Assembly (NCBI GenBank): GCA_947632635.1
Contig: CANRQA010000001.1
Location: 1 to 44,808 of the forward strand
Reading direction: 5' to 3'
DNA length: 44,808 bases
Source: an uncultured Clostridia bacterium
Lineage (GTDB): Bacteria; Bacillota; Clostridia; TANB77; CAG-465
Shown: in pieces, positions 1 through 44,808 of the stretch
Numbering within the stretch: position 1 is the first letter of the stretch
Layout of the letters: the number at the start of each line of letters is the position of its first letter
Made by a program: the position numbers and the translations under genes
Notes under the pieces: generated by a model
The model's database searches: none
What the model was told of the DNA's origin: nothing
The model's input: the letters and a program-made list of their open reading frames with translations, nothing else

Positions 1-66
1 TAGACAGCTTTAGCTGGACAGGACTTTCAGTCCGCAAAAAAGCTCTGTACTTTTAGTGCAGAGTGG
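1..66. other. Three consecutive short hairpins at window edge
   Basis: Three stem-loops follow one another: CAGCT/AGCTG (5-9 with 12-16), GGACT/AGTCC (21-25 with 29-33) and CTCTGTAC/GTGCAGAG (43-50 with 56-63, one G-T pair). The first 60 bases are about 43% G+C, well above the flanking DNA. No T-run follows, so it is not a classical intrinsic terminator. It may be the 3' end of a structured RNA or of an intergenic repeat cut by the window start; I cannot assign it to a family. Confidence 0.45.
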
Positions 67-98
67 TTGACAAATTTGTGAAAAATATGTGTTTTTAT

Positions 99-126
99 TT
101 GACAAAGAATTCTTTTATGATATAAT
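99..126 (+). promoter_or_regulatory. Promoter of glucosaminidase gene
   Basis: TTGACA (99-104), a 16-base spacer and TATAAT (121-126) match the housekeeping sigma consensus exactly. The predicted transcript would start about 35 bases before the GTG start at 168. Confidence 0.8.
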
Positions 127-167
127 TTTATTATATGAAATTTTTATTATAAAAATAAGAGGTAAGA

Positions 168-2360
168 GTGTTGAAAAATTTGAAAAAAAATAAGTTAAAA
201 ATGAGAATAAATAAAATATATATATTATTAACCGTAGGAGTAATAATGACTACAACTCTTATGGCTAATTTTTCGTGTTTAAATACTGTACAAGCTGCTT
301 CAATTGCAAAATCCGAAATAAAATATGATGCAAAAGATAATTCATCAGTATTTCCTGATAGTTATAAAGAATATATTAGAAACTTAAAAAAAGCTCATCC
401 AAATTGGATAATAAAGGCTTTTTATACAAATCAAGATTGGAATACTGTAATAAATTCAGAATCATCAGGAACATATTCAAGAGTACAAAATTCTGGTTTT
501 AGTGATGCGTGGAAAAGATTAGAAAGTAGTGGAGATCCAAGTTATAACGCAGCTGGTTTTGTACTTGCTTCACGCCAAGCAGTTGAATATAGTATAGATC
601 CTAGAAACTTTTTAAATGATAAGGGGATATTTCAATTTAGAGTAATTGAAGATGGTTATGAACAAGATACAAAAGAAGCAGTAAATGAGGCAATGACATA
701 TACAGTCATGAAAGATACTGAATATAAAGATACTATATATCAAGTTGGAAATGATAAGAAAATATCACCATTATTTATAATCTCAAGAATAAAACAAGAA
801 ACAGGTTGTGATATAGTAAATAATGGCTCAATAAATGGTAAAAATAGTAAACATCCAGGATATTACAATTTCTTTAATATAGGTGCATATGATGATGCAT
901 CACATTCAGTACAATATGGAATAAATATGGCATATTCAAAGGGGTGGGATACACCATACAAGGCAATTGCTGGTGGAATAGATTGGATGAAGGATCATTA
1001 TATAAAATATGGTCAAAATACAATATATTTTCAAAAATTTGATGTTGCAAATCCTTATGGTAATGCAACTATGATACTTTCTTCTCAATATATGTCAAAT
1101 ATATCAGCACCATATAGTGAGTCGAAAATAATGTATTTAGGTTTATCAAGGTCTAATACAGTTGATAAAGCATATACTTTCTATATACCAATATATAACA
1201 ATATGCCAGATGTAGCAAGTGTATATCCTGGAAATTACACAAACGAAAACAAGACTATTCTGTCAACTACAAGTCTTAATGTACGTTTTGAACCAAATAC
1301 AGATGCAAGTGTTATTGCAACAGTAAATGCAGGTACAAAAATGACAAGATTAAAAAAAAGTAATGATACACAGTGGGATATGGTAAAACTTGCAAATGGT
1401 CAAACTGGTTATGTATTTAGAAGTTATGTTAGAGATTATATAATGGCAGATAACATTTCACTTGATAAATCAGAACTTACATTAAATGTAGGTAATACAT
1501 ATACATTTAACCCAACAATAACACCTACAAATGCAGAAAATAAAGATGTTGAGTGGTCAACTAGTGATAAAAATATTGTAGAAGTTAATAATGGAACAAT
1601 TACTGCTAAATCTGGTGGTAAAGCTACTATAACAGCAAAATTAAAAGAGTCAGGAAAGACTGCAACATGTACTGTTAATGTTTTAATGAAAGTAGAAAGT
1701 ATAAATTTAGATAAAGAAAGTTATCAAATTGTAAATGGTGGATATTTAAAAATAATACCAATTATTAAACCAGACGGAGCTGCAAATAAAGATTATACTA
1801 TAAAAAGTGATAATGAAGCCGTTGTAAAAGTTGAGGGTAAAAAGCTAAAAGCTGTATCTGTTGGAGAAACAAATGTTACATTTACAACTGTTGATCAAGG
1901 AAAGACTGCAACAGCAAAAATTAAGGTAATAGAGTTACCTAAAGATGAGGGTATGAGCTTTGATGAGAGTATAAAAGTTCAAGAAGGAAAACTTACAAAT
2001 ATTTCTTTAGAAACAACAGCAAAAGAAATTGTAGAAAAAACTACTATAAATGGAAAATATAGTGTAGTAGTACTAGATAAAGACGGTAAAAAACTTGATG
2101 ATGGAAGTGTGCTTACTACCGCTAGTATGGTAAGTTTAGTATCAGCTGATAATGTAATAATGACTTATGAAGTTGTAATACCAGGTGATGTTAATGGTGA
2201 CGGCAAAATGAATGCAGGAGATTATGTAAAAATTAGAAATCATCTCATGGATTCAACAAAACTTACAGATATATTTTTAGATGCTGCAGATTATGACTTT
2301 AATTCAACAATTAGTGCAGGTGACTATGTAAAAATTAGAAATTATATAATGACACATTAA
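168..2360 (+). CDS. Secreted N-acetylglucosaminidase with SH3, Big2 and dockerin-like domains
   Basis: This 730-residue protein should cleave peptidoglycan glycan strands outside the cell. A signal peptide covers about residues 1-44 (basic start, hydrophobic core, end near VQAA). The glucosaminidase domain lies at about 190-330, with the segment FIISRIKQETG and the family-typical YYNFFNIGAYD. A bacterial SH3 domain follows at about 365-427, two Big2 immunoglobulin-like domains at about 431-510 and 512-590, and a dockerin-type tail at 673-730 with two calcium-loop-like halves (GDVNGDGKMNAGDYVKIRNH and a weaker second copy). The start is GTG 168 or TTG 171; AAGAGG at 157-162 fits either. The next gene begins 20 bases downstream and is also surface-directed. 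The hydrolase call is firm from motifs; what the dockerin-like tail binds is unknown. Confidence 0.88.
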   Translation: MLKNLKKNKLKMRINKIYILLTVGVIMTTTLMANFSCLNTVQAASIAKSEIKYDAKDNSSVFPDSYKEYIRNLKKAHPNWIIKAFYTNQDWNTVINSESSGTYSRVQNSGFSDAWKRLESSGDPSYNAAGFVLASRQAVEYSIDPRNFLNDKGIFQFRVIEDGYEQDTKEAVNEAMTYTVMKDTEYKDTIYQVGNDKKISPLFIISRIKQETGCDIVNNGSINGKNSKHPGYYNFFNIGAYDDASHSVQYGINMAYSKGWDTPYKAIAGGIDWMKDHYIKYGQNTIYFQKFDVANPYGNATMILSSQYMSNISAPYSESKIMYLGLSRSNTVDKAYTFYIPIYNNMPDVASVYPGNYTNENKTILSTTSLNVRFEPNTDASVIATVNAGTKMTRLKKSNDTQWDMVKLANGQTGYVFRSYVRDYIMADNISLDKSELTLNVGNTYTFNPTITPTNAENKDVEWSTSDKNIVEVNNGTITAKSGGKATITAKLKESGKTATCTVNVLMKVESINLDKESYQIVNGGYLKIIPIIKPDGAANKDYTIKSDNEAVVKVEGKKLKAVSVGETNVTFTTVDQGKTATAKIKVIELPKDEGMSFDESIKVQEGKLTNISLETTAKEIVEKTTINGKYSVVVLDKDGKKLDDGSVLTTASMVSLVSADNVIMTYEVVIPGDVNGDGKMNAGDYVKIRNHLMDSTKLTDIFLDAADYDFNSTISAGDYVKIRNYIMTH

Positions 2361-2380
2361 CTTGAAAGGAGCAAAAGTAG

Positions 2381-3949
2381 ATGTTGTATAACAAGAAGGT
2401 AACAAGATATATTTTTTCTTTTGTAATATTAACTTTAGTAGCTTTTATATTTCCAATAACTATTGAGGCTGCTAGTATATCAATAAATGTAAATACTAGT
2501 TTAGATGTAGGAGCTACAACAACACTTACAGTATCAATCCCAGGGGTAACTGGAAGATGTAATATATCATCTTCCAATCCTTCTGCTATAGCTTTGTCAA
2601 CATCAGCTGTGTGGATAGAAAAAGGAACAGGTGAAAGTGTAACTGTAACTGCAAAAGCAGCAGGGACTTCAACAATTACAGTAACACCTACTACTCTTGC
2701 AGATGATGCAACAGGAGACGATGTTCAAGCCTCTAGTAAACAAATAACAATAACAGCAAAAGAAAAAGTTGTAACACCACCACCAGCAGAAAATAATAAC
2801 GCAACTAATAATAACGCAAATACTAATACCAATAACAATAATACCAATAATAATGTAAATAATAATACTACTACACAAAAAAGTGGAAATAATTATTTAG
2901 CCTCATTAGAATTAAGTGAAGAGGGGCTTAACCCAAACTTTTCAAGAAATGTAACAAATTATTCAATGAGTGTAGGAGAGGGCGTACAAAATATTGAGGT
3001 TAATGCAAGAGCAGAAGATGCAAGATCAGCTGTTTATGTTGACGGTAACGAAAACTTACAAGACGGAGATAATAATATTTATATAACAGTAGTTGCACAA
3101 AATGGAGCTAGAAGAACATATACTATTGTTGTAAATAAATCTTCTGACCCTATTAAATCAAATTCATTTCTTGCAAATTTAGTAGTAAAAGATATGGTAC
3201 TTACTCCTGAATTTTCAAAAGAAGTATTAGAATATGATGGTGGTACAATAAAGACAAATGAAAGTAAACTTGAGATATATGCTTATCCTGAAATAGATAA
3301 TGCAACAGTTGAAATAATAGGAAATGAAAATTTAGTAGACGGAGAAAATACAGTAAAGATAAAAATTACATCTGAAAATGGTTTGTCAACTAAAGAATAT
3401 GTTATAAAATTTATAAAAGAAAAAGCAGATGAAACTGAAGTAGTAGAAAATAATGCATATGTAGATACAGAAAATGATAATAAACTAGTTTCGACTTTTA
3501 AAAATATATGGCAGGTTATAAAAAATAATGCATTATTACTAATTATGTACTTATTGGTAATAGTAGAGTATGTTCAAATAGTTTATTTATATAAAAAATT
3601 AAAGCAAAAAGAAAATAATTCAAAAAATGAAAAAGAATTTGATGAAAACGTTACTTTAGGACGTGAAATGGTAGATATAGAAACAAAATCAGTTGATGAA
3701 ACACCACTTACTCGTGATGATATAGTAAATAATGAAAATTCAAATAATGAATATAAAAGAAGAAATGCAGTAAATAATATAAGTAAAGAAGATGATGAAG
3801 TAAAAGATTTAACTCAAGAAAAAAAAGACCTTGAAAAAACAGTATATGACTCAATTGATAAAGATTTAGAAGATATAAATAAAAAATTAGATAATTTATC
3901 TTCTGAAGATGAGGCTTCTGATAATGAAGATACTGAAAAACAAGATTAG
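2381..3949 (+). CDS. Membrane-anchored protein with Big-like and two cadherin-like domains
   Basis: This 522-residue surface protein has no visible enzyme domain. In order it shows a signal peptide (about 1-31), a bacterial Ig-like region (about 33-125), an Asn/Thr-rich linker (about 138-168), two cadherin-like beta-sandwich domains (about 172-254 and 262-346, each starting with the Y/F-L-A-x-L pattern and containing G-N-E-N-L), one membrane segment (about 383-403) and an acidic, Lys/Glu-rich cytoplasmic tail of about 115 residues that may form coiled coil. GAAAGGAG precedes ATG 2381. It probably shares the transcript of the glucosaminidase gene, and a terminator follows. A structural or adhesive envelope role is inferred from architecture only. 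Confidence 0.75.
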   Translation: MLYNKKVTRYIFSFVILTLVAFIFPITIEAASISINVNTSLDVGATTTLTVSIPGVTGRCNISSSNPSAIALSTSAVWIEKGTGESVTVTAKAAGTSTITVTPTTLADDATGDDVQASSKQITITAKEKVVTPPPAENNNATNNNANTNTNNNNTNNNVNNNTTTQKSGNNYLASLELSEEGLNPNFSRNVTNYSMSVGEGVQNIEVNARAEDARSAVYVDGNENLQDGDNNIYITVVAQNGARRTYTIVVNKSSDPIKSNSFLANLVVKDMVLTPEFSKEVLEYDGGTIKTNESKLEIYAYPEIDNATVEIIGNENLVDGENTVKIKITSENGLSTKEYVIKFIKEKADETEVVENNAYVDTENDNKLVSTFKNIWQVIKNNALLLIMYLLVIVEYVQIVYLYKKLKQKENNSKNEKEFDENVTLGREMVDIETKSVDETPLTRDDIVNNENSNNEYKRRNAVNNISKEDDEVKDLTQEKKDLEKTVYDSIDKDLEDINKKLDNLSSEDEASDNEDTEKQD

Positions 3950-3957
3950 TTAATTTA

Positions 3958-3994
3958 AATACTCTAGCTTAAGTTTAAACTAGAGTATTTTTTG
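3958..3994 (+). terminator. Intrinsic terminator
   Basis: A 10-bp perfect stem (AATACTCTAG with CTAGAGTATT), a 12-base loop and a T-run ending near 3994 close the transcript of the two surface-protein genes. Confidence 0.85.
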
Positions 3995-4005
3995 TAATAA
4001 TATTA

Positions 4006-4034
4006 TTGAAAAAATATATATTTTGTAGTATTAT
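4006..4034 (+). promoter_or_regulatory. Promoter of HIT gene
   Basis: TTGAAA (4006-4011), a 17-base spacer and TATTAT (4029-4034) lie just after a terminator and about 43 bases before the start codon. Confidence 0.55.
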
Positions 4035-4076
4035 ATATTTAGAAAGTTATATTATAGTAATATAAGGGTGGTGTTT

Positions 4077-4421
4077 ATGGAAGAGTGTTTGTTTTGTAAA
4101 ATAATAAATGGTGATATACCATGTGATAAAGTCTATGAAGATGAATATGTACTAGCATTTAAAGATATTCATCCAGTTGCAAAGGTTCATGTACTTGTTG
4201 TTCCAAAAATACATATTAAAGATTATAACGAAGTAAATGATAACAATATATTGTATATTTCAAAAGTACAAAATGCTATTAAAGAAGTTGCAAAAATTTG
4301 TGGTATTAAAGATACTGGATATAGAGTAATATCAAATACTGGAAAAGATGGAGGGCAAGCTGTTCCACATATACATTTTCATTTAATTGGTGGAGAGGCT
4401 TTAGGAGAAAAAATAATATAA
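4077..4421 (+). CDS. HIT family nucleotide hydrolase (HinT-like)
   Basis: This 114-residue protein belongs to the histidine triad family, whose members hydrolyse nucleoside phosphoramidates and AMP conjugates in the cytoplasm. The C-terminal HIHFHLIGG is the defining HxHxH motif, and the N-terminal CLFCKIINGDIP is typical of the HinT branch. The reading frame extends upstream to GTG codons at 4068 and 4071, but ATG 4077 is preferred because AGGGTGG at about 4064-4070 then sits at a workable distance. The length matches the family. The following small membrane-protein gene starts 17 bases later and is probably cotranscribed. Confidence 0.92.
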   Translation: MEECLFCKIINGDIPCDKVYEDEYVLAFKDIHPVAKVHVLVVPKIHIKDYNEVNDNNILYISKVQNAIKEVAKICGIKDTGYRVISNTGKDGGQAVPHIHFHLIGGEALGEKII

Positions 4422-4438
4422 AAAGGAGTTGTATTTAT

Positions 4439-4807
4439 ATGGCAATTGCATCATTAATATTTAGTATAATTGCAATAATATTATCTTTTATTCCTTTTGT
4501 AAATATTGTATCTATTGCTTGTGCAATAATTGCAATTAGTACAGGAATAGGAAGTATTATTGAAAAAAACAAGAAAAATAAAGCATTAGGAGTAGCAGGA
4601 TTATGTGTTGGACTTATTGCACTTTTCATTGCTATAATTATATCATTAGTATTTGGAGTAGGATTACTTACTTATTTATATGAATCATCATCTGCTCCGG
4701 ACGCAGATATTTTAAATGACTTTTATGAAAACTTTAATTATGATAGTTATGATTATGATACAGATTATGATGAACTATATCAATTCAATAATCAAAATAT
4801 CTTTTAA
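4439..4807 (+). CDS. Small DUF4190-like membrane protein
   Basis: This 122-residue protein has a hydrophobic N-terminal stretch (about 1-40), a short basic loop (KNKKNKALG), a second long hydrophobic segment (about 48-80) and an acidic Tyr/Asp-rich C-terminal tail. The layout and the A-L-G-V-A-G loop resemble DUF4190-type small membrane proteins, whose function is unknown. AAAAGGAG precedes ATG 4439. It follows the HIT gene closely and no clear terminator separates it from the next promoter. Confidence 0.65.
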   Translation: MAIASLIFSIIAIILSFIPFVNIVSIACAIIAISTGIGSIIEKNKKNKALGVAGLCVGLIALFIAIIISLVFGVGLLTYLYESSSAPDADILNDFYENFNYDSYDYDTDYDELYQFNNQNIF

Positions 4808-4835
4808 TATTATAGTGAAACTTTAGTGAAAAAAC

Positions 4836-4864
4836 GTGACTTTTATAAAAAAAAGAGGTATAAT
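4836..4864 (+). promoter_or_regulatory. Probable promoter of the asp23 operon
   Basis: GTGACT (4836-4841), a 17-base spacer and a perfect TATAAT (4859-4864) precede the Asp23-family gene. The -35 element is weak. Confidence 0.5.
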
Positions 4865-4911
4865 ATATTTGTAAAATGTAGATAATAATTTACATTAAAG
4901 GAGGAATTTTT

Positions 4912-5355
4912 ATGAGTGAAAAAACTAAAAAAGCAGTAGAAGAAGAAAAAGCAGTTGCTAGTGAAGATGTAGCAAACGTTGAAATAGCTACAAATTTAAA
5001 CATTTCTGAAGATGTAATTGGAATTATTGCAGGACTTGCTGCATCTGAAGTTGAAGGTATAGCAGGTATGACTTTAGGATTTGTAGATGGAATTAATCAA
5101 ATACTTGGTGGAAACAAAAAATATTCAAAAGGTGTAAGAATTTCTTTAGATGGTAAAAAAGTTACAATTGATTTGTTTGTAAATGTTACATATGGAGTTA
5201 GAATCCCAGATATAGCATGGGCTGCACAAAATGCTGTAAAAAATGCTGTAGAAAATATGACTGGTCTTGATGTTGTTGCAGTTAATATAAATGTTCAAGG
5301 TATAACTTTTGACAAAAAAGATGCTGCAAAAGTTGAAGAACCACAAGAAGAATAA
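4912..5355 (+). CDS. Asp23/Gls24 family envelope stress protein
   Basis: This 147-residue soluble protein belongs to the Asp23/Gls24 family, abundant in Firmicutes and tethered at the membrane by AmaP in staphylococci. The core runs from about residue 28 to 135 with the family-typical stretches IAGLAASEVEGIAGM, the G-V-R-I segments and VVAVNINVQGI. The N-terminus and extreme C-terminus are Lys/Glu-rich. AAAGGAGG precedes ATG 4912. The next two genes encode AmaP-like and DUF2273 membrane proteins, the usual partners. A hairpin between this gene and amaP could keep this transcript more abundant than the downstream genes. Confidence 0.9.
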   Translation: MSEKTKKAVEEEKAVASEDVANVEIATNLNISEDVIGIIAGLAASEVEGIAGMTLGFVDGINQILGGNKKYSKGVRISLDGKKVTIDLFVNVTYGVRIPDIAWAAQNAVKNAVENMTGLDVVAVNINVQGITFDKKDAAKVEEPQEE

Positions 5356-5362
5356 TTAAAAT

Positions 5363-5386
5363 GCCCAAACTAAAATTTGTTTGGGC
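5363..5386 (+). terminator. Hairpin between asp23-family gene and amaP, possible attenuator
   Basis: A perfect 8-bp stem GCCCAAAC/GTTTGGGC with an 8-base loop sits immediately after the Asp23-family stop. Only two T residues follow, so it is more likely a partial terminator or RNA-stabilising hairpin than a full stop. Confidence 0.5.
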
Positions 5387-5412
5387 TTAAAGTTTACAAG
5401 GAGGGGAATTTT

Positions 5413-5949
5413 GTGAAAGGATTTGAAAAGTTTTTATTAGTATTATTTTCATTAATTATAATAGTAGCTTCCGTTGCAGTACTATTATATTCAACAGAGA
5501 TGATAAGTAATACTACAATATTTACTGTAGCACGTAATTGGCTTGTAAATAATAAAATAGTAGGTATTTGTATTGGTGCATTATTTGCTCTTTTAGGTCT
5601 TATAGGAGTATTTTCTTCATCAGATACCTCAGATGATAAAAAAGGTGGACTAGCTATAAAAGGAGAAAAAGGAACTGTATATATAACTAGAGATACTTTT
5701 GAAAATATTATACTTAATGTTGCAAGAGGATATGTGGAATTAAGAAATGTAAAAGTTGATATTTCTATGTCTGAAGAGGGACTTGTTGCAAATGTATATG
5801 CAATGATTTTACCAGATACTGTTGTACCATCTCTTACAGCAAGATTACAAGAGAATATTAAGTCAAGTATACTAAAGCAAACTACTGTAGAAATTAAAGA
5901 GGCAAATATAAAAATTAAGGGAGTATATGCAGAGCCTCAAAAGAAATAG
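5413..5949 (+). CDS. amaP: AmaP-like alkaline shock membrane anchor protein
   Basis: This 178-residue protein has two N-terminal membrane segments (about residues 6-30 and 46-70) and a soluble C-terminal domain related to Asp23 (about 85-175), the layout of AmaP, which anchors Asp23 to the membrane. The frame is open further upstream through the hairpin, but GTG 5413 is the better start: AGGAGGGG at 5398-5405 is well spaced and translation then begins just before the first membrane segment. It lies between the Asp23-family gene and a DUF2273 gene, the standard order in Firmicutes. Confidence 0.85.
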   Translation: MKGFEKFLLVLFSLIIIVASVAVLLYSTEMISNTTIFTVARNWLVNNKIVGICIGALFALLGLIGVFSSSDTSDDKKGGLAIKGEKGTVYITRDTFENIILNVARGYVELRNVKVDISMSEEGLVANVYAMILPDTVVPSLTARLQENIKSSILKQTTVEIKEANIKIKGVYAEPQKK

Positions 5950-5960
5950 GAGTGAGTTTT

Positions 5961-6224
5961 ATGAAAGATTTTATAGATTATGTTGTAAGAAATAAATATG
6001 TAATAATATGTGTAAGCATTGTTGTAATATTATATGCACTTGGAATAGTTGATTTACTTACAAAAATAATTATACTTTTTGCATTAATAGCACTTGCAGT
6101 ATTTGTAGGAAAAAAATTACAAGATAATGAATCATTTTTTAAAGATATGTTTTCTAACTTTAAAAAATTTAGAAGTGGCGACAATGTATATTATTATCAA
6201 AAAAAAGATGATGATAAAAAATAA
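5961..6224 (+). CDS. DUF2273-like small membrane protein of the Asp23 module
   Basis: This 87-residue protein has two adjoining hydrophobic segments (about residues 11-50) and a charged C-terminal tail ending in KKDDDKK. Size, topology and position after amaP match the DUF2273 proteins that accompany Asp23 and AmaP. ATG 5961 is preferred over the GTG at 5952 because AGGAGTGAG at about 5948-5955 then acts as the ribosome site. It starts 11 bases after the amaP stop. Confidence 0.75.
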   Translation: MKDFIDYVVRNKYVIICVSIVVILYALGIVDLLTKIIILFALIALAVFVGKKLQDNESFFKDMFSNFKKFRSGDNVYYYQKKDDDKK

Positions 6225-6253
6225 TTGAAAAAATAAGGAATGTGTTTTAAGTT

Positions 6254-6661
6254 ATGGGAAGAAAAGAAGCAAGAGATTTGTGCTTTAAATGTATATATGA
6301 ATTTGAATTTGATAAAGAAAAAAGTATTGATAAAATATTAGAGTTTTGTTATTTAGAAAATGAAATAGGTATTACCGAAAAAAAATATATAGAACAAGTC
6401 TTAAATGGAGTAAAAAATAATTTAGAAGAAATTGATAAAATAATTTTGTCTAAATTAAAAAATTGGTCTATAAATCGTATAGCTAAGGTAGATTTAGCTA
6501 TACTTAGACTTGCTATATATGAGATAAATTATATGGAAGATATACCTGTAAAAGTAACAGCAAATGAAGCAGTAGAACTTGCTAAAATATATGGAAATAA
6601 TGATTCAAAATCATTTGTAAATGGTGTTATAGCAAAAGTTATAGAAAGTAAGGATGTATAA
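6254..6661 (+). CDS. nusB: Transcription antitermination factor NusB
   Basis: NusB works with NusE (S10) at boxA sites to support antitermination during rRNA transcription. This 135-residue all-helical protein has the typical N-terminus (GRKEARDLCFKCIYEFEF) and the conserved C-terminal part with ILRLAIYEINYMEDIP, NEAVELAKIYG and KSFVNGVIAKV. Length matches the family. It follows the Asp23 module by 29 bases and its stop codon lies just before xseA, an arrangement common in low-G+C Firmicutes. Confidence 0.95.
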   Translation: MGRKEARDLCFKCIYEFEFDKEKSIDKILEFCYLENEIGITEKKYIEQVLNGVKNNLEEIDKIILSKLKNWSINRIAKVDLAILRLAIYEINYMEDIPVKVTANEAVELAKIYGNNDSKSFVNGVIAKVIESKDV

Positions 6662-6665
6662 TAAT

Positions 6666-7856
6666 ATGGAAAATAAAGTTTATACAGTTTCACAATTAAA
6701 TAAATATATTAAAATGATTTTTGATAAAGATATATTTTTAAATAATATAAATATTAGTGGCGAAATAACAAATTTTAAAGCACATTATACAGGCCACTTT
6801 TATTTTACTTTGAAAGATGAACAAGCTACAATAAAATGTGTAATGTTTAAATCATTTGCATCTTTAGTAAAGTTTAAACCAGCTGATGGTATGAAAGTAG
6901 TAATTTCTGGGCAGGTTAGTGTATTTGAAAGAGATGGAGTATATCAAATATATTGTAGAACAATGACACCAGAGGGTTTAGGTGATTTATATCTTGCTTA
7001 TGAGCAGTTAAAGGAGAAATTGCAAAAAGAAGGACTATTTAACGAAGATCATAAGAAAAAAATACCTTTCTTGCCAAATAGAGTAGGAGTTATTACATCA
7101 AGAACAGGAGCAGTTGTTAGAGATATAATAAATGTATCAACTAGACGTTATGACAAAGTTAATTTACTTATATATCCAGCAGCTGTACAAGGGGTAAATG
7201 TAGCAAGTACGGTAATTCAAGGACTAGATACATTTAATAAATTAAATAATGTTGATGTTATAATAATTGCACGTGGCGGTGGCTCATTTGAAGATTTATT
7301 TGGGTTTAATGATGAAAAACTTGCAAGAAAAATATATGAATCAAAAATTCCTGTAATTTCTGCTGTTGGACATGAAACAGATTTTACAATTTGTGATTTT
7401 GTTTCAGATTTAAGAGCTCCAACACCATCTGCTGCAGCAGAACTTGTATATCCTAGATATGTTGATATTGTAAATAAAATATTACTTTGTAAAAGAAGAA
7501 ATATAAATGCAATTAAAAATTATATTTTAAGAAAAAAAGATTACGTTGAAAAAGTTAAAGCATCTAAACTTGAAAAAGTTCCACTTGATATGATAAACAA
7601 GTATAGATTAGTTATTGATAGTAGTATTAGAAATAGTGAAAATATACTTAAGATGAGAGTTGAAAAATATAAATCTAGGTGTATGCAAAATATTGCAAAA
7701 CTTGATGCTTTAAGTCCACTTAAAACATTAACAAGAGGATATAGTGTTGTTGAAAATAAAAATGGACAAGTTATAAAAAGTGTTAATGATGTAAAAAAAG
7801 ATGATTTTTTAAATATAACTGTAAATGACGGAAAAATAGAAGTTATAGTAAATTAA
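6666..7856 (+). CDS. xseA: Exodeoxyribonuclease VII large subunit
   Basis: XseA is the catalytic large subunit of exonuclease VII, which degrades single-stranded DNA in both directions together with XseB. The N-terminal OB-fold (about residues 1-100) carries the ISGEITNFKAHYTGHFYFTL pattern. The catalytic domain (about 120-320) has RVGVITSRTGAVVRDI, IIARGGGSFEDLFGF and VGHETDFTICDFVSDLRAPT, followed by a coiled-coil region and a C-terminal LTRGYSVV segment. ATG 6654, overlapping the nusB end, and ATG 6666 are both possible; AAGG at 6650-6653 abuts the first, so I take the second (396 residues), without certainty. xseB follows directly. Confidence 0.95.
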   Translation: MENKVYTVSQLNKYIKMIFDKDIFLNNINISGEITNFKAHYTGHFYFTLKDEQATIKCVMFKSFASLVKFKPADGMKVVISGQVSVFERDGVYQIYCRTMTPEGLGDLYLAYEQLKEKLQKEGLFNEDHKKKIPFLPNRVGVITSRTGAVVRDIINVSTRRYDKVNLLIYPAAVQGVNVASTVIQGLDTFNKLNNVDVIIIARGGGSFEDLFGFNDEKLARKIYESKIPVISAVGHETDFTICDFVSDLRAPTPSAAAELVYPRYVDIVNKILLCKRRNINAIKNYILRKKDYVEKVKASKLEKVPLDMINKYRLVIDSSIRNSENILKMRVEKYKSRCMQNIAKLDALSPLKTLTRGYSVVENKNGQVIKSVNDVKKDDFLNITVNDGKIEVIVN

Positions 7857-7874
7857 AAATGGAGGAATTAATTT

Positions 7875-8117
7875 ATGTCTCAAGAAAAAAATGAAAAAAC
7901 ATTTGAACAAAGTTTAGAAGAATTAGAAAAAATTGCAACAAATCTTGAAAGAGGAGATTTAACTTTAGAACAAGCTATATCTGAATTTGAGCAAGGAATG
8001 AATCTTTCAAAAGAGTGTAGCAAAAAGCTAGATGAAGCTGAAAAGAAAATTAATATTTTAGTTCAAAAAGAAAATGGTGAGTTTGAAGAGGAAACTTTTG
8101 AAACTCCTGTAGATTAA
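7875..8117 (+). CDS. xseB: Exodeoxyribonuclease VII small subunit
   Basis: This 80-residue protein has the family signature FEQSLEELEKIATNLERGDL followed by TLEQAISEFEQGMNLSKECS. XseB forms coiled-coil helices that bind XseA to build active exonuclease VII. TGGAGG precedes ATG 7875, and only 18 bases separate it from xseA. The length is normal. Confidence 0.95.
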   Translation: MSQEKNEKTFEQSLEELEKIATNLERGDLTLEQAISEFEQGMNLSKECSKKLDEAEKKINILVQKENGEFEEETFETPVD

Positions 8118-8139
8118 AAAAGAAAAAATGTAAAAAAAT

Positions 8140-8181
8140 CCCAAGTATATTATTTTGCTATATACAAATAATATACTTGGG
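8140..8181 (+). promoter_or_regulatory. 16-bp perfect hairpin overlapping the next gene's ribosome site
   Basis: Bases 8140-8155 pair perfectly with 8166-8181 around a 10-base loop. The 3' arm ends in CTTGGG, and its last G residues begin GGGTGA (8179-8184), the apparent ribosome site of the ORF starting at 8189. The stem would therefore hide part of that site. No T-run follows on the + strand. On the opposite strand the stem is followed by a T-rich tract, so it would work as a terminator there, although no minus-strand gene lies nearby. Confidence 0.6.
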
Positions 8182-8188
8182 TGATTTT

Positions 8189-8392
8189 ATGAGTAAAAAA
8201 AATGAAACTATAAAAAACAAAAATAATCAATATGATGATAAAGTAGATTTAGGATATAACCTTGAATTAGAAAGAAAAAATCAAGAAGTGTTAAGTAAAA
8301 AGGAATATGATTTTATACCAAGATTTAATCATTTGCTTTCAAGTGATGAGCAAAAACTAAAAGTTGAAGAGATAGAAAACAAGACAAAATAA
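8189..8392 (+). CDS. Small charged hypothetical protein
   Basis: I do not recognise this 67-residue protein. It is soluble, rich in Lys, Glu and Asn, has no membrane segment and no cysteine, and contains the block EYDFIPRFNHLLSSDEQKLK. ATG 8189 is chosen over the TTG at 8177 because GGGTGA at 8179-8184 is a weak ribosome site for it. That site is partly inside the 8140-8181 hairpin. It follows xseB by 71 bases. Confidence 0.55.
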   Translation: MSKKNETIKNKNNQYDDKVDLGYNLELERKNQEVLSKKEYDFIPRFNHLLSSDEQKLKVEEIENKTK

Positions 8393-8473
8393 GTAGAAAT
8401 TTGTCGATTTTTAAATAATTGTTCATATATAGACTTGCTATGTTATATATAATTATAAAGAGAGGTTTTAGGT

Positions 8474-8629
8474 ATGAAAAAAGGTGTTGAAAAAATCATT
8501 ATCTCTGTAATTATAGTTTCACTTATATTTTGTACAACCATAGTTATAAAATCATTACCAACTCACTTTTGTAAGTTTATATCATGGCTTGGAAAATGTG
8601 AGGAGAAAAGTTATTCTAAAATTTTATAG
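8474..8629 (+). CDS. Small single-pass membrane peptide
   Basis: A 51-residue frame starts at ATG 8474 with AGAGG at 8461-8465. The product begins MKKGVEKIIISVIIVS and has one hydrophobic segment (about residues 8-26) followed by a short tail with three cysteines (THFCKF, GKCEEK and one within the segment). A strong terminator follows immediately, which supports it being a real gene. Function is unknown. Confidence 0.5.
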   Translation: MKKGVEKIIISVIIVSLIFCTTIVIKSLPTHFCKFISWLGKCEEKSYSKIL

Positions 8630-8643
8630 AATAAATATTAAAA

Positions 8644-8687
8644 GGCAATAAATGAAATATGAGAAATATTTTCATTTATTGCTTTTT
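8644..8687 (+). terminator. Intrinsic terminator
   Basis: A perfect 13-bp stem (GCAATAAATGAAA, 8645-8657, with 8670-8682) is followed by five T residues. It closes the upstream small-gene transcript before the NatA-type gene. Confidence 0.85.
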
Positions 8688-8731
8688 ATAAATGAAAAGA
8701 AATATTATTTTTTTTCATTATACATAATCAC

Positions 8732-8760
8732 TTGAAAACTATAAAAAAATATGCTAAAGT
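8732..8760 (+). promoter_or_regulatory. Possible promoter of the ABC transporter pair
   Basis: TTGAAA (8732-8737) is followed after 17 bases by TAAAGT. A better TATAAT begins at 8761 but has no -35 element at normal distance. The exact element is uncertain. Confidence 0.3.
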
Positions 8761-8787
8761 TATAATGTAAGATTTGGGGGAGTAGAT

Positions 8788-9687
8788 ATGTTAGAAGTAA
8801 AAAATTTAGTAAAAAAATTTGGTAGTAAAGTAGCAGTAAATAATATTTCTTTTAAAGTAGAAAAAGGAAAAATTTTAGGAGTGCTCGGAAGAAATGGTGC
8901 TGGAAAATCAACTATATTTAGGATGATATTAAATATAATAAAGCAAGATAGTGGGATAATTAATTATATGGATAAAGAAATAACAGATATAACAACTGAT
9001 GAAATAGGATATTTACCAGAAGAAGGAAGCCTTATTTTGCAATATAGTGTATATGAACAATGTGTATATTATGGAGCTTTAAAATCAATGTCTGAAGAAG
9101 AAGTGCGTGAAAACTTAATAAAATGGTTAGAAAGATTTAATATAACACAATATCTTAATATGAAAATAAAAGACTTATCTAAAGGAAATAGACAAAAAAT
9201 TCAGTTTATAATAGCAATACTTCATAACCCAAATTTAATAATATTAGATGAACCATTTTCAGGACTTGACCCTATAAGTGTTGACGAGTTAAAAAATGTA
9301 ATAATTGAATTAAAAAAAGAGGGAAAAACAATAGTATTTTCATCTCATCGAATGGACCATGTTGAAATGCTTTGTGAAGATATATTAATAATTGATAGTG
9401 GTAAAGAAATAATGTATGGCAACTTAAATGAAATAAAGAAAAGTTATCAAAAACAAAATATTAGTATTACTGGAAATATCGATATAGAAAAAATAAAAAA
9501 TATAAATGGCGTAATAGAAGTTACTAATATCTTAGAAAATAATTATAATATAAAAATTGAAAATAATAATGTCGTGCAAGATGTATTAAATGAAATAGAT
9601 AAAAAAGAATTATTAAGATTTTCAGTATTAGATGCAAGTTTAAATGATATATTTATAGACAAGGTAGGTAAAAGTTATGAAGAGTAA
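8788..9687 (+). CDS. NatA-type ABC transporter ATP-binding protein
   Basis: This 299-residue ATPase should power the permease encoded by the next gene. Walker A is GRNGAGKST (about residues 34-42), the signature motif reads LSKGNRQK, Walker B with its following glutamate is LIILDEPFSGLDP, and the switch histidine lies in FSSHRMDH. The C-terminal 80 residues form the small accessory domain seen in NatA and DUF4162-type ATPases. GGGGGAG precedes ATG 8788. The gene overlaps the permease gene by 11 bases, indicating coupled translation. The NatA assignment rests on the partner; the substrate cannot be read from sequence. Confidence 0.88.
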   Translation: MLEVKNLVKKFGSKVAVNNISFKVEKGKILGVLGRNGAGKSTIFRMILNIIKQDSGIINYMDKEITDITTDEIGYLPEEGSLILQYSVYEQCVYYGALKSMSEEEVRENLIKWLERFNITQYLNMKIKDLSKGNRQKIQFIIAILHNPNLIILDEPFSGLDPISVDELKNVIIELKKEGKTIVFSSHRMDHVEMLCEDILIIDSGKEIMYGNLNEIKKSYQKQNISITGNIDIEKIKNINGVIEVTNILENNYNIKIENNNVVQDVLNEIDKKELLRFSVLDASLNDIFIDKVGKSYEE

Positions 9688-11962
9688 AATTATAAGTGTA
9701 GTAAAACATACAGTAGAAAAAAACATAAGAAATAAATGGTTTATAGTACTTAACGTATTATTACTTATAGTTAGTATTGTAGCTTTTAACTTTAATACAG
9801 TTTCAAATATTCTAAAAAATAATAATATATCATTTGGAGAAAAAACTGAAATAATTATATACGATGAAGCAAATTTAATATATGATAATTTAACAAAGAT
9901 GTTAGAGGGACAAGATATTAATCTAACACGAGAAGAAAACTTGAAAGAATATAGCAAAGATGAATTAAAAAATAATCAAATAGTAGTACAAGTAAAAAAT
10001 ACGGAAAAAGCTGAAGATATATCAGCAAAGGTAATATCACAAGAGGGCGTAAGTGCTACATATATTAATTATATTACAGAAGCATTAAGTAAAGCTAAAA
10101 TAGATAGACTATCAAAGGAATATAATTTAACTTTAGAAGATATAAATAAATTTACTAAAACACCAAACATTGAAAGAGTAATGCTTAGTGTAGATAACAA
10201 GGACGCAGATGCAAAATATGGAATGCAAACTATATTTAACTATTTGATATTTTTCATACTTCTACTTATATTATCAAAAATTGCAAATGACGTATCACAA
10301 GAAAAAATATCAAAAAGTATAGAATATGTATTAACAAGTATAAGTGCAAAAGGATATTTAATTGCAAAGGTATTAAGTATAAATCTTACATTTATTATCC
10401 AGTTTATATTTACTGTGGTTTATTTACTTATTGGACTTTTCTTAAATAGCGTATTAAATATGTATTTTGTTACTCCAAATATGGAACTTAATGCAAATAT
10501 AGATTTAAGTGTGTTAACAAGTATGATAGATACAAATATGGTTATATATTTTTTAGTAACATTTGTTTATTTAATATTTACTATACTAATATTAAGTGTT
10601 ATACAAGCTGTACTTTCTTCAAAAACAACAAATATATCAGAGGCAGGTAACGCAACAATATTACTTGTAGTAATAAATTTAATTGTATATATACTATCAA
10701 CATTTTTTGTAACACCACTAAAAGCCCCAACAGCTATAACTTATATATTATCATGTATCCCAATAGTATCAATGTATTTTGTACCTACAATGATACTTAT
10801 AGGGCAGGCAAATATCATACAGGTAGTAATATCAACAATTATATTAATAGTTTCTGTAGTGGTAATATTTAAGTATGGGGCAATATGGTTTAAAAATGGA
10901 GTACTTGATTATTCAAATAAAAAGAAAGATAAAAAGCAAGAAGAAACTATTGATACGCAAAAACAAGAATTAATAAAAAGAGAGTATAGTAAAATAGGAT
11001 ATGTAATAGGTTTTTCAGTATTATTATTTATAGTATTACAAATTGGACTACCATATATTTTAAGTATTTTTACCAGTCCAATAAATAATCTATTTAATGG
11101 CAAAATATCATTAACAAATATATCAACAATTTTAAGACAAATTTCATTTATACTTTCACTTTTAGTACCAGCACTTTTTGTTTACTCATATGTCGATAAA
11201 AAAAGTGAGGATAATCTAAAACAAAAAAAGCAAATTGAAAAGTTAAATAAAAAAATAAACATAAAAGAAAGTATAAAATATGTATTAATGGCACTACCTA
11301 TTGTTGCTATTATACAAATAGTTTTAAGCATAATACTTGAAAAGTTAGGACTTGATTATGAAATTTTAAATACAGTAGATATTTTAAATTTAAACTCAAA
11401 CTTCGGAACAATACTTGCGTTTATAGAAATAGCAGTATTACCAGCAATTTTTGAGGAACTATATGTAAGAGGAGCAATGCTTAAATTTACTAAAAAATAT
11501 GGCGCTAAATTTGCAATTATTACAACATCTTTGCTATTTGCAATAGTTCATTTAAATATATCACAATCAGTATTTGCATTTTTAATGGGAATTATTTTAA
11601 GTATTGTAACTTTAAAAACAGGTAATATATTAGCATCTTCAATGATACATTTATTAAATAATGGATATGCAATTTTGTTAATGATATTTGAAAATAGTAG
11701 TATGAGCTATGTAATTAATGTAATATATCTATTATTAATAATTTTAGGCGTATTATTTATAATTATAGATTTTATAAAAAATAAAGAAAAAATAAAAAAA
11801 ATTAAAAATATAAACAAAAAAACTAAGGCAAAAATAACAAAAAATGAAACAGGTATAAAAAAATATAGATATATTGCTTATGATTATACTTTTATACTAG
11901 CATGTATTTTGTGTACTATACTTCTATTTACAATGCAAAGAATTATTACAATACTATCATAA
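9677..11962 (+). CDS. NatB-type ABC permease fused to a CPBP intramembrane protease
   Basis: This 761-residue protein joins two membrane modules. The N-terminal half (about residues 1-410) is an ABC-2/NatB permease: one membrane segment (about 20-40), a large soluble loop (about 45-185) and about six membrane segments. A Lys/Glu-rich linker (about 411-440) leads into a C-terminal CPBP (Abi) domain with the catalytic EELYVR motif (E593, E594, R598), a histidine in FAIVHLNISQS and another in SSMIHLLNNG. CPBP proteins are Rce1-like membrane endopeptidases. Bacterial NatB-CPBP fusions are known, but their substrates are not. The upstream ATPase gene overlaps this one, so the pair forms one transporter. 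The metal-binding pattern looks intact. Confidence 0.85.
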   Translation: MKSKIISVVKHTVEKNIRNKWFIVLNVLLLIVSIVAFNFNTVSNILKNNNISFGEKTEIIIYDEANLIYDNLTKMLEGQDINLTREENLKEYSKDELKNNQIVVQVKNTEKAEDISAKVISQEGVSATYINYITEALSKAKIDRLSKEYNLTLEDINKFTKTPNIERVMLSVDNKDADAKYGMQTIFNYLIFFILLLILSKIANDVSQEKISKSIEYVLTSISAKGYLIAKVLSINLTFIIQFIFTVVYLLIGLFLNSVLNMYFVTPNMELNANIDLSVLTSMIDTNMVIYFLVTFVYLIFTILILSVIQAVLSSKTTNISEAGNATILLVVINLIVYILSTFFVTPLKAPTAITYILSCIPIVSMYFVPTMILIGQANIIQVVISTIILIVSVVVIFKYGAIWFKNGVLDYSNKKKDKKQEETIDTQKQELIKREYSKIGYVIGFSVLLFIVLQIGLPYILSIFTSPINNLFNGKISLTNISTILRQISFILSLLVPALFVYSYVDKKSEDNLKQKKQIEKLNKKINIKESIKYVLMALPIVAIIQIVLSIILEKLGLDYEILNTVDILNLNSNFGTILAFIEIAVLPAIFEELYVRGAMLKFTKKYGAKFAIITTSLLFAIVHLNISQSVFAFLMGIILSIVTLKTGNILASSMIHLLNNGYAILLMIFENSSMSYVINVIYLLLIILGVLFIIIDFIKNKEKIKKIKNINKKTKAKITKNETGIKKYRYIAYDYTFILACILCTILLFTMQRIITILS

Positions 11963-11980
11963 TAAAAATAAATAATAAAA

Positions 11981-12015
11981 AAATCTCTACATAAGATTAC
12001 TCTGTAGGGATTTTT
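11981..12015 (+). terminator. Intrinsic terminator
   Basis: A 10-bp stem with one G-T pair (11982-11991 with 12003-12012) is followed by five T residues just after the permease-protease gene. Confidence 0.8.
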
Positions 12016-12040
12016 ATTTATAATATAGTTAATATAGTAC

Positions 12041-12069
12041 TTGACATAACTACATGAAAGTGATAAAAT
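12041..12069 (+). promoter_or_regulatory. Promoter of PIN-domain gene
   Basis: TTGACA (12041-12046), a 17-base spacer and TAAAAT (12064-12069). The leader to the ATG at 12155 is about 80 bases. Confidence 0.7.
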
Positions 12070-12154
12070 ATTATATAATTAGTTATAAACTCATAAAAAT
12101 TTTTAAGGAGGGTAGTTTTTTAATTAAGTATTATAATTAGAAAGGTAGAAAACA

Positions 12155-13267
12155 ATGGACAAGAGAAATCAGTTGCAAATTAATCATGATTATCGGCGAA
12201 TAGCGATAATTTTGGGCAAGGATAAGTTTAATGGAACTTTGCAAGAGTTTTGCAATAAATTAAACTTAAGTTATTCTCAAATCTTAACGAGTTTAAAGGG
12301 ACATGATAAAACCCTAGAAAAATTTCAACAGAAATTTGGAAGAGTTTGTAAAAAAGATAAAGATGTAGCAAGTAATATAGTAATTGATAAACAAGATAAA
12401 AAAATAGATACTGCTTTGTCTAGTAAAAATGAAGAAAAAAATATCGAAAAAATTACAGTTGATACTTGTTTTATCTTAAATGTTAAAGATTATAAGCAAA
12501 TAATAGAAGAATATTTAAAAAATGAATGCATTATACTTATTACTACACAAGTAATAAGAGAACTTAGAAGCTTGCAATATGTACCTGATGAAAAAAATGC
12601 ATCAGATTACAAGCGAGCTATTGCATTAAGAGCTCGTAACTTCTTTAGATGGGCTATTGAAAATGAGGATAAGGTTATTCCCGTTGATAGCGATGATTAT
12701 GAGGGAAGAAATGCAGATGAAACTATAATTATGTATTGCAAAGAAAATAATGTTTCCATATTTACTTGTGACAAAGAAATGTGTTTAATTGCACGTGCTA
12801 AAGGAGTACGGGCAAAATATTTTTCAAGATATGATGAAGATGAAACCAGTGTAAAAAATGAAAATAGTTTAGATGTTGCAGAAATCACCAATAAGTCTCA
12901 AGAATTAGTAACTTTACCAAATGTAAAATACAATTATGGAAGTGGTTTAATTCTAGATTTAAAACAAAATTGGAAAGACTTTCTAGTCGAAATCATAAAT
13001 AGAGATTTAAAAGGTGGTGTAAAGTTAAAGCTAAATGATGAATTATATATTGCCACTATAAAGGATGGGAAAAGAGTTAACTTTACGCATTATAAAATTG
13101 TTAATATTACTGCCACAAAAAACGCATATGTTATATATAGTCTTGATTTTACAGCAAGTGAAGTTTGGTATGGTACGTATAAAAATAATACAGACATACC
13201 AAAAAGATATATTGAGTACATTGAGAAATTTAAAAATACTTGTTTGAAAGGAAAGTATTATTCATAA
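12155..13267 (+). CDS. PIN-domain protein, putative ribonuclease
   Basis: This 370-residue protein has a central PIN nuclease domain at about residues 100-230. Visible acidic positions are D in VDTCFIL, E in IRELRSL, D/E in RNADETIIMYC and D in FTCDKEM, the usual order of PIN metal-binding residues. PIN proteins are mostly metal-dependent RNases. The N-terminal 75 residues look helical (LQEFCNKLNLSYSQIL could be helix-turn-helix-like), and the C-terminal 120 residues match nothing I recognise. AGAAAGG precedes ATG 12155. It is monocistronic, with its own promoter and terminator, and no antitoxin-like gene is adjacent, so a VapC-type toxin role is unlikely. Confidence 0.7.
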   Translation: MDKRNQLQINHDYRRIAIILGKDKFNGTLQEFCNKLNLSYSQILTSLKGHDKTLEKFQQKFGRVCKKDKDVASNIVIDKQDKKIDTALSSKNEEKNIEKITVDTCFILNVKDYKQIIEEYLKNECIILITTQVIRELRSLQYVPDEKNASDYKRAIALRARNFFRWAIENEDKVIPVDSDDYEGRNADETIIMYCKENNVSIFTCDKEMCLIARAKGVRAKYFSRYDEDETSVKNENSLDVAEITNKSQELVTLPNVKYNYGSGLILDLKQNWKDFLVEIINRDLKGGVKLKLNDELYIATIKDGKRVNFTHYKIVNITATKNAYVIYSLDFTASEVWYGTYKNNTDIPKRYIEYIEKFKNTCLKGKYYS

Positions 13268-13277
13268 GAGTAATATT

Positions 13278-13313
13278 AAAGCTATCGGTCAAAATTTGGC
13301 TGATAGCTTTTTT
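13278..13313 (+). terminator. Intrinsic terminator
   Basis: Stem AAAGCTATC/GATAGCTTT, extended by further pairs that include wobbles, is followed by a T-run. The end of the T-run supplies the first bases of the next promoter's TTGACA. Confidence 0.85.
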
Positions 13314-13340
13314 GACATTAAAGAATTTAAATGATATAAT
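13312..13340 (+). promoter_or_regulatory. Perfect consensus promoter of small membrane-protein gene
   Basis: TTGACA (13312-13317), 17 bases and TATAAT (13335-13340). It abuts the upstream terminator, and the start codon is only 18 bases after the -10 element. Confidence 0.8.
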
Positions 13341-13357
13341 TATTTAGGTGGTTATAT

Positions 13358-13648
13358 ATGTATTTCTTTAGGAAATTTTTTAATTATGCAACTTTAGTAC
13401 TTGCTATTACTACAATAATAACAGTAATTTTAGTATTATGTCATAAATTAAATGCAGTAGTAAGTGTGGTATTTATGGCTGTAACATTAATGTTTAATAG
13501 TATTAGCAGAGTATATAACGATAGAGAAATAAAATTAACAAAACAAGATAGAGAGTTAATTAATATTAATAAAGAAAAAAATGATAAAGATAAAGAAAAT
13601 AACAAAAATAACGAAAAGGAAAAAGATGAAAATATTGCAAAAGAATAA
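13358..13648 (+). CDS. Small membrane protein with charged C-terminal tail
   Basis: I do not recognise this 96-residue protein. It has two membrane segments (about residues 8-27 and 32-50) and a hydrophilic tail made mostly of Lys, Glu, Asp and Asn. TTAGGTGG at about 13344-13351 is the ribosome site for ATG 13358. It has its own consensus promoter, and the der promoter begins four bases after its stop codon. Confidence 0.55.
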   Translation: MYFFRKFFNYATLVLAITTIITVILVLCHKLNAVVSVVFMAVTLMFNSISRVYNDREIKLTKQDRELININKEKNDKDKENNKNNEKEKDENIAKE

Positions 13649-13651
13649 TTT

Positions 13652-13680
13652 TTGACTTTTTGCATAAAAAATGGTAAAAT
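13652..13680 (+). promoter_or_regulatory. Promoter of der
   Basis: TTGACT (13652-13657), 17 bases and TAAAAT (13675-13680). Its position rules out translation of der from upstream codons near 13671. Confidence 0.7.
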
Positions 13681-13712
13681 ATATTTGTTATGTAAAAATT
13701 GGAGGTGAATTA

Positions 13713-15044
13713 ATGTCTAAAAAAATTGTTGCAATAGTCGGAAGACCAAATGTTGGTAAATCAACTTTTTTTAATGTACTAGCAGGAGAAGAGATCTCAA
13801 TTATTAAAGATACACCTGGTGTAACAAGAGATAGAATATATGCTGATTGTTCGTGGCGTGGTACAACATTTCAAATTATTGATACTGGCGGAATTGAAAA
13901 TGATACAGAAGATATTATTTTAAAGCAAATGAGAAGACAAGCAGAACTTGCAATGGATATTGCTGATGTAATAGTATTTATAACCGATATAAAAGCTGGA
14001 GTAACACAAGCTGATATAGAAGTAGCACAAATGCTTAGAAAAACAAAAAAGCCTATAGTTCTTGTTTGTAATAAATGTGATAAAATTGGTACTCCACCAC
14101 CAGAAATATATGAGTTTTATAACTTAGGAATTGGTGAGCCTCTTGCAATATCAGCTGGTAAAAAACTTGGTATTGGAGAAGTATTAGATGCTATATATTA
14201 TAATTTTGATATAAAGACAAATGAATTAGATGAAGAAGAAAGTATTAAGGTAGCAATAATAGGTAAACCTAATGCTGGAAAATCCTCTATTTTAAATAAA
14301 TTGTTAAACGAAGAAAGAGCAATAGTATCAGACATTGCTGGAACCACAAGGGATGCGATTGACTCGAGTTTAAAAAATAAATATGGAAATTATATATTTA
14401 TAGATACTGCTGGAATAAGAAGAAAAAATAAAGTATATGATACGTTAGAAAAATATTCCGTTTTAAAAGCAAATGCCGCAATAGAGAGGGCTGATGTTTG
14501 CCTTATTATAATAGATGCAATAGAGGGAGTAACAGAGCAAGATGAAAAAATTGCAGGTCTTGCACATGAGGCAGGTAAAGCTGTAATAATAGTAATAAAT
14601 AAATGGGATATATATGAAAAGGAAACAAAAACATTAGAAAATTATAGAAAAAAAGTATATGAAAAACTTGCATATCTTTCGTATGCACCAATTTTATTTG
14701 TGTCTGCAAAAACAGGTCAAAGAATAAATAATTTATTTGAAGTTATAAACGAAGTAAATAAAAATAATTCATTAAGAATACCAACTTCACTTTTAAATGA
14801 TTGTCTGTCAGAAGCAATAGCAATAACACAGCCACCATCAGATAAAGGAAAGAGGCTTAAAGTTTATTATATGACACAAGTAAGCATTAAACCACCTACA
14901 TTTGTTGTCTTTGTAAATTCAAAAGAATTAATGCATTTTTCATATATAAGATATATAGAAAATCATTTAAGAAAACAATTTGAATTTAAAGGTACACCTA
15001 TACATATGATAATACGAGAAAAAGGTAAGGAAAAGGAAAGTTAG
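13713..15044 (+). CDS. der: Ribosome biogenesis GTPase Der (EngA)
   Basis: Der is a double GTPase needed for assembly of the 50S ribosomal subunit. The 443-residue protein has two G domains. The first has GRPNVGKST (about residue 9), TPGVTRDR, DTGG and NKCD; the second has GKPNAGKSS (about residue 183), AGTTRDAID, DTAGIR and NKWD. A C-terminal KH-like domain ends in FEFKGTPIHMIIREK. Length is typical. ATG 13713 is chosen because GGAGG lies at 13701-13705 and the promoter overlaps any longer form. plsY starts 11 bases after the stop, suggesting an operon. Confidence 0.96.
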   Translation: MSKKIVAIVGRPNVGKSTFFNVLAGEEISIIKDTPGVTRDRIYADCSWRGTTFQIIDTGGIENDTEDIILKQMRRQAELAMDIADVIVFITDIKAGVTQADIEVAQMLRKTKKPIVLVCNKCDKIGTPPPEIYEFYNLGIGEPLAISAGKKLGIGEVLDAIYYNFDIKTNELDEEESIKVAIIGKPNAGKSSILNKLLNEERAIVSDIAGTTRDAIDSSLKNKYGNYIFIDTAGIRRKNKVYDTLEKYSVLKANAAIERADVCLIIIDAIEGVTEQDEKIAGLAHEAGKAVIIVINKWDIYEKETKTLENYRKKVYEKLAYLSYAPILFVSAKTGQRINNLFEVINEVNKNNSLRIPTSLLNDCLSEAIAITQPPSDKGKRLKVYYMTQVSIKPPTFVVFVNSKELMHFSYIRYIENHLRKQFEFKGTPIHMIIREKGKEKES

Positions 15045-15055
15045 GAGTTGTAGTT

Positions 15056-15655
15056 ATGAGCATATATTCAATAGTTGTATTTATAATTACTTATCTTATT
15101 TGTAGTATAAACCCTGCAATTGAAATTTGTAAGAAAAAAACAGGAGAAGATATACGTAAACTTGGAAGTGGTAATGCGGGTACTGCAAATGCTATGAGAG
15201 TACTTGGAAAACCACTTGGAACTGTCGTTGTAATATTTGATATATTAAAAGTATTTCTATCTTTTTTTATATGTTTGCAGATTGGTAAAATATTTAACCA
15301 AGATACTGAAAAAGCACTTAAATCAGTATTTATAGTTGCAACGGTTATTGGGCACTGCTTTCCTGCATATTATGGATTTAGAGGTGGAAAAGGCGTTATT
15401 GTTGGGATAACTTCAGCTGTTATTTTAAATAAAAAGATTGCGCTTGTATGTATTATTGTTGGAGTTATTATTATTGCTATAACAAGAACAGTATCTATGG
15501 GTACTTTAAGTGGTTTAGGATTATATTTAATTATGACATTAGTAATGATGCCAGAATATACATTACCGATTGTTATAGTATCATTAATTGTAATGCTTAA
15601 ACATAGAATGAATATACAAAGAATGATTGCAAAACAAGAAACAAAATTATGGTAA
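15056..15655 (+). CDS. plsY: Glycerol-3-phosphate acyltransferase PlsY
   Basis: PlsY transfers the acyl group of acyl phosphate to glycerol-3-phosphate, the first step of phospholipid synthesis, in the membrane. The 199-residue protein has the family motifs GSGNAGTANAMR (about residues 37-48) and GFRGGKGV (about 104-111), several membrane segments and a C-terminal HRMNIQRM. Length is normal. AGGAG precedes ATG 15056. It follows der closely and lies 15 bases before ppaC. Confidence 0.95.
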   Translation: MSIYSIVVFIITYLICSINPAIEICKKKTGEDIRKLGSGNAGTANAMRVLGKPLGTVVVIFDILKVFLSFFICLQIGKIFNQDTEKALKSVFIVATVIGHCFPAYYGFRGGKGVIVGITSAVILNKKIALVCIIVGVIIIAITRTVSMGTLSGLGLYLIMTLVMMPEYTLPIVIVSLIVMLKHRMNIQRMIAKQETKLW

Positions 15656-15670
15656 AAAGGAGAAAAAATT

Positions 15671-16592
15671 ATGGATGAAATTTTAGTTTTTGGACATAAA
15701 AGTCCTGATACAGATTCAGTTACTTCTGCTATTGTTATGGCAGAACTAGAAAAAAAATTAGGAAATAATGCGTGTGCTTGTGTACTTGGAAAATTAAATA
15801 AAGAAACAGAGTATGTTTTTAATTATTTAGGAATCGAAGCACCAAAATATATTGAAAAAGTTGATGAGAAAACAAAAGTTATATTAGTTGATCACAACGA
15901 ATTTAAGCAAAGTGTTGATGGAATAGAAAATGCTACAATATTAAAGGTAATTGACCATCATACTATGGACTTTAAAGTAGGTTATCAGTTATTCTATCAT
16001 GCAGAACCAGTACGGATGTAGTGCAACTGTGTTATATAAATTATATAAACAAAATAATGTTGAAATAGATAAAAAAATTGCAACTCTTATGCTTTCTGCT
16101 ATTATTTCTGATACATTGTTATTTAAATCTCCTACTTGCACAAAGGAAGATAAAGAAGTAGCAAGTAAACTTCAAGAAATAGCAGGAATAAATGTTGAAG
16201 AATATGGAATGGCTATGCTTAAAGCAGGAACTGATTTATCTGATTTTTCAGCAAATGAATTAATTACACTTGATGCAAAAGAATTTTTGATTGGTAATGT
16301 AAAAACAGTTGTTGCACAGGTAAATACTGCAAGTATTCCAGAAGTTCTTGAAAGAGAACAAGAAATAAAATCTGCAATAGAAGAATATATTAAAGCAAAT
16401 AATTTGGGTCTTTTCTTCTTTGTTATTACTGATATAATTAATAGCAATTCTCAAGCTATTGCACTTGGAGAAAACGCATCTCTTGCAGAAAAAGCATATA
16501 ATACAAAGTTTGAAAATAATACAGCATTTTTGCCTGGTGTAGTATCACGCAAAAAACAAGTTATACCAGTACTTACAGAAGCTGCAGAATAA
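15671..16592 (+). pseudogene. ppaC: Manganese-dependent inorganic pyrophosphatase, one-base frameshift
   Basis: This DHH-family enzyme hydrolyses pyrophosphate using Mn2+. The first part (15671-16021) carries GHKSPDTDS, LVDHNEF and the DHH motif in VIDHHTMDF. The second part (frame from about 16014 to 16592) carries GCSATVLYKLYK, ISDTLLFKSPT and the C-terminal SRKKQVIPVL. Reading EPV directly into GCSAT requires removing one base, C16013. With that removed the protein would be about 306 residues, the normal length. No other damage is visible. Either the gene is newly broken or the extra C is a sequence error; the otherwise perfect conservation favours error. plsY lies upstream. Confidence 0.85.
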
Positions 16593-16818
16593 AGAAATTA
16601 AAATTGAAAATGGTTATTGAGGTTAGAAACTATTTAATGAAATATGTAATATAACAAAGATTTTGTACCGATATTATTAAGGGATTTATAGTTGGAAAAA
16701 TAAGTAAAAGATATAAACGTTTGGGGTAAATATATTAATGAAATGCACAAAAATTATATTCAAGACTATGTAATAAAGCTGAAATTTAGAATATAATTTT
16801 GGAATTAATTAAAACCTT
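16593..16818. other. Gene-free stretch with possible decayed coding remnant
   Basis: No intact gene is visible. In one + frame, bases of about 16655-16730 read DIIKGFIVGKISKRYKRLG, and after a one-base shift the next frame continues as GKYINEMHKNYIQDYV up to about 16795. This could be a remnant of a lost gene, but in DNA this A-rich it may be chance. Confidence 0.25.
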
Positions 16819-16861
16819 GAAAAAGATATTGTTTGCAAAATATGCTTACAATACCTTTTTC
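16819..16861. terminator. Bidirectional terminator between convergent genes
   Basis: GAAAAAG plus TATTGT (16819-16832) pairs with ACAATA plus CTTTTTC (16848-16861) around one A/C mismatch. It sits between the + strand ppaC and the minus-strand YtaF-like gene and has A/T runs on both sides. Confidence 0.55.
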
Positions 16862-17418
16862 TAAAACATTTGAAATATGCCTAGAAATAAGATAAGTAAA
16901 GAGGCAATAATATCTGAATATTTTAGTAAAATAGAATTAATTATGCTTTTTCCAATAGTATTGCCTATATGTATAAATAAAAAACTAAAAATAGATGTAA
17001 AAGTAAATGTAAATATTATGTTTATACCTGTTATACTTGCTGCAATACCAGTGCCTATGTTATTTATTGATAATGTAAATATTATTTTTATTAAATTTTT
17101 TGTATTAAGTTTTCCTAAAGTATTATCTATTACCTGTCCATTATCTTTTTTTAAGAAAAAATATTTAATAGTGTCAATTAAACCAATTGCAATCAATATA
17201 CTTGCACCGAGAAAATTAGCTATTTTTGATGTTAAAAAATATATTAAGTATGTGCCACATTTCATTGATATTATTGTAATAATTGAGGTAAATATTGCAA
17301 TGATTAATTTTTGTATAAATGTTATGTGTATCTTTCGCATACCATAAGACATGCTTAATGGTATATTATCAATATTTGCAGATAAACTAAATAATATGGC
17401 TGGTAAAATATTTATCAC
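16861..17418 (-). CDS. MntP/YtaF-like membrane protein
   Basis: This 185-residue protein has about six membrane segments in two related halves. Each half carries an Asp/Asn-containing first helix (LSANIDNIPLSMSYGMR near the start and SINNIGTGIAASITG around residue 120), the pattern of the MntP manganese exporters and the sporulation protein YtaF. The frame is open further upstream, but GTG at 17418-17416 is the likely start because AGGAG (minus strand, 17430-17426) lies 7 bases before it. It stands alone on the minus strand. No clear promoter was found. Metal export is a family inference, not shown here. Confidence 0.72.
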   Translation of the reverse strand: MINILPAILFSLSANIDNIPLSMSYGMRKIHITFIQKLIIAIFTSIITIISMKCGTYLIYFLTSKIANFLGASILIAIGLIDTIKYFFLKKDNGQVIDNTLGKLNTKNLIKIIFTLSINNIGTGIAASITGINIIFTFTFTSIFSFLFIHIGNTIGKSIINSILLKYSDIIASLLILFLGIFQMF

Positions 17419-17812
17419 ATAAATTCTCCTTTCATAAATGTATAATAAGAGGCTTGTATAATATATTAAATGAAATATTTTAATAAAATGTAACAAAAAT
17501 AATATAATTATTAAAAATTAATTTAACTGTAAAGATATATGAATTATTGTATATTTCGTTTAAATAGGAAAAGTATACTCAATTTTAGAAGGTATATATA
17601 GAATAAAGGTATAAAAAGTATTAAAGATAAAATATAAAAAAGTAAAGTAAAATTATAAATAAAAAAGTTAACAAAGAGCGAAAAAATAAATTAATATATT
17701 TTATGTATATAGTATTAATGGTTGCAGTAAAACATTTAGATGAAAACGATAGTTTAGACGTTTTAAACATAAAATTAAATGTAAGTTTAAAATAATAAAT
17801 ATTATTCTAGGT
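17419..17812. other. A+T-rich gene-poor spacer
   Basis: No convincing gene is visible. A 30-codon frame at 17705-17797 (start MYIVLMVAVKHLDEND) has no ribosome site and is probably chance or a remnant. The left end holds the leader of the minus-strand gene; the right end borders the MITE-like element. Confidence 0.4.
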
Positions 17813-18045
17813 AAAAAATCCGTTACAGTTCAGTAAGAAAATATTATCAGGTTAATTATTTATATAACTTAGTTTAATGCATTTTATAAAATTGTATTTT
17901 TAAATTAAAAACATAAAATACAAAAATTATAAATTGAGTAAAATCAATGGTTTAAAGAAATTTTAATATTTATATATTTTCTTATACAATTTTATAAATG
18001 GCTTTATATCAATGATTGTTCTTACTGAACTGTAGCAAAAAATCC
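17813..18045. mobile_element. MITE-like element with 18-bp terminal inverted repeats and 9-bp target duplication
   Basis: GTTACAGTTCAGTAAGAA (17822-17839) and its near-exact reverse complement (18019-18036, 17 of 18 matching) bound a 215-bp element with no coding frame. AAAAAATCC flanks it on both sides (17813-17821 and 18037-18045), a perfect 9-bp direct repeat expected of a target-site duplication. Inside, a second inverted repeat of 15 bp (17883-17897 with 17984-17998) could fold the element into a long hairpin. This is the structure of a miniature inverted-repeat transposable element moved by a transposase encoded elsewhere. Several insertion-sequence families make 9-bp duplications, so the parent cannot be named from this alone. 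Confidence 0.8.
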
Positions 18046-18077
18046 TTTTATTTTTTGTATTAATTTAATTATATCCC

Positions 18078-18106
18078 TTGAAAAATAATAGATAATGTAG
18101 TAATAT
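18078..18106 (+). promoter_or_regulatory. Possible promoter of pilin-like gene
   Basis: TTGAAA (18078-18083), 17 bases, then TAATAT (18101-18106). The -10 element is poor, so this is tentative. Confidence 0.3.
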
Positions 18107-18168
18107 GTATTATGTATTATATATTACGTAATTACAAACAAAAGAAGTGTTATTGGAGGAAATTGATT

Positions 18169-18597
18169 ATGAAAAAAGGTATAAGTTTGATAATGGTCGT
18201 AGCTGCTGTTGCTATAATGATGATATTAATTTCTGCTGCATCAGTTGTTGGAAGTGGTGCAATTGGGACAGCTAATTTTGAAGAATATAAATCACTACTT
18301 TCAAGGGTATCAGATAATGTAAATGAATATTATGTACAAAATGGAGTTTTACCTATAACAACACAAGTAATAGCCTTTAACTCATTAGGAAATGAATTTG
18401 CAAACGCAATAGTTGCAAACAATGACCAAGCTAATACACTTTACGTTGTGGATATGTCAAAACTAAATGATTCAACAATAACAAAAGGAAGTGGAGATGT
18501 AAAGTCTCAAGATGTATTTTTGGTAGCCAAAGGTAGTAATAATGTATATTATATGAAAGGTTTTAAATATAGATCAAAAGTATATTTTGGGTTATAA
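18169..18597 (+). CDS. Type IV pilin-like small secreted or membrane protein
   Basis: This 142-residue protein starts MKKGISLIMVVAAVAIMMIL: a short basic leader, a glycine, then a long hydrophobic helix, as in class III signal (prepilin) peptides. The usual glutamate at mature position 5 is a methionine here. The rest is a soluble domain of about 110 residues with EYYVQNGVLPITTQ and VYYMKGFKYRSKVYFGL, fitting a short pilin-like globular head. ATG 18169 is chosen because GGAGGA (18155-18160) precedes it; upstream codons lack a ribosome site. No pilus assembly genes are in the window. It lies 7 bases before dus. Confidence 0.6.
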   Translation: MKKGISLIMVVAAVAIMMILISAASVVGSGAIGTANFEEYKSLLSRVSDNVNEYYVQNGVLPITTQVIAFNSLGNEFANAIVANNDQANTLYVVDMSKLNDSTITKGSGDVKSQDVFLVAKGSNNVYYMKGFKYRSKVYFGL

Positions 18598-18604
18598 AAA
18601 AATA

Positions 18605-19594
18605 ATGGAAAATATAAGCAAATATATAAAAAGCATAAGTGTAGGAAAAATAAATATAAAAAATAATGTATTTCTAGCTCCTATGGCGGGGATTACTGAT
18701 ATATCATTTAGAAAGATTTGTAGAAAATTTAATCCTGGTCTTACATATACAGAAATGGCAAGTAGTAAAGCTATGGAGTTTGGTAGTCAAAAGACAAACA
18801 AATTACTAGAAATAATGGAAGATGAAAGACCGTCAGCTGTACAAATATTTGGGAGTAATAAAGATAATATAAGAAATACAATATTAAAATTAAATGAAAA
18901 TGAAGCAATTGATATAATAGATATTAATATGGGTTGCCCTGCTCCTAAACTTGTTAAAAATGGTGATGGAGCAGGTTTACTTTTAGATTTAAAAAATGTA
19001 GAAAGTGTTATAAAAGAGGCAAAAAAAGTATCCAAAAAAGAAATAACTGTAAAAACAAGAAAAGGCTTTAATGAGGAAAGAATAACAGCACTTGAGGTAG
19101 CTAAAATATGTGAAGAAAATGGTGTAACACAAATTACAGTACATGGAAGGACAAGAGCTGAGTATTATTCTGGAAAATCAGATTTAGACATTATAAAAAA
19201 AGTAAAAGAAAATGTAAAAATAAATGTAATAGGAAATGGCGATATAGTAGATTTAGAAACAGCATATAATATGTTTAATTATACAAATTGTGATGGAATA
19301 ATGATTGCAAGAGGAGCGATGGGAAATCCATGGATATTTAAAAGTATATTAGAGGGAAAAGAATATAGACCAACACTTGAAGAAAGATTTAATGTAATGT
19401 ATGAACATATAAATTATATGATAGAAAATGACGGCAAAACACTTGCAAATTTAAAATTAAGAAAACACATAGCTTGTTATATAAAAGGTTTAAAAGGAAG
19501 TACTAAAGTTAGAGATTTAATAAATAGAGCAAATAATACAGAAGAAGTATTTAATATTTTAAAAGAATATTTTAACTATTTAAATAATATTTAA
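18605..19594 (+). CDS. dus: tRNA-dihydrouridine synthase
   Basis: This flavoenzyme reduces specific uridines in the D-loop of tRNA to dihydrouridine. The 329-residue protein has the FMN-binding barrel with FLAPMAGITDISFR (about residues 24-37), the catalytic-cysteine motif INMGCPAPKLVKNGDG (about residue 107), ITVHGRTRAEYYSG and GNGDI, then a helical C-terminal domain. ATG 18605 fits the usual N-terminus; the ribosome site is weak, and translation may be coupled to the pilin-like gene ending at 18597. The next gene starts 12 bases after the stop. Confidence 0.93.
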   Translation: MENISKYIKSISVGKINIKNNVFLAPMAGITDISFRKICRKFNPGLTYTEMASSKAMEFGSQKTNKLLEIMEDERPSAVQIFGSNKDNIRNTILKLNENEAIDIIDINMGCPAPKLVKNGDGAGLLLDLKNVESVIKEAKKVSKKEITVKTRKGFNEERITALEVAKICEENGVTQITVHGRTRAEYYSGKSDLDIIKKVKENVKINVIGNGDIVDLETAYNMFNYTNCDGIMIARGAMGNPWIFKSILEGKEYRPTLEERFNVMYEHINYMIENDGKTLANLKLRKHIACYIKGLKGSTKVRDLINRANNTEEVFNILKEYFNYLNNI

Positions 19595-19606
19595 AGGAGT
19601 AAAGCA

Positions 19607-20155
19607 ATGAAAATAGGAATAGATATAGATGATACAATAACAAATACATTTGATTATTTAATACCATATATTGCAGATTATCTAAATATATCAAAAGAAT
19701 ATTTATTAAAAAACAATATTTCATATTCAAATATTCCAAAAGACTTAAATTTTGATATTCAAAAATTTGTTACTATATACTGTGAAAATTTTATGTCCAA
19801 TGTGCCATTAAAAAATGGTGCTAAAGAATATATAAATAAACTAAAAGAATTAGGACATGATATTGTTATAATAACAGCAAGAGATGAAAAAAGATATGAT
19901 AAGGCATATGAACTAACAAAAGACTACTTAATAAGAAATGGGATAAAGTATGATAAACTAATTTGCAATGCAGATAAAGCTACTTGTTGCAAACAAGAAA
20001 ATATAGATTTATTTATTGATGATAATATAACTAATTGTAGAAAAATAAATGATACAGGGATACAAGTACTACTATTTGACGCAGTACATAATAAAAATAC
20101 TAATGAATTTAAAAGGGTTAAGACATGGGAAGAAATTTATGAAATTGTAAGATAG
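19607..20155 (+). CDS. HAD-type putative 5'(3')-deoxyribonucleotidase (NT5C/YqfW-like)
   Basis: This 182-residue cytoplasmic protein belongs to the HAD phosphatase superfamily. Motif I is GIDIDDTIT (nucleophile D6, with the acid/base aspartate two residues on), motif II is the threonine in VIITAR (about residue 90), and motif IV is LFIDDN (about residue 130). Size and sequence resemble the NT5C/YqfW group, annotated as nucleotidases; the substrate is not proven. AAAGGAG precedes ATG 19607. It is flanked closely by dus and an HD-domain gene, so it is probably part of one operon. Confidence 0.8.
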   Translation: MKIGIDIDDTITNTFDYLIPYIADYLNISKEYLLKNNISYSNIPKDLNFDIQKFVTIYCENFMSNVPLKNGAKEYINKLKELGHDIVIITARDEKRYDKAYELTKDYLIRNGIKYDKLICNADKATCCKQENIDLFIDDNITNCRKINDTGIQVLLFDAVHNKNTNEFKRVKTWEEIYEIVR

Positions 20156-20166
20156 GGGATTTTAAA

Positions 20167-20748
20167 ATGAATAGAAAAGATGCATTAGAATTATTAAAAG
20201 AATATAATAAAGAGCCTTTTCATATAAGACACGCATTAACAGTTGAAAGTGTAATGAAGTATTTTGCTTCTAAGTTAGGATATAGTAATGATGAAGTTGA
20301 ATTTTGGGGAATAGTAGGACTATTACATGACTTAGATTTTGAAAAATATCCAGAAGAGCATTGCAAAAAGGTCCAAGAAATAATGAGAGAAAAAAATATT
20401 GATGAGAAAATAATACATGGAGTTGCCTCTCATGGATATGGTTTAGTTTCAGATATAAAACCAGAACATGAAATGGAAAAAGTGCTATATGCAACAGACG
20501 AACTTACTGGCCTTATAGGTGCGGCTGCTCTTATGCGCCCTTCAAAGAGTGTACAAGATATGGAGTTAAAATCAATAAAGAAAAAATTTAAGGATAAAAA
20601 ATTTGCTGCTGGATGTTCAAGAGATGTAATTGAAAATGGTGCAAAAATGCTAGGCGTAGGATTAGATAGTCTTATACAAGATACAATACTTGCAATGAGA
20701 GTTGATGAAGATAAAATAAATGAATATATGAATAGTTATAGCATTTAA
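20167..20748 (+). CDS. HD-domain hydrolase
   Basis: This 193-residue cytoplasmic protein carries an HD metal-dependent phosphohydrolase domain. The residues are H in FHIRHALTVE, HD in GLLHDLDFEKYPEEH, H in GVASHGY and a later D in YATDELTGLI. The group is widespread in Clostridia and usually annotated HDIG-type, with no fixed substrate. Its start is 11 bases after the HAD gene stop, and TTG 20768 of the TtcA-family gene follows 19 bases after its own stop, so the genes are probably cotranscribed. Confidence 0.82.
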   Translation: MNRKDALELLKEYNKEPFHIRHALTVESVMKYFASKLGYSNDEVEFWGIVGLLHDLDFEKYPEEHCKKVQEIMREKNIDEKIIHGVASHGYGLVSDIKPEHEMEKVLYATDELTGLIGAAALMRPSKSVQDMELKSIKKKFKDKKFAAGCSRDVIENGAKMLGVGLDSLIQDTILAMRVDEDKINEYMNSYSI

Positions 20749-20767
20749 TTAAAGGAGAATTGTTGCT

Positions 20768-21601
20768 TTGGAAAGATATGAAGAAATAGAAAAGAGTATA
20801 ACTACAACTTATAGAAAAAAGATTTGGAATAAATTTGTAAAGGCTATAAAAGAATATGAGATGATACAAGATGGCGATAAAATCGGTGTTTGTATGTCAG
20901 GTGGGAAAGATTCAATGCTTATGGCAAAATGTTTTCAAGAATTAAAAAAGCATAGAAAAATGAATTTCGAGCTAGTATTCTTGTCAATGAATCCGGGATA
21001 TAATGAAGAAAACAAACAAAAAATAATCTCAAATGCTAAACTTTTAAATATACCAATTACTATGTTTGAAACTAATATTTTTAATGTAGTTGAAAAGATA
21101 GACGACCACCCATGCTATGTATGTGCAAGAATGAGAAGGGGCTATTTATATAATAAAGCAAAGGAATTAGGTTGTAATAAAATTGCACTAGGACATCATT
21201 TTGATGATGTTATTGAAACAATACTTATGGGTATGCTTTATGGCGCACAAATGCAGACTATGATGCCAAAATTAAAGAGTACATATCATAAGGGTATGGA
21301 ACTTATACGTCCGTTATATTATGTTAAAGAGGCAGATATTATAAATTGGACAAAAAACAATAATCTTGATTTTATAAAATGTGCTTGTAAAGTAACTAAA
21401 CACTATGATATAAATGATAAAAATTATACACCATCCAAACGTGAGGAAGTTAAAAACTTAATAAATGATTTAAGGAAAGTTTATGATAAAGTAGATATAA
21501 ATATTTTTAGAAGTGCACAAAATGTTAATTTAAATACGTTAATTTCTTATGTAAAAGATGGTAATACACATCATTTTTTAGACGATTATTATGACGAATA
21601 A
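20768..21601 (+). CDS. TtcA-family tRNA thiolation ATPase
   Basis: This 277-residue protein belongs to the TtcA branch of PP-loop ATPases, which in characterised members make 2-thiocytidine at tRNA position 32 with a bound iron-sulfur cluster. The PP-loop is VCMSGGKDSMLMAK (about residues 42-55). The cluster cysteines are visible in HPCYVCARMRRG (about 115-118) and KCACKVTKH (about 204-206). GHHFDDVIET is also typical. The start is TTG 20768, with AAAGGAG at 20751-20757; the protein aligns from there to TtcA length. With dus upstream the operon is partly a tRNA-modification unit. Confidence 0.88.
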   Translation: MERYEEIEKSITTTYRKKIWNKFVKAIKEYEMIQDGDKIGVCMSGGKDSMLMAKCFQELKKHRKMNFELVFLSMNPGYNEENKQKIISNAKLLNIPITMFETNIFNVVEKIDDHPCYVCARMRRGYLYNKAKELGCNKIALGHHFDDVIETILMGMLYGAQMQTMMPKLKSTYHKGMELIRPLYYVKEADIINWTKNNNLDFIKCACKVTKHYDINDKNYTPSKREEVKNLINDLRKVYDKVDINIFRSAQNVNLNTLISYVKDGNTHHFLDDYYDE

Positions 21602-21837
21602 ATTTGCATATTTTTGCAGTTTGTTAATATGAAATTTTAGTAGTATAAATGGCATTTTTAAATATTTGTTAAAGTACATTATTTAAGATATTTAAAAATG
21701 TACTTTTTAATATGTTATTAGTAATATTTATCTAGATTAATGGGACATTTTCAAAAGTTATTACTTAAGACATTATAATAAATTAATCATAAAAAAATTC
21801 TCCAATCATAAAAAATTTTAAATATTTAAAAAAAAAC
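21602..21837. other. Intergenic spacer with two mutually exclusive hairpins
   Basis: No gene is visible. CATTTTTAAATAT (21653-21665) can pair perfectly with 21688-21700, while the terminator stem 21671-21680 pairs with 21697-21706, sharing bases 21697-21700. The rest is A+T-rich without recognisable signals. Confidence 0.5.
21671..21708 (+). terminator. Intrinsic terminator after the tRNA-modification operon
   Basis: Perfect 10-bp stem AAAGTACATT/AATGTACTTT with the 3' arm running into five T residues. Confidence 0.7.
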
Positions 21838-21866
21838 TTGACAAACTAAAAAAAAATGAATATAAT
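21838..21866 (+). promoter_or_regulatory. Consensus promoter of tRNA-Gly
   Basis: TTGACA (21838-21843), 17 bases and TATAAT (21861-21866), 16 bases before the tRNA. Confidence 0.85.
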
Positions 21867-21881
21867 ATTAGTATGTTGAAT

Positions 21882-21955
<74 letters not shown>

Positions 21956-21966
21956 ATTTAAGACAG

Positions 21967-21999
21967 CTTACGAAATTATGAAAGTTTCGTAAGTTTTTT
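21967..21999 (+). terminator. Terminator of tRNA-Gly
   Basis: Stem CTTACGAAA/TTTCGTAAG (9 bp, 21967-21975 with 21985-21993) followed by six T residues. Confidence 0.88.
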
Positions 22000-22133
22000 C
22001 ATACAATAGGAAAGTTATACTTAGCGCAAAAAAGTGTACATAAAAAGCAAACATAACAATAGAGCAGGAACGATAGTACGATTCCAACTTATGTAAAATT
22101 ATAATATATAATATATAAAGAGTAAATATATGA

Positions 22134-22397
22134 TTAGCCCTTGTAGATGTGATGATATCCTCTATGAGATTTGTAATCAATAGGAACACATTTATCGTAT
22201 TTGCATTTTGCACAGATTGTATATGGTGGAGTTGAGATAGGTAAGCCGTTAAAAGCATCTTCTTGTTCAAATTCAAGAACAGCTTCAATAGGAGCTTCAA
22301 ATTTGTATTTACATTTTGGACAGATATAAGAAACTGTTTTGCCATTTAATTTAATTTGAAAATTATCAAAATCAAATATAATAACACCGCCTTTCAA
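22134..22397 (-). CDS. Small zinc-ribbon-like protein, start uncertain
   Basis: This protein of at most 87 residues has two CxxC pairs, CPKCKYKF and CAKCKYDKC, about 37 residues apart, suggesting one zinc site. I do not recognise its family, and the ending HRGYHHIYKG is not informative. The start is odd. The only in-frame standard start is TTG at 22397-22395, which lacks a ribosome site, while AAAGGCGGT lies just inside the frame at 22394-22386, correctly spaced for ATA at 22379 or ATT at 22382. A possible minus-strand promoter is TTGTAC (22437-22432), 17 bases, TATTCT (22414-22409). Confidence 0.55.
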   Translation of the reverse strand: MKGGVIIFDFDNFQIKLNGKTVSYICPKCKYKFEAPIEAVLEFEQEDAFNGLPISTPPYTICAKCKYDKCVPIDYKSHRGYHHIYKG

Positions 22398-22534
22398 AAA
22401 TTAATTTAAGAATACAAAATATAATAATTTCGTACAACATTTAGGAAAGTCATAATGATCTCTATTAAAAGTAAGTAATAAATTATTTCTGTATTTAGTA
22501 AGTTCGGTTTTAAATTTTTTAGCATGCGCTTTAA

Positions 22535-22563
22535 TTGAAATATGAATTATTTTAGTGTATAAT
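22535..22563 (+). promoter_or_regulatory. Promoter of priA
   Basis: TTGAAA (22535-22540), 17 bases and TATAAT (22558-22563), about 20 bases before the ATG at 22584. Confidence 0.75.
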
Positions 22564-22583
22564 ATATAAAAAAGAGGTATATT

Positions 22584-24845
22584 ATGATAGCAAAAGTACT
22601 AATAAACACAACAGTAAAAAATTTAAATAGAGTATATGATTACAATATTCCAAAAGAACTTGAGGAACAAGTAGAACTTGGAAAAAGAGTAGAAGTAAAT
22701 TTTGGAAAATCACGTAAAAGCAATGAAGAGGGAATAATTGTAAAAATTGTTGATGAAACAGAAGAAGAAATAAAAAACAGAAATTATGAATTAAAAGATA
22801 TAATTAGCATATTAGATGAAACATCATATATAGATGAAAATAGATTAAAACTTGCAAAATATATATCATATATGTATTTTTGCAATGTTTATGATGCTTT
22901 AAAGCTAATGTTACCACCTGGAACTACATCTAAAAATAGTAGTAAAAGCTTAAATACAAAGCAAGATACAAGGGTTAGATTAGTAAAATCAAGTGAGGAA
23001 ATTAATCAAGATATAGAAAGTGGAAAAATATCTAGTGCTAAACATATACGTTTACTAAGGTTTTTAATAGATAATGAATTTGTAGTTATAAATGATATAA
23101 TTGATGGTCTAAATATATCAAGAGCAGTTATAAATACTGTACAAAAAAACGGATATATAACATTAGAAAAATTTACACCTGAAGTTGATTTATTAGAAAA
23201 TTTTGATATAGAAAAAACTACTAAAAAAGAACCAACTACTGAACAAAGACATGCAATTAATGAAATACTTAATTTCATATATGAAGAAAAATATGAACAA
23301 TGTTTGTTGTTTGGGGTAACTGGAAGTGGTAAAACAGAAGTATATTTGCAAGTATTAGAAGAAGTATTAAAACAGGGAAGAAAAGCAATTGTACTTGTAC
23401 CTGAAATTTCACTTACATATCAAACAGTAAATAGATTTGTATCACGATTTGGAAATAATGTAGCGATACTTCATAGTAGAATGAGTGTTTCAAAAAGGAA
23501 AGAAGAATATAAAAGAATAAAAAATGGTGAAGTTGATATAGTAATAGGAGCAAGGTCTGCAATATTTGCCCCTATAAAAAATCTTGGTATAGTTATTATT
23601 GATGAAGAACATGATGGTAGTTATTATTCTGGAAGTACACCTAAATATTCAACTAAAGAAATCGCATCATATATTTGTAAAGAGCAAAATGCTGTATTAT
23701 TACTTGGCTCTGCAACTCCTGAAATTTCTACATATTACAAAGCAAAAACTGGTAAAATAAAACTACTTACAATGACTAAAAGGCCAGAGGGGGCAACCCT
23801 TCCACAAATAGATTTAATAGATATGAAAGAAGAAAGGCTTTTAGGTAATACCTCTGTTATAAGTGAAAGATTAAAAGAAGAATTGCTAAATACAATAAAA
23901 AGAAAAGAACAGGCTTTGTTATTTTTAAATAGGAGAGGATATACTTCATATTTAACTTGCAAAGATTGCTCAACAATATTTAAATGCCCAAATTGTGATG
24001 TAGCATTAACTTATCATAAATCAAATAATCTATTACTTTGCCATTACTGCTCACACGTCGAAAAAAATATAACCGTATGTCCTAAATGTGGAAGTAATAA
24101 TCTTTCTACAGGGACTATTGGAACACAAAAATTAGAAGAAACTTTAAAAGAAATATATCCAGAAATTACAACAATTCGTATGGATGCAGATAGTACAATT
24201 CAAAAGGATGCACACCAAAAAATATTAGATAAATTTAAAAATGAAAATATAAATGTTTTAATAGGTACACAAATGATAAGTAAAGGTCATGATATACCAA
24301 ATGTTACATTAGTTGGTGTACTTGGTGTAGATTCGCTTATTGCAATAAATGACTGTATGGCAGCAGAAAAGGCTTTTGCTAATATTTCACAAGTATCAGG
24401 TAGAGCTGGTAGAGCAAAACTTAAGGGCAAAGTTATAATACAAACAAATGATACAGAAAATTATATTTTACAGGCAGTAAAAAATCATGACTATATAGAC
24501 TTTTATGAAAAAGAGATACAATTTAGAAAAAACTTTGGATTTTCACCATTTTTAGATATATTTTTATTTGAATTTTCTTCAAAAAATTTTAATATACTAA
24601 AAGCTGAAGTTTCTAGAATGTATAACATATTATTAAATGATAAAAGTGGCATATATAAAGTATTTTCACCAAAAAGCCCATATGTTCAAAGAATAAACAA
24701 TAAATATAGGATGAATATATTAATTAAAACAAAAGTATCTAATGAGTTTTACAATTTAATATATAATAAAATTAATGAATTTAGTAATAAAAGGAAAAAA
24801 GAAGTTACTATGTCAGTTACAAAGAATCCTACATTTATAAGTTAA
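22584..24845 (+). CDS. priA: Primosomal protein N' (PriA helicase)
   Basis: PriA recognises stalled replication forks and starts reloading of the replicative helicase. The 753-residue protein has the N-terminal 3'-DNA-binding region (start IAKVLINTTVKNLNRVYDY), Walker A GVTGSGKTEVYLQ (about residue 245), DEEH helicase box (about residue 340), GSATPE, and two zinc-binding blocks with CKDC/CPNC and CHYC/CPKC (about 455-510). Later motifs are IGTQMISKGHD and QVSGRAGR. Length is normal. AAGAGG precedes ATG 22584. It has its own promoter and downstream terminators, so it is probably a single-gene transcript. Confidence 0.96.
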   Translation: MIAKVLINTTVKNLNRVYDYNIPKELEEQVELGKRVEVNFGKSRKSNEEGIIVKIVDETEEEIKNRNYELKDIISILDETSYIDENRLKLAKYISYMYFCNVYDALKLMLPPGTTSKNSSKSLNTKQDTRVRLVKSSEEINQDIESGKISSAKHIRLLRFLIDNEFVVINDIIDGLNISRAVINTVQKNGYITLEKFTPEVDLLENFDIEKTTKKEPTTEQRHAINEILNFIYEEKYEQCLLFGVTGSGKTEVYLQVLEEVLKQGRKAIVLVPEISLTYQTVNRFVSRFGNNVAILHSRMSVSKRKEEYKRIKNGEVDIVIGARSAIFAPIKNLGIVIIDEEHDGSYYSGSTPKYSTKEIASYICKEQNAVLLLGSATPEISTYYKAKTGKIKLLTMTKRPEGATLPQIDLIDMKEERLLGNTSVISERLKEELLNTIKRKEQALLFLNRRGYTSYLTCKDCSTIFKCPNCDVALTYHKSNNLLLCHYCSHVEKNITVCPKCGSNNLSTGTIGTQKLEETLKEIYPEITTIRMDADSTIQKDAHQKILDKFKNENINVLIGTQMISKGHDIPNVTLVGVLGVDSLIAINDCMAAEKAFANISQVSGRAGRAKLKGKVIIQTNDTENYILQAVKNHDYIDFYEKEIQFRKNFGFSPFLDIFLFEFSSKNFNILKAEVSRMYNILLNDKSGIYKVFSPKSPYVQRINNKYRMNILIKTKVSNEFYNLIYNKINEFSNKRKKEVTMSVTKNPTFIS

Positions 24846-24913
24846 GATATATGTATAATTATAAAGAGTAAGTAAATACTATTTATAGATACACTAATTT
24901 ACTGTGTATTAAA

Positions 24914-24951
24914 AAATTAGTATCATTAGTATTATAAGTACTAATTTTTAA
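24914..24951 (+). terminator. Terminator-like hairpin after priA
   Basis: AAATTAGTA (24914-24922) pairs with TACTAATTT (24939-24947), followed by a short T-rich end. A shorter alternative stem inside uses ATTAGTA. Confidence 0.5.
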
Positions 24952-24962
24952 CTACAAATGAA

Positions 24963-25012
24963 AGCATATATAGCATATAACTAAGGCTCATGCTATATAT
25001 GCTAAATTTTTA
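24963..25012 (+). terminator. Second, stronger hairpin terminator after priA
   Basis: A perfect 14-bp stem, AGCATATATAGCAT (24963-24976) with 24990-25003, is followed by AAATTTTTATATA. It is the last signal before the next promoter. Confidence 0.65.
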
Positions 25013-25066
25013 TATATATTTACATAACTTTTTAACAAACGTCTTTAAAAAAATTTTGTATAATAG

Positions 25067-25095
25067 TTGAAAAAAGTTTTTGTATATTATAAAAT
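25067..25095 (+). promoter_or_regulatory. Promoter of beta-CASP hydrolase gene
   Basis: TTGAAA (25067-25072), 17 bases and TAAAAT (25090-25095), about 22 bases before GTG 25118. Confidence 0.7.
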
Positions 25096-25117
25096 TATAT
25101 AAAAGAGGAGTGGTATT

Positions 25118-26735
25118 GTGAGAATTACTTTTTATGGTGCGGCAAGAACAGTAACAGGTTCATGCCATATGGTTGAAGTAAATGATAAAAAATTTTTAAT
25201 AGATTGTGGCCTTTTTCAAGGAAAATTAACAGACCAAATGTTAAACTATGAGAGTTTTCCTTTTGATATAACTAAAATTGATTTTGTTATATTAACTCAT
25301 GCACATATTGATCATAGTGGTAGGATACCTAAACTATATAAAGAGGGATATAAAGGTGTTATATATGCAACTGAGGCTACTGTTGATTTATGTAGTATAA
25401 TGCTTGCAGATAGCGGTCATATACAAGAAAAGGAAATAGAATGGGTAAATAAAAAGAGAATGAGAGCTCGGTAAAAAACCAACAGAACCTATATATACAG
25501 CACAAGATGGTATAGATTCACTTGAGCTATTTAGAGGAGTATCATATGAGGAAGAAGTAGTAATTGATGATAATATTTCATTTAAATTATATGATGCTGG
25601 TCATATGCTTGGCTCAAGTATAGTTGAATTAAATATAACAGAAGATGGTAAGAAACAAAAAATAGTTTTCTCAGGTGACCTTGGAAATATTAATATGCCA
25701 ATAATAAAAGACCCAACATATATTAAGGGGACTGATTATCTTGTTGTTGAATCAACATATGGCGATAGAATTCATGGAGAAATGGAAGACCAGTCTGGTA
25801 AGTTTGTACAAATATTACTTGATACAATAGGTCGTGGTGGTAATGTTATAATTCCTTCATTTGCAGTAGGAAGAACGCAAGAAATATTATACGAAATAAA
25901 TAAATATGCTGCTATGAAAGGCTTAGGAGATAAAATAAAAAAAATACCAGTATATGTAGATAGTCCACTTGCTGTTAATGCTACAAAAATATTTGAATGT
26001 AATCCTGAATATTATGATGATGAGGCACTTAAATATTTACTTAAAGGCGATAATCCTTTGGAATTTGAAAATTTACATTTTGTGTCTACTGCAGAAGAAT
26101 CAAAAGCATTAAATGATGATATGACACCAAAAGTTATTATATCTGCAAGTGGTATGTGCGAAGTTGGTAGAATTAAACATCATTTAAAACATAATTTATA
26201 TAGACCTGAGTGTACAGTGCTTTTTGTAGGATTTCAAGCAGAAGGTACTTTAGGTAAAAAAATACTTAGCGGTGAAAAATTAGTAAAAATATTTGGAGAA
26301 GAAATAGCTGTAAATGCAGAAGTAAAATACTTAGATGCTTTTTCAGGTCATGCTGATAGAGATGGAATAATTACATGGATAGATAAAATGGAAGAAAAGC
26401 CTAAGAATATATTTATTGTACATGGCGAATATACTGCAGAACAGTCATTAAAAAATTATATATATGATAAGTTTCATATTCGTTCCGTAATACCAGGCTT
26501 TGAGGAAACTTACACTATCGATGGAACACTTGTTGAAGATAATTTACCTACATATAAATCAACTAGATTTGATATATTAGAAACTTTATCTTTCTTAAAA
26601 CAAGATGTTGACGATATGACAAATGCTGTAAAATCTGAATTAAAACATAATGTTGAAACAGATGACTTAAATGATATATTAGTAAAATTAAATGATGTAA
26701 AAGAATCACTTGCTAAATTAAAAAATAGAAAATAA
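25118..26735 (+). pseudogene. Beta-CASP metallo-beta-lactamase fold RNA hydrolase, one-base frameshift
   Basis: The intact protein would be about 538 residues and resembles bacterial relatives of the CPSF73-type beta-CASP nucleases, which cut RNA with two zinc ions. The N-terminal part has GAARTVTGSCH and the metal motif THAHIDHSGRIP (about residue 66). After the shift come DAGHMLGSS, FSGDLG, FAVGRTQE, SASGMCEVGRIKHHL and DAFSGHADRDG, covering the remaining metallo-lactamase and beta-CASP motifs. The frame is broken by one extra base, C25469, in what should read RMRAGKKPTEPIYT. No other lesion is seen. AGAGGAG precedes GTG 25118. The defect may be a sequence error. Confidence 0.85.
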
Positions 26736-26752
26736 AAATAAAAAACAAATTA

Positions 26753-26792
26753 TAACTGTAAATATTTTATTATTTACAGTTATTTTCTTTTA
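26753..26792 (+). terminator. Intrinsic terminator
   Basis: A perfect 13-bp stem (26753-26765 with 26772-26784) with a 6-base loop, followed by a T-rich tract, ends the beta-CASP gene transcript. Confidence 0.75.
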
Positions 26793-26824
26793 GTTTGGAC
26801 ATATATTTAAATGAGGTAATTTTC

Positions 26825-27565
26825 ATGAAGATTAAAATATTTAGTATAGGAAAAGATAGAAATAAAATATTATGGTGGATAATTTTAACAGGCTTAATGG
26901 TAGCTACATTACTTATTGCAATAAGCATATACTTAATTACTTTAAATAAAAAGGAAGTAGTTATTGAAAAAAAAGATGATATATTTAATGTTGATAGCTA
27001 TAATGCAGAGTATAATATAACAGTAGTTTCAAATAAAACAACAAATAAATATCATATGAAAGAAGAGTATAAAAAAGAAGTAACAGAAAATAACGAAAAT
27101 GCCCAAGAAAATGAATTTTTTAAATTTGTAACTTCAAACGAAATAGGAGATACTATAACTTATGAAATTACAAATAATAGTTTAAAAATATCTTCTTCAA
27201 ATGAAATAAATAATTATATTTTAAGCGACTATTTAATGAAAAAAAGAAATATCTTTAGCTTTTCAACATTTTCTTCAATATATAATGATGTAAATCTATT
27301 AAATGAAGATAGTAGCAAAAATAGTTGTGCAAAGATTACTACAGAAGAATTTGATAATAAAACGTTATATAGAATGACTTTTAAAAAAGATTGTAATTGC
27401 GAAATTTGTACAAAATACAAAGAGTTATTTAGAGCAGGAATTCAAATTACAAAACTTGAACTTGTAATTTCAAATGAAACTAATATGCCTATTGAATATG
27501 TAGTATATAACAAAGATAATATGGCATATATAGATATATCATATGAGAATTTTCAGTTAAACTAG
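26825..27565 (+). CDS. Membrane-anchored protein, possibly LolA/GerS-like fold
   Basis: This 246-residue protein has a basic start, one membrane segment (about residues 18-42) and an extracytoplasmic domain rich in beta-strand patterns. It includes YNAEYNITVVSNKTTNKYHM near the start and MPIEYVVYNKDNMAYIDISY at the end. That opening and closing pattern resembles LolA-fold proteins such as the clostridial lipoprotein GerS, but there is no lipobox here and the similarity is only an impression. A CxCxxC cluster (CNCEIC) occurs around residue 195. ATG 26825 is chosen because GAGGTAA (26812-26818) precedes it. No strong promoter of its own was found. Confidence 0.5.
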   Translation: MKIKIFSIGKDRNKILWWIILTGLMVATLLIAISIYLITLNKKEVVIEKKDDIFNVDSYNAEYNITVVSNKTTNKYHMKEEYKKEVTENNENAQENEFFKFVTSNEIGDTITYEITNNSLKISSSNEINNYILSDYLMKKRNIFSFSTFSSIYNDVNLLNEDSSKNSCAKITTEEFDNKTLYRMTFKKDCNCEICTKYKELFRAGIQITKLELVISNETNMPIEYVVYNKDNMAYIDISYENFQLN

Positions 27566-27583
27566 AAAATTAGCAAAAAATAT

Positions 27584-27611
27584 TTGCTTTTTTTGCTATT
27601 TAGTGTATAAT
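27584..27611 (+). promoter_or_regulatory. Promoter of mazF-like gene
   Basis: TTGCTT (27584-27589), 16 bases and TATAAT (27606-27611), preceded by TG near the -10. A 10-bp inverted repeat (27571-27580 with 27589-27598) overlaps the -35 element. Confidence 0.6.
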
Positions 27612-27631
27612 ATATAAAGGTAGGGATAGTT

Positions 27632-28003
27632 TTGATTGTTAAACGTGGAGATATATTTTATGCCGACTTAGGACCTGTAATAGGGAGTGAACAAGATGGT
27701 ATAAGACCTGTACTTATTATTCAAAATGATATAGGTAATAAATATAGTCCAACGGTTATTGCACTTGCAATAACTACAAAAACTAAAGCAAATATACCTA
27801 CTCATATACCGATTGAAAAAGAGTCATCAGGACTAAAAAAAGATTCTATTATTTTAGTTGAACAAATTAGAACAATTGATAAAGCTAGACTTATTGAAAA
27901 AGTGGGACATCTTGACAAGGATATTATGGAAGATGTAAAGAGGGCGTTAAAATTAAGTTTTAATTTGCGTGGAAATATAGAAGATTTTTTTGATAACTGG
28001 TAA
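27632..28003 (+). CDS. MazF/PemK-type mRNA endoribonuclease toxin, no adjacent antitoxin
   Basis: MazF toxins cut single-stranded mRNA at short sequences. This 123-residue protein has the family's N-terminal KRGDIFYADLGPVIGSEQ with the conserved G and the IRPVLIIQND strand, a middle TTKTK, the ESSGLKKDSIILVEQIRTID segment that carries catalytic-site residues, and a C-terminal helix region. It is as long as Bacillus EndoA-type toxins. The start is TTG 27632, with AGGTAGGGA at 27618-27626. No MazE-like gene precedes it: the upstream neighbour is a membrane-anchored protein. PBP1A follows 31 bases later and may be cotranscribed. Confidence 0.9.
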   Translation: MIVKRGDIFYADLGPVIGSEQDGIRPVLIIQNDIGNKYSPTVIALAITTKTKANIPTHIPIEKESSGLKKDSIILVEQIRTIDKARLIEKVGHLDKDIMEDVKRALKLSFNLRGNIEDFFDNW

Positions 28004-28034
28004 TTTTTAAAGGTATATATTAGGGGTGAAAAAA

Positions 28035-30587
28035 ATGGAAGAAAATAGAGACTCTAGAAAAAAACACATTAAAAAAATGCCTATAAAAGGAAAGGACAGA
28101 TCCTCTCAAAATGGTGAACATACCAATAGGACTTTGGATGTTAATGGACAAACTAATTCTAAAAAGGGCAAAAAGAAAAATAAAAAAATAGGTTGGAAAA
28201 TATTTAGAATTTGTCTTTTTGTATTTATAGCGCTATTAATAGTTGGTGTTGGTGTTGTTTTAGGGGTTATTAGTGGAATTATTGATGAAACTGATAGTTT
28301 AGCTGAAGAAGAATTAGACGGAGTTAAACTAACATCTTTTGTTTATGATAAAGACGGAAATCAAATTGGAGAATTCTTTGATGAGGAAAATCGTGTTTCA
28401 ATAGAATATAAAGATATACCAACACACGTTGTTGATGCTATTGTAGCAATAGAGGATGAGCGTTTCTTTGAACATAAAGGTGTTGATCTTAAAAGAACAA
28501 TTGCGGCAATTGGTACATACATTTTAAATAAAGGGGATTCTACTTTTGGTGGAAGTACAATAACTCAACAATTAGTTAAAAATATTAAAGAGGATAATGA
28601 AAAAACTTGGAAAAGAAAGATAAGAGAGTGGTATAGGGCTTTTGTACTTGAATCTAAAGTTGATAAAGAAAGAATTTTTGCAGCTTATGCTAGTACCGTT
28701 TATTTAGGTGATGGAGCATATGGTGTAGAAGTTGCTGCACGTAATTATTTTGGTAAATCAATAAAAGATGTAAATATTGCAGAAGCAGCAGTTCTTGCAG
28801 CTGTTATTCAGTCACCTGAAGCTACAAATCCATATAGAAGTGATGAAGCAAAAGAAAAACTACTTGAAAGACAAAAAGTTGTACTTGCAAAAATGAAAGA
28901 ACTCGGAAAAATTACCGAAGAACAATATAATGAGGCTTTAAATTATGAAATAGTATTTACAAAAGCAAGTAATGAAACATCAAGCGGTGAAAAAATACAA
29001 TCATATTTTGTTGATGCAGTTTTTGAACAAGTAAAAAAAGACTTAATGGAACAATTAGGTTGGACTGAAGTTTCTGCTGTACAAAAATTATATACTGACG
29101 GATTAAAAATATATTCTACACAAGATACATCAGTTCAAAATGCAATTAATGATGCATATAACAATGACGCATGGTTTTATACTGATAGTGCAGGAACATT
29201 TATGCAAGGTGCTACTGTAGTTATTGAACAATCTACTGGTAATGTTGTAGGATTAATAGGTGGAGCAGATACAAAAACTGGTAATCGTCAATTTAATAGA
29301 GCAACTCAAGCACATAGGCAACCTGGTTCTTGTATGAAACCTTTAGGTGCATATGGACCTGCAATGGAACTTGGTTTAATTGGTCCTGGATCTGGAATAG
29401 ATGATTCAAATTTCCCAGCCGGAACTGCATATAACCCTCACAATTACTATGCTGGATTTAATGGCTTTGTTACTGTACGTAATGCAATAGCACAATCTAT
29501 GAATTTACCTGCTGTTCGTACAAATATGAAAGTTGATATAAGTTATGCATTTAATTTTGCAAAAAATGCAGGTTTAAAAGATTTAAGACCTGCAAGTAAT
29601 CCAACAGCTGATGGACAACACGATGAAAATACAGCTTCAATGGCACTTGGTGGTGTGACTGATGGATTTACTGTTATGGAAATGGCTAATGCATATGCAA
29701 CAATTGCAAATGGTGGTTTATACATTGAGCCAAAATTATATACAAAAGTTGTTGATAAAAATGGAAAAGAACTTTTAACTACAACTACTGAAGCAAAAAG
29801 AGTTATGAAAGATTCAACTGCATATATGTTAACAAGTTGTTTACAAACTGTTGTTACAGGTGGTACAGCAACTGGATATATAAGGGCTGGAAATATGCCT
29901 ATAGCAGGAAAAACTGGTAATACAAACGATGATAAAGACCAATGGTTCTGTGGCTTTACTCCGTATTATACAATAGCTTGTTGGAATGGATATGATGATC
30001 CTAAACCAATTGGATATAGGACTGGTACTAGAACAAGTTATCCATATACTTCTATGCGTACATTTAACAGTATTGTTAATGCAATAAGTGCAGGTAAAGA
30101 AGTAAAACAATTTGAGCGTCCAGCTTCCGTTATAAATGCATCAGTATGTAGAGATTCTGGTCTTGTTGCAACAGATGCTTGTAGAACAGATCCAAGAGGC
30201 GATAGAACTATAAATGATATGTTTGCTTCTGGTACAGTTCCAACTGCAACTTGTACTGTTCATAAAAAAGTAAAAATATGTAATGATACTGGTAAATTAG
30301 CTGCTGAATATTGTCCTAATACTTCTGAAAAATCATTTATATCAAGAGATTATGAACCAGCGACTCATCCGGCAGATTGGCAGTATATGGTACCTACTGA
30401 AACTTGTACAGTACATACAACTCCACCTGCTACTGAAAAGCCAAAAGAAGAAGAAAAAGATGATAAAGATAAAGACGATAATAAAGTAGATGTATATGGT
30501 AGCGGTAGTGGCAGTGGCTCTAGTACAACTAAACCATCTAGTTCTACTACAACAACTACTACAACTACAACAAATAAAAAAACATAG
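28035..30587 (+). CDS. Class A penicillin-binding protein (PBP1A-like)
   Basis: This bifunctional enzyme polymerises glycan strands and cross-links peptides in the cell wall. The 850-residue protein has a basic cytoplasmic tail, a membrane segment (about residues 55-80), a transglycosylase domain with AIEDERFFEHKGVD and FGGSTITQQLVKN, and a transpeptidase domain with the active serine in GSCMKPLGAYG, SMN and the KTG triad in IAGKTGNTN. A C-terminal region with cysteine-containing repeats (VCRDSG, TCTVHKK, ICNDTG, TCTVH) ends in a Lys/Glu/Asp then Ser/Thr-rich tail. ATG 28035 is chosen because AGGGG at 28022-28026 is then correctly spaced; the GTG at 28026 overlaps that site. Confidence 0.93.
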   Translation: MEENRDSRKKHIKKMPIKGKDRSSQNGEHTNRTLDVNGQTNSKKGKKKNKKIGWKIFRICLFVFIALLIVGVGVVLGVISGIIDETDSLAEEELDGVKLTSFVYDKDGNQIGEFFDEENRVSIEYKDIPTHVVDAIVAIEDERFFEHKGVDLKRTIAAIGTYILNKGDSTFGGSTITQQLVKNIKEDNEKTWKRKIREWYRAFVLESKVDKERIFAAYASTVYLGDGAYGVEVAARNYFGKSIKDVNIAEAAVLAAVIQSPEATNPYRSDEAKEKLLERQKVVLAKMKELGKITEEQYNEALNYEIVFTKASNETSSGEKIQSYFVDAVFEQVKKDLMEQLGWTEVSAVQKLYTDGLKIYSTQDTSVQNAINDAYNNDAWFYTDSAGTFMQGATVVIEQSTGNVVGLIGGADTKTGNRQFNRATQAHRQPGSCMKPLGAYGPAMELGLIGPGSGIDDSNFPAGTAYNPHNYYAGFNGFVTVRNAIAQSMNLPAVRTNMKVDISYAFNFAKNAGLKDLRPASNPTADGQHDENTASMALGGVTDGFTVMEMANAYATIANGGLYIEPKLYTKVVDKNGKELLTTTTEAKRVMKDSTAYMLTSCLQTVVTGGTATGYIRAGNMPIAGKTGNTNDDKDQWFCGFTPYYTIACWNGYDDPKPIGYRTGTRTSYPYTSMRTFNSIVNAISAGKEVKQFERPASVINASVCRDSGLVATDACRTDPRGDRTINDMFASGTVPTATCTVHKKVKICNDTGKLAAEYCPNTSEKSFISRDYEPATHPADWQYMVPTETCTVHTTPPATEKPKEEEKDDKDKDDNKVDVYGSGSGSGSSTTKPSSSTTTTTTTTTNKKT

Positions 30588-30595
30588 AAAATTAC

Positions 30596-30625
30596 AAAGA
30601 AGGATTAAAAAAATCCTTCTTTTTT
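30596..30625 (+). terminator. Intrinsic terminator of PBP1A gene
   Basis: Stem AGAAGGATT/AATCCTTCT (30598-30606 with 30612-30620) is followed by five T residues. Confidence 0.9.
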
Positions 30626-30638
30626 GTAACTACTAAGC

Positions 30639-30664
30639 AAAAAGGGCTCCAAAAAAGGAACCCT
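30639..30664 (-). terminator. Terminator of WG-repeat gene 1
   Basis: On the minus strand GGGTTCC, a six-T loop and GGAGCCC (one T-G pair) are followed by TTTTT. Related hairpins follow all five WG genes. Confidence 0.85.
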
Positions 30665-30738
30665 AAATTTATTTGTATATCTAATATTTATTTTTAAAAT
30701 TACAATTAAAAATTCGTAGACATATAAGATTGTTATAA

Positions 30739-32412
30739 CTAGTTTGCAGTAACATGAATAAGCTGATATTTACCATGAAGTTTTACTTTAGAAACTCCAT
30801 TTACAACGTTATCAACATTATTATATTTAATGGGAATAACTACATTGCCATTAGTATCAATAAGACCCCATTTGTCATTAAGGCATACTTTTGCAAATCC
30901 ATTTACAAATTCAGATGCATAATTATATTTGATGGGAGTAACTATACTACCATTAGTATCAATAAAACCATATTTATTATCAAGTATAACTCTAGCAAGT
31001 CCATTTTCAAAATCAAAAGCATCATCATATTTAATGGGAGTAATTTCTTTACCATTAATATTGATAAATCCCCATTTTTTATTAATACATACTCTTGCAA
31101 ATCCATTTACAAAATCATAAACAAGATCATATTTGATGGGAGTAATTTCTTTACCAGTAGTATCAATAAAACCGCGTTTGTTATTAAGGCTTACTATAGA
31201 AAATCCATTTACAAAACTTAAAACAATATTATCATATTTTATTGGGGTGATTTCTTTGCCATTAGTATTGATAAATCCCAATTTTTTATTAAGTGACACT
31301 TTTGCAAGCCCATTTTCAAAATTAGCAATATAATCGTATTTAATGCGAGTAACTTTTTTGCCACTAGTATTAATAACACCATATCTATCATTAATTCTTA
31401 CGTTTGCAAGTCCATTTACAAAATCATCAGCATAATCATATATGATTTCAGTTATTTCATTTCCAGTAGTATCAATAAAGCCACATTTGCCTTTAATACA
31501 TACCCTAGCAAATCCATTTACAAAATTTAAAACTTCATCATACTTAATTTTGGTTATCTCTTTACTATTAGTATCAATAAAACCAAATTTGCCATTAAGT
31601 TTTACTTTAGCAAACCCATTTACAAAATTTAAAACTTCATCATACTTAATTTTGGTTATCTCTTTACCATTAGTATCAATAAAACCAAGTTTGCCATTAA
31701 GTTTTACTCTAGCAAATTCATTTACAAAATCATAAGCATAATCATACTTAAATTCAGTTATTTCTTTTCCGGTAATATCGATAAAACCCCATTTGTCATT
31801 AATGCATACCATAGCAAACCCGTTTTCAAAATCATAAGCATCATCATATGTGATTTCACTTATCTCATTACCATAAGTGTCAATGAAGCCATATTTGTCT
31901 TTGAGTTTTACTCTAGCAAATCCATTTACAAAATCATATGCATAATCATACTTAATTTCAGTTATCTCTTTACCAGTAGTATCAATAAAACCGCATTTAT
32001 CATTAAATTCAACTTTAGCAAACCCATTTGCAAAATCATAAACATCATCATATTTTATTTCAGTAATTTCTTTACCAGTAGTATCAATAAAACCGCATTT
32101 ATCATTAAGTTCAACTCTAGCAAATCCATTTGCAAAATTATATGCATAATCATACTTAATTTCGATTATCTCTTTACCAGTGGTATCGATAAAACCCCAT
32201 TTATTATTAAGGCATACCGTAGCAAATCCATTTGTAAAATCATAAGCACTATCATATATGATTTTAGTTATTTCTTTACCATAAGCGTCAATAAAACCAT
32301 ATTTCCCATTGAGTTTTACTCTAACAAACCCATTTTCAAAAAAACCAATAATATCATATTTTATTCTACAAGTTCTTTCTACATCCATAGTTACAAAAGA
32401 ATTTCGTGCCAT
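30739..32412 (-). CDS. WG-repeat protein 1 (557 residues, about 15 repeats)
   Basis: Almost the whole protein consists of 34-residue WG-type (KWG) repeats. A typical unit begins K-x-G-F-I-D-T-x-G-K-E-I and ends with the N-G-F-A segment before a beta strand. About 15 full units plus a C-terminal partial are visible, after a short N-terminal cap (MARNSFVTMDVERTCRIKYD). The residue after the first K varies (W, C, Y, L, F or R). There is no signal peptide or membrane segment, so the product is probably cytoplasmic. WG repeats are thought to form beta-rich, propeller-like surfaces for binding; no function is known. Repeats 7 and 8 are near-identical in DNA. AAAGGAGGA precedes ATG 32412. It is the largest of five tandem paralogues. 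Confidence 0.85.
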   Translation of the reverse strand: MARNSFVTMDVERTCRIKYDIIGFFENGFVRVKLNGKYGFIDAYGKEITKIIYDSAYDFTNGFATVCLNNKWGFIDTTGKEIIEIKYDYAYNFANGFARVELNDKCGFIDTTGKEITEIKYDDVYDFANGFAKVEFNDKCGFIDTTGKEITEIKYDYAYDFVNGFARVKLKDKYGFIDTYGNEISEITYDDAYDFENGFAMVCINDKWGFIDITGKEITEFKYDYAYDFVNEFARVKLNGKLGFIDTNGKEITKIKYDEVLNFVNGFAKVKLNGKFGFIDTNSKEITKIKYDEVLNFVNGFARVCIKGKCGFIDTTGNEITEIIYDYADDFVNGLANVRINDRYGVINTSGKKVTRIKYDYIANFENGLAKVSLNKKLGFINTNGKEITPIKYDNIVLSFVNGFSIVSLNNKRGFIDTTGKEITPIKYDLVYDFVNGFARVCINKKWGFININGKEITPIKYDDAFDFENGLARVILDNKYGFIDTNGSIVTPIKYNYASEFVNGFAKVCLNDKWGLIDTNGNVVIPIKYNNVDNVVNGVSKVKLHGKYQLIHVTAN

Positions 32413-32467
32413 AATTAAAAGTCCTCCTTTAAAATTATTTAAATGATTAGATTACTAAATTTACTAG

Positions 32468-32496
32468 ATTATATCATGGTATCGGCTATAGTGCAA
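32468..32496 (-). promoter_or_regulatory. Promoter of WG-repeat gene 1
   Basis: Minus strand TTGCAC (32496-32491), 17 bases, then TATAAT (32473-32468) with an extended -10 TG. The same element precedes the other four WG genes, where the -35 is TTGCAT. Confidence 0.75.
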
Positions 32497-32566
32497 GTAA
32501 ATATGGCATTTTCTTAAAATAGATATAAACTTAAAATTTTCATTAACCTAAAAAAGTATATTGAAA

Positions 32567-32593
32567 ATAAAAGGGTTCCAAAAAAGGAACCCT
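32567..32593 (-). terminator. Terminator of WG-repeat gene 2
   Basis: Perfect GGGTTCC/GGAACCC stem on the minus strand with a T-only loop, followed by TTTTA. Confidence 0.85.
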
Positions 32594-32613
32594 AATAGAT
32601 AAGATTTTTATAA

Positions 32614-33264
32614 CTAGTTTACAGTAACTCGAATAAGCTGATATTTACCATGAAGTTTTACTTTAGAAACTCCATTTACAACATTATCAATATCATCATA
32701 TTTAATTGAAATAACTTCATTGCCATTAATATCAATAAGACCACATTTGTTATTAAGTTCAACTTTAGCAAATCCATTTACAAAATCATATGCATAATCA
32801 TATTTAATTGAAATAACTTCATTGCCACTCAAATCAATAAAACCAATTTTATCATTAATGCGCACCCTAGCAAATCCGTTTACAAAATTCCAAACATCAT
32901 CATACTTAATTTTAGTTATCTCTTTTCCAGTAGTATCAATAAAACCGCAGTTATCATTAAGTTCAACTCTAGCAAATCCACTTGCAAAACCAAAAACTTC
33001 ATCATACTTAATTTCAGTTATCTCTTTTCCAGTTGTATCAATAAAACCGCATTTATCATTAAGCTCGACTCTAGCGAACCCATTTACAAAATCATAAACG
33101 TAGTCATATTTGATTTCAGTTATTTCATTACCATGAGTGTCAATGAAACCATATTTTCCATTGAGTTTTACTATAGCAAACCCATTTTCAAAAAAACCAA
33201 TATTATCATATTTTCTTCTACAAGTTCTTTCTACATCCGTAGTTACAAAAGAATTTTGTGCCAT
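32614..33264 (-). CDS. WG-repeat protein 2 (216 residues, about 5 repeats)
   Basis: This is the shortest paralogue: about five full WG-type units and a partial. The N-terminal cap (MAQNSFVTTDVERTCRRKYD) is nearly the same as in gene 1, and the C-terminal end (KLHGKYQLIRVTVN) matches the gene 1 ending closely. Repeat 2 has NGF changed to SGF. Conserved termini with a variable number of middle units suggest the genes grow and shrink by unequal exchange between repeats. Promoter, leader, ribosome site and terminator are the shared cassette type. No signal peptide is present and the function is unknown. Confidence 0.83.
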   Translation of the reverse strand: MAQNSFVTTDVERTCRRKYDNIGFFENGFAIVKLNGKYGFIDTHGNEITEIKYDYVYDFVNGFARVELNDKCGFIDTTGKEITEIKYDEVFGFASGFARVELNDNCGFIDTTGKEITKIKYDDVWNFVNGFARVRINDKIGFIDLSGNEVISIKYDYAYDFVNGFAKVELNNKCGLIDINGNEVISIKYDDIDNVVNGVSKVKLHGKYQLIRVTVN

Positions 33265-33319
33265 AATTAAAAGTCCTCCTTTAAAATTATTTAATGGTTC
33301 ATTTATAAAAATTTATTAG

Positions 33320-33348
33320 ATTATATCATGGTATCAGCTATAATGCAA
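33320..33348 (-). promoter_or_regulatory. Promoter of WG-repeat gene 2
   Basis: Minus strand TTGCAT (33348-33343), 17 bases, TATAAT (33325-33320), with TG one base before the -10. Confidence 0.78.
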
Positions 33349-33445
33349 GTAAATATGTAAATAGATATAAATTGAAAATTTAAAAAGCTTAAATAAATTA
33401 TTTTTTATTAATAAACATTTAATATAAAAAAATCTATTAAAAGAT

Positions 33446-33470
33446 AAAAGGGCTCCAAAAAAGGAACACT
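33446..33470 (-). terminator. Degraded terminator of WG-repeat gene 3
   Basis: The same hairpin as in the sister cassettes, but one arm reads GTGTTCC instead of GGGTTCC on the minus strand, leaving a mismatch near the stem base. The T tail remains. Confidence 0.55.
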
Positions 33471-33490
33471 AATAGAGAAGATTTTTATAA

Positions 33491-34246
33491 CTAGCTTGCA
33501 TTAACATGAATAAAATGATATTTGCCATTAAGTTTTGCCATAACAACTCCATTTACAACGTTATTAACATTGTCATATTTAATTGGAATAACTTCATTGC
33601 CACTGGTATCAATAAGTCCAAATTTGTTATTAAGCAATACTCTTGAAAATCCATTTACAAAATCACAGATGTAATCATATTTAATATGAGTAATTTCTTT
33701 ACCATTAGTATTAATAAGACCCCATTTACCATCAAGATTTACTTGAGCAAGCCCATTTACAAAATTATAAACAAAATCATATTTAATGTCTGTTATTTCA
33801 TTGCCATTTTCATTAATGACCCCCCATTTTTTATTAAGTATTACATGAGCAAACCCATTTACAAAAGTTGAAACATAATCATATTTGATGTCTGTTATTT
33901 CCTTACCACTTTCATCAATGAATCCACATTTGTTATTAAGGCATACTTTTGCAAATCCATTTACAAATTTGTTAACGCAATCATATTTAATGTCTGTTAT
34001 TTCATTGCCATTTTCATCAATGAAACCCCATTTGTTATTAAAGCATACTTTTGAAAACCCATTTACAAATTCATCGAGGTAATCGTATTTAATGGAGGTA
34101 ACTTCATTACCATCAATATCAATAATACCATATTTGTTGTGAAGTTTTACTTTAGCTAAACCATTGATAAAAATATCACTAAAATCATCATATTTTGTTG
34201 CACATATTTTTGCTAAATCTTTAGTTATAAAACAAACTCCTACCAT
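33491..34246 (-). CDS. WG-repeat protein 3 (251 residues, about 6 repeats, most divergent)
   Basis: This copy has about six full WG-type units and a partial. It is the most divergent. Its N-terminal cap (MVGVCFITKDLAKICATKYD) differs from the MARNSFVT form of its neighbours, and its units often read GFIDENGNEITDIKYD. The C-terminal unit (NGVVMAKLNGKYHFIHVNAS) keeps the family pattern. It may be the oldest copy, or one that has exchanged less. Promoter and leader are well conserved, while its terminator is damaged. The product is probably cytoplasmic and its function is unknown. Confidence 0.83.
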   Translation of the reverse strand: MVGVCFITKDLAKICATKYDDFSDIFINGLAKVKLHNKYGIIDIDGNEVTSIKYDYLDEFVNGFSKVCFNNKWGFIDENGNEITDIKYDCVNKFVNGFAKVCLNNKCGFIDESGKEITDIKYDYVSTFVNGFAHVILNKKWGVINENGNEITDIKYDFVYNFVNGLAQVNLDGKWGLINTNGKEITHIKYDYICDFVNGFSRVLLNNKFGLIDTSGNEVIPIKYDNVNNVVNGVVMAKLNGKYHFIHVNAS

Positions 34247-34301
34247 AATTAAAAATCCTCCTTTAAAATTATTTAAATGATTAAATTATAAAATTTATTA
34301 G

Positions 34302-34330
34302 ATTATATCATGGTATCAGCTATAATGCAA
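34302..34330 (-). promoter_or_regulatory. Promoter of WG-repeat gene 3
   Basis: Minus strand TTGCAT (34330-34325), 17 bases, TATAAT (34307-34302), with TG one base before the -10. Confidence 0.78.
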
Positions 34331-34483
34331 GATATAGTAAATAGATATAAATTGAAAATTATAAAAAGTTTATATAGATTATTTCCCATTAATAAACTTT
34401 TAATATTAAAGAAAATAACATAAAGTAATTTACTGTTATAAAACTTAAAATTATATTAAATATTAAAAAAGGTATATTAAAAA

Positions 34484-34509
34484 AATAAAGGGCTCCAAAA
34501 AGGAACCCT
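34484..34509 (-). terminator. Terminator of WG-repeat gene 4
   Basis: Minus strand GGGTTCC, a five-T loop and GGAGCCC, followed by TTTA. Confidence 0.8.
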
Positions 34510-34529
34510 AATAGATAAGATTTTTATAA

Positions 34530-35741
34530 CTAGTTTGAGTTAACATGAATAGTATGATATTTACCATGCAGTTTTACTTTAGTAACTCCATTTACAACGT
34601 TATCAACATCATTATATTTAATAGGAATAACTACAGTACCATTAGTATCAATAAGCCCCCATTTGTTATTAAGTTCAACTTTAGCAAATCCATTTACAAA
34701 TCCAGATGCATAATCATATTTAATGGGAATAACTTCACTACCAGTAGTATCAATAAAACCATATTTATTATCAAGTATAACTCTTCTAACAAGACCATTT
34801 GCAAAATCATATGCATCATCATATTTGATGGGAGTAATTTCTTTACCATTAATATTGATAAATCCCCATTTTTTATTAATGCGTACTCTAGCAAGGTCAT
34901 TTTTAAAATTTAAAACTTCATCATATTTAATTTTTGTTATCTCTTTACCAGTAGTATCAATAAAACCATATTTATCATTAAGTTCAACCCTAGCAAGTCC
35001 ATTTACAAAATCATATGCATAATCATACTTAATTTCAGTGATTTCTTTACCAGTAGTATCAATAAAACCACATTTATCATTACGTTTTACCATAGCAAAT
35101 CCATTTTCAAAATCATAAGCATCATCATATGTGATTTCAGTTATTTCCTTACCATAAGTGTCAATAAAACCATATTTGCTATTAAGTTTTACCACAGCAA
35201 ATCCATTTTCAAAATCATAAGCATCATCATATGTGATTTCAGTTATTTCTTTTCCAGTAGTATCAATAAAACCGCATTTATCATCAAGCTCAACTCTAGC
35301 AAATCCATTTGCAAAACAATATGCATAATCATACTTAATTTTAGTAATTTCTTTACCAGTAGTATCAATAAAACCGCATTTATCATCAAGCTCAACTCTA
35401 GCAAATCCATTTGCAAAATCATATGCATAATCATACTTAATTTTAGTTATTTCTTTTCCAGTAGTATCAATAAAACCATATTTACCATTAAGTTCTACCA
35501 CAGCAAATCCATTTGCAAAATTATGAGCACCGTCATATTTTATTTCAGTGATTTCTTCCCCAGTAATATCAATAAACCCCCATTTGTCATTAAGGCATAC
35601 CCTAGCAAACCCATTTTTAAAATTTAAAACATCATCATATATGATTTTAGTTATTTTTTTACCACAAGAGTCAATGAAACCATATTTGTTTTTGCGCTTT
35701 ACTTTAGCTACATCTGCAGTTACAAAAGAATTTCGTGCCAT
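34530..35741 (-). CDS. WG-repeat protein 4 (403 residues, about 11 repeats, shortened cap)
   Basis: About eleven full WG-type units and a partial are visible. The N-terminus is MARNSFVTADVAKVKRKNKYG: the first 10-11 residues match gene 1, then the rest of the cap (the CRIKYD...FFENGF part) is missing and the sequence joins directly to an AKVK-type strand, an apparent internal deletion of about 18-20 residues. Units 3 and 4 are almost identical in DNA over a 102-bp period (about 35254-35417). Unit 9 carries one extra residue (GLVRRVILDN). Both suggest active slippage or recombination. The cassette promoter and ribosome site are intact. Function is unknown. Confidence 0.83.
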   Translation of the reverse strand: MARNSFVTADVAKVKRKNKYGFIDSCGKKITKIIYDDVLNFKNGFARVCLNDKWGFIDITGEEITEIKYDGAHNFANGFAVVELNGKYGFIDTTGKEITKIKYDYAYDFANGFARVELDDKCGFIDTTGKEITKIKYDYAYCFANGFARVELDDKCGFIDTTGKEITEITYDDAYDFENGFAVVKLNSKYGFIDTYGKEITEITYDDAYDFENGFAMVKRNDKCGFIDTTGKEITEIKYDYAYDFVNGLARVELNDKYGFIDTTGKEITKIKYDEVLNFKNDLARVRINKKWGFININGKEITPIKYDDAYDFANGLVRRVILDNKYGFIDTTGSEVIPIKYDYASGFVNGFAKVELNNKWGLIDTNGTVVIPIKYNDVDNVVNGVTKVKLHGKYHTIHVNSN

Positions 35742-35796
35742 AATTAAAAGTCCTCCTTTAAAATTATTTAAATGATTAGATTACTAAATTTACTAG

Positions 35797-35825
35797 ATTA
35801 TATCATGGTATTGGCTATAATGCAA
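35797..35825 (-). promoter_or_regulatory. Promoter of WG-repeat gene 4
   Basis: Minus strand TTGCAT (35825-35820), 17 bases, TATAAT (35802-35797), with TG one base before the -10. Confidence 0.78.
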
Positions 35826-35991
35826 GTAAATATAGCATTTTTTTAAAATGCATATAAATTGAAGACTTAAAAAGTTTAAATAAATTATTTTTTATTAATA
35901 AACATTTAATATTAAAATAAATAACATAAAATATTTACTGTTATAACACTAAAATTTTTGTAATATTTAAACTAAAAAGTTTATAAAAAAT

Positions 35992-36016
35992 AAAAGGGCT
36001 CCAAAAAAGGAACCCT
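35992..36016 (-). terminator. Terminator of WG-repeat gene 5
   Basis: Minus strand GGGTTCC, a six-T loop and GGAGCCC, followed by TTTTA. Confidence 0.82.
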
Positions 36017-36036
36017 AATAGATAAGATTTTTATAA

Positions 36037-36891
36037 CTAGTTTGAGTTAACATCAATAAACTGATATGCACCATTAAGTTTTACTCTAGTAATTCCCATT
36101 ACAACTTTATCAATGTCGTCATATTTAATTGGAATAACTTCATTGCCATTAGTATCAATAAGACCCCATTTGTTATTAATACACACTTTAGCAAAACCAT
36201 TTTCAAAATCATATGCATAATCATATTTAATGCGAATAACTTCATTGCCATTAGTATCAATAAAACCATATTTATAATCAAGTATAATTATAGCAAATCC
36301 ATTTACAAAATTAAAAATAAAATCGTATTTAATTGGAATAACTTCATTACCATTAGTATCAATAAGACCACATTTATTTTTAAGCATAACTCTAGCAAGT
36401 CCGTTTTCAAAATCAAAAACATTATTATATTTAATTTTAGTTATCTTTTTTCCTGTAGTATTGATAAAGCCAAGTTTATTATTAATGCGTACTATAGCAA
36501 ATCCGTTTACAAAATTACTAACATCATTATACTTAACTTTAGTTATTTCATTACCATAAGAGTTAACGAAACCATATTTGTCTTTGAGTTTTACTATAGC
36601 AAAGCCATTTTCAAAATCAAAAACCTCATCATACTTAATTTCAGTTATTTCTTTTCCAGTAGTATCAATAAAACCGCATTTATCATCAAGTTCAACTCTA
36701 GCAAATCCATTTATAAAATCATAAGCGTAATCATATTTGATTTCAGTTATTTCATAACCATAAATGTCAATGAAACCATATTTTCCATCGAGTTTTACTT
36801 TTGCAAACCCATTTACAAAATTATAAATAAAATCATATTTTCTTTCACAAATTTTTTCTACATCCGTAGTTACAAAAGAATTTTGTGTCAT
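36037..36891 (-). CDS. WG-repeat protein 5 (284 residues, about 7 repeats)
   Basis: About seven full WG-type units plus a partial follow the common cap (MTQNSFVTTDVEKICERKYD). The last units (GLIDTNGNEVIPIKYDDIDK) and the ending AYQFIDVNSN are the family type. It is the first gene of the array in its reading direction, adjacent to the + strand phosphodiester-glycosidase gene. Promoter, leader and terminator follow the common pattern, which implies duplication of whole cassettes rather than reading frames alone. No export signal is visible. Function is unknown. Confidence 0.83.
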   Translation of the reverse strand: MTQNSFVTTDVEKICERKYDFIYNFVNGFAKVKLDGKYGFIDIYGYEITEIKYDYAYDFINGFARVELDDKCGFIDTTGKEITEIKYDEVFDFENGFAIVKLKDKYGFVNSYGNEITKVKYNDVSNFVNGFAIVRINNKLGFINTTGKKITKIKYNNVFDFENGLARVMLKNKCGLIDTNGNEVIPIKYDFIFNFVNGFAIIILDYKYGFIDTNGNEVIRIKYDYAYDFENGFAKVCINNKWGLIDTNGNEVIPIKYDDIDKVVMGITRVKLNGAYQFIDVNSN

Positions 36892-36946
36892 AATTAAAAG
36901 TCCTCCTTTAAAATTATTTAAATGAATAAATTATAAAATTTATTAG

Positions 36947-36975
36947 ATTATATCATGGTATCAGCTATAATGCAA
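36947..36975 (-). promoter_or_regulatory. Promoter of WG-repeat gene 5
   Basis: Minus strand TTGCAT (36975-36970), 17 bases, TATAAT (36952-36947), with TG one base before the -10. Confidence 0.78.
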
Positions 36976-37087
36976 GTAAATATTGCGCTTTTATGCTCTA
37001 TAAATAAAAATATCAATTGAAAAAGTAGGCTTTTTATTTTCTTTTAAACTGACTTTAAAGCAAATATAAAAACTTTGTATATATTTG

Positions 37088-37116
37088 TTGAAAAAAAATA
37101 TATAATCTGTTAAAAT
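37088..37116 (+). promoter_or_regulatory. Promoter of phosphodiester-glycosidase gene
   Basis: TTGAAA (37088-37093), 17 bases, TAAAAT (37111-37116); about 63 bases before the start codon. It points away from the WG array promoter at 36947-36975. Confidence 0.65.
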
Positions 37117-37179
37117 AATATTATATGTTTAAGACAAAGTATAGTATTAAAAACTGTGAATATAATTTAGGAGAGTAAA

Positions 37180-38151
37180 ATGAAAAAATTTTTAAAAATA
37201 TTTGGATTTTTTATGTTATTTCAAATAATATATATACCACTTTTAACAATTGGGCTTGTATATTATGGGCCATTTACTAGTACAAGAGAAATGATTGTAA
37301 CAACTGCTATGACTACGATGACACATCAATATTTTGCAACATGGTTTTTAAGTGATGAGCAAATACAAGATATATTAAAAAGAAATAGACCACAAGAAAT
37401 AATTGAGGATCAAGAGCTTGACCAAATTGAAATAGCAGAGCAAGAAGAAAACAAAAATCCAACAGATGGAATTGAACTTATTGATGTAAGTTCTGATACA
37501 TTTAATGGATATTTACTTATTGTAAATGATCCCTCACGTGTAAAACTTGCTACTGCACCAAGACTTGGTGTAGTTGGAGCTACTACGTCACAAATTATAG
37601 AAGCAAATGACGCAATTGGTGGAATAAATGCTGGTGGTTTCCAAGATGATGCATTAGGAACAGGTGGTAAACCATCTGGACTTATAATTTCAAATGGTGA
37701 AATTGTAAGTACTGATAGTGAATGGGCAAATTACAGCTTTGTAGGAATAGATAATGATAACAAAATGGTTGTTTCAAATTCTATGAATTTTAGTAGAATT
37801 AAGAATTTGAATTTACATAGTGCTGTTTCTTTTGGACCAGTTATAATTATAAACGGACAGCCTACTATAAGAAGTGGTAATGGTGGTTGGGGAATACAGC
37901 CAAGAACTGCAATTGCACAAAGAAAAGACGGAGCTATTTTAATGCTTGTTATAGACGGAAGACAAGCAGATAGTTTAGGTGCTACTTTAAAAAATGTTCA
38001 AGATATTTTATTACAATATGATGCATATAACGCATTTAACTTAGATGGTGGTGCATCGAGTACAATGGTATTTGATAATAAACTTGTAAATAAACCAAGT
38101 GATATTATGGGTCAAAGATATGTACCATGTGCATTTATTATAACAAAATAG
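37180..38151 (+). CDS. Phosphodiester glycosidase (NAGPA-like) domain envelope protein
   Basis: This 323-residue protein has an N-terminal membrane segment (about residues 7-30) and an extracytoplasmic domain of the NAGPA/phosphodiester-glycosidase family (about 110-322). Members remove GlcNAc from phosphodiesters in animals, and bacterial relatives are linked to surface polysaccharides. Typical pieces are GGINAGGFQDDALGTGGKPSG, SAVSFGPVIIINGQ, WGIQPRTAIAQRKDGAILMLV, DGRQADSLGA and FNLDGGASSTMVF. The catalytic-site pattern looks complete. The next gene, 27 bases downstream, is also membrane-anchored, and uppP follows, so a cell-envelope operon is likely. Confidence 0.85.
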   Translation: MKKFLKIFGFFMLFQIIYIPLLTIGLVYYGPFTSTREMIVTTAMTTMTHQYFATWFLSDEQIQDILKRNRPQEIIEDQELDQIEIAEQEENKNPTDGIELIDVSSDTFNGYLLIVNDPSRVKLATAPRLGVVGATTSQIIEANDAIGGINAGGFQDDALGTGGKPSGLIISNGEIVSTDSEWANYSFVGIDNDNKMVVSNSMNFSRIKNLNLHSAVSFGPVIIINGQPTIRSGNGGWGIQPRTAIAQRKDGAILMLVIDGRQADSLGATLKNVQDILLQYDAYNAFNLDGGASSTMVFDNKLVNKPSDIMGQRYVPCAFIITK

Positions 38152-38178
38152 TTTAATGTTTGGAAATGAGGAAAAATA

Positions 38179-39201
38179 ATGAGAAAGGTAATAACTTGGA
38201 TAGTAATATTTATTGCTGTTGGTACATTGATTACAATTGCTGGTTTAACACTTGTAGAAAACTTTATTTATTCTTTAGATCAAACTAGCTCTATAATGAC
38301 TGGTACATCTAACACACAATCTGAATTAAAGAAAAACGCTTCAATTGTTTTACCAGAAAACACTGAAATTCAATATTCATATAACAATAAATATTACACA
38401 TACCTTGAAAATGGTAAGATATATATCAATTCTTTAGAAAATGGAGAAAATGTAGATATAATTGAAGAAGAGTCTCCAATTTGCTATTTTAATTTACTAT
38501 ATGATAAAAATATGATTATTTACTTTACAAGTACAGAAAATACAAATATAAGTACAAGACTCGCACTTAATACTTATGAAATTGACACAAAAAGAAAAAG
38601 TGAGTATAACAAGTTTAATGTAAATAATTTCTCAAGAATTAAAGATATGCATATGTCACCAATTATAAACATAATATATATTAACGTAGAAACAAAATCT
38701 GCTACATATACAAATAACATAATTTATCGTGTTGATTTATTTAATAGTATGGCACAAGTAAGGTCAGGTGTTATTGTAGAAAATTTAATTATGCTTCAAC
38801 AAAGAGATAGAATATATTATCAAGATACAAAATCAAATGTATATTATTCTGGAGGATATTTAAATTTATTTAAAAATGATGTAGATTTAATTGGTATTGA
38901 TGAAGATGACAATTTGTATTTTATGGAAAAAGAACAAAAGCAGATTATATATAAAGTATCTTCAAATAAAATAATTGATACAATTGAACTTAGTGATACA
39001 GATGTTATTACTACTTATTGCAACAATTATGGCGTATATGTAATTTATCCAACTTATGTAGTAGATATATCAGCTGATAATCCATATAAAAGAGTTGGTA
39101 AATTCTCTAAATATGTAAAATTTGAGGCTATAAAAGGTAATACTATGTATCTTAGAACAGTAAATAATAATTTAGTAACAACAAAACTTATAGAAGAATA
39201 G
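38179..39201 (+). CDS. Membrane-anchored protein of unknown function, beta-propeller-like pattern
   Basis: I do not recognise this 340-residue protein. It has one N-terminal membrane segment (about residues 5-28) and an extracytoplasmic domain with regularly spaced short strand patterns, such as KYYTYLENGKIYINSLENGE and DNLYFMEKEQKQIIYKVSSN. These are suggestive of a beta-propeller like those of DUF5050-type proteins, but this is impression only. No cysteine motif or enzyme signature is visible. GAGGA precedes ATG 38179. It lies between the phosphodiester-glycosidase gene and uppP and probably shares their transcript. Confidence 0.5.
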   Translation: MRKVITWIVIFIAVGTLITIAGLTLVENFIYSLDQTSSIMTGTSNTQSELKKNASIVLPENTEIQYSYNNKYYTYLENGKIYINSLENGENVDIIEEESPICYFNLLYDKNMIIYFTSTENTNISTRLALNTYEIDTKRKSEYNKFNVNNFSRIKDMHMSPIINIIYINVETKSATYTNNIIYRVDLFNSMAQVRSGVIVENLIMLQQRDRIYYQDTKSNVYYSGGYLNLFKNDVDLIGIDEDDNLYFMEKEQKQIIYKVSSNKIIDTIELSDTDVITTYCNNYGVYVIYPTYVVDISADNPYKRVGKFSKYVKFEAIKGNTMYLRTVNNNLVTTKLIEE

Positions 39202-39212
39202 GGAGGATGTTT

Positions 39213-40028
39213 ATGGGCATTTTGCAATCAATCATACTTGGAATAGTACAGGGAGTAGGGGAATTTTTACCAATATCAAGTTCTGCTCACTTAATACTTA
39301 TACCATATCTTTTAAACTGGCAAGAACACTCACTTGCTTTTGATGTAGCACTTCATTTTGGAACATTAATTGCTGTACTTGTAGTATTTTTCAAAGAGTG
39401 GTGGAATTTAGCAGTTGGAGCATTTAATAAAATAGTACATAAAAAAGACTCCTTTAATAATAAAATGTTTTGGTATTTAGTACTTGCAACTATACCGGGA
39501 GCTCTTATTGGTAAATTATTTGAAGATAAAATAGAGGATATATTCCGTGATCCAAAATTTATATATATAATAGCAATTTTACTTGCAGTTATGGGTGTAC
39601 TTATATATATTGGCGATAGATATGCAGCAAAAAAATATAAAGGAAAAGAAACTGAATATGAAAATTTAACATTAAAGCAAACATTTATAATAGGTCTTTC
39701 ACAAGCACTTGCAGTTATACCTGGCTTTTCTAGGTCAGGTACAACAATACTTACTGCAAGACTTATGGGAGTATCAAGAGAGGCTGCAGCAAAATTTACC
39801 TTTATGCTTTCTGTTCCAATTATTTTTGGTGCAACTTTACTAAAATTACCAGATTTAATTACTGGTTTTAGTGCTTCACTTATAGTTGGTATAGTAACTG
39901 CAGCAATTGTTGGTATACTTAGCATTAAGTTTTTATTAAGGTATATTAAGAAAAATGATTTTGCAATATTTGCATATTATAGAGTTATAATTGCAATAAT
40001 TATATTAGTAAAATTTTTTGTATTTTAA
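39213..40028 (+). CDS. uppP: Undecaprenyl-diphosphate phosphatase UppP (BacA)
   Basis: UppP recycles the lipid carrier of cell-wall synthesis by removing a phosphate from undecaprenyl diphosphate, and confers bacitracin tolerance. The 271-residue membrane protein has the two family motifs, GIVQGVGEFLPISSSAH (about residues 10-26) and the PGFSRSGTT loop (about 170-178), with about eight membrane segments. ATG 39213 is preferred over ATG 39207 because GGGAGG at 39201-39206 would touch the earlier codon. It follows two envelope-protein genes closely and is closed by a terminator. Confidence 0.96.
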   Translation: MGILQSIILGIVQGVGEFLPISSSAHLILIPYLLNWQEHSLAFDVALHFGTLIAVLVVFFKEWWNLAVGAFNKIVHKKDSFNNKMFWYLVLATIPGALIGKLFEDKIEDIFRDPKFIYIIAILLAVMGVLIYIGDRYAAKKYKGKETEYENLTLKQTFIIGLSQALAVIPGFSRSGTTILTARLMGVSREAAAKFTFMLSVPIIFGATLLKLPDLITGFSASLIVGIVTAAIVGILSIKFLLRYIKKNDFAIFAYYRVIIAIIILVKFFVF

Positions 40029-40041
40029 TAAATATAATAGT

Positions 40042-40079
40042 AAAATAAAGTTTTTTATTTAAAAGACTTTATTTTTTTT
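40042..40079 (+). terminator. Intrinsic terminator after uppP
   Basis: AAAATAAAGT (40042-40051) pairs with ACTTTATTTT (40066-40075), with further T-A pairs toward the loop and a long T-run. Confidence 0.82.
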
Positions 40080-40123
40080 ATTTCTTAAGATATAATATAG
40101 GTAAATTAAGGAGATTGATAGTT

Positions 40124-41161
40124 ATGATGACATATAACGAAATAATAAAAAATATAAACATATTACTTGCTGATGATGACCCAGATTATTTAATGATGAC
40201 ATATGCGTTTTTAAAACAAGCAGGATATAATGTAGACAAAGTAACAGACGGGAATGCTGCAATTGAAGCACTGAAAAAAAATGATTATCAAATATTACTA
40301 CTTGATTATTTTATGCCAGGACTTAATGGTGAAGAAGTAGTAAAAAAAGTAAGAGAAACTAATAAAGAAATAATAATCATATTGCAAACAGGCTTTGCTG
40401 GTAAAAAGCCACCAATTGAAATGATGCAAGAGCTTGAAATTCAAAATTATTACGATAAAACAGAGGGAATTAACAGACTAAATTTAGAACTAATATCTGC
40501 AGTAAAAATATTTAATCAACAAAATGAAATAGAACTAAGCAAATATAGGACAAATGCAATTGGAAATCTTGTAGAGGGCATTGCACAGGAAATAAAAGCA
40601 GATTTATTATCTGTAAGTGCTGGACTTGAAGTAACAAATATGCTCTTAAAAAATACTGAAAAAACAACTAAACAAGATATAGAAAAATTAAATAAATTTT
40701 ATGAAAATAATAAAGATACACTTTCAAGAATAGACAAGGTACTTACTTCCCTTATAATGCAGTCTAGTAAAACAACTGATTGCATTATGGAATCACAAGA
40801 GGTTATGGATATTATTACATTAATACTTAAACACGTAGCAAAGACAAATGTAGTTACCTTAAATACCAATGTATCTGTACGACCAAATAGTTACATTAAA
40901 GGAAGTGTAAATGATGCTATATATATAATTTGTGAAATAATGAGAGAGTTAATGACACTTAAAAATAATGAAAAAATAGATTTAACACTTACAGAAGATG
41001 AAAATAATTGGTACTTTAACATTAATTCAAACTCTATTAGTTTACTTTCTCAGTCATTTATATATATGATAAAAAGAATTTGCGTATCTATTAGCGATGT
41101 TTCATTTAATATAGATAAAGATAATAATTCAATATCTATAAGCATTTTAAAACAAGTATAG
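40124..41161 (+). CDS. Response regulator fused to a degenerate histidine-kinase-like region
   Basis: The N-terminal 125 or so residues of this 345-residue protein form a receiver domain: acidic pair in LLADDDPD, phospho-acceptor D in LLLDYFMPG, T in LQTGFA and K in YYDKTEG. The remainder resembles the dimerisation and ATPase parts of a histidine kinase but lacks key residues. The helix that should carry H-E-[IL]-[RK] reads GIAQEIKADL, with Q where the phospho-histidine would be. No N-box or G-box is visible in the C-terminal part. It may be a phosphorylation-dependent scaffold. AAGGAG (40108-40113) supports ATG 40124. No partner kinase is adjacent, and no DNA-binding domain is present. Confidence 0.72.
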   Translation: MMTYNEIIKNINILLADDDPDYLMMTYAFLKQAGYNVDKVTDGNAAIEALKKNDYQILLLDYFMPGLNGEEVVKKVRETNKEIIIILQTGFAGKKPPIEMMQELEIQNYYDKTEGINRLNLELISAVKIFNQQNEIELSKYRTNAIGNLVEGIAQEIKADLLSVSAGLEVTNMLLKNTEKTTKQDIEKLNKFYENNKDTLSRIDKVLTSLIMQSSKTTDCIMESQEVMDIITLILKHVAKTNVVTLNTNVSVRPNSYIKGSVNDAIYIICEIMRELMTLKNNEKIDLTLTEDENNWYFNINSNSISLLSQSFIYMIKRICVSISDVSFNIDKDNNSISISILKQV

Positions 41162-41185
41162 CATTAAATAAATTTGTGCGTTTTA

Positions 41186-41216
41186 ATTAGACTGTGAAAA
41201 TTTTTCACAGTTTAAT
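41186..41216 (+). terminator. Hairpin terminator candidate before leuS
   Basis: A 14-bp stem with one G-T pair (41186-41199 with 41203-41216) and a very short loop, followed by a T-rich but interrupted tail. It lies between the response-regulator stop and the leuS promoter. Confidence 0.6.
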
Positions 41217-41238
41217 TTATGTTTCTTTTAAAAATAAC

Positions 41239-41267
41239 TTGACAAATTACATAAAAAGTCATAGAAT
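41239..41267 (+). promoter_or_regulatory. Promoter of leuS
   Basis: TTGACA (41239-41244), 17 bases, TAGAAT (41262-41267). The leader is about 30 bases, too short to hold a T-box, which many clostridial leuS genes carry. Confidence 0.75.
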
Positions 41268-41302
41268 AACATATAGTTATCATTATTTTAAGGAGGAAAA
41301 TC

Positions 41303-43741
41303 ATGAATTATTCAAAAGAAATAGATAAAAAATGGCAGACAAAGTGGAAAGAACAAAATTTATATAAATATGATCCAAACGCAAAAGGAGAAAAATTTTA
41401 CACTTTAGAGATGTTCTCATATCCATCTGGAGCTAAATTACATTTAGGACATTGGTTTAATTATGGGCCATCTGACTCATATGCAAAATTTAAAAAAATG
41501 CAAGGGTATAACGTATTTCATCCAATGGGCTTTGATGCTTTTGGATTACCAGCAGAAAATTATGCAATAAAAACAGGCATTCACCCAGAAGATTCAACTT
41601 TAAAAAATATAGACACAATGAAAAGACAACTAAATGAAATGGGTGGAAGCTATGATTGGGATTATTCAGTAGAAACTTGTATGCCTAATTATTATAAATG
41701 GACACAATGGTTATTTGTAAAACTATATAAAGCTGGACTTGCGTATAAAAAAGAAGCACCTGTTAACTGGTGTGATAGTTGTAAGACTGTTTTAGCAAAT
41801 GAGCAAGTTATAAACGGAAAATGTGAAAGATGCTCAAGTGTTGTTGAAAGAAAAAAATTATCACAGTGGTTTTTTAAAATTACAGATTATGCAGAAGAAC
41901 TATTAGACGGCCTAAAAACTTTAGACTGGCCAGAATCTACTAAAAAAGTTCAAATAAACTGGATAGGAAAATCAGAGGGTGCTGAAGTTACTTTTAAAGG
42001 AGAAAGTGGAGATTTTGAATTTAATGTATTTACAACAAGAGTTGATACTATTAATGGAGTAACATATATAGTAGTAGCACCAGAAAGTGAAATAGTACAA
42101 AAAATAACAACACCGGAATATAAAGAGGGGGTAGATAATTATATAAAAGAAACAGCTAAATTAAATGAAATTGATAGATTATCTACTGAAACAGTAAAAA
42201 CTGGAGTATTTACAGGGGCTTACGTTATTAACCCAATAAATAATGATAAAGTACCGGTTTGGATTGCAGATTATGTACTAGAAGATTATGGAACTGGTGC
42301 TGTTATGGCAGTACCTGCGCATGACACACGTGACTATGAATTTGCAAAAAAATATAATTTACCTATAAAAAGAGTAATAGAGTCAAAAGACGGAAGTGAT
42401 AGTAAATTACCATATACAGAAAAAGGAATACTTGTTAATAGCGGTAAATATAACGGTTTAACATCTGAAGAAGCAAAGCAAAAGATTGTTAATGACTTAT
42501 CAGCTAATAATAATGGAAAAAATAGTGTTAATTATAGATTAAAAGATTGGTTAGTTTCAAGACAAAGATATTGGGGTGCACCAATTCCAATTATATATTG
42601 TGATAGGTGTGGTGAGGTAGTAGTTCCTGAAGAAGATTTGCCAGTATTACTACCATATAATGTAGAATTTAGACCTGATGGCGAGTCACCACTTAAAAAA
42701 TCAGAAGAGTTTATGAATTGTACTTGCCCAAAATGTGGTGGTAAAGCAAAAAGAGAAGCAGATACTTTAGATACTTTTGTATGCTCATCTTGGTATGAAT
42801 TAAGGTATCCTGATGCAAAAAACGATAAAATGCCTTTTGATAAAGAAATAATTAATAAAATGGCACCTGTTGATACATATATTGGTGGTAAAGAACACGC
42901 GGCAATGCACTTAATATATTCAAGATTTATGACTAAAGTATTAAGAGATTTAGGTTATTTAAACTTTGATGAACCATTTAAAAGACTAGTTCATCAAGGT
43001 ATGATATTAGGGCCTGACGGAAACAAAATGAGTAAAAGCAAAGGAAACACAGTATCTCCTGAAGAATATATTGAAAAATATGGTTCTGATATATTTAGAA
43101 TATATTTAATGTTTGGTTTTGATTACAAGCAAGGTGGCCCATGGGATGAAAAAGGAATCGAAGCAATGGTTAGATACTTTACTAAAATAGAAAAATTAGT
43201 TGAAACAGTATCAAGCTATGATAAAAAAGATATTGATATAGAAGTTACTGCTAAATATAAAGAATTATTAAGACTAAAAAATCAAACAATTAAAGCTATG
43301 GGTACAGATATTGATAATTTTCAGTTTAATACTGCTATTGCAAGAAGTATGGAACTCTTAAATAAAATTAATGAAATTTTAAGAGAAGATGATGTAAATC
43401 AAAAAGTTATATATAATACAGTTGTAACATTTATAAAACTTATTGCACCATTAGCACCACACTTTGCAGAAGAAGAATGGGAAAGACTTGGATATACTAC
43501 ATCAGTTCATAAAGAAGCATGGCCAGATATTAATGAAAGCGAATTAAATGGTGGAACAAAGGAAATTCCTGTACAAGTAAATGGAAAATTAAAAATGCGT
43601 ATTTGTGTTGACGCAGGTATGTCAAATGAGGAGATTTTAAAAGAAATAAAAAATACAAAAGAAATTATTGAAATATTTGATACTTGTAATGTAAAAAAAG
43701 AAATTTATGTGCCAGGAAAAATATATAATTTAGTTGTTTAA
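41303..43741 (+). CDS. leuS: Leucyl-tRNA synthetase
   Basis: This class I synthetase charges tRNA-Leu with leucine. The 812-residue protein has the HIGH-type motif in GAKLHLGHW (about residue 46) and KMSKSKGNTV (about residue 575). The editing domain (about 220-410) includes TTRVDTINGVTY and GTGAVMAVPAHDTRD. Cysteine pairs (CDSC/CERC near 156-175 and CDRC and CPKC near 430-480) mark zinc-ribbon segments. AAGGAGG precedes ATG 41303. Length is normal for the bacterial enzyme. A terminator follows. Confidence 0.97.
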   Translation: MNYSKEIDKKWQTKWKEQNLYKYDPNAKGEKFYTLEMFSYPSGAKLHLGHWFNYGPSDSYAKFKKMQGYNVFHPMGFDAFGLPAENYAIKTGIHPEDSTLKNIDTMKRQLNEMGGSYDWDYSVETCMPNYYKWTQWLFVKLYKAGLAYKKEAPVNWCDSCKTVLANEQVINGKCERCSSVVERKKLSQWFFKITDYAEELLDGLKTLDWPESTKKVQINWIGKSEGAEVTFKGESGDFEFNVFTTRVDTINGVTYIVVAPESEIVQKITTPEYKEGVDNYIKETAKLNEIDRLSTETVKTGVFTGAYVINPINNDKVPVWIADYVLEDYGTGAVMAVPAHDTRDYEFAKKYNLPIKRVIESKDGSDSKLPYTEKGILVNSGKYNGLTSEEAKQKIVNDLSANNNGKNSVNYRLKDWLVSRQRYWGAPIPIIYCDRCGEVVVPEEDLPVLLPYNVEFRPDGESPLKKSEEFMNCTCPKCGGKAKREADTLDTFVCSSWYELRYPDAKNDKMPFDKEIINKMAPVDTYIGGKEHAAMHLIYSRFMTKVLRDLGYLNFDEPFKRLVHQGMILGPDGNKMSKSKGNTVSPEEYIEKYGSDIFRIYLMFGFDYKQGGPWDEKGIEAMVRYFTKIEKLVETVSSYDKKDIDIEVTAKYKELLRLKNQTIKAMGTDIDNFQFNTAIARSMELLNKINEILREDDVNQKVIYNTVVTFIKLIAPLAPHFAEEEWERLGYTTSVHKEAWPDINESELNGGTKEIPVQVNGKLKMRICVDAGMSNEEILKEIKNTKEIIEIFDTCNVKKEIYVPGKIYNLVV

Positions 43742-43748
43742 TATTATT

Positions 43749-43788
43749 AAATAAGGGCTACTTTTAATTTAAGTAGACCTTATTTTAA
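43749..43788 (+). terminator. Intrinsic terminator after leuS
   Basis: AATAAGG-G-CTACTT pairs with AAGTAG-A-CCTTATT around one G/A mismatch (43749-43763 with 43771-43785), followed by a T tract. Confidence 0.75.
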
Positions 43789-43808
43789 TGCACAAAATGT
43801 AATTTAAC

Positions 43809-43836
43809 TTGAAACAAAATAAAAATATGGTATAAT
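43809..43836 (+). promoter_or_regulatory. Promoter of the last gene
   Basis: TTGAAA (43809-43814), 16 bases, TATAAT (43831-43836). A second TATAAT-like sequence lies about 11 bases on. Confidence 0.65.
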
Positions 43837-43864
43837 TAGTGTATAATTTAAGGAGATTTTTTTG

Positions 43865-44808
43865 ATGGAAACAAAGATAAATAAATATGCAAAATTGTTA
43901 ATTATAAGTGATTTATTTTATTCATTAACTTCGGTATTTATTAACACATTTTTGGTAGCATATTTTTTGAATATAACAAATGAAAATATAACAACAATAG
44001 CTATATACTATATTATTATATACGCCTTATTAGGTTTTGGAAATTTTTTAATGACGAAGTTTATAAAAAAGTATCCCTCAAAGTCAAAGTTAATAATGTG
44101 CTTTGGAATTGTTGTTAGAGCTATATTTATATTATCTATTGTTATTTTAGCTGATAAAATTGCCACAAATTTTGTATTAATAGCAATATTTTATGCCTTT
44201 GGCGAGGTCTTATATTGGTCTTCCCATGAACTTATATATATTGATGTTACAAACAATGCAAATAGAAAAAATTACATGTCTATAAACAAGATATTAGGAC
44301 GCTTTATAAAGATAATAACTCCAATTATTTTAGGTACTTCAATAGAATTATATTCATTTATAAAGATTGCTATATATGTATTTATTTTGACAATAATTCA
44401 AATAATAATTACATTATTTATTAAAATAAATATAAAAGATAAAAATAATAGATATAGTTTAAAAGATTTAATGAATTATATAAAAGAAAATAATATAAAA
44501 AAGATTAGAAGATACAATTTATCAGCAATTTGTTATGGTATAGTTGAAAGCTCAATTAGTACTTTAATTGTAATAATAACAATAATGACATTTAAAACGT
44601 CCTTTAGTTTAGGTGTTTTAACAACTATTTTTAATATATGTTCTATGATTGTATTATTCTTATATAAGAAGTTTTACAATGCAAAAACTTCAAAATATAT
44701 ATTAATTTTAATTTCCGTAATTATTATATTAGGAGTTATAGGCTTACTTATAAGTATAAACAAAACCACTTTAGTTATATATAACTTTTGTTATGCAATA
44801 TCTTTTTG
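43865..44808 (+). CDS. MFS-like transporter, 3' end cut by window
   Basis: The first 314 residues are visible. They are strongly hydrophobic, with about nine membrane segments: a start METKINKYAKLLIISDLFYS, a basic loop KFIKKYPSKSK between helices 2 and 3 as in major facilitator transporters, and a long basic central loop (about residues 185-215) between the two halves. No substrate can be read from the sequence. AAGGAG at 43850-43855 precedes ATG 43865; a TTG at 43862 is also possible. It has its own promoter. The gene continues past the window end. Confidence 0.7.
   Translation, partial: METKINKYAKLLIISDLFYSLTSVFINTFLVAYFLNITNENITTIAIYYIIIYALLGFGNFLMTKFIKKYPSKSKLIMCFGIVVRAIFILSIVILADKIATNFVLIAIFYAFGEVLYWSSHELIYIDVTNNANRKNYMSINKILGRFIKIITPIILGTSIELYSFIKIAIYVFILTIIQIIITLFIKINIKDKNNRYSLKDLMNYIKENNIKKIRRYNLSAICYGIVESSISTLIVIITIMTFKTSFSLGVLTTIFNICSMIVLFLYKKFYNAKTSKYILILISVIIILGVIGLLISINKTTLVIYNFCYAISF

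What the first reader, a model, noticed from the sequence alone, without database searches (positions are those of the whole stretch)
30639..36975. Tandem array of five WG-repeat gene cassettes with variable repeat number
Five minus-strand paralogues lie side by side (216, 251, 284, 403 and 557 residues), each nearly all 34-residue WG-type repeats. Termini are conserved while the number of middle units varies (about 5, 6, 7, 11, 15). Promoter, leader, ribosome site, terminator and even spacers are homologous, so whole cassettes were duplicated. WG repeats are known as a family, but no function is established. A tunable set of cytoplasmic binding proteins, or a variation reservoir, is inference.
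Basis: partly seen in the sequence, partly recalled or inferred. Interest (0 to 1): 0.8.

Follow-up and report, generated by a model that had tools for sequence, protein, structure and literature searches.

The report
Species-specific explosion of WG-repeat genes
In one uncultured gut-type bacterium a single repeat-protein gene appears to have been copied into at least twenty separately expressed genes of different lengths, while nearly all its close relatives have none of this type, which makes the function of this orphan repeat family newly testable.

Summary
In detail: five minus-strand genes of 557, 216, 251, 403 and 284 aa, each almost wholly WG repeats (Pfam PF14903, E 1e-61 to 1e-178), each with its own promoter, leader and terminator. 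It is larger than reported. The assembly holds at least 20 WG genes (179 repeats, 1.2% of bases) on 12 contigs. All 19 genes with a readable start share an extended -10 (TGATATAAT) and a leader motif, CCATTAAATAATTTTAARGGAGG. At up to 2 mismatches that motif occurs 18 times, always before a WG gene. Of 27 congeners only one (G090) has such a cassette, after dnaJ, where this genome also has one. Fifteen congeners have 115-203 bp where the window has the array. Paralogues keep their ends and gain or lose internal 34-residue units. The scaffold is constrained (pN/pS 0.2-0.4); ten positions are free (about 1.2, near the simulated neutral value). AlphaFold predicts confident periodic arrays (pLDDT 93 and 91) of propeller-blade-like units with no solved homologue by sequence. 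Best reading: an amplified repertoire of cytosolic modular binding proteins under birth-and-death evolution. The ligand, and a role in conflict with phages or toxins, are inference. Variation within one strain was not testable.

The parts
30739..32412 (-). WG cassette gene 5 (E557), 557 aa, 16 repeats counted
   Evidence: AF2 pLDDT 90.6 over the whole array
32614..33264 (-). WG cassette gene 4 (D216), 216 aa, 6 repeats
   Evidence: AF2 pLDDT 93.1, pTM 0.82
33491..34246 (-). WG cassette gene 3 (C251), 251 aa, 7 repeats, the most divergent of the five
34530..35741 (-). WG cassette gene 2 (B403), 403 aa, 11 repeats; end of N-cap and part of first unit deleted
36037..36891 (-). WG cassette gene 1 (A284), 284 aa, 8 repeats
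36892..36982 (-). promoter (TTGCAT...TGATATAAT) and 55-nt leader with TTAAATAATTTTAAAGGAGG, cassette 1
35742..35832 (-). promoter and leader, cassette 2
34247..34331 (-). promoter and leader, cassette 3
33265..33355 (-). promoter and leader, cassette 4
32413..32503 (-). promoter and leader, cassette 5
35987..36036 (-). 3' tail and intrinsic terminator (AGGGTTCC...GGAGCCCT), cassette 1; similar tails end the other cassettes
   Evidence: sequence; alignment
30636..30668 (-). terminator of cassette 5, set about 50-70 bp further from the stop than in the others
28026..30587 (+). PBP1A-like gene, left flank; adjacent to the 37180 gene in 15 congeners (name from sequence knowledge)
37180..38151 (+). 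NAGPA-like (phosphodiester glycosidase family) gene, right flank of the empty site in congeners; name from sequence knowledge, not a family scan

Best explanation
A WG-repeat gene with its own promoter, leader and terminator was amplified in this lineage into at least 20 separately transcribed genes, some in tandem (five here, three on C31) and the rest dispersed. Whole cassettes duplicate, and 102-bp units inside them are duplicated or deleted, most simply by recombination between repeats, so the ends stay fixed while length varies (shown by comparison; the recombination step is inferred). Each product is a protein without a signal-peptide-like start: a short N-terminal helix, then 5 to about 22 propeller-blade-like units in a periodic array (predicted). 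About ten positions per unit vary without constraint on a constrained scaffold. I infer that the family works as a repertoire of cytosolic modular binding proteins, and, less surely, that the ligands are changing proteins of phages, mobile elements or rival bacteria, because the expansion is species-specific and looks like birth-and-death evolution. The shared -10 and leader imply common control of the set (inferred).
For: Genome-wide family. Leader motif only at WG genes: 18 of 18 hits at up to 2 mismatches, control 0; -10 box present in 19 of 19 while the promoter spacer is 50% identical. Species specificity; empty site in 15 congeners; dnaJ-adjacent cassette shared only with G090. Fixed ends and changing middles, also against a related cassette from rabbit-gut contigs. 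Constraint on the scaffold and none on ten positions, same positions in both halves of the data. Confident periodic models.
Against: No ligand, partner gene or effector domain was found; PADLOC has no hit for the WG protein. Simulated neutral pN/pS (0.75-1.16) nearly covers the observed 1.15-1.34 at free positions, so positive selection is not shown. The assembly is a fragmented draft (98 contigs), and 8 of the 12 WG contigs have a WG gene within about 350 bp of a contig end, so counts are minima and structures near the breaks are uncertain.
Confidence: 0.55

Rival explanations
1. Dosage model: the copies do one job on one ligand (for example a storage, scaffolding or envelope-associated role) and the species needs more of the protein; the variable positions are simply unconstrained surface.
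For: pN/pS at the variable positions is near the neutral expectation; all copies share promoter, leader and N-cap.
Against: Paralogues differ widely in length and C-terminal type; a dosage need does not predict unit gain and loss.
Confidence: 0.25
2. Non-adaptive spread: cassettes multiply by transposon-linked or recombinational duplication in a small drift-prone genome and are mostly tolerated.
For: DDE transposase genes lie beside WG genes on C3 and, by eye, on a rabbit contig; a WG match with stops is seen in G039.
Against: The 19 genes with a readable start have no internal stop; scaffold pN/pS 0.2-0.4; -10 box and leader conserved while the promoter spacer has diverged.
Confidence: 0.12
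3. A conflict-specific version of the best explanation: the proteins are immunity or decoy factors against toxins of competitors or phage proteins, each paralogue matching one threat. It overlaps the best explanation and is scored as a sub-case.
For: Species-specific amplification, birth-and-death pattern and variable positions resemble known immunity-gene arrays (inference from general knowledge).
Against: No linked toxin, secretion or defence operon; the MNT/HepT pair on C31 and the DUF4143 ATPase on C46 are isolated neighbours.
Confidence: 0.15
4. Assembly or binning artefact: repeat-rich contigs from several organisms were pooled into one draft genome.
For: Fragmented draft; pure-WG contigs turn up in two unrelated rabbit bins.
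Against: The five-gene array sits inside a long contig with genus-typical flanks; the dnaJ contig is genus-typical; one leader and promoter joins the cassettes on all WG contigs where a start is present.
Confidence: 0.05

Closest known systems
WG_beta_rep (Pfam PF14903), annotated by NCBI as 'WG repeat-containing protein'
   Same: Same repeat by profile score, 34-35 residues with the conserved G-F-I-D...G core.
   Different: Many of the relatives found elsewhere (Bacteroidota and others) begin with a signal-peptide-like stretch or carry extra domains. Here they are WG-only, without such a start, with a shared N-cap helix, a shared leader and at least 20 copies.
Single WG gene after dnaJ in congener G090 (locus L178)
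   Same: Same promoter and leader, same site after dnaJ, internal N-cap motif.
   Different: One copy found and a degenerate N-terminus; not amplified in that 85% complete genome.
Beta-propellers, including designed Cake proteins and PQQ-type blades
   Same: Blade-like local fold; Cake designs align at 19-22% identity where most other rows give 4-14%.
   Different: Global rmsd mostly 6-12 A (216-aa model), 34-aa units instead of 4-stranded blades (blade definition: PMC8458387 abstract), and 5 to 22 units, so a closed ring is unlikely for the long ones.
Amplified recognition-repeat families with hypervariable positions (LRR/VLR-like), recalled from general knowledge
   Same: Constrained scaffold plus variable positions, variable unit number, multigene family.
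   Different: No evidence of somatic or programmed assembly; ligands unknown.

Membership tests
WG_beta_rep PF14903 | Match above the curated cut-off with multiple repeats | tested here: met
   205-579 bits against cut-off 25.6, 6-15 stretches per protein
WG_beta_rep PF14903 | 34-35 residue unit with W-G core | tested here: met
   126 in-register units; G at positions 1 and 7 invariant (also required by the search pattern), W/Y/C commonest at position 0
Closed beta-propeller | Blade-like antiparallel unit | tested here: inconclusive
   Foldseek and VIA-align rank propellers first, but Z at most 8.4 with rmsd about 11 A for the 216-aa model
Closed beta-propeller | Ring closure with a fixed small number of blades | tested here: inconclusive
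   Unit number 5 to 22 in homologous genes argues against a fixed ring; coordinates not available
Co-regulated multigene family (regulon-like set) | Shared promoter or leader element specific to the set | tested here: met
   Motif at 18 of 18 sites upstream of WG genes, control 0; -10 box 19 of 19
Co-regulated multigene family (regulon-like set) | Joint change of expression | not testable with these tools
   No expression data at hand
Contingency / phase-variable locus | Repeat-number variation within one strain or population | not testable with these tools
   One genome per species; no reads; units are mostly about 73% identical in DNA
Anti-phage defence system | Match to a described defence protein or operon | tested here: not met
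   PADLOC-DB: no hit for the WG protein
Secreted or surface WG proteins | Signal peptide or lipoprotein start | tested here: not met
   By eye: N-termini of the type M(A/T)xNSFVTxDVExxC and MTxxGFxNxDVExMC lack a hydrophobic core; no dedicated predictor was run

The most novel reading that the evidence does not exclude
A bacterial repertoire of intracellular recognition proteins: one amplified WG scaffold, expressed from a common leader, whose paralogues bind different and changing targets (phage, plasmid or rival proteins) through hypervariable blade-face residues and variable length, comparable in logic to repeat-based immune receptors but without an attached effector domain.
Probability: 0.2. 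Interest if true: 0.85.

Novelty: new variant of a known kind. Interest (0 to 1): 0.55.

Why it matters
WG repeats are common in bacteria, and the open literature held here gives no function for them. This case adds three handles. A WG-specific promoter-leader finds nearly every cassette by sequence alone. A plausible single-copy ancestor sits after dnaJ in a sister species. A within-genus contrast (20+ genes against 0-1 of this type) makes the biological role testable by comparing species. The clean split between constrained and free positions shows where to look for a binding face.

Tried and rejected
Phage or plasmid cargo: tblastn finds only distant WG proteins, none above 60% identity; the leader motif has no exact match in 2.9 million viral contigs; two IMG/VR contigs carry a 45% relative and were not pursued. 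Structured leader RNA: the consensus fold has no pairs and energies equal shuffles. Positive selection at variable positions: a neutral simulation with AT bias gives pN/pS 0.75-1.16, so 1.15-1.34 is not proof. Solved-structure homologues by sequence: none. Weak Pfam hits to DUF896, hSac2, TcdA1_RBD_3 and GnsAB_toxin and NCBIfam hits on the WG proteins look like composition artefacts of the repeat: no single stretch passes on its own. Rabbit bins Lapin-017 bin6 and bin44 as a sister genome: their best match to the 37180 gene is only 38-44% identical, so their pure-WG contigs are probably misbinned or transferred; I use them only as homologous sequence.

Full report
OBSERVATION. The five ORFs are at the stated place and strand and are almost wholly WG repeats. 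The unit is 34 residues or 102 bp. A profile built from 126 in-register units counts 16, 6, 7, 11 and 8 repeats in the 557-, 216-, 251-, 403- and 284-aa genes. Each has its own -35/-10, 55-nt leader, strong ribosome site and G+C-rich hairpin with T run. Upstream identity among the five is 76-95%, downstream 55-83%. The 403-aa gene lacks the end of the N-cap and part of unit 1.

THE ARRAY IS PART OF A GENOME-WIDE FAMILY. Searching the window's own genome (1.59 Mb, 98 contigs) with PF14903 returned 150 repeats, the number scored, on 12 contigs. Reading those contigs gives 20 genes or gene ends: 5 on C1, 3 on C31, 2 each on C46 and C86, and one each on C3, C13, C18, C21, C32, C51, C62 and C76; 179 repeats and 19.6 kb, 1.2% of the assembly. 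Complete genes run from 216 to 800 aa. In eight of the twelve contigs a WG gene lies within about 350 bp of a contig end (positions), as expected if the repeats break the assembly, so the true number is probably higher.

A DIAGNOSTIC PROMOTER-LEADER. All 19 genes with a readable start have TGATATAAT 51-56 nt before the start codon, with the -10 box about 95% identical between cassettes and the promoter spacer only 50%. The motif CCATTAAATAATTTTAARGGAG with up to 2 mismatches occurs 18 times in the genome; by position, each is directly upstream of a WG gene; the reversed control has 1 hit at 3 mismatches and 0 at 2. The nineteenth, C31 gene c, has a one-base deletion in the motif. Across 25 cassettes including G090 the core is nearly invariant. 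No RNA structure is supported. The set therefore has a common element whose nature, transcriptional or post-transcriptional, is unknown.

ORIGIN. In 37 relatives, the 23 congeners have 0-4 repeats while this genome has at least 150; some other families of the order have up to 38. With the N-cap query over 287 genomes of the order, a near-identical cassette appears only here; the best other match is G090 of the same genus. The leader pattern hits a WG gene in one of 27 congeners, G090; the three single hits in other congeners (G008, G016, G018) were not tied to WG genes and were not inspected. In G090 the WG gene follows dnaJ, and in this genome the C18 cassette also follows dnaJ; none of the other congener dnaJ loci fetched shows WG repeats on the DNA held, which is limited to a few hundred bases after the gene. 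In 15 congeners the window's flanking genes, PBP1A-like and NAGPA-like, are separated by 115-203 bp without any WG gene. The simplest history is an ancestral cassette after dnaJ, later amplified in this species. G090 is 85% complete, so this is a best reading, not proof.

HOW IT CHANGES. E557 and B403 align with conserved ends and several extra internal units in E557; C31 b and c, A284 and D216, and C76 against its related gene on a rabbit-gut contig show the same pattern. Some unit pairs are 94-99% identical in DNA (C31 c units 6 and 8, B403 units 2 and 3), so unit duplication has continued recently, but the median dS between units is about 0.55-0.7, so most of the family is older. Recombination between 102-bp repeats is the simplest mechanism and is inferred.

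CONSTRAINT. Positions G1, F2, I3, D4, G7, E9, I10, Y15, F21, G24, A26 and V28 are nearly fixed, while positions 0, 6, 12, 17, 19, 20, 22, 27, 29 and 32 vary. Choosing the ten most variable positions on one half of the units and testing on the other gives pN/pS 1.34 and 1.21 at those positions against 0.33 and 0.40 elsewhere, and both halves choose the same ten positions. In close pairs the scaffold value is 0.21. A neutral simulation with AT-biased mutation gives 0.75-1.16, so the variable positions are unconstrained or slightly faster; positive selection is not shown. The 19 genes with a readable start are open throughout (the C18 one to the contig end). The family is therefore under selection for its scaffold.

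STRUCTURE. AlphaFold2 on the 216-aa protein with 20 sequences in the alignment gives pLDDT 93.1 and pTM 0.82: helix 9-18 (the N-cap) and then repeating strands. The 557-aa protein gives pLDDT 90.6 over all units, pTM 0.60. Foldseek and VIA-align put beta-propellers first, with poor global fit (216-aa model: Z at most 8.4, rmsd mostly 6-12 A; 557-aa model: Z up to 10.9 but rmsd up to about 16 A). Designed Cake propellers stand out by identity, 18-22%. I read this as propeller-blade-like units in an open array; the global shape is not settled. In strand 25-30 the variable residues 27 and 29 alternate with conserved 26, 28 and 30, and 17 and 19 flank 18, as expected for one exposed sheet face (inference; no coordinates).

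FUNCTION. The N-termini have no signal-peptide-like start, unlike many relatives in Bacteroidota. No partner operon, effector domain or defence match was found. The open-access papers held here give no function. I commit to a repertoire of cytosolic binding proteins as most likely (0.55), with dosage (0.25) as the main rival, and treat a conflict role as plausible but unproven.

LIMITS. One draft genome for the species, no reads, no name for the organism, no model coordinates, no within-strain data.

Noticed in passing
window 15671-16021 and 15999-16592: Two overlapping ORFs read like one DHH-type pyrophosphatase broken by a frameshift (true mutation or sequencing error). Name from sequence knowledge, not a family scan.
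   Followed up: no
window 25118-25474 and 25605-26735: Two ORFs read like one beta-CASP metallo-beta-lactamase nuclease broken in two. Name from sequence knowledge.
   Followed up: no
L026 (own contig C13) 631-2662: A second PBP1A-like gene, split into two ORFs, directly upstream of a WG gene (2804-3571); so a PBP1A-like neighbour occurs at two WG sites.
   Followed up: no
L031 (own contig C21) 11638-12096, 14026-14481, 14703-15152: Three paralogous small membrane-type proteins with their own shared leader CTAAAAAATAATTTTAAAGGAG, a second amplified family in this genome.
   Followed up: partly
L022 (own contig C31) 2208-2900 and 1807-2091: An MNT/HepT toxin-antitoxin-like pair lies between WG genes, and a truncated copy of a permease end lies nearby, suggesting segmental duplication.
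   Followed up: partly
L027 (own contig C3) 973-2133; L147 2030-3184: DDE transposase genes next to WG genes, a possible vehicle for dispersal (for L027; L147 by eye).
   Followed up: partly
L064, L065, L066: Contigs made only of WG cassettes assigned to two different rabbit-gut bins; probably misbinned pieces of a relative of this species.
   Followed up: partly
L193, L194: Two IMG/VR contigs (48 kb and 236 kb) encode a 45% identical WG protein.
   Followed up: no
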